DNA of 64,000 bases, from assembly GCF_018070565.1 (NCBI RefSeq), contig NZ_JAGPXL010000008.1:1-64000 (forward strand). Reading direction: 5' to 3'. This document shows, in pieces, positions 1-64,000 of the stretch. The DNA comes from Streptomyces sp. B93. GTDB taxonomy: Bacteria > Actinomycetota > Actinomycetes > Streptomycetales > Streptomycetaceae. Below the pieces are notes generated by a model that worked only from the letters and a program-made list of their open reading frames with translations, did not search any database and was not told the origin of the DNA. Every line of letters starts with the position of its first letter. Position 1 is the first letter of the stretch. Position numbers and translations under genes: made by a program.

Positions 1-15
1 GGTGGAGGGGGGCAG

Positions 16-1233
16 TTGGGGCCGGGGGTGGGTGCGTCGGCCGTCGGAGGGCGGGGGGTGCGGCGGCACTGGGGGCGGTGGGTGGGGGGTTGTGCGGCGC
101 TGGTGATGGTCGCCGTTGGCGGGGTGGGGTGGACGGTCTACCAGAAGCTGGACGGGAACATCACGCCCGACGAGGCCGCCGCGGCGGAGCTGGCGCGGTT
201 CGAGAAGGAACGGCCGACGTCCCTCGTGAAGGACGCGCAGAACATCCTGCTGATCGGGTCGGACTCGCGGGCCGGTCCCGGCAACGCCCGCTACGGACGG
301 GACCCGGGGACCGAGCGGTCCGACACCACGATCCTGCTGCACCTGTCGGGCGGGCGGCGCAGCGCGACCGCGGTCTCCTTCCCCCGGGACCTGATGGTGG
401 ACGTGCCGGGCTGCCGGAAGCGGGACGGCTCCCGCAGCGAGCCGATGTTCGCGATGCTCAACTACGCGTTCCAGATCGGCGGTTCGGCCTGCACGATCCG
501 GACCGTGGAGAAACTCACCGATATCCGCGTCGACCACCACATGGTCGTCGACTTCCAGGGGTTCAAACGGATGGTCGACGCCGTGGGCGGGGTGGAGGTC
601 TGCGTCGCGGAACCCATCAACGACAAGCAGGCGAAGCTGCGGCTGCCCGCGGGGCGGGTGAAACTCAACGGTGAGCAGGCACTGGGGTACGTGCGCGTCC
701 GCAAGACCCTCGGCAACGGCAGCGACACCGGCCGCATGGACCGCCAGCAGCAGTTCCTCGGGGCACTGGTCAGCAAGGTGCGCAGCAGTGACGTACTGAT
801 GAATCCGGTGAAGCTCTATCCGCTGCTGGATGCCGCGACGTCGTCGCTCACCACGGATCCGGGGCTGGCCAGTCTGCGTGGTTTGTACGAACTCGTACGT
901 GGCGTGCGCGACATTCCCACGGAACGCGTGCAGTTCCTGACGGTGCCGCGGGAGTCGTACGTCAATGACACCAACCGCGACCAGCTCGTCGAACCGGAGG
1001 CGGAGCGGCTGTTCGCGCGGTTGCGCCGGGACGCTCCGGTGGTCGTCGCGCAGGACATTCCGCGGAATTCCCCCGAAAGCGGCTTCTCGCACGGAGATTC
1101 GGGTCGACCGTCGTACGATGTCGGGCGGTACGAAGGAAGCAACTGGTACGACGGCAGGCTCTACCCCCGAGGCGACGTTTCCCCCGCGCCCACCTTTCGC
1201 GGGAATACGGCGGCAGAGGACGCCTGCAAGTAA
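16..1233 (+). CDS. LCP family protein (LytR-CpsA-Psr), no C-terminal extension
   Basis: Membrane-anchored LCP protein of 405 aa. The family transfers lipid-pyrophosphate-linked glycopolymers (teichoic-acid-like polymers, arabinogalactan) to peptidoglycan outside the membrane. One transmembrane helix lies at about residues 24-42. The LCP domain runs from about 75 to 250, with GSDSR at 81-85, DTT at 103-105, the catalytic-type FPRD at 122-125, and YVRVRK then GRMDRQQQF near 225-247. There is no LytR_C domain after it. I chose the TTG at 16 because GGAGGGGG sits 7 bases upstream and the third LCP gene has an almost identical TTG leader. It is the first of five LCP genes here. The polymer cannot be told from the sequence; the window edge hides what precedes it. 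Confidence 0.85.
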   Translation: MGPGVGASAVGGRGVRRHWGRWVGGCAALVMVAVGGVGWTVYQKLDGNITPDEAAAAELARFEKERPTSLVKDAQNILLIGSDSRAGPGNARYGRDPGTERSDTTILLHLSGGRRSATAVSFPRDLMVDVPGCRKRDGSRSEPMFAMLNYAFQIGGSACTIRTVEKLTDIRVDHHMVVDFQGFKRMVDAVGGVEVCVAEPINDKQAKLRLPAGRVKLNGEQALGYVRVRKTLGNGSDTGRMDRQQQFLGALVSKVRSSDVLMNPVKLYPLLDAATSSLTTDPGLASLRGLYELVRGVRDIPTERVQFLTVPRESYVNDTNRDQLVEPEAERLFARLRRDAPVVVAQDIPRNSPESGFSHGDSGRPSYDVGRYEGSNWYDGRLYPRGDVSPAPTFRGNTAAEDACK

Positions 1234-1433
1234 AACGCTCGCCAAGGACTCGCCAAGGCGACGAACGCCAGTCCAATGAATTGGGCGATTTTGCCCGGTT
1301 GTAGGGACGTGGAATTTGTCACCGCCGTCGCTCGACGCTGAGCTGGGCGGATAGTGTGAGCGACCTTGTACGAGACCCGAGCGCCTTTGAGGGGGAAGGC
1401 GCCGCGTGGCCCCGACGGAGGATTCAGACAACC

Positions 1434-3206
1434 GTGGACGCGCAAGGCCGTGGGCGGGCGGACGACATCGATCCCGCCGACCAGTGGGTGCTCAATCCGA
1501 ACACCGGCGAATACGAACTGCGACTGTCTCCTTCCGCACCGCAGTCACCGGTGCCCAGGCCCCGCAGGGCGGCCTCCCCGGGCAGCGGCGGGACCGCCAC
1601 CGTGCCGAGCGGTCGCAGGGCTGCGCCCGGCCGCTCGCCCGCCGCGCCGGACCGGGACGAGCCGGGCCGCGACGTCCCGGGACCGCGCAGACGCCGCGAC
1701 GCCCCCGAGGAACCGCCCCGCCGCCGTTCCCGACGCCCGGCGAAGAAGTCGAAGTCCAAGGCGAAGAAGGCCGTCATGTGGACGGGCGGCACCATGGCGT
1801 TCGTGCTGGTCGCCGTCGGTACCGCCGGATACCTGTACCTCAAGCACCTGGAGGGCAACGTCTCCACGACGGACGTCGGTGACGTGGCCGCCAACGGCTT
1901 CAGCAAGGACGAGGCCTTCAACATCCTGCTGATCGGCACCGACAAGCGCACCGGTGCGGGCAACGAGGGCTACGGCGACGCGGGCAGCGTCGGGCACGCG
2001 GACACCACGCTGCTGCTGCACGTGGCCGAGGACCGGTCGAACGCGACCGTGCTGAGCATCCCGCGCGACATGATCGTGGACATCCCGGACTGCGAGACCA
2101 AGCTCTCCGACGGCAGCACTACGGTCATCCCCGGGACCACCGGGCAACGCTTCAACACCAGCCTGGGCCAGAACGACCGGGACGCCGGCTGCACCATGCG
2201 CACGGTGGAGGCGGTCACGGGCATCGAGGTCGACCACTTCATGATGGCCGACTTCAACGCCGTGAAGACACTGACCACCGCGGTGGGCGGCGTCGACGTC
2301 TGCGTCGAGAAGGCGGTCGACGACCCGGACTCCAAGCTCAAGCTGCCCGCGGGCGAGTCGACCGTCGAGGGCGAACAGGCGCTCGCCTTCGTCCGCACCC
2401 GGCACGCCTGGGGCAACCAGGGCGACCTGGACCGCATCAAGGTGCAGCAGCAGTTCCTGGCGTCCCTGATGCGCAAGATGTCCTCGAGCGACACCCTGAC
2501 CAGCCCCGCCAAGCTGCTCAAACTGGCGGAGGCGGCCACCAACGCGCTGACCGTGGACACCGCCATCGGCAAGGTCGGCACGCTCAAGGACGTCGCGCTG
2601 GAGCTGAAGAAGGTGCCGCCGAAGAACATCTCCTTCGCCACGGTCCCGGTCGTCGACAACCCCGCAGAAACGGTCAAGGCGACGGTCGTCCTCGACGAGA
2701 CCGCGGCCCCCCCGGTCTTCGAAGCCATCAAGAACGACGTCTCCTTCACCGAGGTCGAGCAGAAGAAGAAGGCGCAGAAGAAGAAGGAGAAGGCCGCCGT
2801 CGCCGCGCGGCTGGAGGGGGCGAAGGCCGACGCGTCCGAGGTGCGGGTCAGGATCCTCAACGGGGGCGCGCCCTCGGGGTCCGCGCAGGAGACGCTCAAC
2901 TGGCTCCAGCTGGAAGAGGGCGTGACGAAGTCCGAGAACGCGGGCAACGCGGACGAGGAGCTGAGCAAGACCACGCTGGAGTACGCGCCGGACCAGGCCG
3001 ACCAGGCCCGTCGGCTCGCCGCCATCATGGGGCTGTCCGGCTCGGCGATGAAGCCGGGCGAGAGCGTCCTGAACGCGCAGGGCCTGCCGACGATGACGCT
3101 GACGCTGGGCGAGGACTTCAAGGGCGCGGGCGTGTCGCTCACCGCACCGACGAAGGCACCGGACGTGGACAAGTCGACGGCCGACAAGGTCCAGTGCGCA
3201 AGCTGA
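1434..3206 (+). CDS. LCP family protein with C-terminal LytR_C domain
   Basis: Large LCP protein of about 590 aa. A basic, proline-rich cytoplasmic tail of roughly 120 residues is followed by one membrane helix, the LCP domain (IGTDKR, DTTLLLH, IPRDM, VRTRHAW, LDRIKVQQQF), a lysine-rich segment, and a LytR_C domain starting near EVRVRILNGG. LytR_C accompanies LCP domains in many actinobacteria. The GTG at 1434 is preferred over an in-frame GTG at 1356 because GGAGGA lies 11 bases upstream of 1434 and the earlier start has no clear ribosome site. The 200 bases before it presumably hold its own promoter. A hairpin at 3202-3228 covers the stop codon, so transcription probably ends here. Polymer specificity is unknown. 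Confidence 0.85.
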   Translation: MDAQGRGRADDIDPADQWVLNPNTGEYELRLSPSAPQSPVPRPRRAASPGSGGTATVPSGRRAAPGRSPAAPDRDEPGRDVPGPRRRRDAPEEPPRRRSRRPAKKSKSKAKKAVMWTGGTMAFVLVAVGTAGYLYLKHLEGNVSTTDVGDVAANGFSKDEAFNILLIGTDKRTGAGNEGYGDAGSVGHADTTLLLHVAEDRSNATVLSIPRDMIVDIPDCETKLSDGSTTVIPGTTGQRFNTSLGQNDRDAGCTMRTVEAVTGIEVDHFMMADFNAVKTLTTAVGGVDVCVEKAVDDPDSKLKLPAGESTVEGEQALAFVRTRHAWGNQGDLDRIKVQQQFLASLMRKMSSSDTLTSPAKLLKLAEAATNALTVDTAIGKVGTLKDVALELKKVPPKNISFATVPVVDNPAETVKATVVLDETAAPPVFEAIKNDVSFTEVEQKKKAQKKKEKAAVAARLEGAKADASEVRVRILNGGAPSGSAQETLNWLQLEEGVTKSENAGNADEELSKTTLEYAPDQADQARRLAAIMGLSGSAMKPGESVLNAQGLPTMTLTLGEDFKGAGVSLTAPTKAPDVDKSTADKVQCAS

Positions 3207-3228
3207 CGTTCATTCGGTGAACGTCAGC
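3202..3228 (+). terminator. Hairpin terminator over the stop codon of the second LCP gene
   Basis: Perfect 11-bp arms (GCTGACGTTCA at 3202-3212 and its complement at 3218-3228) flank a TTCGG loop. The TGA stop at 3204-3206 lies in the left arm. There is no U-tract, which is usual in Streptomyces. Confidence 0.6.
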
Positions 3229-3375
3229 GGTCGCTTGTGAACAGGGGGTTCGTCCGAGTCTGACTCTCGGTGACCGGACGACCGCAAATTGGGGGGTAAC
3301 CCAACGGGTCCGTCGTGCGTCTGACTTGACGCGGGACGGACCCGTGTCGGGTACAGGGCGGGGAGGGGCGGCCAG

Positions 3376-5028
3376 TTGGCGCGCAGCAGTGTGCGGGAGG
3401 ATGTGGCCTCGGCGCCTTCGGCGGAGGACACCATGCCTCTCGCGACGAAGGACGCGGAGCGCACCGGTGACGAAGAGGCACCGGGTTCCGGCCGCCACGG
3501 CGGCGGCGGGGGCGGCGGACCGCGCCGTACCGGCGCGGGGTCGCGGGGGCGGCGGGTACTGCGCTGGACGGCGATGGCGCTCTCGGTGGTGGTACTGGGC
3601 ACGGCGGGCGCCGGATACCTCTACTACCAGCACCTGAACGACAACATCAAGAAGGACGACCTCAACCTCGGGGACAGCAAGGTCGCCGCGCCGACGCCGA
3701 ACGCCGCCGGGCAGACGCCGCTGAACATCCTGCTCATCGGCTCCGACGCGCGCGACAGCAAGGCGAACCAGAAGCTCGGCGGCGCCCGGGAGACGTTCGG
3801 GGCGCCCCCGCTCGCGGACGTCCAGATGCTGCTGCACCTGTCCGCGGACCGGTCCAACATGTCCGTCGTCAGCATGCCGCGCGACACCCTCGTACAGATA
3901 CCGAAGTGCACCGACCCCGACGACGGCGAGGTGTACCCCGCCAGCGACGGCCGGACCATGACCAACGAGAGTCTCGGTCACGGCGGGCCCGGCTGCACGG
4001 TCGCGACCTGGCAGGAGCTGACCGGCATCCACATCGACCACTTCATCATGGTCGACTTCGCCGGTGTGGTGTCGATGGCGGACGCGGTCGGCGGGGTGCC
4101 GGTGTGCGTGGACGCCAACATCCACTCCCGCGACAGCAAGGGGCACGGCTCCGGGCTGAAGCTGGAGAAGGGCACGCACCCGGTCAAGGGCGAGCAGGCC
4201 CTCCAGTGGCTGCGGACGCGGTACGGCTTCGAGGACGGCAGCGACCTCGCCCGCGCCAAGGCCCAGCACATGTACATGACGTCGATGGTCCGCGAGCTGC
4301 GCGAGAACGCCACCCTGAGCAGCCCCAACAAGCTGCGCAAGCTCGCCGAGCAGGCCACCAAGGCGCTCACCGTCGACCCGGGCCTGGACACCGTCAAGAA
4401 GCTCTACGACCTCAGCAACGAGCTGCGGAAGGTGGAGCCGGAGCGGATCACCATGACGACGATGCCGAACCGGCTGGTCGGCAACCGGGTGGAGCCCACC
4501 GAGGACGCCGAGCAGCTGTTCCGGCTGGTGCGTGAGGACATCTCGCTGGACGGCAAGGACGCCCCGAAGAAGACCGGGGACGCCGACGACAAGGAGTCCG
4601 ACGACCCGGCCGCCCCGGACGCGGAGATCGCCGTACAGGTGCAGAACGGCACCAGCACCGAGGCGCTGGGCGCCGCCAACGGGCGGGCCAGTACCGTGGC
4701 CGGTCAGCTGGCGGAGCTGGGCTTCACGGGCGCCGTGGCCGACCCGTCCACGATCCTGAGCGAGGACCGGACCGTCGTCCGCTACCCGAGCGCGGACCTG
4801 GAGGGCGACGCCCAGGCGGTGGCCAAGTCACTGGGGATTCCGCTGGGTTCGGTGAAGAAGTCGACACAGGTGTCCGGGGTGACGCTGGTCGTCGGCGCCG
4901 ACTGGCGCGAGGACACCGCCTACGAGGCGCCCGAGCAGGACAACACCACCCCGGACAGCGCGGACGTCCTCAACGGTGCCGACGACGAGGCGTGCATGCA
5001 CGTGGACCCGAACTTCAGCTGGTCCTGA
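3376..5028 (+). CDS. LCP family protein with C-terminal LytR_C domain
   Basis: Third LCP protein, 550 aa. It has a Gly/Arg-rich cytoplasmic tail of about 60 residues, one membrane helix (LRWTAMALSVVVLGTAGAG), an LCP domain with IGSDAR, MPRDTL, LRTRYGF and LARAKAQHM, and a LytR_C domain from about EIAVQVQNGT to VVGADW. The TTG start at 3376 has GGAGGGG 7 bases upstream and mirrors the leader of the first LCP gene. An ATG at 3433 would remove 19 residues without touching a domain. It converges with the GT2 gene, whose stop is only 7 bases downstream. Role inferred from family: ligation of a lipid-linked glycan to the wall. Confidence 0.85.
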   Translation: MARSSVREDVASAPSAEDTMPLATKDAERTGDEEAPGSGRHGGGGGGGPRRTGAGSRGRRVLRWTAMALSVVVLGTAGAGYLYYQHLNDNIKKDDLNLGDSKVAAPTPNAAGQTPLNILLIGSDARDSKANQKLGGARETFGAPPLADVQMLLHLSADRSNMSVVSMPRDTLVQIPKCTDPDDGEVYPASDGRTMTNESLGHGGPGCTVATWQELTGIHIDHFIMVDFAGVVSMADAVGGVPVCVDANIHSRDSKGHGSGLKLEKGTHPVKGEQALQWLRTRYGFEDGSDLARAKAQHMYMTSMVRELRENATLSSPNKLRKLAEQATKALTVDPGLDTVKKLYDLSNELRKVEPERITMTTMPNRLVGNRVEPTEDAEQLFRLVREDISLDGKDAPKKTGDADDKESDDPAAPDAEIAVQVQNGTSTEALGAANGRASTVAGQLAELGFTGAVADPSTILSEDRTVVRYPSADLEGDAQAVAKSLGIPLGSVKKSTQVSGVTLVVGADWREDTAYEAPEQDNTTPDSADVLNGADDEACMHVDPNFSWS

Positions 5029-5034
5029 CCGGCG

Positions 5035-6078
5035 TCAGCTCAGCTCCGCGGTGTCCGTGCTGCGCACCGCGGGGCGGCGGCTCGCGATCACCTTCCTGGC
5101 CAGCGACCTGGGGCTGGTCAGGAAGCCCCAGCCCCACGACATGTGCATGGTGGCCAGGGCGACGGGGATCTGGAGGCGGGCCTTCAGCGGCAGCCCCTTG
5201 CCCGCGGGGACGGAACCGGCGGCGATCGCCGCGAGGTAGCCGCCGGGAACCAGCAGGCCCCACGGGGTGAGCAGGGCGCCGACGACAAGGCCCGCCGCTA
5301 TCGCGCACACCGCGGTGGGCGGGGCGAGATAGCGCAGGTTGATGGAGCCGGAGTGGTAACGGGCGACGACGTGCCGCCAGCGGCCGTAGTCCTTGTACTG
5401 CTTGGCCAGCGCCCGCACGCTGGGCCGGGGCCGGTACGACACCCTCAGCTCGGGCGAGAACCAGATCAGCCCGCCCGCTTCCCTGATGCGGAAGTTCAGC
5501 TCCCAGTCCTGGGCGCGGATGAACTCCTCGTTGTAGCCGCCCTGCTGTTCCAGGGCCGCGCGGCGGAAGACACCGAGGTAGACCGTCTCTGCCGGGCCCG
5601 CCTGACCGCCGGTGTGGAAGGCCGCGTTGCCGACGCCGATCTTCGAGGTCATCGCCGCGGCGACGGCGTGCTCCCAGTCGTTCTCGCCCTCGGCGTGCAT
5701 GATGCCGCCGACGTTCTGCGCGCCGGTCTCCTCCAGGAGGCGTACGGCGGTGGCGATGTAGTCGGGCGAGAGCATGCCGTGCCCGTCGACGCGGACGACC
5801 ACCGGGTGCCGGGAGGCCTTGATGGCGGCGTTCAGCGCGGCGGGGGTGCGGCCCGTCGGGTTGGGGACGGTGTGGACGCGCGGGTCCTCCCGGACCAGCT
5901 CGGCCGCGATCTCGTCCGTGCGGTCCGTGGAGGGACCGAGGGCGATCACGACCTCCATCTCACCGTCGTACTCCTGGGCGAGGATGGCCCGGACGGCGCC
6001 GCGCAGATGCCGCTCCTCGTTGAGGACGGGCATGATGACGGACACGGGCGGAAGCTGCACGTCGGACTTGGCGTTCAT
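5035..6078 (-). CDS. GT2 family glycosyltransferase
   Basis: 347-aa GT-A-fold family 2 glycosyltransferase. The N-terminus has the nucleotide-sugar fold (VSVIMPVLNEE), a VDGHG motif in the DxD position, and AQDWELNFRI matching the acceptor/catalytic region. Hydrophobic stretches at about 250-315 suggest two or three C-terminal membrane helices, so it probably acts at the inner face of the membrane on a lipid acceptor. The ATG at 6078 has GAGGG a few bases upstream. It lies between LCP genes and is divergent from the fourth, which suggests it helps build the glycan that the LCP proteins attach; that link is inference. Sugar donor and acceptor are unknown. Confidence 0.85.
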   Translation of the reverse strand: MNAKSDVQLPPVSVIMPVLNEERHLRGAVRAILAQEYDGEMEVVIALGPSTDRTDEIAAELVREDPRVHTVPNPTGRTPAALNAAIKASRHPVVVRVDGHGMLSPDYIATAVRLLEETGAQNVGGIMHAEGENDWEHAVAAAMTSKIGVGNAAFHTGGQAGPAETVYLGVFRRAALEQQGGYNEEFIRAQDWELNFRIREAGGLIWFSPELRVSYRPRPSVRALAKQYKDYGRWRHVVARYHSGSINLRYLAPPTAVCAIAAGLVVGALLTPWGLLVPGGYLAAIAAGSVPAGKGLPLKARLQIPVALATMHMSWGWGFLTSPRSLARKVIASRRPAVRSTDTAELS

Positions 6079-6251
6079 AGGGCCCTCACGTTACCGCGTA
6101 CGGGGGACAGCGATGCGCGCCGCGGGGGCGGTACACCGGGCAGCAGATCGTATGGGCCTACGGTGCTCACGGATCCCCCGCCCCCTTGTGCCCGGGATCT
6201 CCACGCACGGCCCGAGCGCCCGGCCCCGGCGCCCGCCCCGGAGGTGTCCCC

Positions 6252-7727
6252 ATGCCCCGCACCACCCCGCCCCGCTCCCCCGCAGCCCGGCCGCCGCGCC
6301 GCCCGCGGCAGCGCCAGGGCGGACGTCCGCCCGTACGGCCCAGGCGCCCGCGCTGGGCCATGCGGGCGGTGACGACGCTGTCGGTGCTGGTGCTGGCGTC
6401 GGCGGGCATCGGGCACGCGGTGCTGACCGGGCTGGAGTCCGACATCGCCCGTGTGGACGCCTTCCGCGACATGAAGAACCGGCCGCGCGCCGGGCACGGC
6501 ATGAACGTGCTGCTGGTCGGCACCGACGGCCGCGACAGGATCTCGGAGGCGGAGCGGCGGGCGTACCGGCTCGGCGGTGAGCCCTGCCACTGCACCGACA
6601 CGATCATGATCGTGCACATCTCGGAGGACCGGGAGCGGGCCAGCGTCGTCAGCCTGCCGCGCGACTCGTACGCCGAACTGCCCGCGCACACCGACGCCAC
6701 CACCGGCGCCCGGCACCGGCCGCACCCCATCAAGCTGAACGCGGCGTACGCGGAGGGCGGGCCGCAGCTGACCGTGCGGACCGTGGAGCAGATGACCCGG
6801 GTGAAGATCGACCACTACCTGGAGGTCGACTTCACCAGCTTCATGAAGACCGTCGACGTCCTCGGCGGGGTGAAGATGTGCACCGCCAAGCCGCTGAAGG
6901 ACTCCCACAGCGGCCTCGACCTGCCCGCCGGGACGCATGACCTCAACGGCGGCCAGGCCCTCCAGTACGTCCGCGCCCGCTATGTCGACGGCGCCTCCGA
7001 CCTGGGGCGGATGGAGCGGCAGCAGCGTTTCCTCGCCGCGCTCGTGGACCGGGCGACGTCCTCCGGGGTGCTGCTGAACCCGATGAAGTTCCGGGACGTC
7101 ACCCGGGCCGTGCTGGGCTCGGTCCGCGCGGACGAGGGCTTCGGCACGGACGAACTGCTGGCGCTGGGCCGGGCGATGCGGAACTTCTCCCCTTCGTCCT
7201 CCGAGTTCACCACCGTCCCGATCGGGCAGATGGGGTACGCCGTCGAAGGCGTCGGTTCGACGCTGAAGTGGGACCCCGTCAAGGCGGGGCGGCTCTTCCA
7301 GGCCCTGCGCGAGGACCGGCCGCTGTCCGCGGAGCGGCCGAAGAGCACCCCGGTGCCGCGGGTCGAGGTGGCGCCGTCGGAGATCCGCGTCCAGGTGGAG
7401 AACGGCACCCCGACCGCCGGACTCGGCAAACGCGTCGACACCGCGCTGGCGGCGGCCGGGTTCCGCACCACCGGCCTGCCCGCGAACGCGGCCGACACCT
7501 CCGTGAGCCGTACGGTCGTCGCCTACGACCCCCGCTGGGACCGCTCCGCCAAGTCCCTCGCAGCGGCCCTGCCGGGCAGCGAGCTGCGGGCGGTGCGGGG
7601 GCAGGGGGCGACCCTGAAGGTGATCGTCGGCTCGGACTTCCGCCAGGTGCGGAAGGTACGGCCGCAGGAGCGGCCCGCGCAGGGGGAGTCGCCGGTGGTG
7701 CGGGGCGACGAGGTGAAGTGCCCGTAG
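6252..7727 (+). CDS. LCP family protein with C-terminal LytR_C domain
   Basis: Fourth LCP protein, about 491 aa. A Pro/Arg-rich cytoplasmic tail precedes one membrane helix (VTTLSVLVLASAGIGHAVL). The LCP domain shows VGTDGRD, DTIMIVHIS, LPRDSY, YVRARYVDG and LGRMERQQRF, and a LytR_C domain follows from about EIRVQVENGT to IVGSDF. ATG 6252 is chosen because GGAGG sits 7 bases before it; a longer reading frame begins at 6186 without a ribosome site. It is divergent from the GT2 gene, and the shared 170-base gap should hold both promoters. It converges on the thioesterase. Substrate unknown. Confidence 0.85.
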   Translation: MPRTTPPRSPAARPPRRPRQRQGGRPPVRPRRPRWAMRAVTTLSVLVLASAGIGHAVLTGLESDIARVDAFRDMKNRPRAGHGMNVLLVGTDGRDRISEAERRAYRLGGEPCHCTDTIMIVHISEDRERASVVSLPRDSYAELPAHTDATTGARHRPHPIKLNAAYAEGGPQLTVRTVEQMTRVKIDHYLEVDFTSFMKTVDVLGGVKMCTAKPLKDSHSGLDLPAGTHDLNGGQALQYVRARYVDGASDLGRMERQQRFLAALVDRATSSGVLLNPMKFRDVTRAVLGSVRADEGFGTDELLALGRAMRNFSPSSSEFTTVPIGQMGYAVEGVGSTLKWDPVKAGRLFQALREDRPLSAERPKSTPVPRVEVAPSEIRVQVENGTPTAGLGKRVDTALAAAGFRTTGLPANAADTSVSRTVVAYDPRWDRSAKSLAAALPGSELRAVRGQGATLKVIVGSDFRQVRKVRPQERPAQGESPVVRGDEVKCP

Positions 7728-7748
7728 CACTGGCCTCCGTGGGCCGTC

Positions 7749-8333
7749 TCAGTCCTCGAAGCCCTCGGCCGCCCGCTGGGCGCGCAGCTCCGTGATCGCG
7801 CGGCGGCGGGCCAGGCGGTGGGTGCGGCGGATCTGGGCCTCCTGGAAGCGGCGCTTGTCGCGCTCGGTCTCCGGCAGGACCGGCGGCACCCGGCGGGGCT
7901 TGCCGTCGGCGTCGACGGCGGCGAAGACCAGGTAGGCGGAGCCGACCTGGGTGGGCGGGGCGGACTCGTTCCAGCGCTCGGCGAGGACGCGTACGCCGAC
8001 CTCCATGGAGGTCCGGCCGGTCCAGTTGACCTGGGCCTTCACATGGACGAGGTCGCCGACGCGGACGGGTTCGAGGAACGCCATCTCGTCCATGGAGGCG
8101 GTGACGGCGGGACCGCCGCTGTGCCGGCCGGCGACGGCCCCGGCGGCGTCGTCGACGAGCTTCATGATCACGCCACCGTGCACGGTGCCCAGCAGGTTGG
8201 TGTCGCTGTGGGTCATGATGTGGCTGAGCGTGGTCCGGGAAGCGGAGGTGGGCTTGCCCGGCAGGTCCGCCTCGGCGGGTATATCCGTGATGCCGGGGTT
8301 CTCCGGCTCCGGTGCGCTGGCCTGGTCTGTCAT
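7749..8333 (-). CDS. Acyl-CoA thioesterase, hotdog fold
   Basis: 194-aa cytoplasmic hotdog-fold thioesterase that should hydrolyse acyl-CoA to free acid and CoA. The family signature is clear: LLGTVHGGVIMKLVDDAAG followed by a DEMAFLEPVRVGD segment. The C-terminus is a basic tail rich in Arg and Glu. ATG 8333 has AGGTGGAGG directly upstream; the reading frame stays open a further 213 bases but without a ribosome site. It is divergent from the fifth LCP gene across about 118 bases. Chain-length preference cannot be read from the sequence. It resembles the YciA/acot group rather than the type II polyketide-editing thioesterases. Confidence 0.85.
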   Translation of the reverse strand: MTDQASAPEPENPGITDIPAEADLPGKPTSASRTTLSHIMTHSDTNLLGTVHGGVIMKLVDDAAGAVAGRHSGGPAVTASMDEMAFLEPVRVGDLVHVKAQVNWTGRTSMEVGVRVLAERWNESAPPTQVGSAYLVFAAVDADGKPRRVPPVLPETERDKRRFQEAQIRRTHRLARRRAITELRAQRAAEGFED

Positions 8334-8451
8334 GGCCTCCACCTTATGCCGAAGCGACATCCGGGGTTTTTGTGTCAGCTTCGCAACAGCGGCGCTCCTA
8401 TTTTCCGCCATCCCTTGTAAGGACCACGGCCGCGACCGGCAGACTGGGCGC

Positions 8452-9732
8452 ATGAACGATTGGCCCCAGGGGTGGTCCGACGACAACCGCGGCACCCGGT
8501 ACGGACGCGGCAGCTCCGGTGCGCAGCCCGAGAGCGCCCGCGTCATGCGCCAGGTGCGGCGCGGACCCTCGGTACCCCCCGGCGGGGGCCAGGCGGCACC
8601 GCCGTATCCGGCTGGCGTCCCGCAGCAGCCGTCGTACGTCGACGGACACGGTGAGGCGGGCTACGACAGCGGTTACAACACCGGCCAGGTCTACGGCAGC
8701 CCCGGCGGCCGGGGCCCCGGCGGCGGGGGCGGGTACGGCGAACCGCGCCCCGCGCCGAACTGGCGGCGCCGCATCAAGATCACCGCGATCACGGTCGTGA
8801 CCGTCCTGCTGGTCACCACCATCGGCACCTACTTCTGGGCCGACTCCAAGCTCAACCGCGAGGTCGACCTGTCCAAGGTGATCGACAGACCCGAGGCGGG
8901 CGAGGGCACCAACTACCTGATCGTCGGCTCCGACAGCCGCGAGGGCATGTCCGCCGAGGAGAAGAAGGAACTGCACACCGGGTCCGCCGAGGGCAAGCGC
9001 ACGGACTCGATGATGATCCTGCACACCGGCGACAACGGCTCCACCCTCATCTCCCTGCCCCGCGACTCCGACGTGGAGATCCCCACCTTCGTGGGCTCCG
9101 AGTCCGGCAAGACGTACCAGGGCACGGGCCGCCACGTGAAGCTGAACGCCGCCTACGCCGAGGACGGCCCCGAACTGCTGGTCCGCACGGTCGAGTTCAA
9201 CACCGGCCTGCACATCGACCACTACGTCGAGATCGGCTTCGCGGGCTTCGCGAACATCGTCGACGCGGTCGGCGGCGTCGAGATCGACATCCCGCAGGAC
9301 ATCAAGGACACCAAGTCCGGCGCCGACCTGAAGAAGGGCAAGCAGACCCTGAACGGCGAGGAGGCGCTCGCCTTCGTCCGCACCCGCTACGCGCTCGCCG
9401 GGTCCGACCTGGACCGCACCAAGAACCAGCAGAAGTTCCTCTCCGCCCTCGCCAACCAGGTCGCCACGCCGGGCACGGTCCTCAACCCGTTCAAGCTGTA
9501 CCCGACCATGGGCGCGGGCCTCGACTCCCTCATCGTCGACAAGGAGATGGGCCTGTTCGACCTCGCCTCCATGTTCTGGGGCATGAAGAGCGTCAGCGGC
9601 GGCGAGGGCACGTCCATGAACATGCCGATCTCCGGCTCCTCCGGCGGCAACCTCATCTGGGACAAGGCCAAGGTGAAGACGCTGGTGGAGCAGTTGAACA
9701 ACGACGAGAAGGTCACGGTGACGAGTGACTGA
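8452..9732 (+). CDS. LCP family protein, glycine-rich N-terminus
   Basis: Fifth LCP protein, 426 aa. The first ~100 residues are Gly/Pro/Tyr-rich and cytoplasmic, then comes one helix (KITAITVVTVLLVTTIGTYF) and the LCP domain (VGSDSRE, DSMMILH, LPRDSD, VRTRYAL, LDRTKNQQKF). It ends without LytR_C, like the first gene of the set. ATG 8452 begins the natural start MNDWPQGW. Its last bases, GTGACGAGTGACTGA, overlap the start of the HAD gene by 8 bases, so the two are probably translated together. Biochemical role by family: wall glycopolymer transfer. Confidence 0.85.
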   Translation: MNDWPQGWSDDNRGTRYGRGSSGAQPESARVMRQVRRGPSVPPGGGQAAPPYPAGVPQQPSYVDGHGEAGYDSGYNTGQVYGSPGGRGPGGGGGYGEPRPAPNWRRRIKITAITVVTVLLVTTIGTYFWADSKLNREVDLSKVIDRPEAGEGTNYLIVGSDSREGMSAEEKKELHTGSAEGKRTDSMMILHTGDNGSTLISLPRDSDVEIPTFVGSESGKTYQGTGRHVKLNAAYAEDGPELLVRTVEFNTGLHIDHYVEIGFAGFANIVDAVGGVEIDIPQDIKDTKSGADLKKGKQTLNGEEALAFVRTRYALAGSDLDRTKNQQKFLSALANQVATPGTVLNPFKLYPTMGAGLDSLIVDKEMGLFDLASMFWGMKSVSGGEGTSMNMPISGSSGGNLIWDKAKVKTLVEQLNNDEKVTVTSD

Positions 9733-10354
9733 CGGAGCGGGGGACGCTCCGTTCGACGCCGTCCTGTGCGACGTCGACAACGTCATCCGCTTCTACGACC
9801 CGACGGAACTGCTGGCCCTGGAGCGCGCCGCCGGTCTGGCCGAGGGCACCACGATGAAGATCGCCTTCGCCCCGGAAACGGACCTGCCCCTCCTCCTCGG
9901 CCAGGTCACCCAGGACGAGTGGGCCGAGTCGGTGGCGGCGGGCCTCACGGGGCTGGTCCCGGAGGCGCAGGCGAGGCAACTCGCGCAGACCCTGTCCCAC
10001 CAGCCCTTCCACGCCGACGAGACGGTGGTGGACCTGCTGCGCCGGGCCCGCGCGCACGTCCCCTTGGTCCTCCTCACCAACGCGACCCTCCAACTGGAGG
10101 AGGACCTGGCGTCCCTGGGCCTGACCGACCTCGCCGACCACCTGGTGAGCAGCGCCCGGGTGGGCCTCGCCAAGCCCGACCCACGCATCTTCGAACTGGC
10201 GGCGGACCGGGCGGGGGCCCGTCTCGACCGGTGCCTGTTCGTGGACGACACGCTGGAGAACGTGGAGGCGGCGACGGGGCTGGGAATGCGGGCGGTGCAC
10301 TTCCGCTCCGCTGCGGATCTACGGCGGGCCCTTGCCCCGCTCCTGGAAGCCTGA
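9725..10354 (+). CDS. HAD-superfamily hydrolase
   Basis: 209-aa HAD-like phosphohydrolase. The four motifs are readable: motif I CDVDNVIR near residues 15-22 (nucleophile Asp), motif II LLTNAT, the Lys of AKPDP, and FVDDT as motif IV. Motif I reads DVDNV where many members have DxDGT. The GTG start lies inside the end of the fifth LCP gene (8-base overlap), implying translational coupling. It converges on the PH-like gene with only 10 bases between stops. A phosphosugar or nucleotide substrate is plausible; coupling to an LCP gene hints at cell-envelope metabolism, but this is inference. Confidence 0.8.
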   Translation: MTDGAGDAPFDAVLCDVDNVIRFYDPTELLALERAAGLAEGTTMKIAFAPETDLPLLLGQVTQDEWAESVAAGLTGLVPEAQARQLAQTLSHQPFHADETVVDLLRRARAHVPLVLLTNATLQLEEDLASLGLTDLADHLVSSARVGLAKPDPRIFELAADRAGARLDRCLFVDDTLENVEAATGLGMRAVHFRSAADLRRALAPLLEA

Positions 10355-10364
10355 GCGAACCGGG

Positions 10365-10979
10365 TCAGCGGGCCAGCATCCAGTCCACCGCCACGAGGGC
10401 GAGGACACCGAGGGCCCACAGCACCATGGGCGGCCCCAACTCCCGCCGCGTGGCAGCCCGGGTAGGGCGCAGCTCGGGGTAGCGGGCCATGAGGGTGAGC
10501 AGGTCGGCGGTGCGCTGCGCGGTCGCGGGCACCCCGGGCAGCCGATGAAGCACCGGCGGCACGAAGGCCCCCGCACGGAGGGTCGGCCCGTCCCCCGTGG
10601 CGAACTCCAGCACGCCCTCGTTCCCCGGCTCGACCCCGCGCAACTCATCCCAGCCGATCCGCCGGACACCGAGGAAGCCCCGCACCCACACGCCCGCCGC
10701 GTCCGCACCGATGCGCGCCAGGGCGAGCCTGCTGCCCAGCCACGCCCAGACGACCAGCCCCCAGACGAGGAAGAACCAGTCGTCGTACCCCCACCGCGAG
10801 GCCTCCGGCTCCACGCCCCACAGCAGGTACCCGACGGTGAGCGCCACCGCGAGACCCCGCATGAACCAGCTGGCCCCCACCGCCAACGGCGCGGGCGCCA
10901 CAGGCATCACCGGCAACAGCTCCACGAGCCGCTTCTCCCGCGCCAGCAGCACGGCCTCCCGCACCTGTCTGCGCTTCAC
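10365..10979 (-). CDS. PH-like domain membrane protein
   Basis: 204-aa membrane protein with helices near residues 45-60, 70-95 and 185-203. Between the second and third lies a stretch (ADAAGVWVRGFLGVRRIGW, then LRAGAFVPP) resembling bacterial PH-like domains of YdbT/bPH type. The GTG start at 10979 overlaps the stop of the upstream ATPase gene in a GTGA, and GGGGGAGGGG lies just before it, so the two genes are co-translated. Function unknown. The assignment to a PH-like family is by appearance only. Confidence 0.6.
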   Translation of the reverse strand: MKRRQVREAVLLAREKRLVELLPVMPVAPAPLAVGASWFMRGLAVALTVGYLLWGVEPEASRWGYDDWFFLVWGLVVWAWLGSRLALARIGADAAGVWVRGFLGVRRIGWDELRGVEPGNEGVLEFATGDGPTLRAGAFVPPVLHRLPGVPATAQRTADLLTLMARYPELRPTRAATRRELGPPMVLWALGVLALVAVDWMLAR

Positions 10980-11398
10980 CCGGCCCCTCCCCCACCGCCC
11001 ACCTCGAACCACAGCAGTTTCCCCGTACCCTCCCCCATCGCCCAACCTCCCCAACAGTCGGCGTACTCCTGCACGAGCCGCAGCCCGCGCCCACCCTCGG
11101 CGTCAACCGGGGCGGGACCACGGAGCAGCGCGGGGATGTGCGGGTGGCTGTCCCAGACCCCGACGCGCAGACGCCCGTCCGCGAGGGCGGTCAGCCGGAG
11201 GGAGGCGGGGCCGTCGGTGTGCAGGTAGGCGTTGGTGACCAGCTCGGACGCCAACAGCTCGACGGCGTGCAGGTGTTCACCCTTCCCGTGCCCGGTCAGC
11301 GCGGCCCGCACGGTCATCCGTGCGACCCGTGCGGCACGGGGGTCGTGGGGCAGACGGAGGGCGTACGTCCAGGTGTCGGGCGGGGATACGGTGTCCAT
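10976..11398 (-). CDS. RsbW-like ATP-binding protein (HATPase_c_2)
   Basis: 140-aa GHKL ATPase of the anti-sigma/serine-kinase type. The N box is ELLASELVTNAYLH, followed by VWDSHP and the G box GGRGLRLVQEYAD. Streptomyces encode dozens of these; some act as anti-sigma factors, and many sit beside XRE/DUF397 pairs with no sigma factor nearby, as here. It is divergent from the XRE gene, and the gap holds a 13-bp inverted repeat. It is followed in GTGA overlap by the PH-like membrane protein. The partner is unknown; the neighbouring XRE or DUF397 protein is the obvious candidate. Confidence 0.8.
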   Translation of the reverse strand: MDTVSPPDTWTYALRLPHDPRAARVARMTVRAALTGHGKGEHLHAVELLASELVTNAYLHTDGPASLRLTALADGRLRVGVWDSHPHIPALLRGPAPVDAEGGRGLRLVQEYADCWGGWAMGEGTGKLLWFEVGGGGGAG

Positions 11399-11464
11399 GA
11401 ACGGCTCCTAGGGCGGAAGGACTTGGCGTGCTGGACAGCTCGGGTTCACCGTAGAGTCCGTTCA

Positions 11465-11498
11465 CTGAAGGTTTTGCCGAGTTGAGCAAAACCTTCAG
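11465..11498. promoter_or_regulatory. 13-bp inverted repeat between divergent ATPase and XRE genes
   Basis: Perfect arms CTGAAGGTTTTGC (11465-11477) and GCAAAACCTTCAG (11486-11498) flank an 8-base spacer. It is A/T-rich for this genome and lies 56 bases before the XRE start. An operator for the XRE protein is the simplest reading; an RNA hairpin is the alternative. Confidence 0.55.
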
Positions 11499-11553
11499 CA
11501 CTTCCCTTCCTGCGAGTGACCGCTACGCCAGGTGTACGAAACGGAGCGAGGGC

Positions 11554-12405
11554 ATGCCCCCCAGGCCCATCCCCACAGCGCGCCGCCTCCGCATCGGCAC
11601 GGAACTGCGTCGGCTCCGGGAACGCGCGGGCATGACCGCCGCCGAGGCAGCGAGAGTCCTGGGCACGACTCCCGGGCAGCTCAGCAACATCGAGTCCAAC
11701 CGCTTCGGCATCAGCGCGGACCGCGTCCACGCGCTCGCCCACATCTACGACTGCACGGACCAAGCCCTGGTCGACGCCCTCGCCGCCATGGCCGCCGACC
11801 GCACACGCGGCTGGTGGGAGGAGTACCGCGACACCCTGCCGCCCCGACTCCTTGACCTAGCCGAGTTGGAACACCACGCCACGGCACTGCGCGTGACCCA
11901 GGTCATCAACATCCCCGGCCTGCTCCAGACGCCGGAACACGCCCGCGCGCTGTTCCGCCAGGCGGTTCCCGCCCTGCGTCCGCATCAGGTCGAGTACCGC
12001 ATCTCCCACCGCATCAAGCGTCAGGCCATCCTGCACCGCGAGCAGCCGCCGTCGTACACGGCGATCGTCCACGAGGCCGCTCTGCGCATGCAGTTCGGCG
12101 GCCGTGAGGTGACCAGGGCGCAGTTGCGCCACCTCGCCGCGATGAGCGAGCACCCGGCCGTCAGCCTCCGCGTCATCCCGTTCGACGGCACCTCGTTCCC
12201 CACTACAGGCCACGCCGTCGACTACTTCCACGGCCCGGTACCCACCCTCGACACCGTCGAGGTGGACACGGCACATGGCGGCACACTCGTCGACGCGGCA
12301 GGACAACTCGAGAAGTACCGTCTCGTCCTGGACCGTATGGAGGCCGTAGCCCTGAAGCCAGCCGCGTCACGCGACCTCATCCACCGCATCGCCCAGTCCA
12401 TCTGA
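11554..12405 (+). CDS. XRE-family regulator with DUF5753-type C-terminus
   Basis: 283-aa regulator of the WhiJ-like group. The helix-turn-helix lies at about residues 15-65 (LRRLRERAGMTAAEAARVLG, then QLSNIESNRFG). The long C-terminal part (WWEEYRDTLPP, NIPGLLQTPEHARALF, VIPFDGTSFPTTGHAVDYF) is the domain usually called DUF5753. ATG 11554 has GGAG 7 bases upstream; an upstream TTG at 11482 would lie inside the inverted repeat and is unlikely. The DUF397 gene follows after 10 bases. In Streptomyces such pairs influence development and antibiotic production. A ligand is not evident. Confidence 0.85.
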   Translation: MPPRPIPTARRLRIGTELRRLRERAGMTAAEAARVLGTTPGQLSNIESNRFGISADRVHALAHIYDCTDQALVDALAAMAADRTRGWWEEYRDTLPPRLLDLAELEHHATALRVTQVINIPGLLQTPEHARALFRQAVPALRPHQVEYRISHRIKRQAILHREQPPSYTAIVHEAALRMQFGGREVTRAQLRHLAAMSEHPAVSLRVIPFDGTSFPTTGHAVDYFHGPVPTLDTVEVDTAHGGTLVDAAGQLEKYRLVLDRMEAVALKPAASRDLIHRIAQSI

Positions 12406-12415
12406 GGAACGGCCC

Positions 12416-12604
12416 ATGACGAAACAGACCTGGCAGAAGTCGACCTACAGCGAAGAAGGCTCCGCCTGCGTCGAGATATCCCCGACCCCCACCACCATCC
12501 ACATCCGCGACTCCAAGCACCCCCACGGCCCTCGCCTCGTGCTTCCACGCGCCGCGTGGTCGGAATTCATCCGGTACACCGGGCAGGAGAGCCCCGAGGG
12601 GTGA
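12416..12604 (+). CDS. DUF397 domain protein
   Basis: 62-aa small protein with the DUF397 pattern: WQKSTYSEEGSACVEI near the N-terminus, then IRDSKHPHGPRLVLP and a WSEFI segment. DUF397 proteins are encoded almost always beside XRE/DUF5753 regulators and are thought to modulate them. It begins 10 bases after the XRE stop, so both are on one transcript. The biochemical action is unknown. Confidence 0.85.
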   Translation: MTKQTWQKSTYSEEGSACVEISPTPTTIHIRDSKHPHGPRLVLPRAAWSEFIRYTGQESPEG

Positions 12605-12619
12605 CCGGACCGGACGGTA

Positions 12620-12685
12620 ATTGGCCGCATTGGCTCAGACCCGACCCAGGAAAACCCGGGCCCTCCCTGAGCCAAAGGCGCCAAT
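12620..12685 (+). terminator. Imperfect long hairpin after the XRE-DUF397 operon
   Basis: Two 19-base arms (12620-12638 and 12667-12685) pair at 15 of 19 positions around a 28-base loop, starting 16 bases after the DUF397 stop. This is a probable terminator. The rest of 12605-12848 shows no gene I can support. Confidence 0.4.
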
Positions 12686-12848
12686 CAGTACCCCTCTTGG
12701 GCGGGGTCACCCCTGCCGACCGTCGCCGCCCAGCTCACGGTGGAGGGGGCTTCCACCGACACCATTCCTGCTTTGTGCGCGGCGCGTACGGCGGCCTGGT
12801 TGTAGGTCACCGCGGGGGTCTTGGTGCCGCCCTCGAGCCCCGGCCACG

Positions 12849-12875
12849 CCGGCCGGGGGTTCCTTCGGCGGCCGG
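12849..12875 (-). terminator. Short hairpin after the acyl-CoA dehydrogenase gene
   Basis: Arms CCGGCCG (12849-12855) and CGGCCGG (12869-12875) abut the stop codon of the minus-strand dehydrogenase gene. The stem is only 7 bp. Confidence 0.4.
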
Positions 12876-14033
12876 TTACGGCAGGTTGCGGGCCATCACG
12901 ATGCGCTGGACCTGGTTCGTGCCCTCGTAGATCTGGGTGATCTTGGCGTCGCGCATCATGCGCTCGACCGGGTAGTCGCGGGTGTAGCCGTAGCCGCCGA
13001 GGAGCTGGACCGCGTCCGTGGTGACCTCCATGGCGACGTCGGACGCGAAGCACTTGGCGGCGGCGCCGAGGTACGTCAGGTCCGCGTCGCCGCGTTCGGA
13101 GGCGGCGGCGGCCTGGTAGGTCAGGGCGCGGGCGGCGGAGATCTTCATGGCCATGTCGGCGAGCATGAACTGGATGCCCTGGAAGTCGGCGATCGGCTTG
13201 CCGAACTGCTTGCGTTCCTGGACGTAGCCCTTGGCGTAGTCCAGGGCGCCCTGGGCGATGCCGAGGGCCTGGGCGGCGATGGTGATGCGGGTGTGGTCCA
13301 GGGTCTTCATCGCCGTGGCGAAGCCCGTGCCCTCCTCGCCGAGCATGCGGTCGGCCGGGATGCGGACGTTGTCGAGGTAGACCTCGCGGGTCGGGGAGCC
13401 CTTGATGCCGAGCTTCTTCTCCGGGGCGCCGAAGGAGACGCCCTCGTCGGACTTCTCGACGACGAAGGCCGAGATGCCCTTCGAGCGCTTCGAGGGGTCC
13501 GTCACCGCCATCACCGTGTAGAACTCCGAGACGCCCGCGTTGGTGATCCAGCGCTTCACGCCGTTGAGGACGTAGTGGTCGCCGTCGCGGACCGCCTTCG
13601 TCTTCATGCCCGCCGCGTCCGAGCCCGCGTCCGGCTCCGAGAGGCAGTAGGAGAACATGCCGTCGCCCTTGGCGAGCGGGGTCATGTACTTCTTCTTCAG
13701 CTCCTCCGAGCCGGAGATGATCACCGGCAGGGAGCCCAGCTTGTTGACCGCCGGGATGAGGGAGGACGACGCGCAGACGCGGGCCACCTCCTCGATCACG
13801 ATCACCGTGGCGAGCGCGTCGGCGCCCGCGCCGCCGTAGGACTCGGGGACGTGCACGGCGTGCAGGTCGTTCGCCACCAGGGCGTCCAGCGCCTCCTGCG
13901 GGAAGCGGGCGTCCTCGTCCACCGCGGCGGCGAACGGCGCGATCTTCGCCTCGGCCAGCGCGCGGACGGCGTCGCGGAGCATGTCGTGCTCCTCGGACGG
14001 GCGGTACAGGTCGAAGTCAGCCGATCCGGCCAA
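12876..14033 (-). CDS. Acyl-CoA dehydrogenase
   Basis: 385-aa FAD-dependent acyl-CoA dehydrogenase, oxidising acyl-CoA to the 2-enoyl-CoA in fatty-acid or branched-chain amino-acid breakdown. The flavin/substrate segment MFSYCLSEPDAGSDAAG lies near 130-150, ERKQFGKPIADFQ in the helical C-domain, and the catalytic base is the Glu of YEGTNQ (about residue 370), the position used by short- and medium-chain enzymes. Full length for the family. The TTG start at 14033 follows GTGAGAGACC; no ATG fits the family N-terminus. It is divergent from the UDP-glucose dehydrogenase gene. Chain length is not decided. Confidence 0.9.
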   Translation of the reverse strand: MAGSADFDLYRPSEEHDMLRDAVRALAEAKIAPFAAAVDEDARFPQEALDALVANDLHAVHVPESYGGAGADALATVIVIEEVARVCASSSLIPAVNKLGSLPVIISGSEELKKKYMTPLAKGDGMFSYCLSEPDAGSDAAGMKTKAVRDGDHYVLNGVKRWITNAGVSEFYTVMAVTDPSKRSKGISAFVVEKSDEGVSFGAPEKKLGIKGSPTREVYLDNVRIPADRMLGEEGTGFATAMKTLDHTRITIAAQALGIAQGALDYAKGYVQERKQFGKPIADFQGIQFMLADMAMKISAARALTYQAAAASERGDADLTYLGAAAKCFASDVAMEVTTDAVQLLGGYGYTRDYPVERMMRDAKITQIYEGTNQVQRIVMARNLP

Positions 14034-14251
14034 GGTCTCTCACGCTCCAGAACGATGCGATGGTGACGCTCACTGTCGTCGCTAACAGCCGTTGCTTACT
14101 AGCCTTGCTAACTACCGTTAAGTAACCCAAATTTTAGAGGTCGCCCCGCCTCCGGGGATACGTGAGTTTGGCGACAGCGGGAAATCTTCCCAACAGCCCT
14201 CCGGGCTATGCTCGACCAGCGCATCCACGCCGTATTTCCCCAGGAGCACGC

Positions 14252-15595
14252 ATGGCCCTCAAGATCACCGTGATCGGTACCGGCTACCTCGGCGCCACAC
14301 ACGCGGCGGCCATGGCCGAGCTGGGCTTCGAGGTGCTGGGGCTCGACGTCGTGCCGGAGAAGATCAAGATGCTCCAGCGCGGCGAGGTCCCGATGTACGA
14401 GCCGGGGCTCGAGGAGCTGCTGCGCAGGCACGTCGCCGGGATCGAGGGGGCCAGCGGGCGGCTGCGGTTCACCACCGACTACGCCGAGGTCGCCGCCTTC
14501 GGCGATGTCCACTTCGTCTGTGTGAACACACCGCAGCGGCACGGGGAGTACGCGTGCGACATGTCGTACGTCGAGGCCGCCTTCGCCTCCCTCGCTCCGC
14601 ACCTGACCGGGCCCGCCCTCGTCGTCGGGAAGTCCACCGTGCCCGTCGGGTCCGCCGACCGGCTCGCCGACTACCTCGCCGAGCACGCGCCCGCCGGGGC
14701 CGACGCCGAGCTGGCCTGGAACCCGGAGTTCCTGCGGGAGGGGTTCGCCGTCAAGGACACCCTGCACCCCGACCGGATCGTGGCCGGTGTGCGCAGCGAG
14801 CGCGCCGAGAAGCTGCTGCGCGAGGTGTACGCCACGCCGGTCGAGGAGGGCTCGCCGTTCGTCGTCACCGACTTCCCGACCGCCGAGCTGGTGAAGACCT
14901 CCGCCAACTCCTTCCTCGCCACCAAGATCTCCTTCATCAACGCCATGGCCGAGGTGTGCGAGGCGGCCGGCGGGGACGTGGCCAAGCTGGCCGAGGCGAT
15001 CGGGCACGACGACCGGATCGGGAAGAAGTTCCTGCGGGCCGGGATCGGGTTCGGGGGTGGCTGTCTGCCCAAGGACATCCGCGCCTTCATGGCGCGCGCC
15101 GGTGAGCTGGGGGCCGACCAGGCGCTGACCTTCCTGCGCGAGATCGACTCGATCAACATGCGCCAGCGCGGGCAGATGGTCGAGCTGGCCCGGCAGGCGC
15201 TGGGCGGCGGGCCGTTCCTGGGCAAGCGGGTCGCGGTGCTCGGCGCCACCTTCAAGCCCGACTCCGACGACGTCCGCGACTCCCCCGCGCTGAACGTCGC
15301 GGGCCAGATCCACCTCCAGGGCGGCCAGGTCACCGTCTACGACCCCAAGGGCATGGAGAACGCCCGCCGGATCTTCCCCACCCTCGGCTACGCCGACACC
15401 GCGCTGGACGCCGTACGCGGCGCCGATGTCGTACTGCACCTGACCGAATGGCGCGAGTTCCGCGAGCTGGACCCGGCCGCGCTCGGTGAGGTCGCCGCGG
15501 CCCGCGTCGTCCTGGACGGCCGCAACGCCCTCGACCCGGAGCTGTGGCGGCGGGCGGGATGGACGTACCGGGCTATGGGGCGCCCGACCGCCTAG
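14252..15595 (+). CDS. UDP-glucose 6-dehydrogenase
   Basis: 447-aa NAD-dependent enzyme making UDP-glucuronate from UDP-glucose in two oxidations. The N-terminal Rossmann motif is VIGTGYLGATHAA (about residues 7-19). The catalytic cysteine is Cys271 in GFGGGCLPKD. The second nucleotide domain has LGATFKPDSDDVRDSP near 360. ATG 14252 has AGGAG 5 bases upstream; an earlier in-frame GTG at 14162 lacks a ribosome site. The product would feed glycan synthesis and could serve the envelope genes at 0-10 kb, though that is inference. A strong hairpin follows. Confidence 0.92.
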   Translation: MALKITVIGTGYLGATHAAAMAELGFEVLGLDVVPEKIKMLQRGEVPMYEPGLEELLRRHVAGIEGASGRLRFTTDYAEVAAFGDVHFVCVNTPQRHGEYACDMSYVEAAFASLAPHLTGPALVVGKSTVPVGSADRLADYLAEHAPAGADAELAWNPEFLREGFAVKDTLHPDRIVAGVRSERAEKLLREVYATPVEEGSPFVVTDFPTAELVKTSANSFLATKISFINAMAEVCEAAGGDVAKLAEAIGHDDRIGKKFLRAGIGFGGGCLPKDIRAFMARAGELGADQALTFLREIDSINMRQRGQMVELARQALGGGPFLGKRVAVLGATFKPDSDDVRDSPALNVAGQIHLQGGQVTVYDPKGMENARRIFPTLGYADTALDAVRGADVVLHLTEWREFRELDPAALGEVAAARVVLDGRNALDPELWRRAGWTYRAMGRPTA

Positions 15596-15606
15596 CCGTA
15601 GCGAGC

Positions 15607-15647
15607 GACACCGGTTCGGCCGAGGCTCAGTCGGCCGAACCGGTGTC
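15607..15647. terminator. Strong bidirectional hairpin terminator
   Basis: Perfect 17-bp arms (15607-15623 and 15631-15647, centred on CCGGTTCGG) with a 7-base loop, between the convergent UDP-glucose dehydrogenase and CGNR genes. Confidence 0.8.
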
Positions 15648-15677
15648 TGCACGCATTCTGCACCACATGCCGGGGGC

Positions 15678-16184
15678 TCACGTCCCCTTCGCCCGGTAAC
15701 GGCGCATCTTGGCGCGGGCCCCGCACACCGACATGGAGCACCAGCGGCCGCGTCCCGCGGGGCTGCGGTCGTAGTACGCCCAGTGACATTCGGGCAGCTC
15801 ACAGGCCTTCAGCCGGTCCCAGGTGCCCGCCGTGAGCGCCTCGGCGACGGCGGCGGCGACCCGGGAGAGCAAGGGGCCGCCGTCGGCGGGCACGAGGGTG
15901 GCCGAGCCGTCCCGCTGGTCGACCGCGATGTAGAGGGGGGCGGCGGCGAGCAGCTCGCCGAGCGGGGTCACCGGGGCGTGCGGCGGGTGCCCGGCGTGGG
16001 CCAGACAGGCCGCGCGCAGCGACTCGCGCAGTCGGCGTACGTCCGTCAGGTCGCGTTCCTCGATCCCGAAGCGGGCGCGGCCCTCGGCGGTGTCCAGCGT
16101 GTCGGCACCCGATTCCAGGTCCACCGTGTTCACCAGCGCCTCGACCAGGGCGAGGCCGCCCGGCGCGGGCGCTCTGTCATTCAT
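15678..16184 (-). CDS. CGNR zinc-finger transcription factor
   Basis: 168-aa protein of the CGNR family (ABATE N-domain plus zinc finger). The finger is at the C-terminus: CELPECHWAYYDRSPAGRGR followed by WCSMSVCGARAKMRRYR, with CGAR in the place of CGNR. The N-terminal ~110 residues fit the stress-ligand domain. The ATG at 16184 faces the tandem VOC genes, and the gap carries repeated GGTAAC boxes, so self-regulation and control of the VOC genes is a reasonable inference. Target and ligand unknown. Confidence 0.85.
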   Translation of the reverse strand: MNDRAPAPGGLALVEALVNTVDLESGADTLDTAEGRARFGIEERDLTDVRRLRESLRAACLAHAGHPPHAPVTPLGELLAAAPLYIAVDQRDGSATLVPADGGPLLSRVAAAVAEALTAGTWDRLKACELPECHWAYYDRSPAGRGRWCSMSVCGARAKMRRYRAKGT

Positions 16185-16193
16185 GGTTGCGAC

Positions 16194-16257
16194 GTTACCG
16201 CCAATGCGGGAGCATGCAGTAACCGTTACCGGTTACCCGGCTCTAGAGGTAACCGGT
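16194..16257. promoter_or_regulatory. Cluster of GGTAAC/GTTACC boxes with a 10-bp inverted repeat
   Basis: GTTACC occurs at 16194, 16225 and 16232, GTAACC at 16219, GGTAACC at 16248. ACCGGTTACC (16228-16237) and GGTAACCGGT (16248-16257) form a perfect inverted repeat with a 10-base spacer. Placed between divergent regulator and VOC genes, it looks like an operator array. Confidence 0.55.
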
Positions 16258-16290
16258 CCCTGAGTATCTGTGAGCTTCGAGGAGGAAGTC

Positions 16291-16659
16291 ATGGCTCTCG
16301 CCAAGCTGGACGTCGTCGTCCTGGACTGTCCCGACCCGCGCGCGCTGGCCGGTTTCTACGCCGGGGTGCTGGGCGGTGAGGTGGAGGCGCAGGAGGACCT
16401 GTCCTGGGTGGACCTCAAGGTGCCCGGCGGGCCCTCGCTGGCGTTCCAGGCCGCGCCCGGCTTCACCCCGCCGCAGTGGCCGCGCGCCGACCAGGACTCC
16501 CAGCAGTTCCACCTGGACCTGACCGTCGACGACCTGGACGCGGCCGAGCGGGGCGTGCTGGAGCTGGGCGCGAAGGTGCTGGACGCCGAGGACCGGTCGC
16601 GTTCCTGGCGTGTGTACGCCGATCCGGCAGGGCACCCGTTCTGCCTCTGCGCCAGCTGA
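16291..16659 (+). CDS. VOC (glyoxalase/bleomycin-resistance-like) family protein, copy 1
   Basis: 122-aa single-module VOC protein. Pattern: LDVVVLDCPDPRALAGFYAG, LAFQAAPGFTPPQWP, QFHLDLTVDDLDAA and a C-terminal ADPAGHPFCLC. His in FHLDL and Glu/Asp in the later strands are in positions used for metal or ligand binding, though this subfamily is not characterised. ATG 16291 has GGAGGAAG directly upstream. It is 35 bases before a close paralogue, so the two form an operon after a tandem duplication. Enzymatic and drug-binding roles are both possible. Confidence 0.85.
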   Translation: MALAKLDVVVLDCPDPRALAGFYAGVLGGEVEAQEDLSWVDLKVPGGPSLAFQAAPGFTPPQWPRADQDSQQFHLDLTVDDLDAAERGVLELGAKVLDAEDRSRSWRVYADPAGHPFCLCAS

Positions 16660-16694
16660 CCCGGTCGGTCCACAGGAGTTTCCCGGAGGAGTTC

Positions 16695-17099
16695 ATGCCA
16701 CGCGTCGCCCGCTTCCGTTCCGTCGTCCTCGACTGCCCCGACCCGCGCGCCCTCGCCCGGTTCTACGCGGAGATCGTCGGCGGTGAACCGGAGAGCGACG
16801 ATCCCGACTGGGTCGTGCTCCAGGTCCCCGGCGGTCCCCGGCTCACCTTCCAGCGGGCGGAGGGGTACACGCCCCCGGAGTGGCCGCGCGCCGACCGCAA
16901 CTCCCAGCAGTTCCACATCGACCTCGACGCCGGGTCGACCTGGGAGGAGATCGACCTGGCGGAGAAGCGGGTGATCGCGCTGGGCGCCCGGGTGCTGGAC
17001 GCGGAGGACTTCGAGTCGAAGGACTTCCGGGTGTACGCCGATCCGGCCGGGCATCCGTTCTGCCTGTGCCGGATCGAGCGGAACCCGGGTCCGTCCTAG
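16695..17099 (+). CDS. VOC family protein, copy 2
   Basis: 134-aa paralogue of the preceding protein. The same blocks are present (RSVVLDCPDPRALARFYAE, QRAEGYTPPEWP, QQFHIDLD, YADPAGHPFCLC), with a short insertion (AGSTWEEIDLAEKRV) between the central blocks and a longer tail. ATG 16695 has GGAGGAG 3 bases upstream. It converges on the minus-strand dipeptidase-like gene only 13 bases away. The conserved WPRAD.(N/D)SQQFH segment marks both copies as one small subfamily. Function unknown. Confidence 0.85.
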   Translation: MPRVARFRSVVLDCPDPRALARFYAEIVGGEPESDDPDWVVLQVPGGPRLTFQRAEGYTPPEWPRADRNSQQFHIDLDAGSTWEEIDLAEKRVIALGARVLDAEDFESKDFRVYADPAGHPFCLCRIERNPGPS

Positions 17100-17112
17100 C
17101 CGCACGTTCCGC

Positions 17113-18243
17113 TCAGCCGTCCAGGTCGGCGATCTGGGCCGTGGACGGCTCGCGGCGGGTCTGGGCGGCGCGGGCCGTGAAGTCGGCGGTGCGCAGGACG
17201 CGCTGGAGGTTGCCCCAGGTCAGCAGGGCCAGGTCGGTGTCGGTCCAGCCGCGCCGGAGGAGTTCGGCGACCAGGTACGGGTAGCAGGAGGCGTCGCCCA
17301 GCTCCTGCGGGTGGGCGCTGCCGGTGTCGTAGGTGCCGGACAGGCCGACGCACTCCGGGCCCGCGACCGCGCGTACGTGGTCGAGGTGGTCGGCGACGTC
17401 CCGGACGGTCGAGCCGGTCTGCGCGGCGGTCAGCGGCACCATGACCAGGCCCTGCGCGGCGCCCAGCTCGGCGAGCAGGTCGTCGGGCAGGTTGGCCGGG
17501 TGGGGGCGCAGCGCGCGGGCGGCGGAGCGGGTGCACAGGACGGGGGCCTTGGACACGGCGAGGACCCGGGCGCCGGTCTGGTCGGAGGCGCCGGAGAGGT
17601 CGATGAGGACGCCGAGCCGGTTCATCTCCCGGACGACCTCCTCGCCGAACCGGGTCAGCCCCGCCTCGCTCGCCCAGGAGGTGCCGGTGAGGGTGATCAC
17701 GCGCAGGCCGAGGTCGTGCAGGAGGCGCAGGATGCCGAGGGAGTCGTCGAGGGCGGCGCCCGCGGCGGGGCCCAGCAGGACGGCGGTGCGGCCGCAGGCG
17801 CGGGCGTCGAGGACCTCTCCGGCGGTGCGGGCCGGCCGTAGTCCCTCGGGGTGGCCCGCGATGATCGTGCGGACCAGGTCCAGCTGTTCCAGGGTGGTGG
17901 CCACGGCCCGGTCCGCCGCGAGGCCCTCGGGCAGGTGGAGGGAGCAGAACAGGGCGCCGACATGGCCTTCCCGCAGCCGTGGTACGTCGGTGTCGACGGC
18001 GGACTCGCCCAGTTCGAGGTCGTACCAGGGCAGGTGCCGCAACGCCCAGGGCAGCCCGCTGTAGCCGTCGGCGACGGGGTGTTCGGCGAGCAGGGCGTGG
18101 GCGCGTTGGAGGAGGCCGGTGTCCGGGTCCGTGGCGGGGGCGGCGGTTCCGGTGGTTCCCGTCGGGAGAGGGTCGTCCAGGGGCAGCCCGTCGAGGTCGG
18201 CGACCTCGGTGGTGGGGTGCAGATCGTCCTGGAGTTCTGCCAT
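17113..18243 (-). CDS. M19 renal-dipeptidase-like pseudoenzyme
   Basis: 376-aa paralogue of the next gene, with the same fold signatures (LPWALRHLPWYDLELGES, EEVVREMNRLGVLIDLS, TWGNLQRVL). Every M19 metal ligand is replaced: Tyr61 and Gly63 for the His-x-Asp pair, Ala160 for the bridging Glu, Gly218 and Arg239 for the two His, Thr304 for the Asp. The frame is intact, without stops or frameshifts, so this is a preserved pseudoenzyme rather than a decaying gene. An extra ~40 residues precede the barrel. ATG 18243 has GGAGGG upstream. It lies last in purK-purE-dipeptidase order, 123 bases below the active paralogue. A binding or partner role is inferred. Confidence 0.8.
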   Translation of the reverse strand: MAELQDDLHPTTEVADLDGLPLDDPLPTGTTGTAAPATDPDTGLLQRAHALLAEHPVADGYSGLPWALRHLPWYDLELGESAVDTDVPRLREGHVGALFCSLHLPEGLAADRAVATTLEQLDLVRTIIAGHPEGLRPARTAGEVLDARACGRTAVLLGPAAGAALDDSLGILRLLHDLGLRVITLTGTSWASEAGLTRFGEEVVREMNRLGVLIDLSGASDQTGARVLAVSKAPVLCTRSAARALRPHPANLPDDLLAELGAAQGLVMVPLTAAQTGSTVRDVADHLDHVRAVAGPECVGLSGTYDTGSAHPQELGDASCYPYLVAELLRRGWTDTDLALLTWGNLQRVLRTADFTARAAQTRREPSTAQIADLDG

Positions 18244-18366
18244 GCGGCCCTCCGTGCGTGCGCGGTGATCGCTGTACGGTCACCGTCGCACGCGGTACGG
18301 GGGGCTTCGAGGTGGATGGTGCGTTCGGGGTATGGCCCGGCCGGGGGTCGCCCCGTCCCGGTGGCG

Positions 18367-19545
18367 TCAGCCGTCCAGTTGCTCCAGCGTCGCGTTCGAC
18401 GGGCCCCGGGTGGCCTTCAGGTCGCGGGCCACCGATTCCGCCGCGTCCAGCACGCGTACCGCGTTCTGCCAGGTCAGCTTGGCCAGGTCCGCCCTGGACC
18501 AGCCGCGGTCGAGAAGTTCGGCGATCAGGTTGGGGTAGCCGGAGACGTCGTCGAGGCCGTCGGGCAGGAACGCCGTGCCGTCGTAGTCGCCGCCGACGCC
18601 GATGTGGTCGATGCCCGCGACGTCGCGCATGTGGTCGAGGTGGTCGGCGACCGTGGCGACGGTGGCGACCGGGCGCGGGTGCTCCTCCTCGAAGGCGCGG
18701 TGCACCTTCATCGCCTCGGCGGTGGTGTCGAGATGGTGGAAGCCGTGCGCGCGCATGTTGTCGTCGGCGGCGGCGGTCCAGTCGACGGCGGCCTGGAGCA
18801 CGAACTTCGGCACGAAGGTCGCCATGGCGACACCGCCGTTGCCGGGCAGCCGCTCCAGCACGTCGTCGGGGATGTTGCGGGGGTGGTCGCAGACGGCCCG
18901 CGCCGAGGAGTGGGAGAAGATCACCGGTGCGACGGAGGTGTCCAGCGCGTCCCGCATCGTCGTCGCGGCGACATGGCTGAGGTCCACGAGCATGCCCTCG
19001 CGGTTCATCTCCCGCACCACCGCGCGGCCGAACGCCGACAGGCCCCCGACGACCGGTTCGTCGGTCGCGGAGTCCGCCCAGGCCACGTTGTCGTTGTGGG
19101 TGAGGGTGAGGTAGCGCACGCCGAGGGCGTACAGCGCGCGCAGGGTCGCCAGCGAGTTGGCGATGGAGTGGCCGCCCTCCGCGCCCATCAGCGAGGCGAT
19201 CCGGCCCTCGGCACGCGCGGCCTCGAGGTCGGCGGCGGTGAACGCCGGACGCAGGTGCTGTGGGTAGCGGGCGAGCAGCTGCCGTACGCAGTCGATCTGC
19301 TCCAGCGTCGCGGGGACCGGGTCGGGCAGGTCCGAGCGGACGTACACCGACCAGTACTGCGCGCCGACGCCGCCCGCGCGCAGCCGGGGGATGTCGGTGT
19401 GCAGGTGGGCGCGCTGGTCGGTGCCGACGTCGCGGGCGTCGAGGTCGTAGCGGACCTGTTCGCGCAGCGCCCAGGGCAGGTCGTTGTGGCCGTCGACGAC
19501 GGGGAACTCGCGCAGCAGTTCCCTGGCCCGCTCCAGCGCGCTCAT
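18367..19545 (-). CDS. Membrane-dipeptidase-type (M19) dipeptidase, Sco3058 homologue
   Basis: 392-aa binuclear-zinc amidohydrolase. All ligands are present: His20 and Asp22 in VVDGHND, Glu in MGAEGGHS, His in VDLSH, His in FSHSSAR, Asp in GGDYDG. It closely resembles S. coelicolor Sco3058, described as the nearest bacterial relative of human renal dipeptidase and active on L-Xaa-D-Xaa dipeptides. No signal peptide is seen, so it should be cytoplasmic. ATG 19545 matches the known N-terminus; a GTG at 19554 overlapping the purE stop is the alternative. It follows purE within 5 bases, so it is co-transcribed with purK-purE. Confidence 0.93.
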
Positions 19546-19550
19546 GCCCG

Positions 19551-20090
19551 TCACTTCCCGGCGCCGAAGCCGAAGCCCGCGGCCCCGTCGACCTTGGCGC
19601 GCAGCCGCTTGCCCTTCTCGGTGGCCTGGTCGTTGAGGTCCTGCTGGAAGTCGCGCATGCGGGAGAGCAGGTCCTCGTCGTGGGTGGCGAGGACGCGGGC
19701 GGCGAGGAGACCGGCGTTGCGGGCCCCGGCGACGGAGACGGTGGCGACGGGCACTCCGGCGGGCATCTGCACGATGGACAGCAGCGAGTCCATGCCGTCG
19801 AGGTACTTCAGCGGCACGGGTACGCCGATCACCGGCAGCGGGGTCACAGAGGCGAGCATGCCGGGCAGGTGGGCGGCGCCGCCCGCACCGGCGATGATCA
19901 CCTTGAGCCCGCGGTCGGCGGCCCGCTCGCCGTAGGCGACCATCTCGCGCGGCATGCGGTGCGCGGAGACGACGTCGACCTCGTAGGCGATCTCGAACTC
20001 GTCGAGGGCCTTGGCGGCGGCCTCCATGACGGGCCAGTCGGAGTCCGACCCCATGACGATGCCTACGACGGGGCCTGCGCCGGTGCTCAT
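19551..20090 (-). CDS. purE: N5-carboxyaminoimidazole ribonucleotide mutase
   Basis: 179-aa class I PurE, converting N5-CAIR to CAIR in purine synthesis. Signature residues: [14 protein letters not shown] at the N-terminus, SAHRMPREM with the catalytic His, and [14 protein letters not shown]. The C-terminal tail of about 15 residues ([11 protein letters not shown]) is longer than in E. coli. The ATG overlaps the purK stop in an ATGA. The order purK-purE is standard for actinobacteria. Confidence 0.95.
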
Positions 20091-21247
20091 TCGGTGATCG
20101 TCCCTCTCAGGTATCCGGCAGCGTGACGGGCGCGCTCCAGCACGTCGTCGAGGTCGTCGCCGTAGGTGTTGACGTGGCCCACCTTGCGGCCGGGCTTCAC
20201 GTCCTTGCCGTACATGTGGATCTTCAGCTGGGGGTCGCGGGCCATGCAGTGCAGGTACGCGGAGTACATGTCGGGGTAGTCGCCGCCGAGGACGTTGACC
20301 ATGACGGTCCACTCGGCGCGCGGGCGGGGGTCGCCCAGCGGCAGGTCGAGGACGGCCCGGACGTGGTTGGCGAACTGGCTGGTGATCGCGCCGTCCTGGG
20401 TCCAGTGGCCCGAGTTGTGCGGACGCATCGCCAGTTCGTTGACGAGGACGCGGCCGTCGCGGGTCTGGAACAGTTCGACGGCGAGGTGGCCGACGACGCC
20501 GAGTTCCTTGGCGATGCGCAGCGCCATCTCCTCGGCCGCCAGGGCGAGGGACTCGTCGAGGCCGGGGGCGGGCGCGATGACCGTGTCGCAGACCCCGTCG
20601 ACCTGCTGGGACTCCACGACCGGGTAGGCGACGGCCTGGCCGTGCGGGGAGCGGACGACGTTCGCCGCGAGTTCGCGGACGAAGTCGACCTTCTCCTCGG
20701 CGAGCACGGGCACCCCGGCGCGGAACGGGGCCTCGGCCTCCTCGACGGAGCGCACGACCCACACGCCCTTGCCGTCGTAGCCGCCGCGGACGGTCTTGAG
20801 GACCACGGGGAAACCGTCGCCCTCGGCACCCTCGGGAAGGCCTTCGGCCGCGAACGCGGCCACGTCCTGCGGGTCGGCCACGATGCGGTGCCGCGGGCAG
20901 GGCACGCCGATCGCGTCGAGCTTCGCCCGCATCACGCCCTTGTCCTGGGCGTGGACCAGCGCGTCCGGGCCGGGGCGGACGGGGATGCCGTCCGCTTCGA
21001 GGGCCCGCAGGTGCTCGGTCGGGACATGCTCGTGATCGAAGGTGATCACATCGCAGCCGCGTGCGAAGGCGCGCAGCGTGTCCAGGTCGCGATAGTCGCC
21101 GACGACGACCTCGTTCACGACCTGTGCCGCGGAATCCTGGGGGGTGTCACTGAGGAGCTTGAACCTGATGCCGAGCGGGATGCCCGCCTCGTGTGTCATA
21201 CGAGCGAGCTGGCCACCGCCGACCATGCCGACTACCGGGAACGTCAC
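20087..21247 (-). CDS. purK: N5-carboxyaminoimidazole ribonucleotide synthase
   Basis: 386-aa ATP-grasp enzyme that makes N5-CAIR from AIR, bicarbonate and ATP. The N-terminus [31 protein letters not shown] in the ATP-grasp core, and [16 protein letters not shown] near 275 are characteristic. The GTG at 21247 is chosen because GGGGG lies close upstream and the family begins just before VGGGQLA; the frame stays open 60 bases further. It starts the operon purK-purE-dipeptidase-pseudodipeptidase and is divergent from the GtrA gene. Confidence 0.95.
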
Positions 21248-21333
21248 GCCCCCAGGGTATCCGGCGCGCCGCAGTGGCCGGATCGTGGACCTCCGGGCCG
21301 TCCACAAGCGATCACTCAGGGGGGATGGTTAGC

Positions 21334-21918
21334 ATGGCCGGGTTGACGATACCGACGGATGGGGGCCGCACGACCATGGGACGTGCCTCCTCGGGGCTCC
21401 AGACCAAGCCCCCCAGCGCACTGCGCGTGCGCGTCGAACGGCTGACGCGCGAGGTCGCGAAGTTCGGTGCCGTGGGCGGTGCGGGCCTGCTCGTCAACCT
21501 CCTCGTGTTCAACCTGGTGCGCGCCGTGACCGACCTGCCGGTGGTGCGCGCGAGCGTGATCGCGACGGTCGTGGCGATCGTCTCCAACTACCTGGGCTTT
21601 CGCTACTTCACCTACCGCGACCGTGACAAGAACGCGCGCACCCGCGAGATGACCCTGTTCCTGCTCTTCAGCGGGGTGGGGCTGCTGATCGAGAACGGTG
21701 TGCTGTTCGCGGCGACCTACGGGTTCGGCTGGGACAGCCCGCTCCAGAACAACGTCTTCAAGTTCCTCGGCATCGGCATCGCGACCCTGTTCCGCTTCTG
21801 GTCGTACCGGACGTGGGTGTTCCGGGCGCTGCCGGAGCCGGCGCCGGCGCCGGTGCCCCTTCCGGAACAGCCCCTCGCCACCGAGCGGGTCAGCCCGCCG
21901 CAGCGCGCCCGGGTGTGA
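21334..21918 (+). CDS. GtrA-family membrane protein
   Basis: 194-aa protein with four predicted helices (about residues 47-65, 70-90, 107-125, 140-158) in the GtrA pattern: FGAVGGAGLLVNLLVFNLV, SNYLGFRYFTYR, and a final FWSYRTWVF. GtrA proteins are thought to move undecaprenyl-linked sugars across the membrane or support lipid-linked glycan synthesis. A Pro-rich tail follows. ATG 21334 has GGGGGG 9 bases upstream; ATG 21325 and ATG 21376 are alternatives. An 18-bp repeat array begins 3 bases after the stop. Confidence 0.85.
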   Translation: MAGLTIPTDGGRTTMGRASSGLQTKPPSALRVRVERLTREVAKFGAVGGAGLLVNLLVFNLVRAVTDLPVVRASVIATVVAIVSNYLGFRYFTYRDRDKNARTREMTLFLLFSGVGLLIENGVLFAATYGFGWDSPLQNNVFKFLGIGIATLFRFWSYRTWVFRALPEPAPAPVPLPEQPLATERVSPPQRARV

Positions 21919-21920
21919 GA

Positions 21921-22100
21921 ACCGCCCGGCGTCTCGCTACCGCCCGGCGTCTCGCTACCGCCCGGCGTCTCGCTACCGCCCGGCGTCTCGCTACCGCCCG
22001 GCGTCTCGCTACCGCCCGGCGTCTCGCTACCGCCCGGTGTCTCGCTACCGCCCGGTGTCTCGCTACCGGACGGCGTCTCGCTACCGGACGGTGCGCCGCT
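21921..22100. repeat. 18-bp minisatellite, nine clear copies plus a degenerate tenth
   Basis: Unit ACCGCCCGGCGTCTCGCT repeats head to tail from 21921: six identical copies, two with C-to-T, one with CC-to-GA, then a degenerate copy at 22083-22100. It fills the gap between convergent gtrA-like and histidine kinase genes, and the last units include the kinase stop codon (22081-22083). The unit is a multiple of three, which keeps spurious frames open. Confidence 0.95.
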
Positions 22101-23352
22101 CCTCCCCGGCGTCCTTCCTGACCGGCGTACGGGACAGGAACAGCCCGAACACCGGCGGTGTGGCCTGGAGCATCTCCAGGCGTCCCCCGTCCGCCTCCGC
22201 GAGGTCCCGGGCGACCGCGAGGCCGATGCCGGTGGAGTTGCGTCCGCTGATCGCCCGCTCGAAGATCCGGGCGCCGAGGTCGGCGGGGACGCCGGGGCCC
22301 TCGTCGGTGACCTCGATGACGGCCTGGTTGCCGGTGACGCGGGTGCGCAGGGCGACCGTGCCGCCGCCGTGCATCAGGGAGTTCTCGATCAGTGCCGCCA
22401 GCACCTGGGCGACCGCGCCCGGGGTGCCCACGGCGTGCAGATGCCGTTTGCCGGAGCTGACGATGGCGCGGCCCGCGCTGCGGTAGGCGGGGCGCCACTC
22501 GGCGAGCTGCTGCTGGATGACCTCGTCGATGTCGAAGGTGACGGCGGAGCCGGTGCGCGGGTCGCGGGAGTTGGTCAGCAGCCGCTGCACGACGTCGGTG
22601 AGCCGCTCCACCTGGGCGAGGGCGATGGTCGCCTCCTCCTTCACGGTGTCCGGGTCGTCGGTGAGGGTGATCTCCTCCAGGCGCATGGACAGCGCGGTCA
22701 GCGGGGTGCGCAGCTGGTGGGAGGCGTCGGCGGCGAGCCGTCGTTCGGCGGTGAGCATCCGGCCGATGCGCTCGGCGGAGGAGTCCAGGACATCGGCGAC
22801 GCGGTCCAGCTCGGGGACGCCGTACCGCTTGTGGCGGGGGCGGGGGTCGCCGGAGCCGAGGCGTTCGGCGGTCTCGGCGAGGTCGGTGAGCGGGGAGGCG
22901 AGCCGGTTGGCCTGGCGTACGGCGAGCAGGACGGCGGCGATCACGGCGAGCAGCGCCACCGCGCCGATGATCAGCAGGGTGCGGGCGACCTCCCGGGTGA
23001 CCGCCGAGCGCGGCTCCTGGACGGTGACCGTCTCGCCCTCCTCGCCGGTGCGGGTGGCTTCGATGACATCGCCGTCGGGCCGGTCGCCGACCTCGATGGG
23101 GGCGCGGTCGGGGATGCGGATGACGGCGTACTGGTCGGCGCCGAACTGGTCGCCGAGGAGTTCGGGGGTGATCTTCTCGGCGGCGAGGATGCGGCTGTCG
23201 ACGATGCTGGCCAGCCGTACGGCCTCGGAGTCGACGCGCTCCTGGGCGCTGGCGGTGATGGTGCGGGTCTCCACGATGACGAGGGAGACGCCGAACACGG
23301 CGATCACCACGAGCACCACGGCGAGCGTGGACTGGATCAGTCGGCGGCGCAT
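22081..23352 (-). CDS. Two-component sensor histidine kinase
   Basis: 423-aa membrane kinase. Two helices (about 5-27 and 125-145) enclose an extracellular sensor of about 95 residues, then a HAMP region (LASPLTDLAETAERLGSGD). The phospho-acceptor is His in ADASHQLRTPL; the ATPase domain has ALIENSLMHG, DEGPGVP and GIGLAVARDLAE. The response regulator lies 18 bases upstream on the same transcript. The gene ends inside the 18-bp repeat array. Signal unknown. Confidence 0.92.
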   Translation of the reverse strand: MRRRLIQSTLAVVLVVIAVFGVSLVIVETRTITASAQERVDSEAVRLASIVDSRILAAEKITPELLGDQFGADQYAVIRIPDRAPIEVGDRPDGDVIEATRTGEEGETVTVQEPRSAVTREVARTLLIIGAVALLAVIAAVLLAVRQANRLASPLTDLAETAERLGSGDPRPRHKRYGVPELDRVADVLDSSAERIGRMLTAERRLAADASHQLRTPLTALSMRLEEITLTDDPDTVKEEATIALAQVERLTDVVQRLLTNSRDPRTGSAVTFDIDEVIQQQLAEWRPAYRSAGRAIVSSGKRHLHAVGTPGAVAQVLAALIENSLMHGGGTVALRTRVTGNQAVIEVTDEGPGVPADLGARIFERAISGRNSTGIGLAVARDLAEADGGRLEMLQATPPVFGLFLSRTPVRKDAGEERRTVR

Positions 23353-23370
23353 GTCCTCTTACTCACGGGT

Positions 23371-24048
23371 TCAGCTCTTCTCGAAGCGGAAACCCACTCC
23401 GCGCACGGTGGCGATGTAGCGCGGGTTGGCGGCGTCGTCGCCGAGCTTCTTGCGCAGCCAGGAGATGTGCATGTCGAGGGTCTTGGTCGACGACCACCAG
23501 GTGGTGTCCCAGACCTCGCGCATCAGCTGGTCGCGGGTGACGACGCGGCCCGCGTCCCGGACGAGGACCCGCAGCAGGTCGAACTCCTTGGCGGTGAGCT
23601 GGAGTTCCTCGTCGCCCATCCAGGCGCGGTGCGACTCGACGTCGATGCGGACGCCGTGGGTGGCGGGCGGCTGCTGCGGTTCGGCGGCGCCGCGCCGGAG
23701 CAGGGCCCGGACCCGGGCGAGCAGTTCGGCGAGGCGGAACGGCTTGGTGACGTAGTCGTCGGCGCCCGCGTCCAGGCCCACGACGGTGTCCACCTCGTCG
23801 GCGCGCGCGGTGAGGATCAGGATGGGCACGGTGTGACCCTCGGCCCGTAGTCGCCGCGCCACTTCCAGGCCGTCCATGCCGGGCAGGCCCAGGTCGAGCA
23901 CGACCAGGTCGATGCCTCCCTGCATGCCCGCGTCGAGCGCGGCGGGTCCGTCCTCACGTACCTCGACCTCGTAACCCTCCCTGCGCAGTGCGCGGGCCAG
24001 CGGCTCCGAGATGGACGCGTCGTCCTCGGCGAGCAGTACACGGGTCAT
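23371..24048 (-). CDS. OmpR/PhoB-family response regulator
   Basis: 225-aa DNA-binding regulator. Receiver domain: acidic EDD at 8-10, phospho-acceptor Asp in LVVLDLGLPGMDG, Thr in LTARA, Lys in VTKPF. The winged-helix domain occupies about 130-225 (LTAKEFDLLRVLV, WLRKKLGDD, TVRGVGFRF). ATG 24048 begins the canonical MTRVLLAEDD; an upstream ATG at 24075 is less likely. First gene of the pair with the kinase. Targets unknown. Confidence 0.92.
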   Translation of the reverse strand: MTRVLLAEDDASISEPLARALRREGYEVEVREDGPAALDAGMQGGIDLVVLDLGLPGMDGLEVARRLRAEGHTVPILILTARADEVDTVVGLDAGADDYVTKPFRLAELLARVRALLRRGAAEPQQPPATHGVRIDVESHRAWMGDEELQLTAKEFDLLRVLVRDAGRVVTRDQLMREVWDTTWWSSTKTLDMHISWLRKKLGDDAANPRYIATVRGVGFRFEKS

Positions 24049-24441
24049 GGGGTGATGGTAGTCCGCCGCCGACAACTGCCGGGGTGTGACCGCCGAGCCG
24101 GGATTCTCACCTCCTCCGGAAGGGACTCTTACCTCCGCGTGTTAGTGACACGAACCTGTGTCTATAAGGTGAGAAGCTGGAGTGGGCCTTGGAAAGCGGG
24201 TGTCTGGTTCCCTCAATTCCTGTGATCCATCTCTCAAGTCCTTCCATTTCCGGCAGTGGGCTGTCGTATGGTGATGCAACGCCTTTAGCACCGCGGGGAC
24301 CTTTGGCGGCGTATGCACCGGATGGGCACGGTATACGCGCGCTGAAGGTCTTCTTTGTGTGTGCGCTGAAAACGGAACACCCCCACCGAGCGCGCATCGC
24401 TCCAAGCGGACCCACGCGCGTCTTGACAGCAAGGAACGACC
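24049..24441. other. Intergenic region between response regulator and peptide transporter
   Basis: About 390 bases, noticeably richer in A/T than its flanks, without a gene I can support. It must hold the promoters of the regulator pair (minus) and the transporter (plus). I cannot fix -35/-10 boxes; a TTGACA at about 24423 is too close to the transporter start to serve it. Confidence 0.5.
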
Positions 24442-25938
24442 ATGGCGTCCAGCCTGACGAAGGACTCGGTCACCCCGGGCACCCCCGGTTCCGAGAAGAC
24501 CTTCTTCGGCCACCCCCGCGGACTGGCCACTCTCTTCATGACCGAGATGTGGGAGCGTTTCTCCTACTACGGCATGAGGGCCCTGCTCCCCCTGTACCTC
24601 GTCGCGCCGGGCGGGCTGCACCTCAACGCGGCCACCGCGACCGCGATCTACTCCGTCTACGTCTCGCTGGTCTACCTGCTGGCGATGCCGGGCGGCTGGT
24701 TCGGCGACCGGGTCTGGGGTCCGCGCAAGACGGTCGCCGTGGCCGGAGCGGTCATCATGCTCGGCCACCTCACGCTGGCGCTGCCGTCCTCCGGCACGTT
24801 CTACGCCGGTCTCGGTCTGGTCGCCATCGGCTCGGGTCTGCTGAAGGCCAACATCTCCACGATGGTCGGCCACCTCTACAACGGCCCGGACGACCCGCGC
24901 CGCGACGGCGGCTTCACCGTCTTCTACATGGGCATCAACCTCGGCGCGTTCGCCGCGCCGCTGGTGATCGGCACCATCGGTGAGAACGTCAACTGGCACC
25001 TGGGCTTCGCGCTCGCCGCGCTCGGCATGGCGCTCGGCCTCGTCCAGTTCCTGCTCGGCAGCCGCCACCTGGCCGCCAACTCCAGCGTCGTACCGAAGCC
25101 GCTGACCGTCGCCGAGAAGTCGTCCACCCTGCGCAAGGCCGCCTTCTGGGCCGCCCTCGCCGTGGTCTTCTACGCCATCGTCGGCTTCTCCGGCGTCTAC
25201 ACCCTGAACTGGATCCTGGTCCCGCTGACCCTGCTCGGCGTGATCATCCCGGTGATGGTGCTGGTCAACATGAAGCGCGACAAGGAGCTGGACCGCTCCG
25301 AGCAGTCGAAGCTGTCCGCGTACATCTGGTTCTTCGTCGCGGCGGCCGTCTTCTGGATGATCTACGACCAGGGCGGCTCGACCCTGTCGATCTTCGCCGA
25401 CTCCTCCGCCGAGAACAGCGTCCTCGGCTGGGAGTTCCCGGTCTCCTGGTACCAGTCGGTCAACCCGGTCCTGATCATGGCGCTGGCCCCGGTTTTCGCC
25501 TGGTTCTGGCTGGCCCTGAACCGGCGCGGCAAGGAGCCCAGCACGATCGTGAAGTTCGGCTCCGGTCTGGTGCTGGTCGGCGCGTCCTTCTTCCTCTTCC
25601 TCGCCCCGCTGTCGATCGCCGAGGGCGGTCACAAGGCGGCCGCGATGTGGCTGGTGGCGATCTACTTCACGCAGACCGTCGGTGAGCTGCTGCTCTCCCC
25701 GGTCGGCCTGTCCGTCACCACCAAGATGGCGCCCGCCAAGTACGCCTCCCAGATGATGGGCGTCTGGTTCCTGGCCGTCACCGCCGGTGACGCCACGACG
25801 GGTCTGCTCTCCATCGCGGGCGTCGACCTCAACAAGACCGGCGTCGTCGCCATGGAGGCCACGCTCGCCGTGGTCGCGGGTGTGGCGGTGTGGATGTACC
25901 GCGGCAAGGTCAAGGCCCTGATGGGCAGCGTCCGCTGA
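24442..25938 (+). CDS. POT/PTR-family proton-coupled peptide transporter
   Basis: 498-aa major-facilitator transporter importing di- and tripeptides with protons. The hallmark ExxERFxYY motif is EMWERFSYYGMRALLPLYL near residues 35-53. FYMGINLGAFAAPLV is the second PTR signature. About 14 helices can be counted. ATG 24442 has AAGGAA 7 bases upstream. It stands alone and ends in a strong terminator. The dipeptidase genes 5 kb away could process its substrates, but there is no transcriptional link. Confidence 0.92.
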   Translation: MASSLTKDSVTPGTPGSEKTFFGHPRGLATLFMTEMWERFSYYGMRALLPLYLVAPGGLHLNAATATAIYSVYVSLVYLLAMPGGWFGDRVWGPRKTVAVAGAVIMLGHLTLALPSSGTFYAGLGLVAIGSGLLKANISTMVGHLYNGPDDPRRDGGFTVFYMGINLGAFAAPLVIGTIGENVNWHLGFALAALGMALGLVQFLLGSRHLAANSSVVPKPLTVAEKSSTLRKAAFWAALAVVFYAIVGFSGVYTLNWILVPLTLLGVIIPVMVLVNMKRDKELDRSEQSKLSAYIWFFVAAAVFWMIYDQGGSTLSIFADSSAENSVLGWEFPVSWYQSVNPVLIMALAPVFAWFWLALNRRGKEPSTIVKFGSGLVLVGASFFLFLAPLSIAEGGHKAAAMWLVAIYFTQTVGELLLSPVGLSVTTKMAPAKYASQMMGVWFLAVTAGDATTGLLSIAGVDLNKTGVVAMEATLAVVAGVAVWMYRGKVKALMGSVR

Positions 25939-25995
25939 CCCCGGCCGCCTGACGCGGTCGGACCCGTCCGGTCCGACCGGCCCGGTCCGACCGAG

Positions 25996-26028
25996 GGGCC
26001 GCCGCATCCGAGGGGGATGCGGCGGCCC
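25996..26028. terminator. Bidirectional hairpin terminator
   Basis: Perfect 14-bp arms (GGGCCGCCGCATCC at 25996-26009, complement at 26015-26028) with a GAGGG loop, followed by TT, between the convergent transporter and surface-protein genes. Confidence 0.85.
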
Positions 26029-26037
26029 TTCGGCGTG

Positions 26038-27378
26038 TCAGCGCGCCCGCCGTCCCGGCAGGAACGTGAAGATCGCGCCGCCCAGCAGCAGGACCGTGCC
26101 CGCCACCAGGGCGAGGGCCTTGAGGGCGGCGTGGTCCCCCGCCCCGGTCTCGGCGAGGCCGCCGCCGGAGGCCGCCGCGCCGCCGCCCGTCGAGCCGCCC
26201 GTACCGGCCGAACCACCGGAGCCGCCCGAGGCGCCGCTCGCCTGCTCGGTGGTGTCGAGGGTGAGGGAGACCTCGCTCCTGCTCGGGGTGCAGGTCGTGG
26301 TCGTCCCCAGCGCCTCCACCGTCAGCACGCCCGGCGACAGGGTGGATCTGCCGCTGGCGCCCGGTTTGTAGGTGCCGGTCAGGTCGGGGATCTCGATCGG
26401 GTCGCCCGCCTTGACGGCCTCGGCGTTGGTGGGCCCCTCCACATGGACGGTGCCCCGGTCGGCGCCGCCCAGCACGACCTCCATCGACGGCTTCACCGAG
26501 TCCGCGGGGATCTCGGCCGGGCTGTCCATGACGGACGCGCCGAAGCGCACGGTCACAGCGAAGCTTCCGCCGTCCTTGCGGGCGTCGATCCGCACGGGTG
26601 AGGTGGCGCTGCGGTCACCGATGGGGGTCTTGCACTCGTAGGGGACCTGGACCTCCACGCCGGTGAAGTCGGTCTGCCCGCCACCGGTCTCGCTGGGGGA
26701 GGCGGTCGGGGTCCGCGTCGGGGTCTCCGTGGGAGTCTCCGTCGGCGTCTCCGTAGGGGTCCCGGTCGGCGGGGTCGGGGTGCCGGGGCCGCCTCCGTCC
26801 TCGGTCACCTGGATCGTCGCCGCGGGCGTCACCGCCTCGGTCGGGGCGCACTTGGTGTCCGTCGAGATGGGCTTGTTGACATTGATGTCGTAGGCGTCCG
26901 GTGTCAGCGTCACCTCGCCCGCCGCCGTCAGCTTCAGCTTCCCGGTCATGTCGGACAGCTTCATGTCGCTGTTCCTGGGGATCGGCGGGTTCTGCCGGGG
27001 CCCCTCCATCGCGATGTCGCCGCTCTGCGCGCCGCCCGCCTTGAGGGTTCCGGTGGGCTGGACGGTGTCCTGTTCCAGGTCGAGGATGTCGGGGTTCTTC
27101 GAGGCCGCCCGCACGAACTTCCAGACGATCTCCACCTCGTCGCCGACCTTCGCCGTCGCGGGCGCGGTGATCTCCACCTGAGTGGTGCCCTGCACCGGCG
27201 GCAGCCCGGAGATCGCGGGCGGTACGCACTCGGTGGCGTACGACACCTCGGCGGCCTGCGCGGGCCCCGCCGTCAGACCGAGGCCGCCGAGCAGCAGGGC
27301 GACGCCCGCCACGCGGGCCCCGACGCGTCGGACGCCCGGGGTGGTTCTCCTTCGGCTGGCTCTCCTTCGCTCGCTCAC
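26038..27378 (-). CDS. Sortase-anchored surface protein, two related domains, LAETG signal
   Basis: 446-aa secreted wall protein. A signal peptide ends at AQA|AEV (about residue 41). Two related extracellular domains follow, each ending with a Cys-containing CTPS/CAPT-type strand and separated by a Thr/Pro-rich linker (TPTETPTETPTETPT). The second closely matches the single domain of the first gene in this operon (CKTPIGDRSATSP, ALGTTTTCTP) and looks like DUF6801. After a Gly/Ser linker come LAETG, a membrane helix and RRAR, a sorting signal of the LAxTG type used by Streptomyces class E sortases. GTG 27378 overlaps the preceding stop in GTGA. Last gene of a four-gene operon; ligand unknown. 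Confidence 0.85.
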   Translation of the reverse strand: MSERRRASRRRTTPGVRRVGARVAGVALLLGGLGLTAGPAQAAEVSYATECVPPAISGLPPVQGTTQVEITAPATAKVGDEVEIVWKFVRAASKNPDILDLEQDTVQPTGTLKAGGAQSGDIAMEGPRQNPPIPRNSDMKLSDMTGKLKLTAAGEVTLTPDAYDINVNKPISTDTKCAPTEAVTPAATIQVTEDGGGPGTPTPPTGTPTETPTETPTETPTRTPTASPSETGGGQTDFTGVEVQVPYECKTPIGDRSATSPVRIDARKDGGSFAVTVRFGASVMDSPAEIPADSVKPSMEVVLGGADRGTVHVEGPTNAEAVKAGDPIEIPDLTGTYKPGASGRSTLSPGVLTVEALGTTTTCTPSRSEVSLTLDTTEQASGASGGSGGSAGTGGSTGGGAAASGGGLAETGAGDHAALKALALVAGTVLLLGGAIFTFLPGRRAR

Positions 27379-28439
27379 GTGGGTCCCTTTCTGGTGGGGG
27401 CCGTACGGCGGTCTGCCGCGCCCGGGTCGGAGTCCGGGGTGAACCAGGGCAACGTCGGGGCCGGGTCGGCGGGCGGGCCGGGGGACCGACGGGGCCGGGC
27501 CCCGGGCCGGGCGCGGGCCAGATCCGGCAGTCGGGGGAGGTGGGGCCGCGTGCGCGCGCCACCCGGCCGGGGCGGTCGCACCCGGTCGACGACCGCCATG
27601 CCCACCCGGAACAGCGCGGCCGGGACGACCAGGCACACCAGCACCCAGAACAGGGTCACGCCCCAGGGACGGCCGACCCGCCAGGGCTGCTCGGCGAGGA
27701 CCTTCCCGCCGTACTTGAGGGAGACGGTGTAGTCACCGTGCGCGCCGCCCGTCAGTTCGACGGGCAGCCGGATCTGCGTCCTGCGGCCGGGGGCGAGCGT
27801 GCCGCGCCACTGCCGTTCGTCCCACTGCGGCGCGAACACGCCGTGGGCGGTGCCCACCTGGAAGACCGGGTCCCGGACGGCCTGTGTGCCGACGTTGCCG
27901 ACGGTGAAGACCAACTCGCGGGCGGGCGGGGCGCCGAACCAGGTCAGCAGCCCGCTGGAGCCGTCGAGCCGGGTGCCGGTGAGGACCTGGAGACGGCCCC
28001 CCGCCGGTTCCGGGGGCAGCGGCTCGACCGCGTGCCCCGCCACCTGGAAGATCGCGTCGGCCATCGCCTGCGGACCGGTCACGGTCGCCACGTGCACCAC
28101 GCACGGGCACGGCACGGGCGGCTCGGCGACCGGCAGCCGCTTGCGGAACCGGCCCTCGGCGTCGGTGGTGACGGCCCTGCCGTCCCCGTTGGCGCAGGAG
28201 TCGGTGCCCCCGGGCACGCCCCGCGACGGCACGGACTGCCCGCAGACCAGGATCATCAGCAGCGCCCGCGCCCGCCAGCCGTCACCGGTGACGGTGATCG
28301 AACCCCCGGTCCCCGCCTGGGACTTGGACAGCTTCACGCCCGGGCGGTCGTCGTCCGCCGCGGCGGCGGACGCAACCACCGTCCACGGCAGCAGGACCAG
28401 GGCCGCCACCAGCACCGCCACCGCACCCCGCCGTCTCAC
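27375..28439 (-). CDS. Secreted membrane-anchored protein with Ig-like/TIG-like N-domain
   Basis: 354-aa protein. A signal peptide (VRRRGAVAVLVAALVLLPW) is followed by a beta-rich domain (GVKLSKSQAGTGGSITVTGDG, with paired cysteines near SCANG and CPCVVH), a second beta domain that reads like an alpha-mannosidase/COG1470-type repeat (VFTVGNVGTQAVRDPVF), one C-terminal helix (WGVTLFWVLVCLVVPAALF) and a Pro/Arg-rich cytoplasmic tail of about 65 residues. GTG 28439 overlaps the upstream stop in GTGA. The paired domains and cytoplasmic tail suggest a receptor or scaffold for its operon partners. Family not certain. Confidence 0.75.
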   Translation of the reverse strand: MRRRGAVAVLVAALVLLPWTVVASAAAADDDRPGVKLSKSQAGTGGSITVTGDGWRARALLMILVCGQSVPSRGVPGGTDSCANGDGRAVTTDAEGRFRKRLPVAEPPVPCPCVVHVATVTGPQAMADAIFQVAGHAVEPLPPEPAGGRLQVLTGTRLDGSSGLLTWFGAPPARELVFTVGNVGTQAVRDPVFQVGTAHGVFAPQWDERQWRGTLAPGRRTQIRLPVELTGGAHGDYTVSLKYGGKVLAEQPWRVGRPWGVTLFWVLVCLVVPAALFRVGMAVVDRVRPPRPGGARTRPHLPRLPDLARARPGARPRRSPGPPADPAPTLPWFTPDSDPGAADRRTAPTRKGPT

Positions 28440-29305
28440 CGCACCGCTCCCCTCAACTCGCCCCGCCCGTCCGCCGGAACCGCCTCGGCGCGGTCCGCCG
28501 TACGACACCGGTGCCGCCGTACGACGACCCCCGCGCCGATCACCGCCAGCGCCCCGGCGGCCCCCGCCCCCTCGCGCCACGGCACGAAGCGCGCCGACAC
28601 GCGTCCGGTGTCCCGGGCGCCGCCCGCGGCGGTCACCGTCAGCCGCACGTCCACGGCGTCCAGGGCGGGCCGGCCGGTCCAGGGTTCACTGAGCTTCAGG
28701 CGGCGGCCCGGCGGGAGTTCGACGGCGAGGGTGCGCGGGGGGCGGTCGAGGAGCGGGCCGAGGACACCGTCCGCGCGGACGGCGAGCCGGGGCACGAGGG
28801 TGGTGGTGCCGCGGTTGACCAGCTCGTAGGTGATGCGGTCGGCGCGCACCCGGACCCGCTCCACGGTGAGCGCGGCCAACGCCGGGCCGGTGACCCGCAG
28901 CCGGACCGGCACGGAACGGGTGCCGCCGGCGCCGTCCCGGGCGGTGATGGTGGCCCGGCGCGCGCCGGGTGCCGTGTCCGCCGGGACGGTCACGGTGAAG
29001 GGGACCTCGGCGCGGGTGCGGGCGGGCACGCGTACGCCGGTCTCGGCGAGGGTGACCCGGACGGCGCCGGCGGCGCGCAGCCGTACCGTTACCGGGCGCG
29101 TGGCCGGGTTGGTCAGGGTCACGGTGTCCCGCAGCACCGCGCCGGGCGGACCCTCGGCGTAGCAGGCGGGGCGGCCGTCGCCGGAGGGCGCGAACGTCCA
29201 GTGCGGGTCGGCGGCGGCTGCGGCGGGCGCCGGGCCGAGCAGCAGCAGAACGGGCAGCAGGGACAGGGTCGTCGGGGTCAGCGGGACGCGGGCGGTGGTC
29301 GGCAT
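28436..29305 (-). CDS. Secreted membrane-anchored protein resembling DUF916/WxL-partner proteins
   Basis: 289-aa protein with signal peptide (ending near PAAAAA), two Ig-like beta domains (VTLTNPATRPVTVRLRAAG; VERVRVRADRITYELVNRGTTT) and a C-terminal helix (GAAGALAVIGAGVVV) with a short basic tail. The arrangement of two beta domains before a terminal helix recalls the DUF916-DUF3324 proteins encoded with WxL surface proteins in Firmicutes; homology is not proved. ATG 29305 has GGGAG 6 bases upstream. It lies 40 bases after the LPQTG gene and shares a GTGA with the next. Confidence 0.7.
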   Translation of the reverse strand: MPTTARVPLTPTTLSLLPVLLLLGPAPAAAAADPHWTFAPSGDGRPACYAEGPPGAVLRDTVTLTNPATRPVTVRLRAAGAVRVTLAETGVRVPARTRAEVPFTVTVPADTAPGARRATITARDGAGGTRSVPVRLRVTGPALAALTVERVRVRADRITYELVNRGTTTLVPRLAVRADGVLGPLLDRPPRTLAVELPPGRRLKLSEPWTGRPALDAVDVRLTVTAAGGARDTGRVSARFVPWREGAGAAGALAVIGAGVVVRRHRCRTADRAEAVPADGRGELRGAVR

Positions 29306-29345
29306 CGGCGGCTCCCGTGCTCGTACGGACGTCACGCGTACGGCC

Positions 29346-30083
29346 TCAGCGGCGGGCGCGGGTCAGCTGGTCGCGGCGGGTCAGCCACAGGGCTCCCGCG
29401 GTGCCCGCGAGGAGAACGGTGCCGCCGAGGGTGCCGAGGGCGAGGGCGTCGTCCTCGGGGCCGGTCTGCGGGAGCCGCGCGCCGGAGTCGGTGCCGCCGG
29501 TGCCGCTCTGGGAGCCGCCCGTCGAGCCGCCCCCGCCGGACGCCTCGACGTCGAGGGTGAGGGACGGGCCGGGGTCGTTGGTGGGGGTGCAGGTGGTGGT
29601 CGTACCGAGCGCCTTGATGGTGAGCACGCCCGCCGTGAAGGTGACCTTCCCGCTCTTCTTCGGGGTGTACGTGCCGCTCAGGTCACTGATCTTGATGGGG
29701 GTGTCGGCGGGGATCGCCTCCTGGTTGGCGGGCCCGGTGACGGCCATCGTGCCGCTGTCGGCACCGCCCAGCCGGATGGTGGCGCTGGGGTTCATGGCGC
29801 CCTTGCCCAGTTCGACGGGGCTGGAGGAGACGCCCTTCTGCCAGGACATGGTGATCTTGTAGCCGGAGCCGCTCGGCACGCCCTCGATGTCGATGGGGGA
29901 GACGGCGCTCTTGTCGCCGATGGGCGTCTTGCACTGGTAGTCGACGTCGACGACGTCGGCATGGGCCGCGGGGGCGGCCGACAGCACCGCCGCCCCGGCG
30001 AGGGCCGCGACGGATGCGAGCGCGGCGGTGCGTTTCGGGTGGCTGCGTCGAGTCCGGTACGTCTGGTACGCACGGTAGGACAC
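29346..30083 (-). CDS. Sortase-anchored surface protein, one DUF6801-like domain, LPQTG signal
   Basis: 245-aa secreted protein. Signal peptide cleaves near AHA|DVV (residue 43). A single beta-rich domain spans about 45-172 with one disulphide likely between YQCKTP and TTTTCTP. A Gly/Ser/Thr linker leads to LPQTG, a membrane helix and a basic end (RRDQLTRARR). The domain is plainly homologous to the second domain of the LAETG protein. GTG 30083 has GGAGGGACGACC before it. It heads the operon. LPxTG differs from the LAxTG signal of its partner, so the two may not use the same sortase equally well. Confidence 0.85.
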   Translation of the reverse strand: MSYRAYQTYRTRRSHPKRTAALASVAALAGAAVLSAAPAAHADVVDVDYQCKTPIGDKSAVSPIDIEGVPSGSGYKITMSWQKGVSSSPVELGKGAMNPSATIRLGGADSGTMAVTGPANQEAIPADTPIKISDLSGTYTPKKSGKVTFTAGVLTIKALGTTTTCTPTNDPGPSLTLDVEASGGGGSTGGSQSGTGGTDSGARLPQTGPEDDALALGTLGGTVLLAGTAGALWLTRRDQLTRARR

Positions 30084-30208
30084 GGTCGTCCCTCCGTCCC
30101 CTGGTTTCCTGACGGCATATCAGATCGGCCGTCAAGGTACGCCCGACCACCAGAGGAAGGAAGAGACAGTACGCGCCGGAAGCGTGCGGACGCCCCGGGA
30201 CCGGTCGC

Positions 30209-30691
30209 CTACGCCGGTGCCGCCAGTTCAGCCCAGACCGTCTTGCCCGCGACCCCGGGGGCGCGGACGACGCCCCAGTCCAGGCAGAGCCGCTGCACGA
30301 TGAACATGCCGTGACCGCCGGGGCGGCCCGCGCGGTGCGGGGTGCGGGGCGCGGGCTGGCCCGTGCCCCGGTCGGAGACCTCGATGCGGATCATCTTGTT
30401 GTCGCAGGCGATCAGCATCCGCTCCGGCCCCTCGGCGTGCAGGCAGGCGTTGGTGACCAGCTCGGACACGACGAGCAGCACATCCTCGGCGACGGCTCGC
30501 TGATCGGCGGAGGCCGCGGGCAGCCAGCCCCACTCGTACAGCGCCTGCCGGGCGAAATCGCGGGCCAGGGGGACGACGCCGCTCTCACCGTCGAGGCTCA
30601 GCGTCCGGACCTGAAGCCCCGCGGATGCCCCGGAAGCGCCGCTGGGCTCGGGGCCGCGGTCGCCCGGCGGGGAGGGCCGGGTGGTGCTCAT
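30209..30691 (-). CDS. prsI: RsbW-like anti-sigma factor/kinase, PrsI type
   Basis: 160-aa GHKL ATPase. N box DVLLVVSELVTNACLHAE, G1 EVSDRGTG, G2 GGHGMFIVQRLCLDWG. Position beside an anti-anti-sigma gene and a SigB-like sigma factor matches S. coelicolor prsI-arsI-sigI, where PrsI was reported to hold SigI inactive and ArsI to release it. ATG 30691; the ~300 bases separating it from the upstream arsI stop hold no gene and may carry a promoter. An N-terminal Pro/Ser/Gly-rich tail of about 25 residues precedes the fold. Symbol assigned from context and family, not from a search. Confidence 0.75.
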   Translation of the reverse strand: MSTTRPSPPGDRGPEPSGASGASAGLQVRTLSLDGESGVVPLARDFARQALYEWGWLPAASADQRAVAEDVLLVVSELVTNACLHAEGPERMLIACDNKMIRIEVSDRGTGQPAPRTPHRAGRPGGHGMFIVQRLCLDWGVVRAPGVAGKTVWAELAAPA

Positions 30692-30988
30692 CAGCGCTTC
30701 ACCTCACCGATTCACCAGTTCATGTTTCAAAAGTCACTACTCGTTCGACCACTGCCCAGTGTCAGTGCTCAGCCGTCCGGGTTCGGTCACCGCCCGGTGT
30801 CAGGTTGTCTCCTGCCCGAGCGAACCAGGGGAACACCCCTCTTCGACCGCTCTTCCACCAAGACCGCCCTTACGGCCGAAAAGTGCAGGCCACAGCGGCG
30901 GGGCAGACCGGCCGACGGAGGCGGGGTCCGCAGCGGACGGCCTGGACGGCCCGCCCGCGCGGGTGCGGGCCGCGCCCGGCACGCGGGG

Positions 30989-31366
30989 TCAGCCGACGTC
31001 GTCGGCAAGGGCGTCCTCGACGGTGTCATGGACCGAGAAGACCGCCTCCGCCCCCGTGATCTCGAACACGCGAGCGACCGTGGGCAGCATCCCCGCCAGA
31101 TGCACCCCACCCCCGGCGGCCTCCGCCTTGAGGCGGGCACCGAGCAGCACGTTGAGCCCCGTGGAGTCGCAGAACTCCAGACGGGAGCAGTCGATGACAA
31201 GGCGGCTGAGCCCTTTGGCGAGGCATTCGTCGAGTGGCTCGCGCAACAGGTCGGCGGTGTGGTGGTCCAACTCACCCGCCGGGGTCACGACGGCGCTGGA
31301 GCCCTCTTCCCGCACCTCCACCAGAAGCCGGCCCGACTGTGCGCTGCCGACCGTCCCGTGGTCCAT
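30989..31366 (-). CDS. arsI: STAS-domain anti-anti-sigma factor, ArsI type
   Basis: 125-aa SpoIIAA-like protein. The phosphorylatable serine is in CDSTGLNVLLGAR, with the usual DCSRLEF strand before it. The rest fits one STAS domain with a short N-terminal tail. In partner switching the dephosphorylated form binds the anti-sigma factor and frees the sigma factor. ATG 31366 is divergent from sigI across about 250 bases, so both can respond to the same signal. Confidence 0.8.
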   Translation of the reverse strand: MDHGTVGSAQSGRLLVEVREEGSSAVVTPAGELDHHTADLLREPLDECLAKGLSRLVIDCSRLEFCDSTGLNVLLGARLKAEAAGGGVHLAGMLPTVARVFEITGAEAVFSVHDTVEDALADDVG

Positions 31367-31617
31367 GCCGTCTCTCTCTCCCGAGGTCGTGGCTGCTGAC
31401 TGACGCCCTCGAACACTACGCCCTACTCACACACTCCGACCACCGAACATCCGCCCACAATCGGACATTTCTCCACAGAACGCACTTGCGGCGGGCTCGG
31501 GAAAGCGGGTAGGGCTAGTAAGGACACGTAATCAACACGGCCGGCTTTGGAGGCGCCGCACACCGCAGTGCACGTATTGGCATCGGCAGCCATATGCCGA
31601 GAACGATGGAGGACATC

Positions 31618-32535
31618 ATGTCACCCCGGCTCGACGCATCGCATACCCAGAAGGCGACGTCGGCATCCTCTTCGGACCACCCCGGCCTCGCCGTCGACGA
31701 CACCGACCACGCTCTCGGCCACGACGACGTACTCGCCGGACTCCCGGAGATCCCCCCGTACGACGAAGTGGCCCCCGTCGACGCACGGGCCCTGTCCAAG
31801 ACCCTCTTCGAGCGGCTGGAGTCCCTCGAGGAAGGCACCCACGAATACTCGTACGTCCGCAACACGCTCGTCGAACTCAACCTCGCACTGGTCAAGTTCG
31901 CCGCCGCCCGGTTCCGCTCCCGCAGCGAACCGATGGAGGACATCATCCAGGTCGGCACGATCGGCCTGATCAAGGCGATCGACCGCTTCGAACTCAGCCG
32001 TGGCGTCGAGTTCCCGACCTTCGCCATGCCAACCATCATCGGCGAGATAAAGCGTTTCTTCCGGGACACCTCGTGGTCCGTGCGCGTACCGCGCCGCCTC
32101 CAGGAACTCCGGCTCGACCTGGCCAAGGCCGGTGACGAGCTGGCCCAGAAGCTGGACCGCGCCCCCACCGTGGCGGAACTGGCCGAGCGGCTCGGCCTGA
32201 CCAACGACGAGGTCGTCGAGGGCATGGCCGCGTCCAACGCGTACACCGCGAGTTCCCTGGACGCCCAGCCGGAGGAGGACGACTCCGAGGGCGCGCTCGC
32301 GGACCGCATCGGGTACGAGGACCACGGCCTCGAAGGCATCGAGTACGTGGAGTCCCTGAAGCCCCTCATCGCCGAACTGCCGTCCAGGGACCGCAAGATC
32401 CTCTCCCTGCGCTTCGTCGCCAACATGACCCAGTCGGAGATCGGCGAGGAACTGGGCATCTCGCAGATGCACGTGTCCCGGCTGCTGTCACGGACGCTGG
32501 TACGGCTGCGCAAGGGGCTGACCCTAGAGGAGTGA
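31618..32535 (+). CDS. sigI: RNA polymerase sigma factor, SigB/SigF family (SigI type)
   Basis: 305-aa sigma-70 group 3 factor. Region 2 is at about 65-130 (DIIQVGTIGLIKAIDRFELSRG, PTIIGEIKRFFRD), region 3 at 135-200 (APTVAELAERLGLTNDEV), region 4 at 240-300 (LSLRFVANMTQSEIGEELGI, HVSRLLSRTLVRLR). ATG 31618 is preferred over ATG 31594 because GGAGGA lies 4-5 bases before it. The N-terminal 55 residues are acidic and unstructured. Regulated by partner switching with the two divergent genes. Probably stress- or development-related, as in relatives. Confidence 0.85.
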   Translation: MSPRLDASHTQKATSASSSDHPGLAVDDTDHALGHDDVLAGLPEIPPYDEVAPVDARALSKTLFERLESLEEGTHEYSYVRNTLVELNLALVKFAAARFRSRSEPMEDIIQVGTIGLIKAIDRFELSRGVEFPTFAMPTIIGEIKRFFRDTSWSVRVPRRLQELRLDLAKAGDELAQKLDRAPTVAELAERLGLTNDEVVEGMAASNAYTASSLDAQPEEDDSEGALADRIGYEDHGLEGIEYVESLKPLIAELPSRDRKILSLRFVANMTQSEIGEELGISQMHVSRLLSRTLVRLRKGLTLEE

Positions 32536-32698
32536 CCCCCCGCCACGGGGGCGGTCCACCAGGGACCGCCCTCGGCAGGGCCGACGGACGAACAGACCAC
32601 CGACGCCACGCTGTTACCGACGGAAACACCTTTTCTCACGAGCCTCCTTCCACCACTATGGGGCCCCCGAACTGGCCGGTACGTCAGGAGGCGGAGCC

Positions 32699-34357
32699 AT
32701 GGCCCGGGGGGACGACAACAGCGCGGAGCACAGGGCGATGTCCGACGCGCGCCTCACCGAGCTGCTGCGCGCCGCCCCGCCCCGCGCGTTCACGGCGCTC
32801 CAGGAACTCCGCGCCCGGCACCAGGCCCCGCTCCTCGCCTACGCCCGCCTGTGCACCACGGGCGAGTCGGCGGCGCGGCAACTCGCCGCCCAGGCCTTCA
32901 CGCTGGCCGCCCGCCGGACCGCGCACGGCACCGACCACGGCGAACCGTGGCGGCACCACCTGCTCCTGACGGCCACGCACGCCGCCGCCCGGTGGGCGTC
33001 CGACGAGCGGGCCGCGGGCCTCGACCCCGGGCTGCTGCCCGTCCTGGACGCCGCGGGCCCCGACGGCCCGGTGCCGCCCCTGCTCACCGCGTACCGGTCG
33101 CTGCCGTCCCGGGCGCGGGGACTGCTCTGGTACGGCGTCCTCGACCGGGAGCCCGCCGACCGCGCGGCCACCCTCCTCGGCCTCACGCCCGGGGACATCG
33201 CGTACGACACCGACGCCGCGCTCCAGGCGCTGGGCCGGGCCCGCCTGCGGTCCCGGCTGACCGCCTCCGACGACCCGAGCTGCCCGGACTTCCAGCGGCT
33301 GATCGAGGAGTCGGTACGGCCTGACAGCCCGCGGCACAGCGCCGACCTGACCGCCCACATGGCCGACTGCGCGCACTGCGCGGCCGCCTACGACGAGCTG
33401 TCGGCCCTGTTCGACGCCCCGCAGACCACGCTGGCCGAGGGTCTGCTGCCGTGGGCGGGGACGGCGTACGCCCTGCGCGAGCCGGAGCCGCAGGAGCCGC
33501 CGCAGGTGCCGGGGACCGCGGCGGCCGCGCCCACGAAGGCCCCTGCCGGACCCCGCCACAGCGCTCCGCGCCCGTCGTCAGGGGCCTCGGCGGTGTCCGC
33601 CGCGAACGCGCCGCTCACGGCTTCGGCGGTGCCCGCCGCCGGGGGGCCGCTCTCGATCGACCGCACCTGGCCGCCGTCCCGCCGTCTCGCGCTCGCCTCG
33701 GCCGCGCTCGGTGTCGCGCTGGCGCCGCTGCTGGTGCTGCTGCTGCCGCCGGACGCCCCGTCCGCCGAACGCGCCGCGCACCCGGTGACCAGGACACCCG
33801 CCCCGTCGCCGACGCCGACCACGGCCTCCCCCGCCACCCGGAGTCCGAGTCCGAGTGCGACGCGGAGCCCCAGCCCGACCCCGCGGCCGACGACCCCCCG
33901 GCCCACCCCGACGCCCACCCCGACGCCCCCGCCGCCCCCGGTGTTCCGGCCGCCGGACTCCTCGTACGCCCAGGTCGTGAACGTCTCCACGAGCCGCTGT
34001 CTGGACATCCCCGGGCGGATCGAGAAGGGCGGGGACGTCGGCTCGGCCGCCTGTGACGGCTCCCGCACCCAGCCGTGGCGGGTGGACGCGGCGCGCGGGG
34101 TCGTGCAGTCGGCCGCCGACCCCGACTTCTGCCTGGACAGCCGGGGTTCGGTGGACCGGGGCGTGGGCATCTGGCCCTGCGCGTCGGTCGAGGGCCGCAA
34201 CGGCCGCAACCTTCAGTTCGTGGTGGACGACGCGGGCCGGATCCGGCCCGCCATCGCCGTGCAGACCGCGGTGACCCCGGCGGAGGGCGGACACGGGCTG
34301 TGGCTCACGCCGTTGGACGGCGGGCCGGAGCAGCGCTGGCGGGCGGGAGCGGTCTGA
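32699..34357 (+). CDS. Transmembrane protein: sigma-like/zinc-finger interior, ricin-type lectin exterior
   Basis: 552-aa protein with an unusual order of parts. Residues 15-185 resemble an ECF sigma factor (LLAYARLCTT, YRSLPSRARGLLWYGVLD, DTDAALQALGRARLRSRL). Then comes H220-x3-C224-x2-C227, the zinc anti-sigma motif (ADLTAHMADCAHC). One helix lies at 328-350, then a Pro/Thr/Ser-rich stalk, then a ricin-B-like domain at about 420-552 (SRCLDIPG, TQPWRV, DFCLDSRG). Expected topology is N-terminus inside, lectin outside. ATG 32699 has GGAGGCGGAG upstream. It lies 163 bases below sigI in the same orientation. A glycan-sensing regulator is inferred; I do not recognise a characterised relative. 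Confidence 0.8.
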   Translation: MARGDDNSAEHRAMSDARLTELLRAAPPRAFTALQELRARHQAPLLAYARLCTTGESAARQLAAQAFTLAARRTAHGTDHGEPWRHHLLLTATHAAARWASDERAAGLDPGLLPVLDAAGPDGPVPPLLTAYRSLPSRARGLLWYGVLDREPADRAATLLGLTPGDIAYDTDAALQALGRARLRSRLTASDDPSCPDFQRLIEESVRPDSPRHSADLTAHMADCAHCAAAYDELSALFDAPQTTLAEGLLPWAGTAYALREPEPQEPPQVPGTAAAAPTKAPAGPRHSAPRPSSGASAVSAANAPLTASAVPAAGGPLSIDRTWPPSRRLALASAALGVALAPLLVLLLPPDAPSAERAAHPVTRTPAPSPTPTTASPATRSPSPSATRSPSPTPRPTTPRPTPTPTPTPPPPPVFRPPDSSYAQVVNVSTSRCLDIPGRIEKGGDVGSAACDGSRTQPWRVDAARGVVQSAADPDFCLDSRGSVDRGVGIWPCASVEGRNGRNLQFVVDDAGRIRPAIAVQTAVTPAEGGHGLWLTPLDGGPEQRWRAGAV

Positions 34358-34370
34358 CCGGGGGCGGGGC

Positions 34371-35546
34371 TCAGAACTCCCGGCGTCCCCCGCGCCACAC
34401 CTGTGTGACCAGGGGGACGCCGGGCCGGTAGGCGAGGTGCACATGGCTCGGCGCGTCGAGGACGACCAGATCGGCGCGGGCGCCGGGGCGGAGGCGGCCG
34501 ATGTCGTCGCGCCGCAGTGCCGCGGCGCCGCCCGCGGTGGCCGACCAGACCGCCTCGTCGGGGGTCATCCCCATGTCCCGCACGGCGAGCGCCACGCAGA
34601 ACGGCACCGAGGAGGTGTACGACGAGCCCGGGTTGCAGTCGGTGGAGAGCGCGACGGTGACGCCCGCGTCGAGGAGGCGGCGGGCGTCGGGCCACTCGGC
34701 CCGGGTGGAGAACTCCGCGCCGGGCAGCAGGGTGGCGACCGTACGGCTGTGGGCGAGGGCGTCGACGTCGGCGTCGGTGAGGTGGGTGCAGTGGTCGGCG
34801 CTGGCGGCGTCGAGTTCGACGGCGAGCTGGACGCCGGGGCCGTAGGAGAGCTGGTTGGCGTGGACGCGGGGGGTGAGGCCCCTGGCCTTCCCGGCGGTGA
34901 GGACGGCCCTCGCCTGGTCGCCGTCGAAGGCGCCCTTCTCGCAGAACACGTCGATCCAACGGGCGTACGGCGCGCAGGCGTCGAGCATCTCGCCGGTGAC
35001 CAGGGCGACATAGGCGGCCGGGTCGTCGGCGAGGTCGGGGGAGACGATGTGCGCGCCGAGGTAGGTGACCTCGTCGGTGTGCGCGGCGGCGATGCGCAGG
35101 GCGCGGGCCTCGTCCTCGACGGTGAGGCCGTAGCCGGACTTGGTCTCGAAGGTGGTGGTGCCCTGGCGGAGGGCCTCGGCGAGGTGGCGGACGAGGTTGC
35201 GTTCGAGGTCGTCGTCGCTGGCGGCGCGGGTGGCGGCGACGGTGGTGCGGATGCCGCCCGCGCTGTAGGGGCGGCCGGACATGCGGGCGTTGAACTCGGC
35301 GGTGCGGTCGCCCGCGAAGAGCAGGTGGGAGTGGGAGTCGACGAAGCCGGGGAGGACGGCCCGGCCGCCCGCGTCGACCCGGTTGTCAGTGGCGGGTGCT
35401 TTGCTTGATTCACCGGTCCACGTGACGCGGTCGCCTTCGATGACGACGGCCGCGTCCTGGATCAGTCCGAGGGGGGAGTCGTCACCGAGGGAGGGGTCGT
35501 TGGTGACCAGCGTGGCGATGTTGGTGATGGCGGTGCTGCTGCTCAT
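34371..35546 (-). CDS. hutI: Imidazolonepropionase
   Basis: 391-aa zinc amidohydrolase turning 4-imidazolone-5-propionate into N-formimino-L-glutamate, the third step of histidine breakdown. Metal motif [13 protein letters not shown] near residues 68-80; [28 protein letters not shown] and [13 protein letters not shown] follow in the usual positions. ATG 35546 has GAGGACG upstream. It is last in the hut operon, 38 bases below hutF. It converges on the lectin gene. Confidence 0.93.
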
Positions 35547-35584
35547 GGCGGCGTCCTCGTGGCTGGCCGGTCGGGGGGCTGTCG

Positions 35585-36940
35585 TCAGGCGCGCAGGGCT
35601 TCGATCGCCCGCGCGAGCGCTTGCGGCACGTCCGGTACGAGGGTGTGGACCCCGTCGCGCACGACGTGCCGCCCGCCCACGACGGTGTGCCGTACGTCCG
35701 CCGCGGTCGCCGCGAATACGGCCGTCTCGGCGCCGAGCCGTGGCACCGGCCCCGCTGTTCTGACCGAGTCGAGGGCGATGGTCGTCAGGTCGGCCCGGGC
35801 GCCCGCCTCGATGGTCCCGGCGTCCGGCCAGCCGAGGGCGGCGTGTCCGTCGGCGGAGGCGGCGCGCAGCAGGGCGGCGGCGGTCCAGTGGCCCCGGGTG
35901 CGGGTGCGCAGCCGCTCGTTCAGCTCCATGGCGCGGGCCTCTTCGAGCAGGTCGATGACGGCGTGGCTGTCGGAGCCGAGGGAGAGCGGGGAGCCCGCCC
36001 ACTGGAGGGCGGCCGCCGGTCCAATGCCGTCCGCGAGGTCCCGCTCGGTCGTCGGGCACATACAGGTACCGGTGCCGCTGCCGCCGATCAGGGCGATGTC
36101 CTCGTCGGTGAGGTGCGTGTTGTGGACGCCGGTGGTGCGCGGGCCGAGGGCGCCGTGGTCGGCGAGGAGCTGGGCCGGGGTGCGGCCGTGGGCCTCCCGG
36201 CAGGCGTCGTTCTCGGCGGTCTGCTCGGACAGGTGCACATGCAGGGGGGCGCGCCGTTCGTCGGCCCAGCGGGCGACGGTGGCGAGCTGGTCGGCGGGCA
36301 CGGCCCGCACGGAGTGGATCGCCGCCCCGATCCGTGCGTGATCCTGGTCCTTGAGAACTGAACAGCGTGCCGCCCAGGCGTCGGCCGTGCCGTCGGAGAA
36401 GCGGAGCTGGGGGGTGGTCGGCGGCTGGCCGAAGCCGGAGGACAGGTAACAGGTGTCGAGGAGGGTGATGCGGATACCGGCGTCGGCGGCGGCCTCGATC
36501 AGGGCCTCGCCCATGGCGTTGGGGTCGGCGTAGGGGGTGCCGCCGGGGGCGTGGTGGAGGTAGTGGAACTCGCCGACGGCGGTGATCCCGGCGAGGGCCA
36601 TCTCGGCGTACACCGCGCGGGCCAGCGCGTGGTAGGTCTCGGGGGTGAGCCGGTCGGCGGTGGTGTACATGACCTCCCGCCAGGTCCAGAAGGTGCCGGA
36701 GCCGACCTGGACGGTGCCGCGCAGGGCGCGGTGGAAGGCGTGGCTGTGGGCGTTCGCCAGGCCGGGGAGGGTGAGGCCACGCAGGATCTCGGCGCCGGGG
36801 GGCGGGGCGGGCCGCTCCCGGTGGACGGCGGTGACGCGACCGCCGTCGGCCTCCACGACCACGCCCGGCTCCACATGGGTGCCGAGCCAGGCGTGCTCCA
36901 GCCAGTAGGTGCCCTTGGCCGCGTGGGTCCCTTCGGTCAC
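35585..36940 (-). CDS. hutF: Formimidoylglutamate deiminase
   Basis: 451-aa amidohydrolase releasing ammonia from N-formimino-L-glutamate to give N-formyl-L-glutamate. [11 protein letters not shown] carries the first metal His pair; [21 protein letters not shown] and [14 protein letters not shown] supply the rest. Its presence means this organism uses the five-step hut route ending in formate and glutamate rather than direct HutG formiminoglutamase. The GTG start overlaps the stop of the M20 gene in GTGA. Full length for HutF. Confidence 0.9.
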
Positions 36941-38150
36941 GTGCGGACCAGTCCTTCCAGCGCGTCGGCGAGGGCGAGTACCCCGGCGACGCAGTCGTCC
37001 TCGGTGGCGTGCTCGGCCGGGGAGTGGGAGACGCCGGTGGGGTTGCGTACGAACAGCATGGCGGTCGGGACGGTCCCGGAGAGGATCCCGGCGTCGTGTC
37101 CGGCGCCCGTGCCGAGGACGGGGACCTTGAGGCCGGTGTCCTTGCCGAGGACGCGGGCCAGTTCGTCGCGCAGGGTGTGGTCGAACTCGACGACGGGGGT
37201 GAAGGACTCTCGGACCACGTCCAGGTCGACGCCGTGCGCCGCCGCGTGCTCACGTGCCGCCTCCTCGACGCCGGTGACCACGGTGTCCAGGGTGTCCTGG
37301 TCGGCGGCGCGGGAGTCGAGCCAGCCGCGGACCAGGGAGGGGACGGCGTTGACGCCGTTCGGCTCGACGGCGATCTTCCCGAAGGTCGCGACGGCCCCGG
37401 CGAGCCGCGCCTGCCGTCGCGCGGCGAGCACGGTCTCGGCGTACGGCAGCATCGGGTCGTGGCGGTCCACGAGCCGGGTCGTCCCGGCGTGGTTGGCCTC
37501 GCCCCGGAAGTCGAACCGCCACCGGCCGTGCGGCCAGATGGCGCTCGCCAGGCCGACCGGGTCGCCGGACAGGTCGAGCGCGCGGCCCTGCTCGACGTGG
37601 AGTTCGACGAAGGCGCCGATGCGGGCGAGCCGCTCCGGGTCCGGCCCGATGGCGTCGGGGTCGTACCCGGCCGCTTCCATGGCCTGCGGCAGGGTCACCC
37701 CGTCGCCGTCGGTGAGCCGGTGGGCCTGCTCGACGGTGAGCTGTCCGGTGGCCAGCCGTGACCCGACGCAGGCGAGCCCGAAGCGGGCGCCCTCCTCGTC
37801 GCCGAAGTTGACGATGCCGAACGGCTTGGCGAACCGCGCTCCCCTGCGGCGCAGTTCGTCCAGCGCGGCGAACGCGGACACGACGCCGAGCGGCCCGTCG
37901 AAGGCCCCGCCGTCCGGTACGGAGTCCAGGTGCGACCCGGTGACGACGGCGTCCCCGGCGGCCGGGTCACCGGCCCAGGCCCACTGGTTGCCGTTGCGGT
38001 CGGCCTCGTAGGCCAGCCCCCGCGCCTCGGCCTGCTCGCGGAACCAGGCCCGGCACTCGGCGTCGGCGGCGGTCCAGGCGAAGCGGCGGTAGCCGCCGGA
38101 AGCGGAGCTGCGGCCCACCGGCAGCAGCTCCGTCCACATGCGGTGGAAGC

Positions 38151-38154
<4 letters not shown>
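36937..38154 (-). CDS. M20-family amidohydrolase (allantoate amidohydrolase-like) in the hut operon
   Basis: 405-aa metallo-amidohydrolase of the AllC/N-carbamoyl-amino-acid hydrolase group. Metal and substrate motifs: [58 protein letters not shown]. It overlaps hutU upstream and hutF downstream by GTGA each time, so it is locked into histidine breakdown. HutF makes N-formylglutamate, and no HutG-type deformylase is present here; this enzyme could remove the formyl group, being a C-N hydrolase that prefers N-acyl amino acids. That substrate is inference; the family annotation alone would say allantoate. GTG 38154 chosen from the overlap. Confidence 0.82.
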
Positions 38155-39815
<1,661 letters not shown>

Positions 39816-39840
39816 GGTCTGCCTCCCGGATGATTGCCGA

Positions 39841-39871
39841 CTCTATTCACATCCTGACTACATGAATAGAG
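39841..39871 (-). promoter_or_regulatory. Inverted repeat upstream of hutU, candidate operator
   Basis: CTCTATTCA (39841-39849) and TGAATAGAG (39863-39871) are perfect arms around 13 bases. A second, interlaced pair TGACTA/TAGTCA lies at 39855-39860 and 39873-39878. The block is A/T-rich and just upstream of hutU. Confidence 0.55.
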
Positions 39872-40047
39872 CTAGTCAACACGAGGGCGGGGCGGCGCGG
39901 TGCGGGCCCGACGTCACCGGCATCCGCGCATCGGCCCGGGGGTACGGGTTCACCCCGGACGGGGAGGGTCAGGTCGCCCTTGTCGTGGTGCGCGAGACGC
40001 AGTCGGTCCGGGAGATCGTCGGCGGCTGCGGGTGCGGGGTGGCTGGT

Positions 40048-40144
40048 CGCGCAGTTCCCCGCGCCCCTATGAGGCGGGCGGCAGCCCCCGGTGCCGATAC
40101 GACGGGCGGCGCGCGGATGCCCTGGGGGCGCGGGGAACTGCGCG
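40048..40144. repeat. Inverted pair of the GGGGCGCGGGGAACTGCGCG dispersed repeat
   Basis: The 20-base sequence at 40125-40144 and its exact complement at 40048-40067 face each other across 57 bases. I know this 20-mer as a frequent intergenic element in Streptomyces. The surrounding region 39880-40197 has no gene I can support. Confidence 0.75.
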
Positions 40145-40197
40145 CCAAGTCCCCACACACCCGCGGCCGACCGACAACACCTACCCCCGGAAGCGAG

Positions 40198-40782
40198 TCA
40201 CACCAGCGCCGCGGGCTTCCGCCTCCGGCCGCCCGGGGTCGCGTCGCCCGCCGCGATGCCCGTGCTGCGGTAGGCCTTGACCGGCTTGCCCGCCGGGGAG
40301 CCGCCCCTGGTGCTGAGCCAGTCGACGCGGACCCACAGCAACTCGTCCCCGGCCCGCTCGCGGCGGCCGAGCCACGCCGCCTTCAGCCACAGGCCGACTC
40401 CCGCGCCCGCCAGCACCATGCCGCCCGCCGCGGGCACCGCGAACGCGCTGCCCAGCGCGGCGAGGAAGGCGAGCAGGAGCCACCAGCGGTGGCCGCGACG
40501 CCAGTTGCGGGTGGTGACCGCACGGTCCTGGAGGACGTCGTTGCGGCCCGCGCGCACGGTCCCCCGGGCGAGCGCGGCGTACCGCTTACGCCGCGGCAGC
40601 GCCACCGCGGCGGCCACGACGATGAACAGCGCGGCGCCCGCGAGCACCCCGATCCGCCGCCCGGTGATCCCCGGCAGGAGCACACCGGCACCGGCCGCGA
40701 CCACGCCCAGCCACCACATCGGCGCCGCTCCGGCCCGTACGACGACCGCCACCCGAGCCAGTCCCTGACCTCCGCGTGCCAC
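40198..40782 (-). CDS. Small integral membrane protein, unknown function
   Basis: 194-aa protein with four hydrophobic segments: about 20-37, 42-60, 97-113 and 117-133. Between the pairs lies a basic cytoplasmic loop (RRKRYAALARGTVRAGRNDV), and the C-terminal 60 residues are polar and basic (WVRVDWLSTRG, GGRRRKP). GTG 40782 is chosen because GAGGAGGCGG lies 5 bases upstream; the frame continues 168 bases further without a site. It stands between the dispersed repeat and the RpiR gene. I do not recognise the family. Confidence 0.65.
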   Translation of the reverse strand: MARGGQGLARVAVVVRAGAAPMWWLGVVAAGAGVLLPGITGRRIGVLAGAALFIVVAAAVALPRRKRYAALARGTVRAGRNDVLQDRAVTTRNWRRGHRWWLLLAFLAALGSAFAVPAAGGMVLAGAGVGLWLKAAWLGRRERAGDELLWVRVDWLSTRGGSPAGKPVKAYRSTGIAAGDATPGGRRRKPAALV

Positions 40783-40912
40783 GATCCGCCTCCTCGTCGC
40801 CTCGGCACATCTGACATGTGCACAGTCCTGTTGGGCAGGCAGGTTAGCGAGCGAACGTGAGACGCGTCTGAGAAAGACGCGGCCCCCGCGGTGCTGCCCG
40901 ACACCTTCCGTG

Positions 40913-41779
40913 CTACTCGACGAACAGCCCCCGCGCCACCGCCCGCGCATCGAACTCCTCCAGCCGCGCCTGCGCGTCCGGCAGGTCGTCGCACATCGCC
41001 TCCAGCAGCACCCGGCCCAGCAGCATCGGGGCGCAGGCGGTGTCGAAGGCGAGGCCGGTGCCGACGGCGGCCGGCAGCAGCAGGTCGGAGACCTTCGCGA
41101 CCGGCGCGAACGCCGAGTCGGCGACGGTGACCACGGTCAGCCCGGCCTCCTTGGCGTAACCGAGGGTGTCGAGCACCTCGCGCGGATGCCGGGGCAGCGC
41201 GAAACACAGCAGCGCGGAGGCGCCCGCGCGCACGGCGCCGTCGATCCGGTCGTGGATCATCGTGCCGCCCTCGTTGAGCAGGCGTACGTCGGGGTGGACC
41301 TTGGCGGCGAAGTAGGCGAAGCCGTACGCCTGCGCGGCGGCGGCGCGCAGGCCGAGCACCGGCAGCGGGCGGGAGGCGGCGAGCAGTGCGCCCGCCCGCC
41401 GCACCGGCCGCGGGTCGGCGAGGAGTTCGGCGAGGTGGCGCAGGTTCTCGATCTCGGACTCGACGGCCTGCTGGTACTCGTTGAACGGCGCGGCCGGTGC
41501 CGTCTGCTCGGCGGGCGCGACCTCACGCAGGTGCCTGCGCAGCGCCGGGTAGCCGTCGAAGCCGAGGGCGACGGCGAAGCGGGTCACGGACGGCTGGCTG
41601 ACCCCGGCGAGTTCGGCCAGTTCCACGCTGGACAGGAAGGGCACGTCGGCGGCCCGCCGGACCATGCTGTGGGCGATGCGCCGCTGGGTCGGGGTGAGCC
41701 GGTGTCCCTCGAAGAGGCTCTGGAGCCGCGCGGCGGGGCTCTCGGCGGGGCCGGTGTCGCGGCTCTCGGTGCCGTTCAT
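40913..41779 (-). CDS. MurR/RpiR-family transcriptional regulator
   Basis: 288-aa regulator. N-terminal helix-turn-helix at about 25-95 (LTPTQRRIAHSMVRRA, ELAGVSQPSVTRFAVALGFDGYPALRRHL), then a SIS sugar-phosphate-like domain from about 125 to 260 (VLGLRAAAAQAYGFAYFAAK, LCFALPRHPREVLDTLGYAKE). The ATG overlaps the stop of the HutH-like gene (ATGA), so the two are one operon and the regulator probably controls it. The ligand need not be a sugar phosphate. Confidence 0.88.
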   Translation of the reverse strand: MNGTESRDTGPAESPAARLQSLFEGHRLTPTQRRIAHSMVRRAADVPFLSSVELAELAGVSQPSVTRFAVALGFDGYPALRRHLREVAPAEQTAPAAPFNEYQQAVESEIENLRHLAELLADPRPVRRAGALLAASRPLPVLGLRAAAAQAYGFAYFAAKVHPDVRLLNEGGTMIHDRIDGAVRAGASALLCFALPRHPREVLDTLGYAKEAGLTVVTVADSAFAPVAKVSDLLLPAAVGTGLAFDTACAPMLLGRVLLEAMCDDLPDAQARLEEFDARAVARGLFVE

Positions 41780-43308
41780 GGTGCGGTGCTCCCCCTGTAG
41801 ATGTCCGTGAACCGGTCGAGCAGCCGGGCCGCTGCCGTCACGTCGTCCGTGAGCGGGCGGTCGGCCCAGTCCGCGTCGAGGACCGGCTCGGCCAGCGCCA
41901 GCGCCGCGCCCACCGGCAGCTCCGGGCCGGGCCGCAGCTCGCGCTGGCGCAGCGCCCGTACGGCGGCGACGAGTTCACAGCCGACGACGAGCCGGAAGGC
42001 GGCGCAGGCGCGGAGCGTCTGGCGGGCGGCGAGCGAGGCGAAGCTGGCCTGTTCCTCGACGCCCCGGGAGAGTACAGCGTGGCCGAGGGATGCGGGCGCG
42101 GAGCAGGCGCGCAGGTCGCCGAGGGCGGCCGCGGCGGAGTACTCCAGGATCATCACGCCGGACGCGGCCGGTTCGTGGTCGGCGAGGAAGGGCCGCAGCC
42201 GGGTGAAGGCGGGCTCGTTGAGGGTGGAGAGCCGCGCGGTGGACAGCCGGGCGACCTGCATCAGGGCGAGCCGGAAGTGGTCCAGGGCGAGGGCGAGCTG
42301 GGCCTGGTAGAAGCCGCCGTGGTGGTAGGCGGCCTGGTCGTCGACGGAGATCAGCGGGTTCTCGGCGGCGGCGTTGACCTCGACGGCGATGACCTCCTCC
42401 AGGGTGTCGGCGGCGTCGAGGGCGGGCCCGTGGATCTGGGGCAGGCAGCGGAAGCCGTACGGGTCCTGGATGCGGCCGAGCGGCGGGTGCGGACGGTCGG
42501 CGGCGCCGATCAGGGCGCGCATCCGGCGGGCGGCCTCGGCGCTGCCGCGGTGCGGGCGCGCGGTGTGCACGGGGGCGGCGTAGGGCTCGTGGGAGCCGTC
42601 GACGGCGAGCAGGGACAGCGCGGCGACGACCTGGGTGGCGGCGAGCAGTCCGCGCAGTTCGTGCAGGGCGAGCGCGGCCTGCCCGAGGGTGAGGGCGTTG
42701 CTGCTGATCAGGGCGAGCGCGTCGTTGTTGTCGAGCGGCTGGGGTGCGGGGGCGCCGCTGCCCTGCCAGGGGTGTTCCCCGGCGAGGGCTAGACCCATCT
42801 GGGCGAGCGCGGCGATGTCGCCGGTGCCGACCGAGCCGTGCTCGTTGACGACGGGGTGGGCGCCGTTCTCAAGCGCCTCGCACAGCGCGGTGACGATGCT
42901 GGGGCGCAGTCCGGCGCCGCCCGCGAGGATCTGGTTGGCGCGCACGGCGAGCATGGCGCGGACCTGCCGGGCGGGCAGTTCCTCCCCGATGGCCCCGGCG
43001 TGGCTGCGCAGCAGCCGCAGCCCGTGCCCGGCGGCGGCCTGGGTCGGCACGGGCACGGAGCGGTTGGCGCCGACGCCGGTGGAGCGGCCGTAGACCCTGC
43101 CGGTGGCGGCGAGTTGCCGGGCGGCGTGCCAGGAGGCCTCGGCCCGGCGCATGCCGTCCGGCCCCGGTACCGGGCGCGCGGCCCCGTCGGCGAGGCGTAC
43201 GACGTCCTCGGCACCGAGCCCGGCGCCGTCGAGGACGACGACGGGCACCCCGGCCGCCGCTCCCCGATCCCCCCGGTCCCCCCGATCCGTCTGAGACGAC
43301 ACAGCCAC
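41776..43308 (-). CDS. HAL/PAL-family ammonia-lyase homologue lacking the Ala-Ser-Gly MIO triad
   Basis: About 510 aa, normal length for histidine ammonia-lyase. Conserved blocks: VYGRSTGVGANRS (active-site Tyr73), ILAGGAGLRPSIV, RIQDPYGFRCLPQIHGP, ENPLISVDDQAAYHHGGFYQ. Where the family has GSVGASGDL, this protein has GSVGTGDI (residues 158-165): one residue shorter, with Gly-Thr-Gly in place of the self-cyclising Ala-Ser-Gly. The standard MIO cofactor should not form, so lyase activity is doubtful. GTG 43308 is chosen for length and the GAGGGG upstream. First gene before RpiR, divergent from the cis-prenyltransferase. Not given the symbol hutH for these reasons. Confidence 0.8.
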   Translation of the reverse strand: MAVSSQTDRGDRGDRGAAAGVPVVVLDGAGLGAEDVVRLADGAARPVPGPDGMRRAEASWHAARQLAATGRVYGRSTGVGANRSVPVPTQAAAGHGLRLLRSHAGAIGEELPARQVRAMLAVRANQILAGGAGLRPSIVTALCEALENGAHPVVNEHGSVGTGDIAALAQMGLALAGEHPWQGSGAPAPQPLDNNDALALISSNALTLGQAALALHELRGLLAATQVVAALSLLAVDGSHEPYAAPVHTARPHRGSAEAARRMRALIGAADRPHPPLGRIQDPYGFRCLPQIHGPALDAADTLEEVIAVEVNAAAENPLISVDDQAAYHHGGFYQAQLALALDHFRLALMQVARLSTARLSTLNEPAFTRLRPFLADHEPAASGVMILEYSAAAALGDLRACSAPASLGHAVLSRGVEEQASFASLAARQTLRACAAFRLVVGCELVAAVRALRQRELRPGPELPVGAALALAEPVLDADWADRPLTDDVTAAARLLDRFTDIYRGSTAP

Positions 43309-43360
43309 AGCCCCGCGACCCCTCTCCGCCCCGCACACCCCATTCACCTGAGCAGAACTC

Positions 43361-43376
43361 TGCATGGATCCATGCA
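43361..43376. promoter_or_regulatory. 16-bp perfect palindrome in the HutH-like/cis-prenyltransferase gap
   Basis: TGCATGGATCCATGCA is a complete palindrome, 53 bases before the HutH-like start and 122 before the prenyltransferase start. Candidate operator for the RpiR protein of the same operon. Confidence 0.5.
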
Positions 43377-43497
43377 ACCGGGCAAGCGGAACGGCCCGGC
43401 CGCTCCCGACCGGCCCCCGCGCCCGGCGGGCGATACGGTGGGTCACGCTCGCCGTGGACGGCACCGAGCCGTGGACGGCACCGAAGGGACTGGGCAC

Positions 43498-44274
43498 ATG
43501 GCATTAAGGGCGCTCCGCTCGGCGCTGGAGACCGTGTACATCAGGCGCCTGGCGCGCAAGCTGGAGGGCAGGCCCCGCCCCCGGCACATCGCGGTCATGC
43601 TGGACGGCAACCGCCGCTGGGCCCGCGGCTCCGGCCACGACGACGTCAGCGCGGGCTACCGCGCGGGCGGCGCGAAGGTCGGCGACCTGCTGCGCTGGTG
43701 CGACGCGGCGGACATCGAGCACGTCACCCTGTGGATGCTCTCCGACGACAACCTCCACCGCCCGCCGGACGAGCTGGGTCCGCTCCTCGAGATCATCGAG
43801 GAGACCGTGGTGAGCGTCTGCGCGGCCGACGAGGACTGGCGGGTCGAGGTCATCGGCTCCACCGACCTGCTCCCCGGGGACACCGCGCGCTCCCTGAAGG
43901 CCGCCGCCGCGCGCACCACCGGCCGCACCGGCCTCAAGGTCGACGTCGCCGTCGGCTACGGCGGGCGCCGCGAGATCATCGACGCGGTCCGCTCGGCCTT
44001 CGACAAGCACATCTCCGCCGGGGGCGACCCGCGCGAGCTGGCCGAGGAGTTCGATCTCCAGCACATCACCGACAACCTGTACTCCCCCGCGGGCCACGAC
44101 ACCGACTTCGTCATCCGCACCTCCGGCGAGCAGCGGCTGTCCGGCTTCCTGCTCTGGCAGTCCGCGTACGCGGAGGTGCACTTCGTGGACGTCCTGTGGC
44201 CCGCCTTCCGCCAGGTGGACCTGCTGCGCGCGCTGCGCTCGTACGCCGCGCGGGAGCGCCGCTACGGAAGGTGA
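43498..44274 (+). CDS. Short cis-prenyltransferase (UppS family) with a TTA codon
   Basis: 258-aa isoprenyl diphosphate synthase-like enzyme, condensing isopentenyl diphosphate in cis. The diphosphate-binding motif is MLDGNRRWAR at about 34-43 (Asp36), where long-chain UppS reads MDGNGRWA; the C-terminus has DFVIRTSGEQRLSGFLLWQ and EVHFVDVLWPAF. The LDGNRRWA form recalls the actinobacterial short-chain (Z,E-farnesyl diphosphate) group, so a C15 product is likelier than undecaprenyl. ATG 43498 has AAGGGA upstream. Codon 3 is TTA, read only by the bldA tRNA found at 56.6 kb. Divergent from the HutH-like operon. Confidence 0.88.
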   Translation: MALRALRSALETVYIRRLARKLEGRPRPRHIAVMLDGNRRWARGSGHDDVSAGYRAGGAKVGDLLRWCDAADIEHVTLWMLSDDNLHRPPDELGPLLEIIEETVVSVCAADEDWRVEVIGSTDLLPGDTARSLKAAAARTTGRTGLKVDVAVGYGGRREIIDAVRSAFDKHISAGGDPRELAEEFDLQHITDNLYSPAGHDTDFVIRTSGEQRLSGFLLWQSAYAEVHFVDVLWPAFRQVDLLRALRSYAARERRYGR

Positions 44275-44276
44275 CC

Positions 44277-44292
44277 CGGACCCCCGGGTCCG
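44277..44292 (+). terminator. Short hairpin after the cis-prenyltransferase gene
   Basis: CGGACCC and GGGTCCG pair across CC at 44277-44292, just past the stop. A second small hairpin (CCCCCG/CGGGGG) follows near 44310-44326. Weak evidence. Confidence 0.3.
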
Positions 44293-44371
44293 CGGCCGGT
44301 GGGACGCACCCCCGCCGAAACGGGGGCTATCCCCAGTGCGGCCGGCCGCGCCGCTTCCTACCGTGGAGGGC

Positions 44372-44806
44372 ATGAGCGGAATGGATGCGCGGGACGCCGA
44401 CCTGAAGAAGGAACTCGACGCGACCCTGCGGGCGCGCAGGGACCTCGGCGAGGACTACGACTCCGCGCTGGTCGAGTCGTTCCTGGAGAAGCTCGACCAG
44501 CGCATGGACGGTGCGGTGGAGCGCCGGGTGCGGCGGCAGCTCGCGGAGCAGCAGATGGTGGTGGCCCGCGACGCCCGGTCGCCGAGGCCCACGGACAGCT
44601 GGGGCGAGCGGTTCGGCTTCGGCATCGTCTCGCTGGTGCTGGCCGTGCCGCTGTCCGCCATCGGCGGCGGGGTCGCGGGCCTGCCCGGCCTGCTGACGGC
44701 GTGGGCCGGGATCGTCGGCGTCAACGTCGTCCAGGCGGTCCGCACCAACCCCGGCCTGTTCGGCCGCCGTCAGGACGCCAAGCGCGACGACGCCTGGGAG
44801 GACTGA
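44372..44806 (+). CDS. Small membrane protein, unknown function
   Basis: 144-aa protein. A charged cytoplasmic N-terminus that could form a coiled coil (DLKKELDATLRARRDLGEDY, ESFLEKLDQRMDGAVERRV) is followed by two adjacent hydrophobic segments at about 81-97 and 102-121, then a basic/acidic tail. GGAGGG abuts ATG 44372; ATG 44381, 11 bases from it, is equally possible. It converges on the SDR gene 13 bases away. Related proteins are common in Streptomyces; I know of no function. Confidence 0.7.
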   Translation: MSGMDARDADLKKELDATLRARRDLGEDYDSALVESFLEKLDQRMDGAVERRVRRQLAEQQMVVARDARSPRPTDSWGERFGFGIVSLVLAVPLSAIGGGVAGLPGLLTAWAGIVGVNVVQAVRTNPGLFGRRQDAKRDDAWED

Positions 44807-44819
44807 CCCCGCCGGGGTG

Positions 44820-45581
44820 TCACACCTGCCGGGTGGGCAGCGCGACGATGTGGCGCAGATTGACCCGGCGCGGCCTGCTCACCGTGTAGGCGACCACGTC
44901 GGCCAGCTCCTCCGCGGACATCGCGCCCACCGCGTCCCGCATCTCGCCGACCTCCCGTGCCAGCCGCGTGTCGTCGATCTGTTCGACCAGCTCGCTCTCG
45001 ACGAACCCCGGCTCGACGTTGGTGACCCGGACGTCCCGCGGCCCGAACTCGGTGCGCAGGACCTGCGACAGATAGGTGACGGCGGCCTTGGTGGCGCCGT
45101 AGACGGCGTAGTTGGGGAAGACGAGGTGCGCGCCGACGGACGAGACGTTCACGATGTCCGCCGTACGGCCGCCGGCCGCCGCCCCGACCAGGTCGTCGCT
45201 GAAGGCGCCGGTGACCCTCAGCACCCCGGCGACGTTGGTGTCCAGCATCCGCTGCCACTCGTCGGCGCGCCGGTCGGCGATCGGGTGCGGCAGCATCACG
45301 CCCGCCGCGTTGACGACCAGGTCGGCGGGCCCGTACTCGGCGTGGACCCGCTCGACGGCCGCCGCCACGGACGCCTCGTCGGTGACGTCGGCGACCACGG
45401 GCAGGGCCCGGCCCCCGTCCGCGCGGATCTTCTCGGCGACGGCGGCGAGCCGCTCCGCGCGGCGGGCCAGCAGCGCCACCCGCGCCCCGTGCCCGGCGAG
45501 CAGTACGGCGACGGCCTCACCGATCCCGCTGGCGGCTCCGGTGACCACGGCGGTGCGGCCGGACAGGTTCTCGTACGACAT
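44820..45581 (-). CDS. Short-chain dehydrogenase/reductase
   Basis: 253-aa classical SDR. TGAASGIG near residues 14-21 binds the nucleotide; NAAGVM near 92-97, Ser of NVSSVGAH and YGATK give the catalytic set. The Arg of LARRAER after the second strand suggests NADP. ATG 45581 has GGGAGCC upstream. It is divergent from an MmyB-type XRE regulator, an arrangement often seen in Streptomyces in which the SDR is the regulator's target. Substrate unknown. Confidence 0.88.
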   Translation of the reverse strand: MSYENLSGRTAVVTGAASGIGEAVAVLLAGHGARVALLARRAERLAAVAEKIRADGGRALPVVADVTDEASVAAAVERVHAEYGPADLVVNAAGVMLPHPIADRRADEWQRMLDTNVAGVLRVTGAFSDDLVGAAAGGRTADIVNVSSVGAHLVFPNYAVYGATKAAVTYLSQVLRTEFGPRDVRVTNVEPGFVESELVEQIDDTRLAREVGEMRDAVGAMSAEELADVVAYTVSRPRRVNLRHIVALPTRQV

Positions 45582-45666
45582 GAAGGCTCCCTGGGTGCTG
45601 GCGGCCGGGGCGGCTCCCCGGCCGCTCGCTTCGATGTCCACCACCCTCGGCGCCCGTGCCGCCCCT

Positions 45667-45691
45667 ACCCAGGGATGAGCTTTTCCTGGGT
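45667..45691. promoter_or_regulatory. Inverted repeat between SDR and MmyB-type regulator genes
   Basis: ACCCAGG (45667-45673) and CCTGGGT (45685-45691) with an 11-base spacer, 48 bases before the regulator start. Candidate operator for the divergent pair. Confidence 0.45.
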
Positions 45692-45738
45692 CTGCCAGTA
45701 CCAGGTTCGCGGGCGGCGCCCCGCCTATCCTCGGTTCC

Positions 45739-46581
45739 ATGGACGGCGAAATCGGAGACTTCCTGCGTTCGCGCCGCGCCCGCATCCAGCCGGAGGAGGT
45801 GGGGCTGCCGTCGTACGGCCGCCGCCGCGTCCCCGGTCTGCGCCGCGAAGAGGTGGCGCAGCTGGCGGGGGTGAGCGTCGACTACTACGTCCGTCTGGAG
45901 CAGGGCCGCGGGCCGAGCGTCTCGGACGCCGTGCTGGACGCGGTCGCGCGGGTGCTGCGGCTGGACGCGGCGGAGCTCGAGTACCTGCACGCGGTGGCCC
46001 GGCCGGCGCGCCGTACGGCCGACCCGTGCCCGGAGTTCGCGCCGGTGCGTCCCGCCGTACGGCTGCTGCTGGACGGCATGGACCGCAACCCCGCCTACGT
46101 CCTGGACCACCGGATGAACGCCCTCGCCTGGAACCCCCTGGCCGACGCGCTGCTCGGCTTCTCGGACGCCGAGCGCGCCGCCCGCAACCTGGTGCGCCGT
46201 GCCTTCCTCGACCCGGCGGCCCGTGAGCTGTACCCCGACTGGTCCGAGATCGCCGGGCAGACGGTCGCCCACCTCCGGCTGAAGGCGGGCCACCACCCGG
46301 ACGACCCGACCGTGGCCGCGCTGGTCGCCGAACTGTCGGCGCGCAGCGCGGAGTTCCGCCGGATGTGGGCCGACCACGTCGTCAGCCCCTGCGACAACGG
46401 GGTCAAGCGTCTACGGCACCCGGTGGCGGGCCTGCTGACCCTCCCCTACGAGACGCTGACGATCCCCTCGGCACCGGACCAGACGATCGTGGCGTACGTC
46501 CCGGACCCGGACTCGGAGACGGCGGACCGCCTGACGATGCTGGGCAGTTGGAACGCGACGACGACCACACCCATCAACTGA
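45739..46581 (+). CDS. XRE regulator with MmyB-type ligand-binding domain
   Basis: 280-aa regulator. Helix-turn-helix at about 5-75 (LRREEVAQLAGVSVDYYVRLEQGRGPSVS in two parts), then an MmyB-like PAS-type domain at about 100-270 (NPAYVLDHRMNALAWNPLAD, RRMWADHVV, HPVAGLLTLPYETL). MmyB domains have been reported to bind fatty acids, and such genes are typically divergent from an SDR gene, as here. ATG 45739. The last codons and stop lie in the first copy of a 24-bp direct repeat. Confidence 0.88.
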   Translation: MDGEIGDFLRSRRARIQPEEVGLPSYGRRRVPGLRREEVAQLAGVSVDYYVRLEQGRGPSVSDAVLDAVARVLRLDAAELEYLHAVARPARRTADPCPEFAPVRPAVRLLLDGMDRNPAYVLDHRMNALAWNPLADALLGFSDAERAARNLVRRAFLDPAARELYPDWSEIAGQTVAHLRLKAGHHPDDPTVAALVAELSARSAEFRRMWADHVVSPCDNGVKRLRHPVAGLLTLPYETLTIPSAPDQTIVAYVPDPDSETADRLTMLGSWNATTTTPIN

Positions 46582-46627
46582 GCAACCCCGACGGAAACCG
46601 CAACCATCAACTGAGCAACCCCGACGG
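46571..46627 (+). repeat. 24-bp direct repeat covering the MmyB gene stop
   Basis: CCATCAACTGAGCAACCCCG plus ACGG occurs at 46571-46594 and again at 46604-46627. The first copy contains the TGA stop of the regulator. Confidence 0.85.
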
Positions 46628-46682
46628 CGATCAACCAGCTCCGCGAAAGCGGCGGCGGTTCAGCCGCAACAGAGGGTGCTTG

Positions 46683-46737
46683 CGCGGGGACCGCCGCACC
46701 CCCGTATCCGGGGGGCGGGACGACGGCGGTCCCCGCG
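46683..46737. terminator. Long hairpin in the MmyB-cbs gap
   Basis: Perfect 14-bp arms CGCGGGGACCGCCG (46683-46696) and its complement (46724-46737) around 27 bases that contain a smaller CCCCCG/CGGGGG stem. Between convergent genes; the remaining 46582-46966 has no gene I can support. Confidence 0.6.
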
Positions 46738-46966
46738 AGGGACGCGGCCGGGTCAGGCCAGGCATCGCGTCCGTGGCGTCCATGGAGGTCCGGGAGCCGC
46801 TCCGGAGGTCCTTGGCGCCGTTCGGGTCGGCCGGGGCGGGGAGCCGCTCCCGCCCTGCCGACACCCACCAATGTGCCGGACGCGTGTTAAGCGGGTGCTG
46901 CGCGGACGTGACGCGCTCGTACCACTTCCGCGAAGACCACGTCCGAGGCACGTCCGAGAAGACCGA

Positions 46967-47008
46967 ACGGGGCGCGGGCGCCGTAAGTCGGGCGCCCGAA
47001 CGCCCCGT
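46967..47008 (-). terminator. Hairpin just after the cystathionine beta-synthase stop
   Basis: ACGGGGCG (46967-46974) pairs with CGCCCCGT (47001-47008); inside, GGGCGCC pairs with GGCGCCC. It lies 17 bases past the minus-strand stop. Confidence 0.6.
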
Positions 47009-47025
47009 CCACCGTACGTTCGCCG

Positions 47026-48414
47026 TCACTTCCCCGTCTTGGCGAGGAAGGACAGCAGGTCCTGACGGCTGATCACCCCGGTGGGCTTGCCCTCGACGAG
47101 GACGATCGCGGCGTCCGCCGTGCCGAGCACCGACATCAGGTCCGCGACCGGTTCGCCGGAGCCGACCTGGGGCAGCGGCGCCGACATGTGCTTCTCCAGC
47201 GGGTCCTCGAGGGAGGCCCGCTTGGTGAACAGCGCGTCGAGGAGTTCACGTTCCACGATCGACCCGACGACCTCGGCGGCCATCACGTCGGGGTGCCCGG
47301 CGCCCGGCTTGACGACGGGCATCTGCGAGACGCCGTACTCGCGCAGCACCTCGATGGCCTGGCCGACCGTCTCCTCGGGGTGCATGTGCACCAGGGACGG
47401 CAGCACGCCGCCCTGCTTGTCGTCGAGGACGTCGGCGACCCGGGCGCTGGGACCGGCGTCCTCCAGGAAGCCGTAGTCGGCCATCCACTCGTCGTTGAAG
47501 ATCTTGCTGAGGTAGCCGCGTCCGCTGTCCGGCAGCAGGACGACGACCACGTCGTCCTCGCCGAGCCGCTCGGCGACCTTCAGCGCGGCGACGACGGCCA
47601 TCCCGCAGGAGCCGCCGACCAGCAGGCCCTCCTCCTTGGCGAGGCGGCGGGTCATCTGGAAGGAGTCCTTGTCGGAGACGGCGACGATCTCGTCCGCGAC
47701 GGTGCGGTCGTAGGCGGTCGGCCAGAAGTCCTCACCGACACCCTCGACGAGGTACGGCCGCCCGGAGCCGCCGGAGTACACGGAGCCCTCGGGGTCGGCG
47801 CCGACGACCTGGACGCGCCCGTCGCTGACCTCCTTCAGATAGCGGCCGGTACCGGAGATGGTGCCGCCGGTGCCGACGCCCGCCACGAAGTGGGTGATCT
47901 TCCCCTCGGTCTGCTCCCACAGCTCGGGGCCGGTGGAGTGGTAGTGGGAGAGCGGGTTGTGGGGGTTGGAGTACTGGTCGGGCTTCCAGGCGCCGGGGGT
48001 CTCGCGGACCAGCCGGTCGGAGACGTTGTAGTAGGAGTCGGGGTGCTCGGGCGCCACCGCGGTCGGGCAGACGACGACCTCGGCGCCGTACGCGCGCAGG
48101 ACGTTGATCTTGTCGGTGGACACCTTGTCGGGGCACACGAAGACGCACTTGTACCCCTTCTGCTGGGCCACGATGGCCAGCCCGACGCCGGTGTTCCCGC
48201 TGGTCGGCTCGACGATCGTGCCGCCCGGCTTCAGCTCGCCGCTCTGCTCGGCCGCCTCGATCATGCGCAGGGCGATGCGGTCCTTCACCGAGCCGCCCGG
48301 GTTGAAGTACTCCACCTTGGCCAGGACGGTAGCCCGGATCCCCTGGGTGACGTGGTTGAGCCGCACCAGCGGGGTGTTGCCGACGAGGCTGATCATCGAG
48401 TCGTGGAACTGCAC
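47026..48414 (-). CDS. cbs: Cystathionine beta-synthase
   Basis: 462-aa PLP enzyme joining serine and homocysteine to cystathionine (reverse transsulfuration). The PLP lysine is in NPGGSVKDRIAL near residue 40; TSGNTGVGLA and GVGTGGTISGTG bind cofactor phosphate. Two CBS modules follow from about 335 (LPSLVHMHPEETVGQAIEVL; HMSAPLPQVGSGEPVADLM). No haem-binding N-terminal extension is present, as in other bacterial forms. GTG 48414 has CGGAGA upstream; a TTG 21 bases earlier is the alternative. Divergent from the SGNH gene. Confidence 0.92.
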   Translation of the reverse strand: MQFHDSMISLVGNTPLVRLNHVTQGIRATVLAKVEYFNPGGSVKDRIALRMIEAAEQSGELKPGGTIVEPTSGNTGVGLAIVAQQKGYKCVFVCPDKVSTDKINVLRAYGAEVVVCPTAVAPEHPDSYYNVSDRLVRETPGAWKPDQYSNPHNPLSHYHSTGPELWEQTEGKITHFVAGVGTGGTISGTGRYLKEVSDGRVQVVGADPEGSVYSGGSGRPYLVEGVGEDFWPTAYDRTVADEIVAVSDKDSFQMTRRLAKEEGLLVGGSCGMAVVAALKVAERLGEDDVVVVLLPDSGRGYLSKIFNDEWMADYGFLEDAGPSARVADVLDDKQGGVLPSLVHMHPEETVGQAIEVLREYGVSQMPVVKPGAGHPDVMAAEVVGSIVERELLDALFTKRASLEDPLEKHMSAPLPQVGSGEPVADLMSVLGTADAAIVLVEGKPTGVISRQDLLSFLAKTGK

Positions 48415-48564
48415 CGTTGTCTCCGGTCGCTGCAAAAGAAGTGGTGGTGATTGGTTCCGCCAGCCTACGGGTCAAGGGGCCCGTTCACTCGCTGTTGAGA
48501 TTGACGCACCGTCGGTACGGGGCAAGCAGTTGATGTAGGGCTATGCGGGAGGTGGCGGCGACCC

Positions 48565-49599
48565 ATGACGAGGATGTCGAGGGCCAGGGTGGCCCGGCGC
48601 ATCGCGGCCGGTGCGGCCTACGGCGGTGGCGGCGTCGGTCTGGCCGGCGCCGCGGTCGTCGGCCTGGTGCTGGCGGAGGTGCGGCTGGCCAAGCGGCAGG
48701 TGGGCAACGGCGCGCTGCCGCACGTGCCGAACGCGGACGGGCTGTACGGCCATCCCTACACCACCTCCGGCGAACCGCCGCTGCTGCTGACCCTGCTCGG
48801 CGACTCCACCGCCGCCGGTCAGGGCGTCCACCGGGCCGGTCAGACGCCGGGCGCCCTGCTGGCGTCGGGACTCGCGGCGGTCGCGGAACGGCCGGTCCGG
48901 CTCCGCAACGTCGCGCTGCCCGGCGCCCAGTCGGACGACCTGGAACGGCAGGTGGGCCTGGTCCTGGCGGACCAGGCCCGGGTACCCGACATCTGCGTGA
49001 TCATGATCGGCGCCAACGACGTCACCCACCGGATGCCCCCGACCCGCTCGGTGCGCTGTCTGTCCACGGCGGTCCGACGGCTGCGCACCGCCGGCGCGGA
49101 GGTGGTCGTCGGCACCTGCCCCGACCTGGGCACCATCGAGCCGGTGCAGCAGCCGCTGCGCTGGCTGGCGCGGCGGGCCTCCCGGCAGCTGGCGGCGGCG
49201 CAGACGATCGGCACGGTCGAGCAGGGCGGGCGCACGGTGTCGCTGGGCGACCTGCTGGGCCCCGAGTTCGCGGCCAACCCGCGTGAGCTGTTCGGCCCCG
49301 ACAACTACCACCCGTCCGCCGAGGGCTACGCCACCGCCGCGATGGCGGTGCTGCCCACGGTCTGCGCCGCCCTCGGCCTGTGGCCCGCCGAGGAGGAGCG
49401 CCCCGACGCCACCCGCCGCGAGGGCTTCCTCCCGGTCGCCCGCGCCGCCGCCGAGGCCGCCTCGGAGGCAGGCACCGAGGTCGCCGCCGCCCTCCCCACC
49501 GGCCCCCGCGGCCCCTGGGCCCTCCTCAAACGCCGACGCCGCCGCCGGGTACCGGAGGCGGATCTGGACACGGTGGACACGGGCTCGACAGGTACCTGA
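48565..49599 (+). CDS. SGNH/GDSL-family hydrolase, membrane-anchored
   Basis: 344-aa esterase/lipase-like protein. An N-terminal helix (AAGAAYGGGGVGLAGAAVVG) may be an uncleaved anchor, placing the domain outside. Block I LLGDSTAAGQG has the nucleophile Ser, block III GANDVT the oxyanion Asn, block V DNYHPSAEGY the Asp/His pair. The C-terminal ~80 residues are Ala-rich then very basic. ATG 48565 or ATG 48574 could start it. Divergent from cbs, upstream of an acyltransferase; a combined envelope-acylation role is only a guess. Confidence 0.85.
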   Translation: MTRMSRARVARRIAAGAAYGGGGVGLAGAAVVGLVLAEVRLAKRQVGNGALPHVPNADGLYGHPYTTSGEPPLLLTLLGDSTAAGQGVHRAGQTPGALLASGLAAVAERPVRLRNVALPGAQSDDLERQVGLVLADQARVPDICVIMIGANDVTHRMPPTRSVRCLSTAVRRLRTAGAEVVVGTCPDLGTIEPVQQPLRWLARRASRQLAAAQTIGTVEQGGRTVSLGDLLGPEFAANPRELFGPDNYHPSAEGYATAAMAVLPTVCAALGLWPAEEERPDATRREGFLPVARAAAEAASEAGTEVAAALPTGPRGPWALLKRRRRRRVPEADLDTVDTGSTGT

Positions 49600-49730
49600 G
49601 GACGATCCTCCTCCCGCCGTACACGAAGCGTTCACCTCATGAGTCACATGGGATAACCAAGGGCTCTTCTCCACTGGCGAGGGTGGGCGGCTCTGCCTCT
49701 GTCATGCAGCCGTCAGGAGTCCCTCCCGCG

Positions 49731-50885
49731 ATGGAAAAGTCGCCTCCCAGACCCACCGACCGCCCGGCGCGCACCAGCCCTGCCCGTGATCCCTGGTGGG
49801 ACAACACACGGTTCGTCTCGGCCACGCTCATCGTGGTGCTGCACACCATCGGCAGCATCATGAGCCGCCATGAACCGCTGGCCGCCTACCAGGTGGGGAC
49901 ATGGGCCTTCCGCGTCCCCGCCTTCGTCGTACTGGCCGGCGTGTTCAGCGGCGCGGGCCCGCTCGGCCCCCGCCAGCTGCGCAACCTGCTGCGCAGCATC
50001 GTGCTGCCCGCGTTGATCTTCAGCCTGCTGTTCTCGCTGGAGTCGTACGCGCTCGGTGCCCCCTTCAAGCTGCACGTCGTCCAGCTGCCGTGGACGCTGT
50101 GGTTCCTGATGGCCCTGTTCTTCTGGCGGCTGCTGCTCCCGCTGGTGGTCCAGTTGCGCCACCCGCTGCTGATCACCACCGCCGTCTCGCTCGGGGTCGG
50201 CTACATCGACGGCTTCGGGCTCACCTTCTCGGCCAGCCGCGTCCTGGTCTACCTGCCGCTGTTCTACTTCGGCTGGCGGCTGGGCCAGGGCATGCTGCGG
50301 GACTGGCTCGAGGCCCGGTGGAGCCTGCCGGTCGCGGTGACGGGCCTGGTCGCCTCCTGCGCCGTGGGCTGGTGGTGGCACGAGGACATCCAGGGCACCT
50401 GGCTGTCCATGCGGCACGCCTACCGCGCCGACACCCCGCTCGGCATGGAGGGCGCCTGGCTGATCCGGCTCGCCGTGCTGGCCTCGGCGGCGGTGCTCAC
50501 CCTGTGCCTGCTGCGGGTGATGCCGAGGCGGCGGCTGCCGTGGATCTCCACGCTCGGCTCCGGCGGCTTCACCATCTACCTGCTGCATCCGCTGGTCATC
50601 CTGCCGCTGCGGGAGAAGGGCCTGATCGCCCGCGCCGACACCTACGCCGAACTCGGCGCCCTGCTGGTGGGCGCGGTGGTGCTGGCGGCGGTGCTCGGTT
50701 CGCCGTGGGTGCGGCGGCTGGTGCGCCCGCTGACCCGGCCGCCGGTCGACCGTTTCCTCTTCGCCCCGCAGCCCGCCACGCCGGACGGTGTGGGAAAGCC
50801 CACCGCCGACGAACTAAGCAAGCGCTTGGAAAAGAGGCCCGTGTCACATCACAATGACAGTGACCGGGAGCTTACCTACGGGTAA
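49731..50885 (+). CDS. Acyltransferase family 3 membrane protein
   Basis: 384-aa polytopic protein of the OafA/fucose-synthetase-like acyltransferase 3 family, with about ten helices. The family His sits in ATLIVVLHTIGS near residue 35, and FRVPAFVVLAGVFSGAG is the next hallmark; LGSGGFTIYLLHPLVIL marks the C-terminal helix. These proteins O-acylate membrane or wall sugars. ATG 49731 has TCAGGAG 11 bases upstream; the frame is open far upstream through the SGNH gene in another frame. The last 50 residues are polar and cytoplasmic. Confidence 0.85.
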   Translation: MEKSPPRPTDRPARTSPARDPWWDNTRFVSATLIVVLHTIGSIMSRHEPLAAYQVGTWAFRVPAFVVLAGVFSGAGPLGPRQLRNLLRSIVLPALIFSLLFSLESYALGAPFKLHVVQLPWTLWFLMALFFWRLLLPLVVQLRHPLLITTAVSLGVGYIDGFGLTFSASRVLVYLPLFYFGWRLGQGMLRDWLEARWSLPVAVTGLVASCAVGWWWHEDIQGTWLSMRHAYRADTPLGMEGAWLIRLAVLASAAVLTLCLLRVMPRRRLPWISTLGSGGFTIYLLHPLVILPLREKGLIARADTYAELGALLVGAVVLAAVLGSPWVRRLVRPLTRPPVDRFLFAPQPATPDGVGKPTADELSKRLEKRPVSHHNDSDRELTYG

Positions 50886-50926
50886 TTTCCACCGTGCGCC
50901 CTACACCGTCGTCGTCTGGAGCCGTG

Positions 50927-52147
50927 ATGCCCGAAGCCGTGATCGTCTCTGCCGCCCGCTCCCCCATCGGCCGCGCCTTCAAGGGCTCCCTCAAGGACCT
51001 GCGCCCCGACGACCTGACCGCCACGATCATCCAGGCGGCCCTCGCCAAGGTCCCCGGGCTCGACCCGAAGGACATCGACGACCTGATGCTCGGCTGCGGT
51101 CTGCCCGGTGGCGAGCAGGGCCACAACCTGGGCCGGATCGTCGCCGTGCAGATGGGCATGGACCACCTGCCGGGCTGCACCATCACCCGGTACTGCTCCT
51201 CGTCCCTCCAGACCTCCCGGATGGCGCTGCACGCCATCAAGGCGGGCGAGGGCGACGTCTTCATCTCCGCCGGTGTCGAGATGGTGTCCCGCAGCGTCAA
51301 GGGCACCAGCGACGGCATGCCCGACACCCACAACCCGCTCTTCGCCGACGCCGAGGCCCGCACCGCCGCCGTCGCCCAGTCCGAGGGCTCCGACTGGCAC
51401 GACCCGCGCGAGGACGGCCTGCTGCCCGACCCGTACATCGCGATGGGCCAGACCGCCGAGAACCTGGCCCGCCTCAAGGGCGTCACCCGCCAGGACATGG
51501 ACGAGTTCGGCGTCCGCTCCCAGAACCTCGCCGAGGAAGCCATCAAGAACGGCTTCTGGGAGCGCGAGATCACCCCGGTCACGCTGCCCGACGGCACCGT
51601 CGTCAGCAAGGACGACGGCCCCCGCGCCGGGGTCACCCTGGAGGGCGTCGCGGGCCTCAAGCCCGTCTTCCGCCCCGACGGCCTGGTCACCGCGGGCAAC
51701 TGCTGCCCCCTGAACGACGGCGCCGCCGCCCTGGTGATCATGTCGGACACCAAGGCGCGCGAGCTGGGCCTGACCCCGCTCGCCCGCATCGTCTCCACCG
51801 GCGTCTCCGGCCTCTCCCCCGAGATCATGGGCTACGGCCCGGTCGAGGCCTCCCGGCAGGCGCTGGCCCGCGCCGGTCTCACCATCGACGACATCGACCT
51901 GGTCGAGATCAACGAGGCGTTCGCCGCGCAGGTCATCCCCTCCTACCGCGACCTCGGCATCCCGCTGGAGAAGCTGAACGTCAACGGCGGCGCGATCGCC
52001 GTCGGCCACCCCTTCGGCATGACCGGCGCCCGGATCACCGGCACACTGATCAACTCCCTCCAGTGGCACGACAAGCAGTTCGGCCTGGAGACCATGTGCG
52101 TCGGCGGCGGCCAGGGCATGGCGATGGTCATCGAGCGCCTCAGCTGA
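50927..52147 (+). CDS. Acetyl-CoA C-acyltransferase (thiolase)
   Basis: 406-aa thiolase, cleaving 3-ketoacyl-CoA or condensing acetyl-CoA. Nucleophile Cys90 in [18 protein letters not shown] near 315, His in [17 protein letters not shown], and the C-terminal Cys in MCVGGGQG. Full length. ATG 50927 has TGGAG 6 bases upstream. Stands alone between the acyltransferase and a strong hairpin. Degradative or biosynthetic direction cannot be decided. Confidence 0.92.
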
Positions 52148-52209
52148 ACAACGCCCCCGTGACGGAGGGAAGAACACCTCCGTAACCACGGTGAAACGTT
52201 GCGTCACGC

Positions 52210-52250
52210 AGCGGCCCGGAGTCCGGGACACCCCTGGACGCCGGGCCGCT
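52210..52250 (+). terminator. Hairpin terminator after the thiolase gene
   Basis: AGCGGCCCGG and CCGGGCCGCT form a 10-bp stem that continues, after one bulged base on each side, as GTCC/GGAC. It is followed by TTTG. The remaining gap to 52443 has no gene I can support. Confidence 0.75.
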
Positions 52251-52443
52251 TTGTGATGCAATCTCCCCCAGGATGTGACCTATCTCCCTCAGCGCGGAAA
52301 CCACGCAGGTCAGCCCAGCCAATGGGATAACAGCAGCCCCAGGAACCTGTCCGATTCGTGACGTTACGCACTGACAGCTGGTTAGTTCACCTATCAAGCT
52401 GATGTAGGAAGTCGGGGGTCGACTTTGAACCGGGAGTACGTCA

Positions 52444-53235
52444 GTGAGCGCCATGCAGATCGCCTTGCTGGTCACCACGGCCGCCACCGGCGCCGTGGGC
52501 GTCGCCGTCCTGCGCACCCTGTTGCAGCTGCGGCGACAGTTCACGGCCCTGCACGCCGAGCTGGTTGAGCACCGCGCCGCCACCCGCGCCACGGTGCCCG
52601 CGGCCCGTGAGGCCACCGACACCGACGAGATACGCGCCGCCGTCGCCGAGGCCCTGGCCGAGGAACGCGAACGCGAACTCGCCGAGGCCCGCGCCTTCTG
52701 GGCCGCCCAGGAGGCCCGGGACGCCTCGGACACGCCGACCCTGCTGGGCGGCCTGCCCGACGGCGAACTGTTCCTGCCCCGCCAGGCCGACTTCGCGGGC
52801 CTGGAGTCCCTGGAGCCGGTCACCGAGCCCGGCCCCGAGCCGGACGACTTCTCCGGGGACTCCCCCGAGCTGGCCGCGGCCCGCCGCCGCCACCCCTCGC
52901 ACCCCGACTTCGTGCCGGACCCGTCACCGGGCGTGAACGACCACGAGCGTACGGTCTCCACCCTGGAGGACCTCGCCGCCTCCCGCACCGAGCTGACCGA
53001 CGTCCGTCCGGGCCCCCTCGGCACCCTCGACGTCTATGTCTTCGCCGACGGCACCACGCTCTGCATGACCCCGGGCCACCGTGAGACCGCCGAACGCCTC
53101 GCCACGGCCCTGCGCACCGGCCAGACCCCGGTCCTGCTGGGCGGCTCGGGCATCTCGGGCGCGTACACACTGACGTTCGAGTGCGGCGCCGAGAAGGTCT
53201 ACATCCTGGCTGACAGGGTCATAGCGTCCCTCTGA
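52444..53235 (+). CDS. Membrane-anchored hypothetical protein with coiled coil
   Basis: 263-aa protein. An N-terminal helix (IALLVTTAATGAVGVAVL) anchors it, then a charged region likely to form a coiled coil (DEIRAAVAEALAEERERELAEARAFWAAQEA), an acidic Pro-rich linker, and a globular C-terminal domain of about 90 residues (LTDVRPGPLGTLDVYVFADGTTL, GHRETAERLATAL, EKVYILADRVIASL). GTG 52444 has GGGAG 7 bases upstream. I do not recognise the domain. Stands alone. Confidence 0.75.
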   Translation: MSAMQIALLVTTAATGAVGVAVLRTLLQLRRQFTALHAELVEHRAATRATVPAAREATDTDEIRAAVAEALAEERERELAEARAFWAAQEARDASDTPTLLGGLPDGELFLPRQADFAGLESLEPVTEPGPEPDDFSGDSPELAAARRRHPSHPDFVPDPSPGVNDHERTVSTLEDLAASRTELTDVRPGPLGTLDVYVFADGTTLCMTPGHRETAERLATALRTGQTPVLLGGSGISGAYTLTFECGAEKVYILADRVIASL

Positions 53236-53272
53236 CTCCCGGGCCCACGGGCCCGAGGCCACGCCCCGTCCG

Positions 53273-53584
53273 TCACACCCCCGCCCGCTTCCGCGCCTCC
53301 TCAACCACCCGCACCGCCTCGGCGACTTCCTCGTCGCTCGTCAGCACCACCGCCAGATCCCTCCCGGCGACGGTGATTTGGTCGGCCGCGGCGAACATCC
53401 CCGCATCCGGCATCACCCGGGGCTCCGCCCCCGGCGATTCGAGGACCTGCGACCACCGGGCCAACTCCCTGGCCAGCGCCAGCGCCTCGGCAGCGGCCCC
53501 GCGCTGCAACCGGCTCTGCGGCGCGGCCCGCAGACGATCGGCGAAGTGGTCCACCGCTTGGATCAGAGACGTCGTATCCACCAC
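53273..53584 (-). CDS. Small hypothetical protein
   Basis: 103-aa, probably all-helical, cytoplasmic protein (SLIQAVDHFADRLRAAPQSR; AAAEALALARELARWSQVLE; DEEVAEAVRVVEEARKRAGV). No signal or membrane segment. It converges on the coiled-coil protein and is divergent from the DUF4287 gene. GTG 53584 is the only start found. No function recognised. Confidence 0.6.
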   Translation of the reverse strand: MVDTTSLIQAVDHFADRLRAAPQSRLQRGAAAEALALARELARWSQVLESPGAEPRVMPDAGMFAAADQITVAGRDLAVVLTSDEEVAEAVRVVEEARKRAGV

Positions 53585-53686
53585 GGCGCGAGCCTACGCA
53601 CCCCACCCGGACTGTTGCCAACGGGCGAACGCTCAGGCACGGTGACCTGAAGGACCGGCTTACATCCCATGCGTCCGGAGGCGCCG

Positions 53687-53917
53687 ATGTCCCAAGTCTT
53701 CTCCGAGGAGACCCATCGCAACCTGCTCGCCCGCATCCCTCACTGCACCGGCCGTGAAATCTCCGACTGGCTGCGCACCGTCGAGGAAGGCCCCAGTCTC
53801 TTCCGCTTCGAGGAGAAGGTCAGCTGGCTGCGCCACGAGCACAACCTCGCGTACGGCCACGCCAAAGCGATCATTCACGAGTACGACCTGAGGAGGGCCG
53901 CGCGCAAACTGCTCTGA
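53687..53917 (+). CDS. DUF4287 domain protein
   Basis: 76-aa protein matching the DUF4287 pattern: IPHCTGREISDWLRTVEEGP, then WLRHEHNLAYGHAKAIIHEYD. ATG 53687 has GGAGG 7 bases upstream; an ATG 18 bases earlier lacks a site. Followed directly by a strong terminator. Function of the family unknown. Confidence 0.8.
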   Translation: MSQVFSEETHRNLLARIPHCTGREISDWLRTVEEGPSLFRFEEKVSWLRHEHNLAYGHAKAIIHEYDLRRAARKLL

Positions 53918-53935
53918 GCGCGCTCATCGGCACGG

Positions 53936-53970
53936 CGAAGGGCCCCGGGGCTGAACCCCGGGGCCCTTCG
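53936..53970. terminator. Strong bidirectional hairpin terminator
   Basis: Perfect 15-bp arms (CGAAGGGCCCCGGGG at 53936-53950, complement at 53956-53970) with loop CTGAA, between convergent DUF4287 and Bax1-I genes. Confidence 0.9.
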
Positions 53971-53997
53971 GTGTCTCGCGCGGCCTCGCCGCCGAGG

Positions 53998-54894
53998 TCA
54001 ATCGCTGCTGTTGAGGATCGAGATGAGCCGCAGGAACTCGAGGTAGATCCACACCAGCGTCAGCGTGAGACCGAAGGCGGCGAGCCAGGCCTCCTCGCGC
54101 GGGGCGCCGTAGGCGATGCCGTCCTCGACCTGCTTGAAGTCCATGGCGAGGAAGGCGGCACCGAGCAGGATGCCGATGATGCCGAAGACGATGCCGAGGC
54201 CGCCGCTGCGGAAGCCGAGGCCGTCACCGCCGCCGAACACGGCGAACAGCAGGTTGACCGCCATCAGCAGGACGAAGCCCATCGCCGCGGCCATCACGAA
54301 GCCGTAGAACCGGCGGTTGACGCGGATCCAGCCCGCCTTGTAGGCGACCAGTACGGCCGTGAAGACCGCGAGGGTGCCGATCACCGCCTGCATGGCCGCG
54401 CCCTCGGCGATGCGGTTGTCCACCACACTGGAGACGACGCCGAGGAAGACACCCTCCAGGGCGGCGTACGCCAGGATCAGCGGGGGCGACGCCTTGCGCT
54501 TGAACGACTGCACCAGCGCCAGCACCATGCCGACGAGGGCGGCGCCGATGGCGATGCCGTACGACCGGCCGATGTTGGCGTCGTCGACCGGCAGCAGCGC
54601 CCAGGCGAGGGCGGCCGTCACGACCAGGACACCGAGGGTGGTGCCGGTGCGCATGACGACGTCGTCCATCGTCATCCGGCCGGTGGTGGCCGGGGCCTGC
54701 GGCGGGGCGCCGTGCTGAAGGTCCTGCTGTGCGTACGGGTTCTGCGCGTACGGGTTACCGGCCTGCGGCTGGGCGTACGGGTTGCCCTGCGTGCCGACAG
54801 CTGCTCCCCCGGCCTGCGGCGCGGTGTTGAAGCCCGCGTAGCCGTTGTCGCGGCTGAACCCCCGTCGCGAGAAGACCGGGTTGCTGCTCCTCAT
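53998..54894 (-). CDS. Bax inhibitor-1/YccA-family membrane protein
   Basis: 298-aa protein with seven predicted helices after a Gln/Asn/Pro/Tyr-rich cytoplasmic N-terminus of about 75 residues containing NPYAQ repeats. FRSGGLGIVFGIIGILLGAAF and the acidic last helix region (DFKQVEDGI, LEFLRLI) fit the bacterial Bax1-I group, which is linked to calcium leak and membrane-protein quality control. ATG 54894 has GGAGGAGTGAA before it. Stands alone. Confidence 0.88.
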   Translation of the reverse strand: MRSSNPVFSRRGFSRDNGYAGFNTAPQAGGAAVGTQGNPYAQPQAGNPYAQNPYAQQDLQHGAPPQAPATTGRMTMDDVVMRTGTTLGVLVVTAALAWALLPVDDANIGRSYGIAIGAALVGMVLALVQSFKRKASPPLILAYAALEGVFLGVVSSVVDNRIAEGAAMQAVIGTLAVFTAVLVAYKAGWIRVNRRFYGFVMAAAMGFVLLMAVNLLFAVFGGGDGLGFRSGGLGIVFGIIGILLGAAFLAMDFKQVEDGIAYGAPREEAWLAAFGLTLTLVWIYLEFLRLISILNSSD

Positions 54895-55087
54895 TTCACT
54901 CCTCCATGGCCGCACTGCGCGGCCTTGGCTCAAGAGTAATGGAAAGGCAAAGGATTGACCCTACTGCCTGGGGAGGATCTTTCCCTCGCCGTGCTGGTCA
55001 ACACGCTACGCGTACGAGTGATTCCCGCCACTGGCGGGCCCCATTCCAGCCGTTCGAATTACCCAGTTGATACCGATTCACCCCGTT

Positions 55088-56263
55088 TCATTCCAGCGGG
55101 AACCCCGTGTACGCCTCGGCGAGGTCGGTCGCGGCGGCGCGGGAGTCGGTGACGCGTTCCAGCCGGGCGAGCTGGAGCCGGTCCTCGAAGGGGGTGGCGT
55201 CGGGGGCCCGGTGCAGCAGGGTCGTCATGTCGTAGGAGAACCGTTCGGCCTGCCAGACGCGGCGCAGACAGGTCTCCGAGTAGGCGTCGAGGAGGTCCGC
55301 CGACCCGGTCTCGGTCAGCCGGGTGAGCGCCCGCGCGAAGGTGACGACGTCCCCCACCGCGAGGTTCAGCCCTTTGGCCCCGGTGGGCGGCACGATGTGG
55401 GCGGCGTCCCCGGCGAGGAAGAGCCGGCCGTACCGCATGGGCTCCTGAACGAAGGACCGCATGGGGGTGACCGACTTCTGGGTGATGGGCCCGCGCTCCA
55501 GCCGCCATCCGTCGCCGGTCTCGAAGCGGCGCTCCAGCTCCGCCCAGATCGCGTCGTCGTCCCAGGAGTCGGCGTCGGTCCCCTCCGGCACCTGGAGGTA
55601 GAGCCGGGAGACGGAGGTGGACCGCATGGACAGCAGGGCGAAGCCGCGGTCGTGGCGGGCGTAGACCAGTTCGTCGTGGGAGGGCGGTACGTCGGCGAGG
55701 ACGCCGAGCCAGCCGAAGGGGTACGTCCGCTCGTACACGCGTACCAGCTCGGCGGGGACCGCCCTGCGGGCCACACCCCAGGAGCCGTCGCAGCCGACGA
55801 CGTAGTCGCACTCCAGTACGTCCTCGCGCCCCTGGTACCGGAACCGTACGCGCGGGCGGTCGGTGGCGGCCCCCTCCACGGCCAGCGCCTCCGCGCCGAA
55901 CAGCAGCGGGCCGCCCTCCTTCAGCTGGAGGGCGATGAGGTCCTTGCAGACCTCGGTCTGGGCGTAGACCATCACGGACCTGCCGCCGGTGAGCGCGGGG
56001 AAGTCGACGCGATACCGCCGCCGGTCGAACCGCAGCTCGATACCGTCGTGCCGCAGCCCCTCCCGGTCCATCCGCGTCCCGGCCCCGGCCGCGCGCAGCA
56101 CGTCCACCGTCCCCTGCTCCAGGATCCCGGCCCGCTGCCGCTGTTCGACGTACTGCCGCTCCCGGCCCTCCAGGACGACCGAGTCGATCCCGGCGTTGTG
56201 CAGCAGCCGCGCGAGCAGCAGTCCGGCCGGACCGGCTCCGATGATGCCGACGGTGGTACGCAT
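55088..56263 (-). CDS. pobA: 4-hydroxybenzoate 3-monooxygenase
   Basis: 391-aa flavoprotein hydroxylating 4-hydroxybenzoate to protocatechuate with NAD(P)H and O2. FAD motifs: IGAGPAGLLLARLLHNAG at the N-terminus, GCDGSWG near 155, LFLAGDAAHIVPPTGAKGLN near 280-300. RAGILEQGTVD near 44-54 is typical of PobA. Full family length. ATG 56263. No protocatechuate genes are nearby, and no AraC/IclR pobR partner is visible. Confidence 0.9.
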   Translation of the reverse strand: MRTTVGIIGAGPAGLLLARLLHNAGIDSVVLEGRERQYVEQRQRAGILEQGTVDVLRAAGAGTRMDREGLRHDGIELRFDRRRYRVDFPALTGGRSVMVYAQTEVCKDLIALQLKEGGPLLFGAEALAVEGAATDRPRVRFRYQGREDVLECDYVVGCDGSWGVARRAVPAELVRVYERTYPFGWLGVLADVPPSHDELVYARHDRGFALLSMRSTSVSRLYLQVPEGTDADSWDDDAIWAELERRFETGDGWRLERGPITQKSVTPMRSFVQEPMRYGRLFLAGDAAHIVPPTGAKGLNLAVGDVVTFARALTRLTETGSADLLDAYSETCLRRVWQAERFSYDMTTLLHRAPDATPFEDRLQLARLERVTDSRAAATDLAEAYTGFPLE

Positions 56264-56640
56264 CGGTCGTCCCCTTTGACGTGGTCGGGTTTGACATGAC
56301 GGCGTGTTCGCACAGTGAATTTTTATTCACTTACTCTCCGGCCTGAGTCTCCGATCCGGGCCGCCCGCTGTCAACGGGTCGGCGCCCGGCACTCCGGAAG
56401 GCAGTGGAAAAGCGGGGCGCCCGGTCGGCTGTGCGGCTCCGGGGCCGCTGGATCCGGACAGGGCGGGCCGGGCGTCGTACCGTCAGACGGTGAAAGCAGT
56501 CAGGAATCGGCCAGTTGACGACCCGTCGGAACGCCTCGGCGGCCCGGTCCGGGCGTCGCGCGCGCGGCCACCGGGTACTCACACACAGTGACGGCACCCT
56601 ACCGACCACGAGGGTAGGTCGAGTGCCGTAGACGTGGAGG

Positions 56641-56724
56641 TGCCCGGAGCCGGACTTGAACCGGCACGCCCGCGAAGGGGCAGCGAGGTTTAAGCTCGCC
56701 GTGTCTGCATTCCACCATCCGGGC
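56641..56724 (-). tRNA. bldA: tRNA-Leu (anticodon UAA), bldA
   Basis: Read on the minus strand, a complete class II tRNA: acceptor GCCCGGA/TCCGGGC with discriminator A, anticodon arm GCGAG-CTTAAAC-CTCGC (anticodon UAA at 56690-56692), long variable arm (GCCCC/GGGC), and T arm GCCGG-TTCAAGT-CCGGC. CCA is not encoded. The only tRNA reading UUA is bldA in Streptomyces, which controls translation of developmental and antibiotic genes carrying the rare TTA codon. Upstream (56725-56830) contains an A/T-rich stretch near 56800-56820 and a TAGGCT that could be a -10. Confidence 0.95.
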
Positions 56725-57127
56725 AGGCCGTGAGCTCCGCATCGAGCGCCCCGAGCCTATCGGGACGCATCCCCCGAACAGCGGACGGGCGGAGCGATGT
56801 TGTCTTATTTTATTGACGTCTGAGGGTGCATCAGCACACGGAACGAGCCATCCGCACTTGCCAACAGCCTTACGCGCGCCGACCTCCCGCGTATGCGGAA
56901 TGACGGAATTTCACCGCCTGGACCAGGGTGCTCCACCCGTTCTTGACACCGCGCCCCACCGGGCCGCCCTCAGGGGCCCCCGTCATCCCCAGGTATGACA
57001 CGGCGGCCCCCGGTCCGACCCGAGTCTGCCCCCGGAACCCGAACAGGGGCTGACTACACGGCACCGTCCGGTCGGGACGATGGGAGGGCCCCTTGAACGC
57101 CGCCCTCCCGACAGGAGTGTCCCTGCC
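56725..57127. promoter_or_regulatory. Gap between bldA and the ABC exporter, with hairpin before the exporter RBS
   Basis: No gene I can support. It must hold the bldA promoter (minus) and the exporter promoter (plus). GGGAGGGC (57082-57089) and GCCCTCCC (57102-57109) form an 8-bp hairpin 4 bases before the CAGGAG ribosome site, a possible translational or attenuation control. Confidence 0.4.
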
Positions 57128-57898
57128 GTGACCACCGCATCCCTCGCCCAGCCGACCACCACCGTGGCCGCCCGCGCCACGGACCTGTCGAAGATCTACG
57201 GGCAGGGCGAGACCCAGGTGATCGCCCTCGACCGGGTCTCCGTCGACTTCCGGCAGGCCGAGTTCACCGCGATCATGGGCCCCTCCGGCTCCGGGAAGTC
57301 CACGCTGATGCACTGCGTGGCCGGGCTCGACACCTTCTCCTCCGGCTCCGTGCGCATCGGCGACACCGAACTGGGCTCCCTGAAGGACAGGCAGCTCACC
57401 CGGCTGCGCCGGGACAAGATCGGGTTCATCTTCCAGGCGTTCAACCTGCTGCCGACGCTCACCGCGCTCGAGAACATCACCCTCCCGATGGACATCGCGG
57501 GCCGCAAGCCGGACCAGGGGTGGCTGGACACCGTGATCGGCATGGTCGGCCTGTCCGACCGGCTGCGCCACCGGCCCGCCCAGCTCTCCGGCGGCCAGCA
57601 GCAGCGTGTCGCCGTGGCCCGCGCCCTCGCCTCCAAGCCCGACATCGTCTTCGGCGACGAGCCGACCGGCAACCTCGACTCCCGCTCCGGCGCCGAGGTA
57701 CTGGGCTTCCTGCGCAACTCCGTGCGGGAGCTGGGGCAGACGGTGGTGATGGTCACCCACGACCCGGTGGCGGCGGCGTACGCGGACCGCGTGGTGTTCC
57801 TCGCGGACGGACGGATCGTCGACGAGGTGTACCGGCCCACCGCCGAGGCCGTGCTCGACCGCATGAAGCAATTCGACGCAAAGGGCCGCACCAGCTGA
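57128..57898 (+). CDS. ABC transporter ATP-binding protein, MacB/LolD type
   Basis: 256-aa ATPase. Walker A GPSGSGKST near 52-60, Q-loop FIFQAFNLLP, signature LSGGQQQR, Walker B IVFGDEPTGNLDS, switch His in MVTHD. The GDEPTGNLD form is typical of MacB/LolD/FtsE-like mechanotransmission systems. GTG 57128 has CAGGAG 11 bases upstream. The permease follows after 47 bases. Confidence 0.93.
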   Translation: MTTASLAQPTTTVAARATDLSKIYGQGETQVIALDRVSVDFRQAEFTAIMGPSGSGKSTLMHCVAGLDTFSSGSVRIGDTELGSLKDRQLTRLRRDKIGFIFQAFNLLPTLTALENITLPMDIAGRKPDQGWLDTVIGMVGLSDRLRHRPAQLSGGQQQRVAVARALASKPDIVFGDEPTGNLDSRSGAEVLGFLRNSVRELGQTVVMVTHDPVAAAYADRVVFLADGRIVDEVYRPTAEAVLDRMKQFDAKGRTS

Positions 57899-57945
57899 GC
57901 CGCCGTCCCCCCAGCCACCCCTCCCCTCTGGACTGAGATCACCCC

Positions 57946-60474
57946 ATGTTCCGTACCGCCTTGCGCAACGTCCTCGCGCACAAGGCCCGGCTCCTGATGA
58001 CCGTCCTCGCCGTGATGCTCGGCGTGGCCTTCGTCTCGGGGACCCTGGTCTTCACCAACACCATCTCCGACGCCCTCCAGAACAGCTCCGCCAAGGGCTT
58101 CGACCACGTCGACGTCGCCGTCGAAGCGGAGTACCGGGACGCCAGCGGCGACCGCGTCGGCAAGCGCCACGAGCTGACGCAAGACCTGGTCGACGACAGC
58201 GCCGCGGTGCCGGGCGCGGCCTCCGCCATCGGGGTGGTCCGCGGGTTCACCGCCGTCGCCGACAAGGACGGCAAGCTGATCGGCGACGGGTTCCAGTCGC
58301 AGGGCGGCAACTACTGGGGGACCAAGGACCCGCGGTACCCGCTCGTCGAGGGGCGCGCGCCGAGCGGCGAGGGCGAGGTGCTCATCGACTCCGAGACCGC
58401 GAAGCGCACCGGGTACGGCGTCGGCGACACCGTACGGCTGTCCGTCGACGGCCCGGTCCTGGCGCCGGAGGTCACCGGCGTCTTCACCACCGACGACGGC
58501 AACGTGGCGGCGGGCGGCAGCCTCGCCCTGTTCGACACGGCGACCGCCCAGAAGCTGTTCGGCAAGCCCGGCGTCTACGACGAGATCGACGTCAAGGCCG
58601 CCGAGGGCACCAGCCAGACCGCGCTGAAGGCCGCGCTGGACAAGGCGCTGCCCGGGGACGTGGTGGAGACGACGACCGGTGCCGAACTCGCCGACGAGCA
58701 GGCGGAGATCATCGCGTCGTCGATGAGCGGGCTGAAGCAGGGCCTGCTGGTCTTCGCGGGCATCGCGCTCTTCGTCGGCACCTTCATCATCGCCAACACC
58801 TTCACCATGCTGGTCGCCCAGCGCACCAAGGAACTGGCGCTGCTGCGGGCCGTGGGCGCCTCCCGCCGCCAGGTCACCCGGTCGGTGCTGATCGAGGCGT
58901 TCGTGGTGGGCACGGTCGCCGCGGTGACCGGGCTGGTCGCGGGCATCGGCATCGGCGCCGGACTGCGGTCCCTCATCGGCTCGCTGGGCGCGACGGTGCC
59001 GGACGGACCGCTGGTGGTCTCCCCGGGCACGATCGGCACCGCCCTCGCGGTCGGTGTCCTGGTGACCATGCTCGCGGCGTGGCTGCCGGGCCGCCGCGCG
59101 GCGAAGATCCCGCCGGTCGCCGCGATGAGCAGCGTGCACGCGCAGGCCACCACCCGGTCGCTGGTGCTGCGCAACACCCTCGGCGCGCTGTTCTCCGCCG
59201 CCGGCGTCGCCGTCGTCCTCGCCGCGACGAGGATGGACGGCTCGGACGGCCAGGCCCCCATGGGCCTCGGCGCGGTGCTGCTGATCATCGGTGTCTTCAT
59301 CCTCACCCCGCTGCTGTCCCGGCCGCTGATCGCGGCGGCCTCCCCGGTGATGCGGATCTTCGGGGTGTCGGGGAAGCTGGCCCGGCAGAACTCGGTGCGC
59401 AATCCGCGCCGTACCGCCGCCACCGCCTCCGCGCTGATGATCGGCCTGACCCTGATCACCGGCATGACGGTGATGGCGGGCAGCCTCCAGCAGGCCATCG
59501 ACAAGATGGCGTCGGCGTCGATCCGCGCCGACTACGTGGTCTCCATGGCCAACGGCAACCAGCTCTCCCCCGACGTCGCCGAGAAGCTCGACGCCGCCGA
59601 CGGGGTCACCGCGACCAGTCCGCTGCGCAACGCCGCCTCCCGGATCGACGGCGAGACCGAGTACCTGACCGGCGTCACCGGTGCCACCATCGGCGAGCTG
59701 ACCGACCTGCCGGTGGCCGACGGCGCCTTCGAGGTGGGCGGCGGGCGGGTCGTGGTCGACGACGACACCGCCGAGCGGCACGGGTGGCGGGCCGGTTCGA
59801 CGTTCACCGTCTCCTACGAGGACGGCGCGAAGGACCGGCTGACGGTCGCCGGGGTCTACCAGGCCAACGAGATGATGCGCGGCATCATGGTCGACAACGT
59901 CGTCCTCACCCCGCACCTGTCCGACCCGGTCGACATGCAGGTCATGGTGAGGACCGAGGACGGCGCCTCGGCCGCGGCGAAGGACCGGCTGGAGGAGGCC
60001 CTCGGCGACAACCCGGCGATCAGGGTCCAGGACAAGGAGGACATCTCCAACGACATCGCGCAGATGTTCACCCTGATGCTGAACCTGCTCTACGGCCTGC
60101 TGGCCATGGCGGTGATCGTCGCGGTCCTCGGTGTCATCAACACCCTCGCGATGTCGGTGTTCGAGCGTTCGCAGGAGATCGGCATGCTCCGCGCGATCGG
60201 CCTGGAGCGGGGCGGCGTCAAGCGCATGGTCCGGCTGGAGTCGCTGGTGATCTCCCTGTTCGGCGGGGTGCTCGGCATCGGCCTCGGGGTGTTCTTCGGC
60301 TGGGCGGCCGGTGAGCTGCTCGGGACGCGCATGGCGACGTACGAACTGGTCCTGCCCTGGGCCCGGATGGGCGTCTTCCTCCTGCTGGCCGCCGCGGTCG
60401 GCGTCCTCGCGGCGTTGTGGCCCGCGCGGCGGGCGGCACGGCTGAACATGCTGGCGGCGATCAAGTCGGAGTGA
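57946..60474 (+). CDS. ABC transporter permease, duplicated FtsX/MacB type
   Basis: 842-aa permease made of two FtsX-like units. N-terminal helix (LMTVLAVMLGVAFVSGTLVF) then an extracellular MacB_PCD-like domain (about 40-260), three helices near 265-380, a central pair near 420-455, a second extracellular domain (about 500-700), and three more helices ending in AALWPARRAARLNMLAAI. Extracytoplasmic mechanotransmission of drugs, lipids or lipoproteins is the family role; substrate unknown. Only a weak ribosome site precedes ATG 57946. Confidence 0.9.
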   Translation: MFRTALRNVLAHKARLLMTVLAVMLGVAFVSGTLVFTNTISDALQNSSAKGFDHVDVAVEAEYRDASGDRVGKRHELTQDLVDDSAAVPGAASAIGVVRGFTAVADKDGKLIGDGFQSQGGNYWGTKDPRYPLVEGRAPSGEGEVLIDSETAKRTGYGVGDTVRLSVDGPVLAPEVTGVFTTDDGNVAAGGSLALFDTATAQKLFGKPGVYDEIDVKAAEGTSQTALKAALDKALPGDVVETTTGAELADEQAEIIASSMSGLKQGLLVFAGIALFVGTFIIANTFTMLVAQRTKELALLRAVGASRRQVTRSVLIEAFVVGTVAAVTGLVAGIGIGAGLRSLIGSLGATVPDGPLVVSPGTIGTALAVGVLVTMLAAWLPGRRAAKIPPVAAMSSVHAQATTRSLVLRNTLGALFSAAGVAVVLAATRMDGSDGQAPMGLGAVLLIIGVFILTPLLSRPLIAAASPVMRIFGVSGKLARQNSVRNPRRTAATASALMIGLTLITGMTVMAGSLQQAIDKMASASIRADYVVSMANGNQLSPDVAEKLDAADGVTATSPLRNAASRIDGETEYLTGVTGATIGELTDLPVADGAFEVGGGRVVVDDDTAERHGWRAGSTFTVSYEDGAKDRLTVAGVYQANEMMRGIMVDNVVLTPHLSDPVDMQVMVRTEDGASAAAKDRLEEALGDNPAIRVQDKEDISNDIAQMFTLMLNLLYGLLAMAVIVAVLGVINTLAMSVFERSQEIGMLRAIGLERGGVKRMVRLESLVISLFGGVLGIGLGVFFGWAAGELLGTRMATYELVLPWARMGVFLLLAAAVGVLAALWPARRAARLNMLAAIKSE

Positions 60475-60477
60475 GGC

Positions 60478-60512
60478 GATGGGCCCGACCCCCCTCGGGA
60501 CTCGGGCCCATC
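60478..60512. terminator. Bidirectional hairpin terminator
   Basis: GATGGGCCCGA (60478-60488) and TCGGGCCCATC (60502-60512), perfect 11-bp stem with a 13-base loop, between convergent permease and methyltransferase genes. Confidence 0.8.
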
Positions 60513-60516
60513 CCGT

Positions 60517-61809
60517 TCAGTTCCAGGTGCGGGCCCGCAGCGGCATGCCGGAGGCGCCGCTGTCGTCGGGGGTGCGGACGGCGAGGACCTGGTTCACGCC
60601 GATCCGGTTGTGCTCGAAGGCGAGGGCGGAGGCGGCCATGTACAGCCGCCAGACGCGGGCGCGGCCGGGCCCGGCCAGGCGCATGGCGCGCGGCCAGTCG
60701 GCCTCCAGGTTGGTGACCCACTGGCGCAGGGTCAGGGCGTAGTGCTCGCGGATCGACTCCACGTCCCGCACCTCGAAACCGGCGCGCTCCAGCTGGGTGA
60801 CGGTCGTGCCGAGCGGGGCGAGTTCGCCGTCGGGGAATACGTAGGAGTCGATGAACTCGTCCAGGTGGTACACCGACTCGTCGCGCTGCGGGCGGCGGGC
60901 GATCTGGTGGTTGAGGAGCCGGCCGCCGGGCCTGAGGAGATCGTGCAGGGTCTCGGCGTACGCCAGGTAGCGTTCGGCGCCGACGTGTTCGGCCATGCCG
61001 ATGGAGGAGATCGCGTCGTAGGGCCCGTCGCGTACGTCCCGGTAGTCCTGCACCCGGATCTCGATACGGTCCGTCAGTCCTTCTCCGGCGATGCGTTTAC
61101 GGGCGTACGCCGCCTGCTCCTGGGAGAGGGTGATGCCGACGACGCTGACGCCGTGCTCGCGGGCGGCGTGCACGGCCATCGAGCCCCAGCCGCAGCCGAC
61201 GTCGAGGAGCCGCTGACCGGACCGCAGCCCGAGCTTGCGACAGACAAGCTCGAGCTTGTCGCGCTGTGCGTCCTCCAGGCTGCCGTCCGGGGACTCCCAG
61301 TAGGCGCAGGAGTACACCATGGACGGACCGAGGACGATCTCGTAGAAGTCGTTGCCGACGTCGTAGTGATGGCTGATGGCGCGTCTGTCGGTGCGGCGGG
61401 TGTGCAGATGGCCGCGGCGGCGGACCTCCTCGCGGGGCGGGGCGGGCGGCAGCGCGGGACCGGCCAGCCTGACCAGCCCGCGTACGGCAGCCCGCACCTC
61501 CGGCTCCCGCAGCGCCTGCGCGAGCGTCCGGGCGTCGTCCTCCCGCTCCCAGATCAGCCCCGACAACAGATCGAGGGTGGTGTAGAGATCCCCCTCGATG
61601 TCGAGGTCCCCCGCCACCCAGGCCCGCGCCAGGCCCAGTTCGCCCGGCTTCCACAGCAGGCGGCGCAGGGCCCGCCGGTTGCGTACGACGAGCAGCGGTG
61701 CCGTGGGCGGGCCCGCCTGCGAACCGTCCCAGGCGCGGATACGAACCGGCAGCGGTACTCCCAGCACCTGTTCCAGCAGCCCCTTCAGCCGCGAAGCCGC
61801 GTCGGCCAT
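60517..61809 (-). CDS. Cyclopropane-fatty-acyl-phospholipid synthase-like methyltransferase
   Basis: 430-aa SAM-dependent enzyme of the CFA/mycolic acid cyclopropane synthase family. SAM motif LLDVGCGWGSMAVHAAREHG near 205-225, ISHHYDVGNDFYEIVLG just before it, SSIGMAEHVG and the C-terminal REHYALTLRQW. An N-terminal lipid-binding region of about 140 residues is present, as in bacterial CFA synthases. ATG 61809 has GGAGGTG 6 bases upstream. Could cyclopropanate or 10-methylate phospholipid acyl chains; these are hard to tell apart by motif. Confidence 0.88.
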   Translation of the reverse strand: MADAASRLKGLLEQVLGVPLPVRIRAWDGSQAGPPTAPLLVVRNRRALRRLLWKPGELGLARAWVAGDLDIEGDLYTTLDLLSGLIWEREDDARTLAQALREPEVRAAVRGLVRLAGPALPPAPPREEVRRRGHLHTRRTDRRAISHHYDVGNDFYEIVLGPSMVYSCAYWESPDGSLEDAQRDKLELVCRKLGLRSGQRLLDVGCGWGSMAVHAAREHGVSVVGITLSQEQAAYARKRIAGEGLTDRIEIRVQDYRDVRDGPYDAISSIGMAEHVGAERYLAYAETLHDLLRPGGRLLNHQIARRPQRDESVYHLDEFIDSYVFPDGELAPLGTTVTQLERAGFEVRDVESIREHYALTLRQWVTNLEADWPRAMRLAGPGRARVWRLYMAASALAFEHNRIGVNQVLAVRTPDDSGASGMPLRARTWN

Positions 61810-61944
61810 GGCGCACACCTCCGTGACGACGATCCCGGAATGTCCAACACCCACGTAAACACCCCGCCGACCACTGAGCAGTCCCCCACGCCCGTCACAT
61901 CTGTGCAAAATACGGCGTACGGCGCCGTGAGCACCGGACCCGGG

Positions 61945-62409
61945 TCACCCCGCGGCGCACCACGCCTTCTCCAACCCGGGCAGGTAGGCCCGCAGAAACG
62001 CGCCGATGTCCCGGCGCCGACCGCTCGGGTCCTCGGGCACCAGGTCCGGGTCCCCGACGTTGAACTCCACCACCAGCGCCTGGTACGGGCGCCCGCTGAC
62101 CGCGTCAGACCGCGGCTGGCCCTCCTTGGGCTCACACCTCAGCCAGGCGATGGCGCCGTTCTCCCCCACACCCGCGCTCTTCACCCTGCCGCCGAGCGTG
62201 ACCTCCTCCAGGTTCCGGTAGTCGTCCATGGCGTACTTCAGATCGGCATAAGCCGTCTGCCGCGACACCTCCATGGCCAGCGCGACCTTCTTGTCCACGC
62301 GGACATTGCAGTAGTCATGCGCCCCTGGCCGGACATCACTGTGGTCGATGTCCTCCGTCAGGGACTCACCCGCCGGCAGCAGGGGAGCGAGGACCTCATG
62401 CCCCGGCAC
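61945..62409 (-). CDS. Signal-less paralogue of the adjacent lipoprotein (possibly truncated)
   Basis: 154-aa protein homologous over its whole length to the C-terminal ~150 residues of the next gene (PLLPAGESL, DYCNVRV, SAGVGENGAIAWL, RAYLPGLEKAWCA), but without signal peptide, lipobox or the first Cys segment. It begins at GTG 62409, 14 bases inside the upstream gene and in a different frame. Either a tandem duplicate that lost its 5' end, or a second domain reached by coupling or frameshift. Cysteines in the shared domain would suit an oxidising, extracellular site, which this copy cannot reach alone. Confidence 0.65.
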   Translation of the reverse strand: MPGHEVLAPLLPAGESLTEDIDHSDVRPGAHDYCNVRVDKKVALAMEVSRQTAYADLKYAMDDYRNLEEVTLGGRVKSAGVGENGAIAWLRCEPKEGQPRSDAVSGRPYQALVVEFNVGDPDLVPEDPSGRRRDIGAFLRAYLPGLEKAWCAAG

Positions 62410-62974
62410 ACCAGGTCTTCTCCACGCCGGGCAGGTACGCCCGCACGAAGTCCTCGATGTGCTGACGCTGCTGGTCGGGGTTCTTGATCTCGGCGCCCTT
62501 GTTCCCGACCCTCAGTTCCATCACCAGAGACTCGTACGCGCCGCCGGTCGGCCTCGTCTGCGGCTGCGCGCTCTTCGGCTTGCAGTCGAGCCAGACGATG
62601 GCGCCGTCTTCTCCGACCCCGGCACTCAGCACGCTGCCGCTGAAAGAGGCTCGCTTCAGGTTGCTGTAGTCGTCGGATGCCAGCATCGCATCCACTCCGT
62701 CACCGATGTCACGGTCAAAACTGACGGTCAGGGCATAGCCCTTCCCCACCTTCAGGGCACAGAAGTCCTCCACACCCTCATCCTGAGAATACGGTCGCTT
62801 CTCCGCCAGGGAATCGCCTTCCGGGAGAAGAGGCTCGACGGCCGACTCGGCGACAGGGACATCGCAGACTTCGGCAGGGACGGCATAGTTCCGCTCCTGC
62901 TCACCACGAGAGCACCCCAGCCCGAAAAGCAGGACACTGAATGCGGCAACGGAACCGATGAGCTTGTTCTTCAT
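62396..62974 (-). CDS. Small putative lipoprotein
   Basis: 192-aa lipoprotein. Signal MKNKLIGSVAAFSVLLFGLG ends in a LGLGC lipobox (Cys21). The mature domain has Cys pairs (EVCDVP, FCALKV, WLDCKP, TWCAGA) and repeated beta patterns. ATG 62974 overlaps the stop of the large upstream gene (ATGA), so they are co-translated. DNA here is less GC-rich than the core genes. Family not recognised; position suggests a partner or immunity-like factor of the upstream protein. Confidence 0.8.
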   Translation of the reverse strand: MKNKLIGSVAAFSVLLFGLGCSRGEQERNYAVPAEVCDVPVAESAVEPLLPEGDSLAEKRPYSQDEGVEDFCALKVGKGYALTVSFDRDIGDGVDAMLASDDYSNLKRASFSGSVLSAGVGEDGAIVWLDCKPKSAQPQTRPTGGAYESLVMELRVGNKGAEIKNPDQQRQHIEDFVRAYLPGVEKTWCAGA

Positions 62975-64000
62975 GACCCCGCACCTGCCAGACGCCGGGC
63001 CGTCGCGTTGCCGTTGTTCGCGGCGTTGTCAATGGTTTCGACTGTCATCCACTTTTCTTCATCGGAAACCACACTGGGATTCTCTGTCATCCAATGCTCG
63101 GCCAGCATTTCGAGGCGCCCTTCTCTGCCAATCCCGGTCGCCAGGTTCGCGCGCGCTTGATTACTGTCAATGCGAGCAATCTCTTCCTCCAGCCACTTGG
63201 CGGTGACTACATCCACACCTCGCTGCGCGGCATCCCCGACGTGGGGAATGAAATTAACCACGCCGCCCCAGGTGTGGTAATCCCACTTCGCATCCCAGGT
63301 GGCCTTGCTCTTGGCGTCGTCGACATCTACCTGAAGGCCCTGATAACGGGCCTCCTCCAGGAATCCAATGGTGCGGCCTGCCCTGATGAGGGGCTCTTCA
63401 CCGCCTTCGGCACCTGTATTGATGTCATACACGATCTCCCGGTTCAGGCTGTCGTGCAGTGTTCCGTACGCGTTCTGGTCGCGGGAGATCTGCTTGGCCA
63501 CCTCGAGGACGTGCTGGCGGTTGAGGGAGGTTTCGCTGTCGTTGTGGGCGCTGGTGGCCTCGTGTACGGCGTCTCCGTGGTTGCCCATCACGAGGGCCAT
63601 GGGCTCACGGAGCTGCGGTGGGAAGTCGTTGCCCTCCGCCGCGAGGTGGTCAAGGGACGTCTCGAAGATGCGGTCGTTGGCCGGCGAGTGGGGGACGAAC
63701 CCGCCGCTGGAGTTCGCCGGGTCGATTCCCGTCGCGCCCGCGATCAGCGCCGCCCCAAGACCCGACCTGCTGCCCGCGTCCTCGATGTCGTACTGCCGCA
63801 GTACGTCGTCGGCGGCCCGGTCCGGGTCCATCGGGTTGCGCATGGCCGGATGCCCGTCGACCACGTTCCAGTCCCGCTCCCGCAGCAGGTACTCCAGCCG
63901 GTCGCCGGAACCCACCGCGGGGTCGAGGAAGCCCTCCGCCGCGCCGGGGTCGTGGCTCATCACCCCCAGGAGCCCGTCCAGGGGATCGTTGGCGAGCCAG
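62971..64000 (-). CDS. C-terminal part of a large protein, 5' end beyond the window
   Basis: At least 343 aa readable; the frame runs open to the window edge (WLANDPLDGLLGVMSHDPG precedes the first internal Met), so the start lies outside. The visible part is mostly helical and acidic (LEYLLRERDW, AMRNPMDPDRAADDVLRQY, QHVLEVAKQISRDQ, EEARYQGLQVDVDDAK). The MSHDP..AEGFLDP.......LEYLL pattern resembles Streptomyces proteins related to WXG100/secreted polymorphic-toxin N-regions (DUF6571-like), but I cannot confirm it. Lower GC and odd codon use suggest transfer. Followed in ATGA overlap by a lipoprotein and its paralogue. Confidence 0.7.
   Translation of the reverse strand, partial: WLANDPLDGLLGVMSHDPGAAEGFLDPAVGSGDRLEYLLRERDWNVVDGHPAMRNPMDPDRAADDVLRQYDIEDAGSRSGLGAALIAGATGIDPANSSGGFVPHSPANDRIFETSLDHLAAEGNDFPPQLREPMALVMGNHGDAVHEATSAHNDSETSLNRQHVLEVAKQISRDQNAYGTLHDSLNREIVYDINTGAEGGEEPLIRAGRTIGFLEEARYQGLQVDVDDAKSKATWDAKWDYHTWGGVVNFIPHVGDAAQRGVDVVTAKWLEEEIARIDSNQARANLATGIGREGRLEMLAEHWMTENPSVVSDEEKWMTVETIDNAANNGNATARRLAGAGS

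Follow-up and report, generated by a model that had tools for sequence, protein, structure and literature searches.

The closest described relatives of the operon analysed here are the WxL or Csc clusters, which comprise a small WxL protein, a large WxL protein, the WxLIP (CscA), and often a small LPXTG protein, CscD (PMC1534035, PMC9772566, PMC10599100). According to the relevant sections of these papers, WxL clusters are nearly all Firmicute, the WxLIP is thought to hold and stabilise WxL proteins on the wall (PMC9772566, PMC10599100), and one published definition of the cluster needs two WxL-domain proteins (PMC10599100). In filamentous actinomycetes, researchers have described CwpA and CwpB of Actinoplanes, which resemble the outer two proteins of our operon in being adjacent and sortase-anchored; in the relevant sections of that paper no Streptomyces homologues are reported and, as a difference from our operon, no WxLIP partner is mentioned (PMC13251363). 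CwpA, CwpB and the long chaplins of Streptomyces are class E sortase substrates, which can be likened to our outer proteins by description. Among the papers listed by full-text searches of the open-licence literature, some of them on WxL, no comparable WxL-derived sortase operon appeared.

The window, that is, the whole stretch of 64,000 nucleotides analysed from Streptomyces sp. B93, contains the following features, of which genes A to D were read directly as open reading frames:

29346-30083, minus strand: gene A, 245 aa, GTG start, LPQTG sorting signal
28436-29305, minus strand: gene B, 289 aa, ATG start
27375-28439, minus strand: gene C, 354 aa, GTG start
26038-27378, minus strand: gene D, 446 aa, GTG start, LAETG sorting signal
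25985..26040, minus strand: GC-rich hairpin with a 14-pair stem (z -6.7), directly 3' of D, in the interval where D and the POT gene converge
24442..25938, plus strand: POT-type transporter, a convergent neighbour given for context, family name assigned by reading, without a profile match
22081..24075, minus strand: response regulator and histidine kinase (RR-HK), DraR/DraK-like, given for context

The genes are ordered A-B-C-D, with a gap of 40 bases between A and B and 4-base GTGA overlaps at the B-C and C-D junctions; when re-read, frames and junctions agreed with the four-gene operon of the original prediction. The hairpin is a possible terminator without a T-run, and pattern search at the operon yielded neither promoter nor terminator patterns. 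The RR-HK neighbours may be SCO3063/3062, judging from position rather than sequence comparison; SCO3177 and SCO4022-4026 were tried as guessed gene numbers in S. coelicolor and proved fruitless. As in the WxL/Csc cluster, insofar as it is described in the cited sections, secreted wall proteins are encoded next to one WxLIP-type membrane protein, the genes include one for an LPXTG protein, as they often do there, and all products are surface proteins. However, no WxL domain was detected in our operon, its two sortase substrates are larger and belong to a single domain family, C is a further membrane-anchored protein, and B has shortened PGBD loops; under a criterion of at least one WxL-domain protein it falls outside the WxL clusters.

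On sequence evidence, B is a descendant of the WxLIPs (DUF916), the membrane partners of WxL proteins. Against six actinobacterial WxLIPs, B gave an hhalign probability of 100 percent (E 1.6e-49, 250 columns), and BLASTP gave 3e-28. Calling B DUF916-like was right. PF06030 (PGBD) had matches in 14 of 30 B members, the best at 2.4e-5; the best member reached 24.8 bits against a cut-off of 27.3, and B of the window had no match even at E up to 1. PF11797 (DUF3324, HBD) matched none of the 30 B members, nor the WxLIPs of L152, L153 and L155; thus, this model may not reach actinobacteria. Among solved structures, profiles of the WxLIPs, also when mixed with B, reached WxLIP1 of E. faecium (9i25/9i1y), and the profile of B alone found no solved WxLIP and only two weak streptococcal surface-protein matches. 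B is nested within the WxLIP trees, where the WxLIPs of a related genus (L232, L233, L234) join it with support of 93/80 and B itself has 100/99; the tree giving 93/80 used 20 of 57 B sequences, with four WxLIPs dropped (two long branches, two near-copies). PGBD loop 2 has 14-20 residues in 57/57 B proteins, 24-29 in 27 WxLIPs and 29 in the three WxLIPs of the related genus, leaving out L011, L064 and, because of its uncertain frame, the WxLIP of L208; the latter was also omitted from one tree. Loop 2 is one of two PGBD loops, and the loop that inserts into WxL could be either. In B, a signal peptide is probably followed by two Ig-like domains and a helix at the C-terminus, the domains and helix being assigned from the sequence and from homology with two-domain WxLIPs; the signal peptides of all operon proteins were read by eye. 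A relationship between B and C was considered and is unsupported (hhalign 0.4 percent).

D also points to a WxL ancestry. It is composed of an N-domain of the WxL-like type, a Thr-Pro-rich linker, a second A-type domain and the LAETG signal, the motif LAXTG being present in 55 of 56 D proteins (exception L005). The hhalign comparison of D with 15 WxL-like proteins gave E 3.3e-31, and the profile of its N-domain gave WxL-like proteins a score of 112-131 bits in 17 of the 30 WxLIP loci read, compared with 35-59 bits for A or the second domain of D (six loci), which supports homology between this domain and the N-domain of the Streptomyces WxL-like proteins. Operons encoding the latter (L152-L154, L192-L203, L205, L206, L237, L238) share with ours a WxLIP homologous to B and a secreted protein with an N-domain homologous to that of D, but this protein ends WxL-like (weak PF13731 in 14/15) rather than with a sorting signal, no C was found, and A has no closer counterpart there than a small secreted protein with a weak likeness to it in some of the loci, such as the 183-residue protein of L153 (BLASTP 0.003 with A). 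The related genus has the same gene order as our operon except for the WxL gene, with WxL-WxLIP-C-D in 3/3 genomes and A in front in 2/3 (A was not found in L234), and this operon adjoins the same RR-HK genes; unlike ours, it has a D of one domain instead of two and a WxLIP with the long loop.

The sequence relationships thus support descent of A-B-C-D from an operon that once held a WxL-like protein, so that the layout which had been said to recall WxL operons is supported as common descent, not mere analogy. Most likely, Streptomyces lost the WxL gene; we favour loss over gain because of the 93/80 branch and loop parsimony. The WxL C-domain profile found 0 of 81 sequences (the window and 80 loci, E 0.1) and 5/5 controls, four of them outside the build set. 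Between A and B no relic of a WxL gene was seen, the sole weak match (E 0.20) being in L011, a locus with a shortened A.

A is a secreted protein with a single A-type domain (residues about 43-182) followed by LPQTG, and structure prediction gave a beta-sandwich with a mean pLDDT of 80-96 in blocks of ten over residues 41-180. It scored 19.8 bits against TIGR01167 (cut-off 15.9), and LP[QRK]TG is present in 78 of 80 A proteins (exceptions L011, which is cut short, and L070). Both A and D carry a signal peptide, an LPXTG or LAXTG motif, a hydrophobic stretch and a basic end, features which, apart from the motif and the TIGR01167 match, were judged by eye; the outer proteins can accordingly be regarded as sortase substrates, as the original prediction had it. 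Its claim of a homologous domain, in one copy in A and two in D, is likewise borne out, since the profile of A finds D twice (C-half E 1.1e-48, N-half 1.3e-13). The name given to this domain, DUF6801-like, has to be abandoned: PF20611 had no match in A or D of the window or in 30 D members, and hhalign against 12 DUF6801 domains gave only 3.6 and 3.8 percent for A and D. The fold of A resembles 3lso, a membrane-anchored protein of C. diphtheriae (Z 9.2, rmsd 3.8, 136 aligned; next match 7.1), which is a lead on the fold only; 3lso was also considered as HtaA, and an HtaA-domain query did not return it. Foldseek with A gave nothing below E 0.001, and the profiles of A, C and D had no credible match among solved structures.

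C consists of a signal peptide, a neocarzinostatin-like domain (32-134), an Ig-like domain (148-256), a helix (259-287) and a tail with LPWF. In the AlphaFold2 model a pair of beta domains is followed by a helix towards the C-terminus; the same architecture, proposed for both inner proteins, holds for C on this model and for B by homology and sequence only. C had been called TIG-like, which is not upheld, with no TIG match in 30 members and one in 1/15 WxL-like proteins. A possible homology between the middle domain of the WxL-like proteins and domain 1 of C scored 57 percent (E 1e-4).

The best 80 of 191 relatives found with A were taken as the locus set, of which 4 are cut by contig ends. 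Among the 76 uncut loci, 53 have A-B-C-D, 19 have A-C and 4 have A-C-D. The 53 include L011 with A and B in short broken frames, L031 with an irregular B, and L048, where D extends past the contig end. A lack of co-occurrence in other genomes had been named as grounds for rejecting the hypothesis; for the most part the genes do co-occur, and the same order of all four in 53/76 loci indicates that the arrangement is not due to chance, but the absence of both B and D from 19/76 indicates that these two are dispensable. C was found in 76/76 uncut loci, which were chosen through A. B without D occurs in 0/53 and D without B in 4 loci; the B-D linkage rests on few events, as well-supported branches hold only 3 (D) and 4 (B) independent pairs (sign test 0.25).

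In our opinion, B and C most likely serve as a scaffold tethered to the membrane, by which the beta-sandwich proteins A and D, themselves anchored covalently, are positioned in the wall. D keeps the WxL-type N-domain with a sortase signal instead of a WxL domain; after loss of the WxL protein, wall attachment would proceed via sortase, through LAXTG in D and LPXTG in A. B would then have lost PGBD loop length and become a membrane-tethered scaffold for sortase-anchored partners, D foremost, and this helper may now act without its usual WxL partner, the WxL protein being gone and two sortase-signal proteins remaining. C, with its neocarzinostatin-like and Ig-like ectodomain, helix and tail, may partner A, because the A-C pair is retained in every uncut locus. 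Together, A to D might form a hyphal wall-membrane complex, possibly linked to development or envelope signalling. We consider this whole account, from WxL-operon descent and WxL loss to sortase anchoring and a B/C scaffold for an A/D complex, rather probable. A bolder version, which we put forward tentatively and rate below even, is that WxLIPs are general wall-membrane scaffolds that are not WxL-specific and that have the accessory N-domain as their real client; Streptomyces would have switched from a WxL-anchored to a sortase-anchored client with loop shortening, and the related genus would be half-way through the anchor swap. That this operon occurs both with the WxL gene and in its absence amounts to a natural experiment, with a matching change in the WxLIP loop and the covalent anchors kept; the role of the WxLIP by itself becomes directly testable in laboratory strains of Streptomyces, which are non-pathogenic and among which S. 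griseus NCTC 13033 (L072) has the operon, and four proteins without family names gain a testable role.

B could instead be a decaying relic, whose wall partner went with the WxL gene and which is lost lineage by lineage, so that only A, C and perhaps D are functional. The absence of B from 23/76 uncut loci, its mean column identity of 44 percent, the lowest of the four (A 63, C 56, D 61), its shortened PGBD loops, and the L019 genome, in which short pieces of B and D remain (19 and 44 bits, respectively), would agree with decay. However, a frame of at least 260 residues is kept in 51/52 regular A-B-C-D loci, B and C overlap by exactly 4 bases in 36/52, B is always accompanied by D, and tryptophan, glycine and proline are invariant at many positions of B; we consider a relic unlikely.

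The scaffold account also competes with small-ligand uptake or sensing, in which the neocarzinostatin-like domain of C would bind a molecule captured in the wall by A and D, and the cytoplasmic tail of C or the RR-HK pair, also a neighbour in the related genus, would signal. Domain 1 of C resembles macromomycin and neocarzinostatin structures at Z 10.7 to 9.8 (2mcm: Z 10.7, rmsd 3.2, 95 aligned), all 30 C members match PF00960 when E values up to 1 are allowed, 2.8e-7 being the best (C of the window 14.7 bits, cut-off 25), and the LPWF motif is present in 53/53 A-B-C-D and 4/4 A-C-D but 5/19 A-C loci. Nevertheless, unrelated Ig-like folds score as well with this domain, so the likeness is one of fold only, and deletion of cwpG, which encodes such a domain in Actinoplanes, is described in the relevant section as leaving mycelial growth and sporangium formation unchanged (PMC13251363); we regard a ligand device as quite improbable. 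That the four are unrelated surface proteins merely sharing an operon, their WxL likeness being common Ig-like architecture, would fit the beta-sandwich fold of both folded ectodomains (A, C), the generic tandem Ig folds that Foldseek returned for C, and direct Pfam matches of the window proteins that are absent or under the cut-offs, but it is very improbable, being contradicted by the full-length profile homology of B, the N-domain homology of D, and the related-genus operon with WxL and WxLIP.

The four-gene surface operon is a WxL-derived system without WxL, whose proteins may interact. The source genome measures 8.0 Mb, the window lies on its contig C113, and four open reading frames, read directly, occupy the positions of the original prediction:

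29346-30083, minus strand: A, LPQTG protein of 245 aa
28436-29305, minus strand: B, 289 aa, resembling WxLIP, the membrane partner of WxL wall proteins (DUF916/DUF3324)
27375-28439, minus strand: C, 354 aa
26038-27378, minus strand: D, LAETG protein of 446 aa

As claimed, A and B are separated by 40 bases, GTGA overlaps lie at B-C and C-D, and the outer two proteins share a domain, present once in A and twice in D, since the A profile matched D twice (E 1.1e-48 and 1.3e-13). The predicted structure of A is a single confident beta-sandwich. Among solved structures, 3lso of C. diphtheriae lies nearest to residues 43-184 of this model (Z 9.2, against 7.1 for the next). The architecture of two beta domains and a helix proposed for the inner proteins was borne out for C by its model, with a 29-residue helix, and is indicated for B by homology, as hhalign against WxLIPs spans two Ig-like domains and the helix. 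Domain 1 of C was matched by PF00960 (30/30 members, best 2.8e-7; window's own C below cut-off) and by NF040680 (30/30, best 2.9e-9; window C scored 29.9 bits, cut-off 86). Its model resembles macromomycin (Z 10.7), and that of domain 2 resembles Ig-like domains of GH2 enzymes (Z 11.1).

Scanning with A yielded 191 relatives, and the best 80, all Streptomyces, were retained and examined for B, C, D and neighbours. Four loci were truncated at contig ends, and in the remaining 76 C was always present, B never occurred without D, and gene content was A-B-C-D in 53, A-C in 19 and A-C-D in 4. The 53 include imperfect loci, in which B is irregular (L031), A and B are split into short frames (L011) or D runs off the contig end (L048). 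At E 0.001 the A profile matched 257 of 391 genomes of an order-level sample, with weak scores in a few. It also matched 38 of 393 genomes of a class-level sample, of which the seven beyond the window's genus gave weak, partial matches (E 1e-6 to 5e-4). No D was found in 20 searched genomes out of the 134 of the order-level sample that lack A. The D profile matched once in every one of the 19 A-C genomes, with a size and matched part that A itself would give; one of these genomes (L019) held an additional D fragment containing a stop. On a quick tree of three flanking proteins with many weak forks (78 rows, 74 with a state), state changes numbered 9 for B and 6 for D; on well-supported branches the independent pairs fell to 3 for D or 4 for B and the sign test (0.25) could not reach significance. 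The B-D association is suggestive only.

Individual B proteins score slightly under the cut-offs of FixG_C and WxLIP_PGBD (PF06030); the window's B scored 25.3 bits against 25.6 for FixG_C and gave no PF06030 row. PF06030 proteins over the cut-off were found in 15 of 246 genomes searched, some Streptomyces and other Actinomycetota, and secreted proteins adjoin these WxLIPs. Against six actinobacterial WxLIPs, B aligned over 250 columns, both Ig-like domains and the helix included (hhalign probability 100, E 1.6e-49), and BLASTP against one WxLIP gave 3e-28 at 33 percent identity. Profiles of WxLIPs and of WxLIPs mixed with B reached WxLIP1 of E. faecium (structures 9i25 and 9i1y; best 2.8e-5 and 7.5e-5); the profile of B alone did not. 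Sequence thus supports common descent of B and WxLIP.

A protein with a D-like N-domain stands beside the WxLIP in 17 of 30 WxLIP loci read (D N-domain profile, 112-131 bits; 35-59 bits on A or the second domain of D in six loci). In hhalign, D aligned with 15 of the 17 at E 3.3e-31, and the window's D matched one by BLASTP (5e-22, 37 percent, 183 residues). Because PF13731 (WxL) matched their C-terminal part only weakly (14/15, best 4.8e-4; the first member 15.9 bits, cut-off 25), we call them WxL-like. These comparisons support common descent of their N-domain and that of D. The original prediction was correct on the operon and on the WxL parallel, though some of the reasons offered for it were wrong. 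Other WxL-like proteins beside a WxLIP carry an HtaA N-domain (L155:4634-6142; PF04213, 5e-42), presumably heme-binding, or a calcineurin-type phosphoesterase with a purple acid phosphatase N-domain (L151:4310-6322, and by eye L156:7219-9687). Directly before the WxL-like gene at L153:4197-4748 and L237:5147-5758 lies a small secreted protein, weakly A-like (BLASTP 0.003; profile 14 bits), which may be an anchorless A.

In all three genomes read from another genus of the same family (L232-L234), the WxL-like protein, WxLIP, C and D are consecutive. A heads the run in L232 and L233, and none was found in L234 even at a loose threshold. The same two-component genes adjoin all three runs (identity 82-83 percent for the response regulator and 65-66 percent for the kinase), separated from the operon by a POT-type gene in L234. 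In a genome of a third genus (L235), A-B-C-D is accompanied by the neighbours of both sides, sigma factor and kinase. The WxLIPs of L232-L234 group with B in the tree (support 93/80), and together they fall inside the WxLIP family next to Streptomyces WxLIPs (97/91), a placement of B with which an earlier tree built without them agrees. A WxL C-domain profile that found 5/5 controls, 4 of them outside its build set, matched 0 of 81 sequences (window and 80 loci). The history is explained most simply if the lineage leading to Streptomyces lost the WxL gene; a gain in the related genus is a possible but less simple alternative. The L019 genome, Streptomyces sp. TRM68416, retains short pieces of B (19 bits) and of D (44 bits) at L236:4396-4482 and 5848-6198, which favours loss over late gain.

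Sequence supports the two common descents, the absence of a WxL domain, the sortase signals and the conserved order; beyond these, B and C would be membrane-tethered scaffolds, A and D their covalently anchored clients, and D would stand in place of a former WxL protein. In published models the peptidoglycan-binding domain (PGBD) of WxLIP holds the wall protein (PMC10599100), and B would retain this domain. The same paper proposes that WxLIPs insert a long PGBD hairpin into WxL, and two long PGBD loops, either of which may be the inserting one, were compared. Loop 1 has 27-28 residues in 27 WxLIPs, 28 in the three related-genus WxLIPs and at most 9 in 38 of 57 B, and loop 2 has 24-29, 29 and 14-20 (57 B), respectively.

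Sorting motifs were LP[QRK]TG in 78 of 80 A and LAXTG in 55 of 56 D. Because SrtE1 prefers alanine at the second position (LAXTG; PMC5148588), the two proteins may be attached by different sortases; the window's genome has 10 sortase matches. After the membrane helix, the C tail (27375-27470) carries a conserved LPWFTPD-type motif, which 14 of 19 A-C genomes have lost or changed. LPWF was present in 53/53 A-B-C-D, 4/4 A-C-D and 5/19 A-C loci, a pattern we regard as a lead because 13 of the 19 form a single clade. Lys-Gly close to the end of C (53/53, 2/4 and 3/19) may simply reflect the ribosome-binding site of D.

We take the neighbours, by position and after S. coelicolor, to be a SigI-type sigma factor with regulators on one side and a DraR/DraK-like pair on the other, and from them we guess at a role at the hyphal surface or in envelope stress. 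S. coelicolor is the source of these gene names (PMC9739823). The histidine kinase gene carries at its 3' end an 18-bp unit repeated in tandem (21921-22086; 9.2 copies, 97 percent matches).
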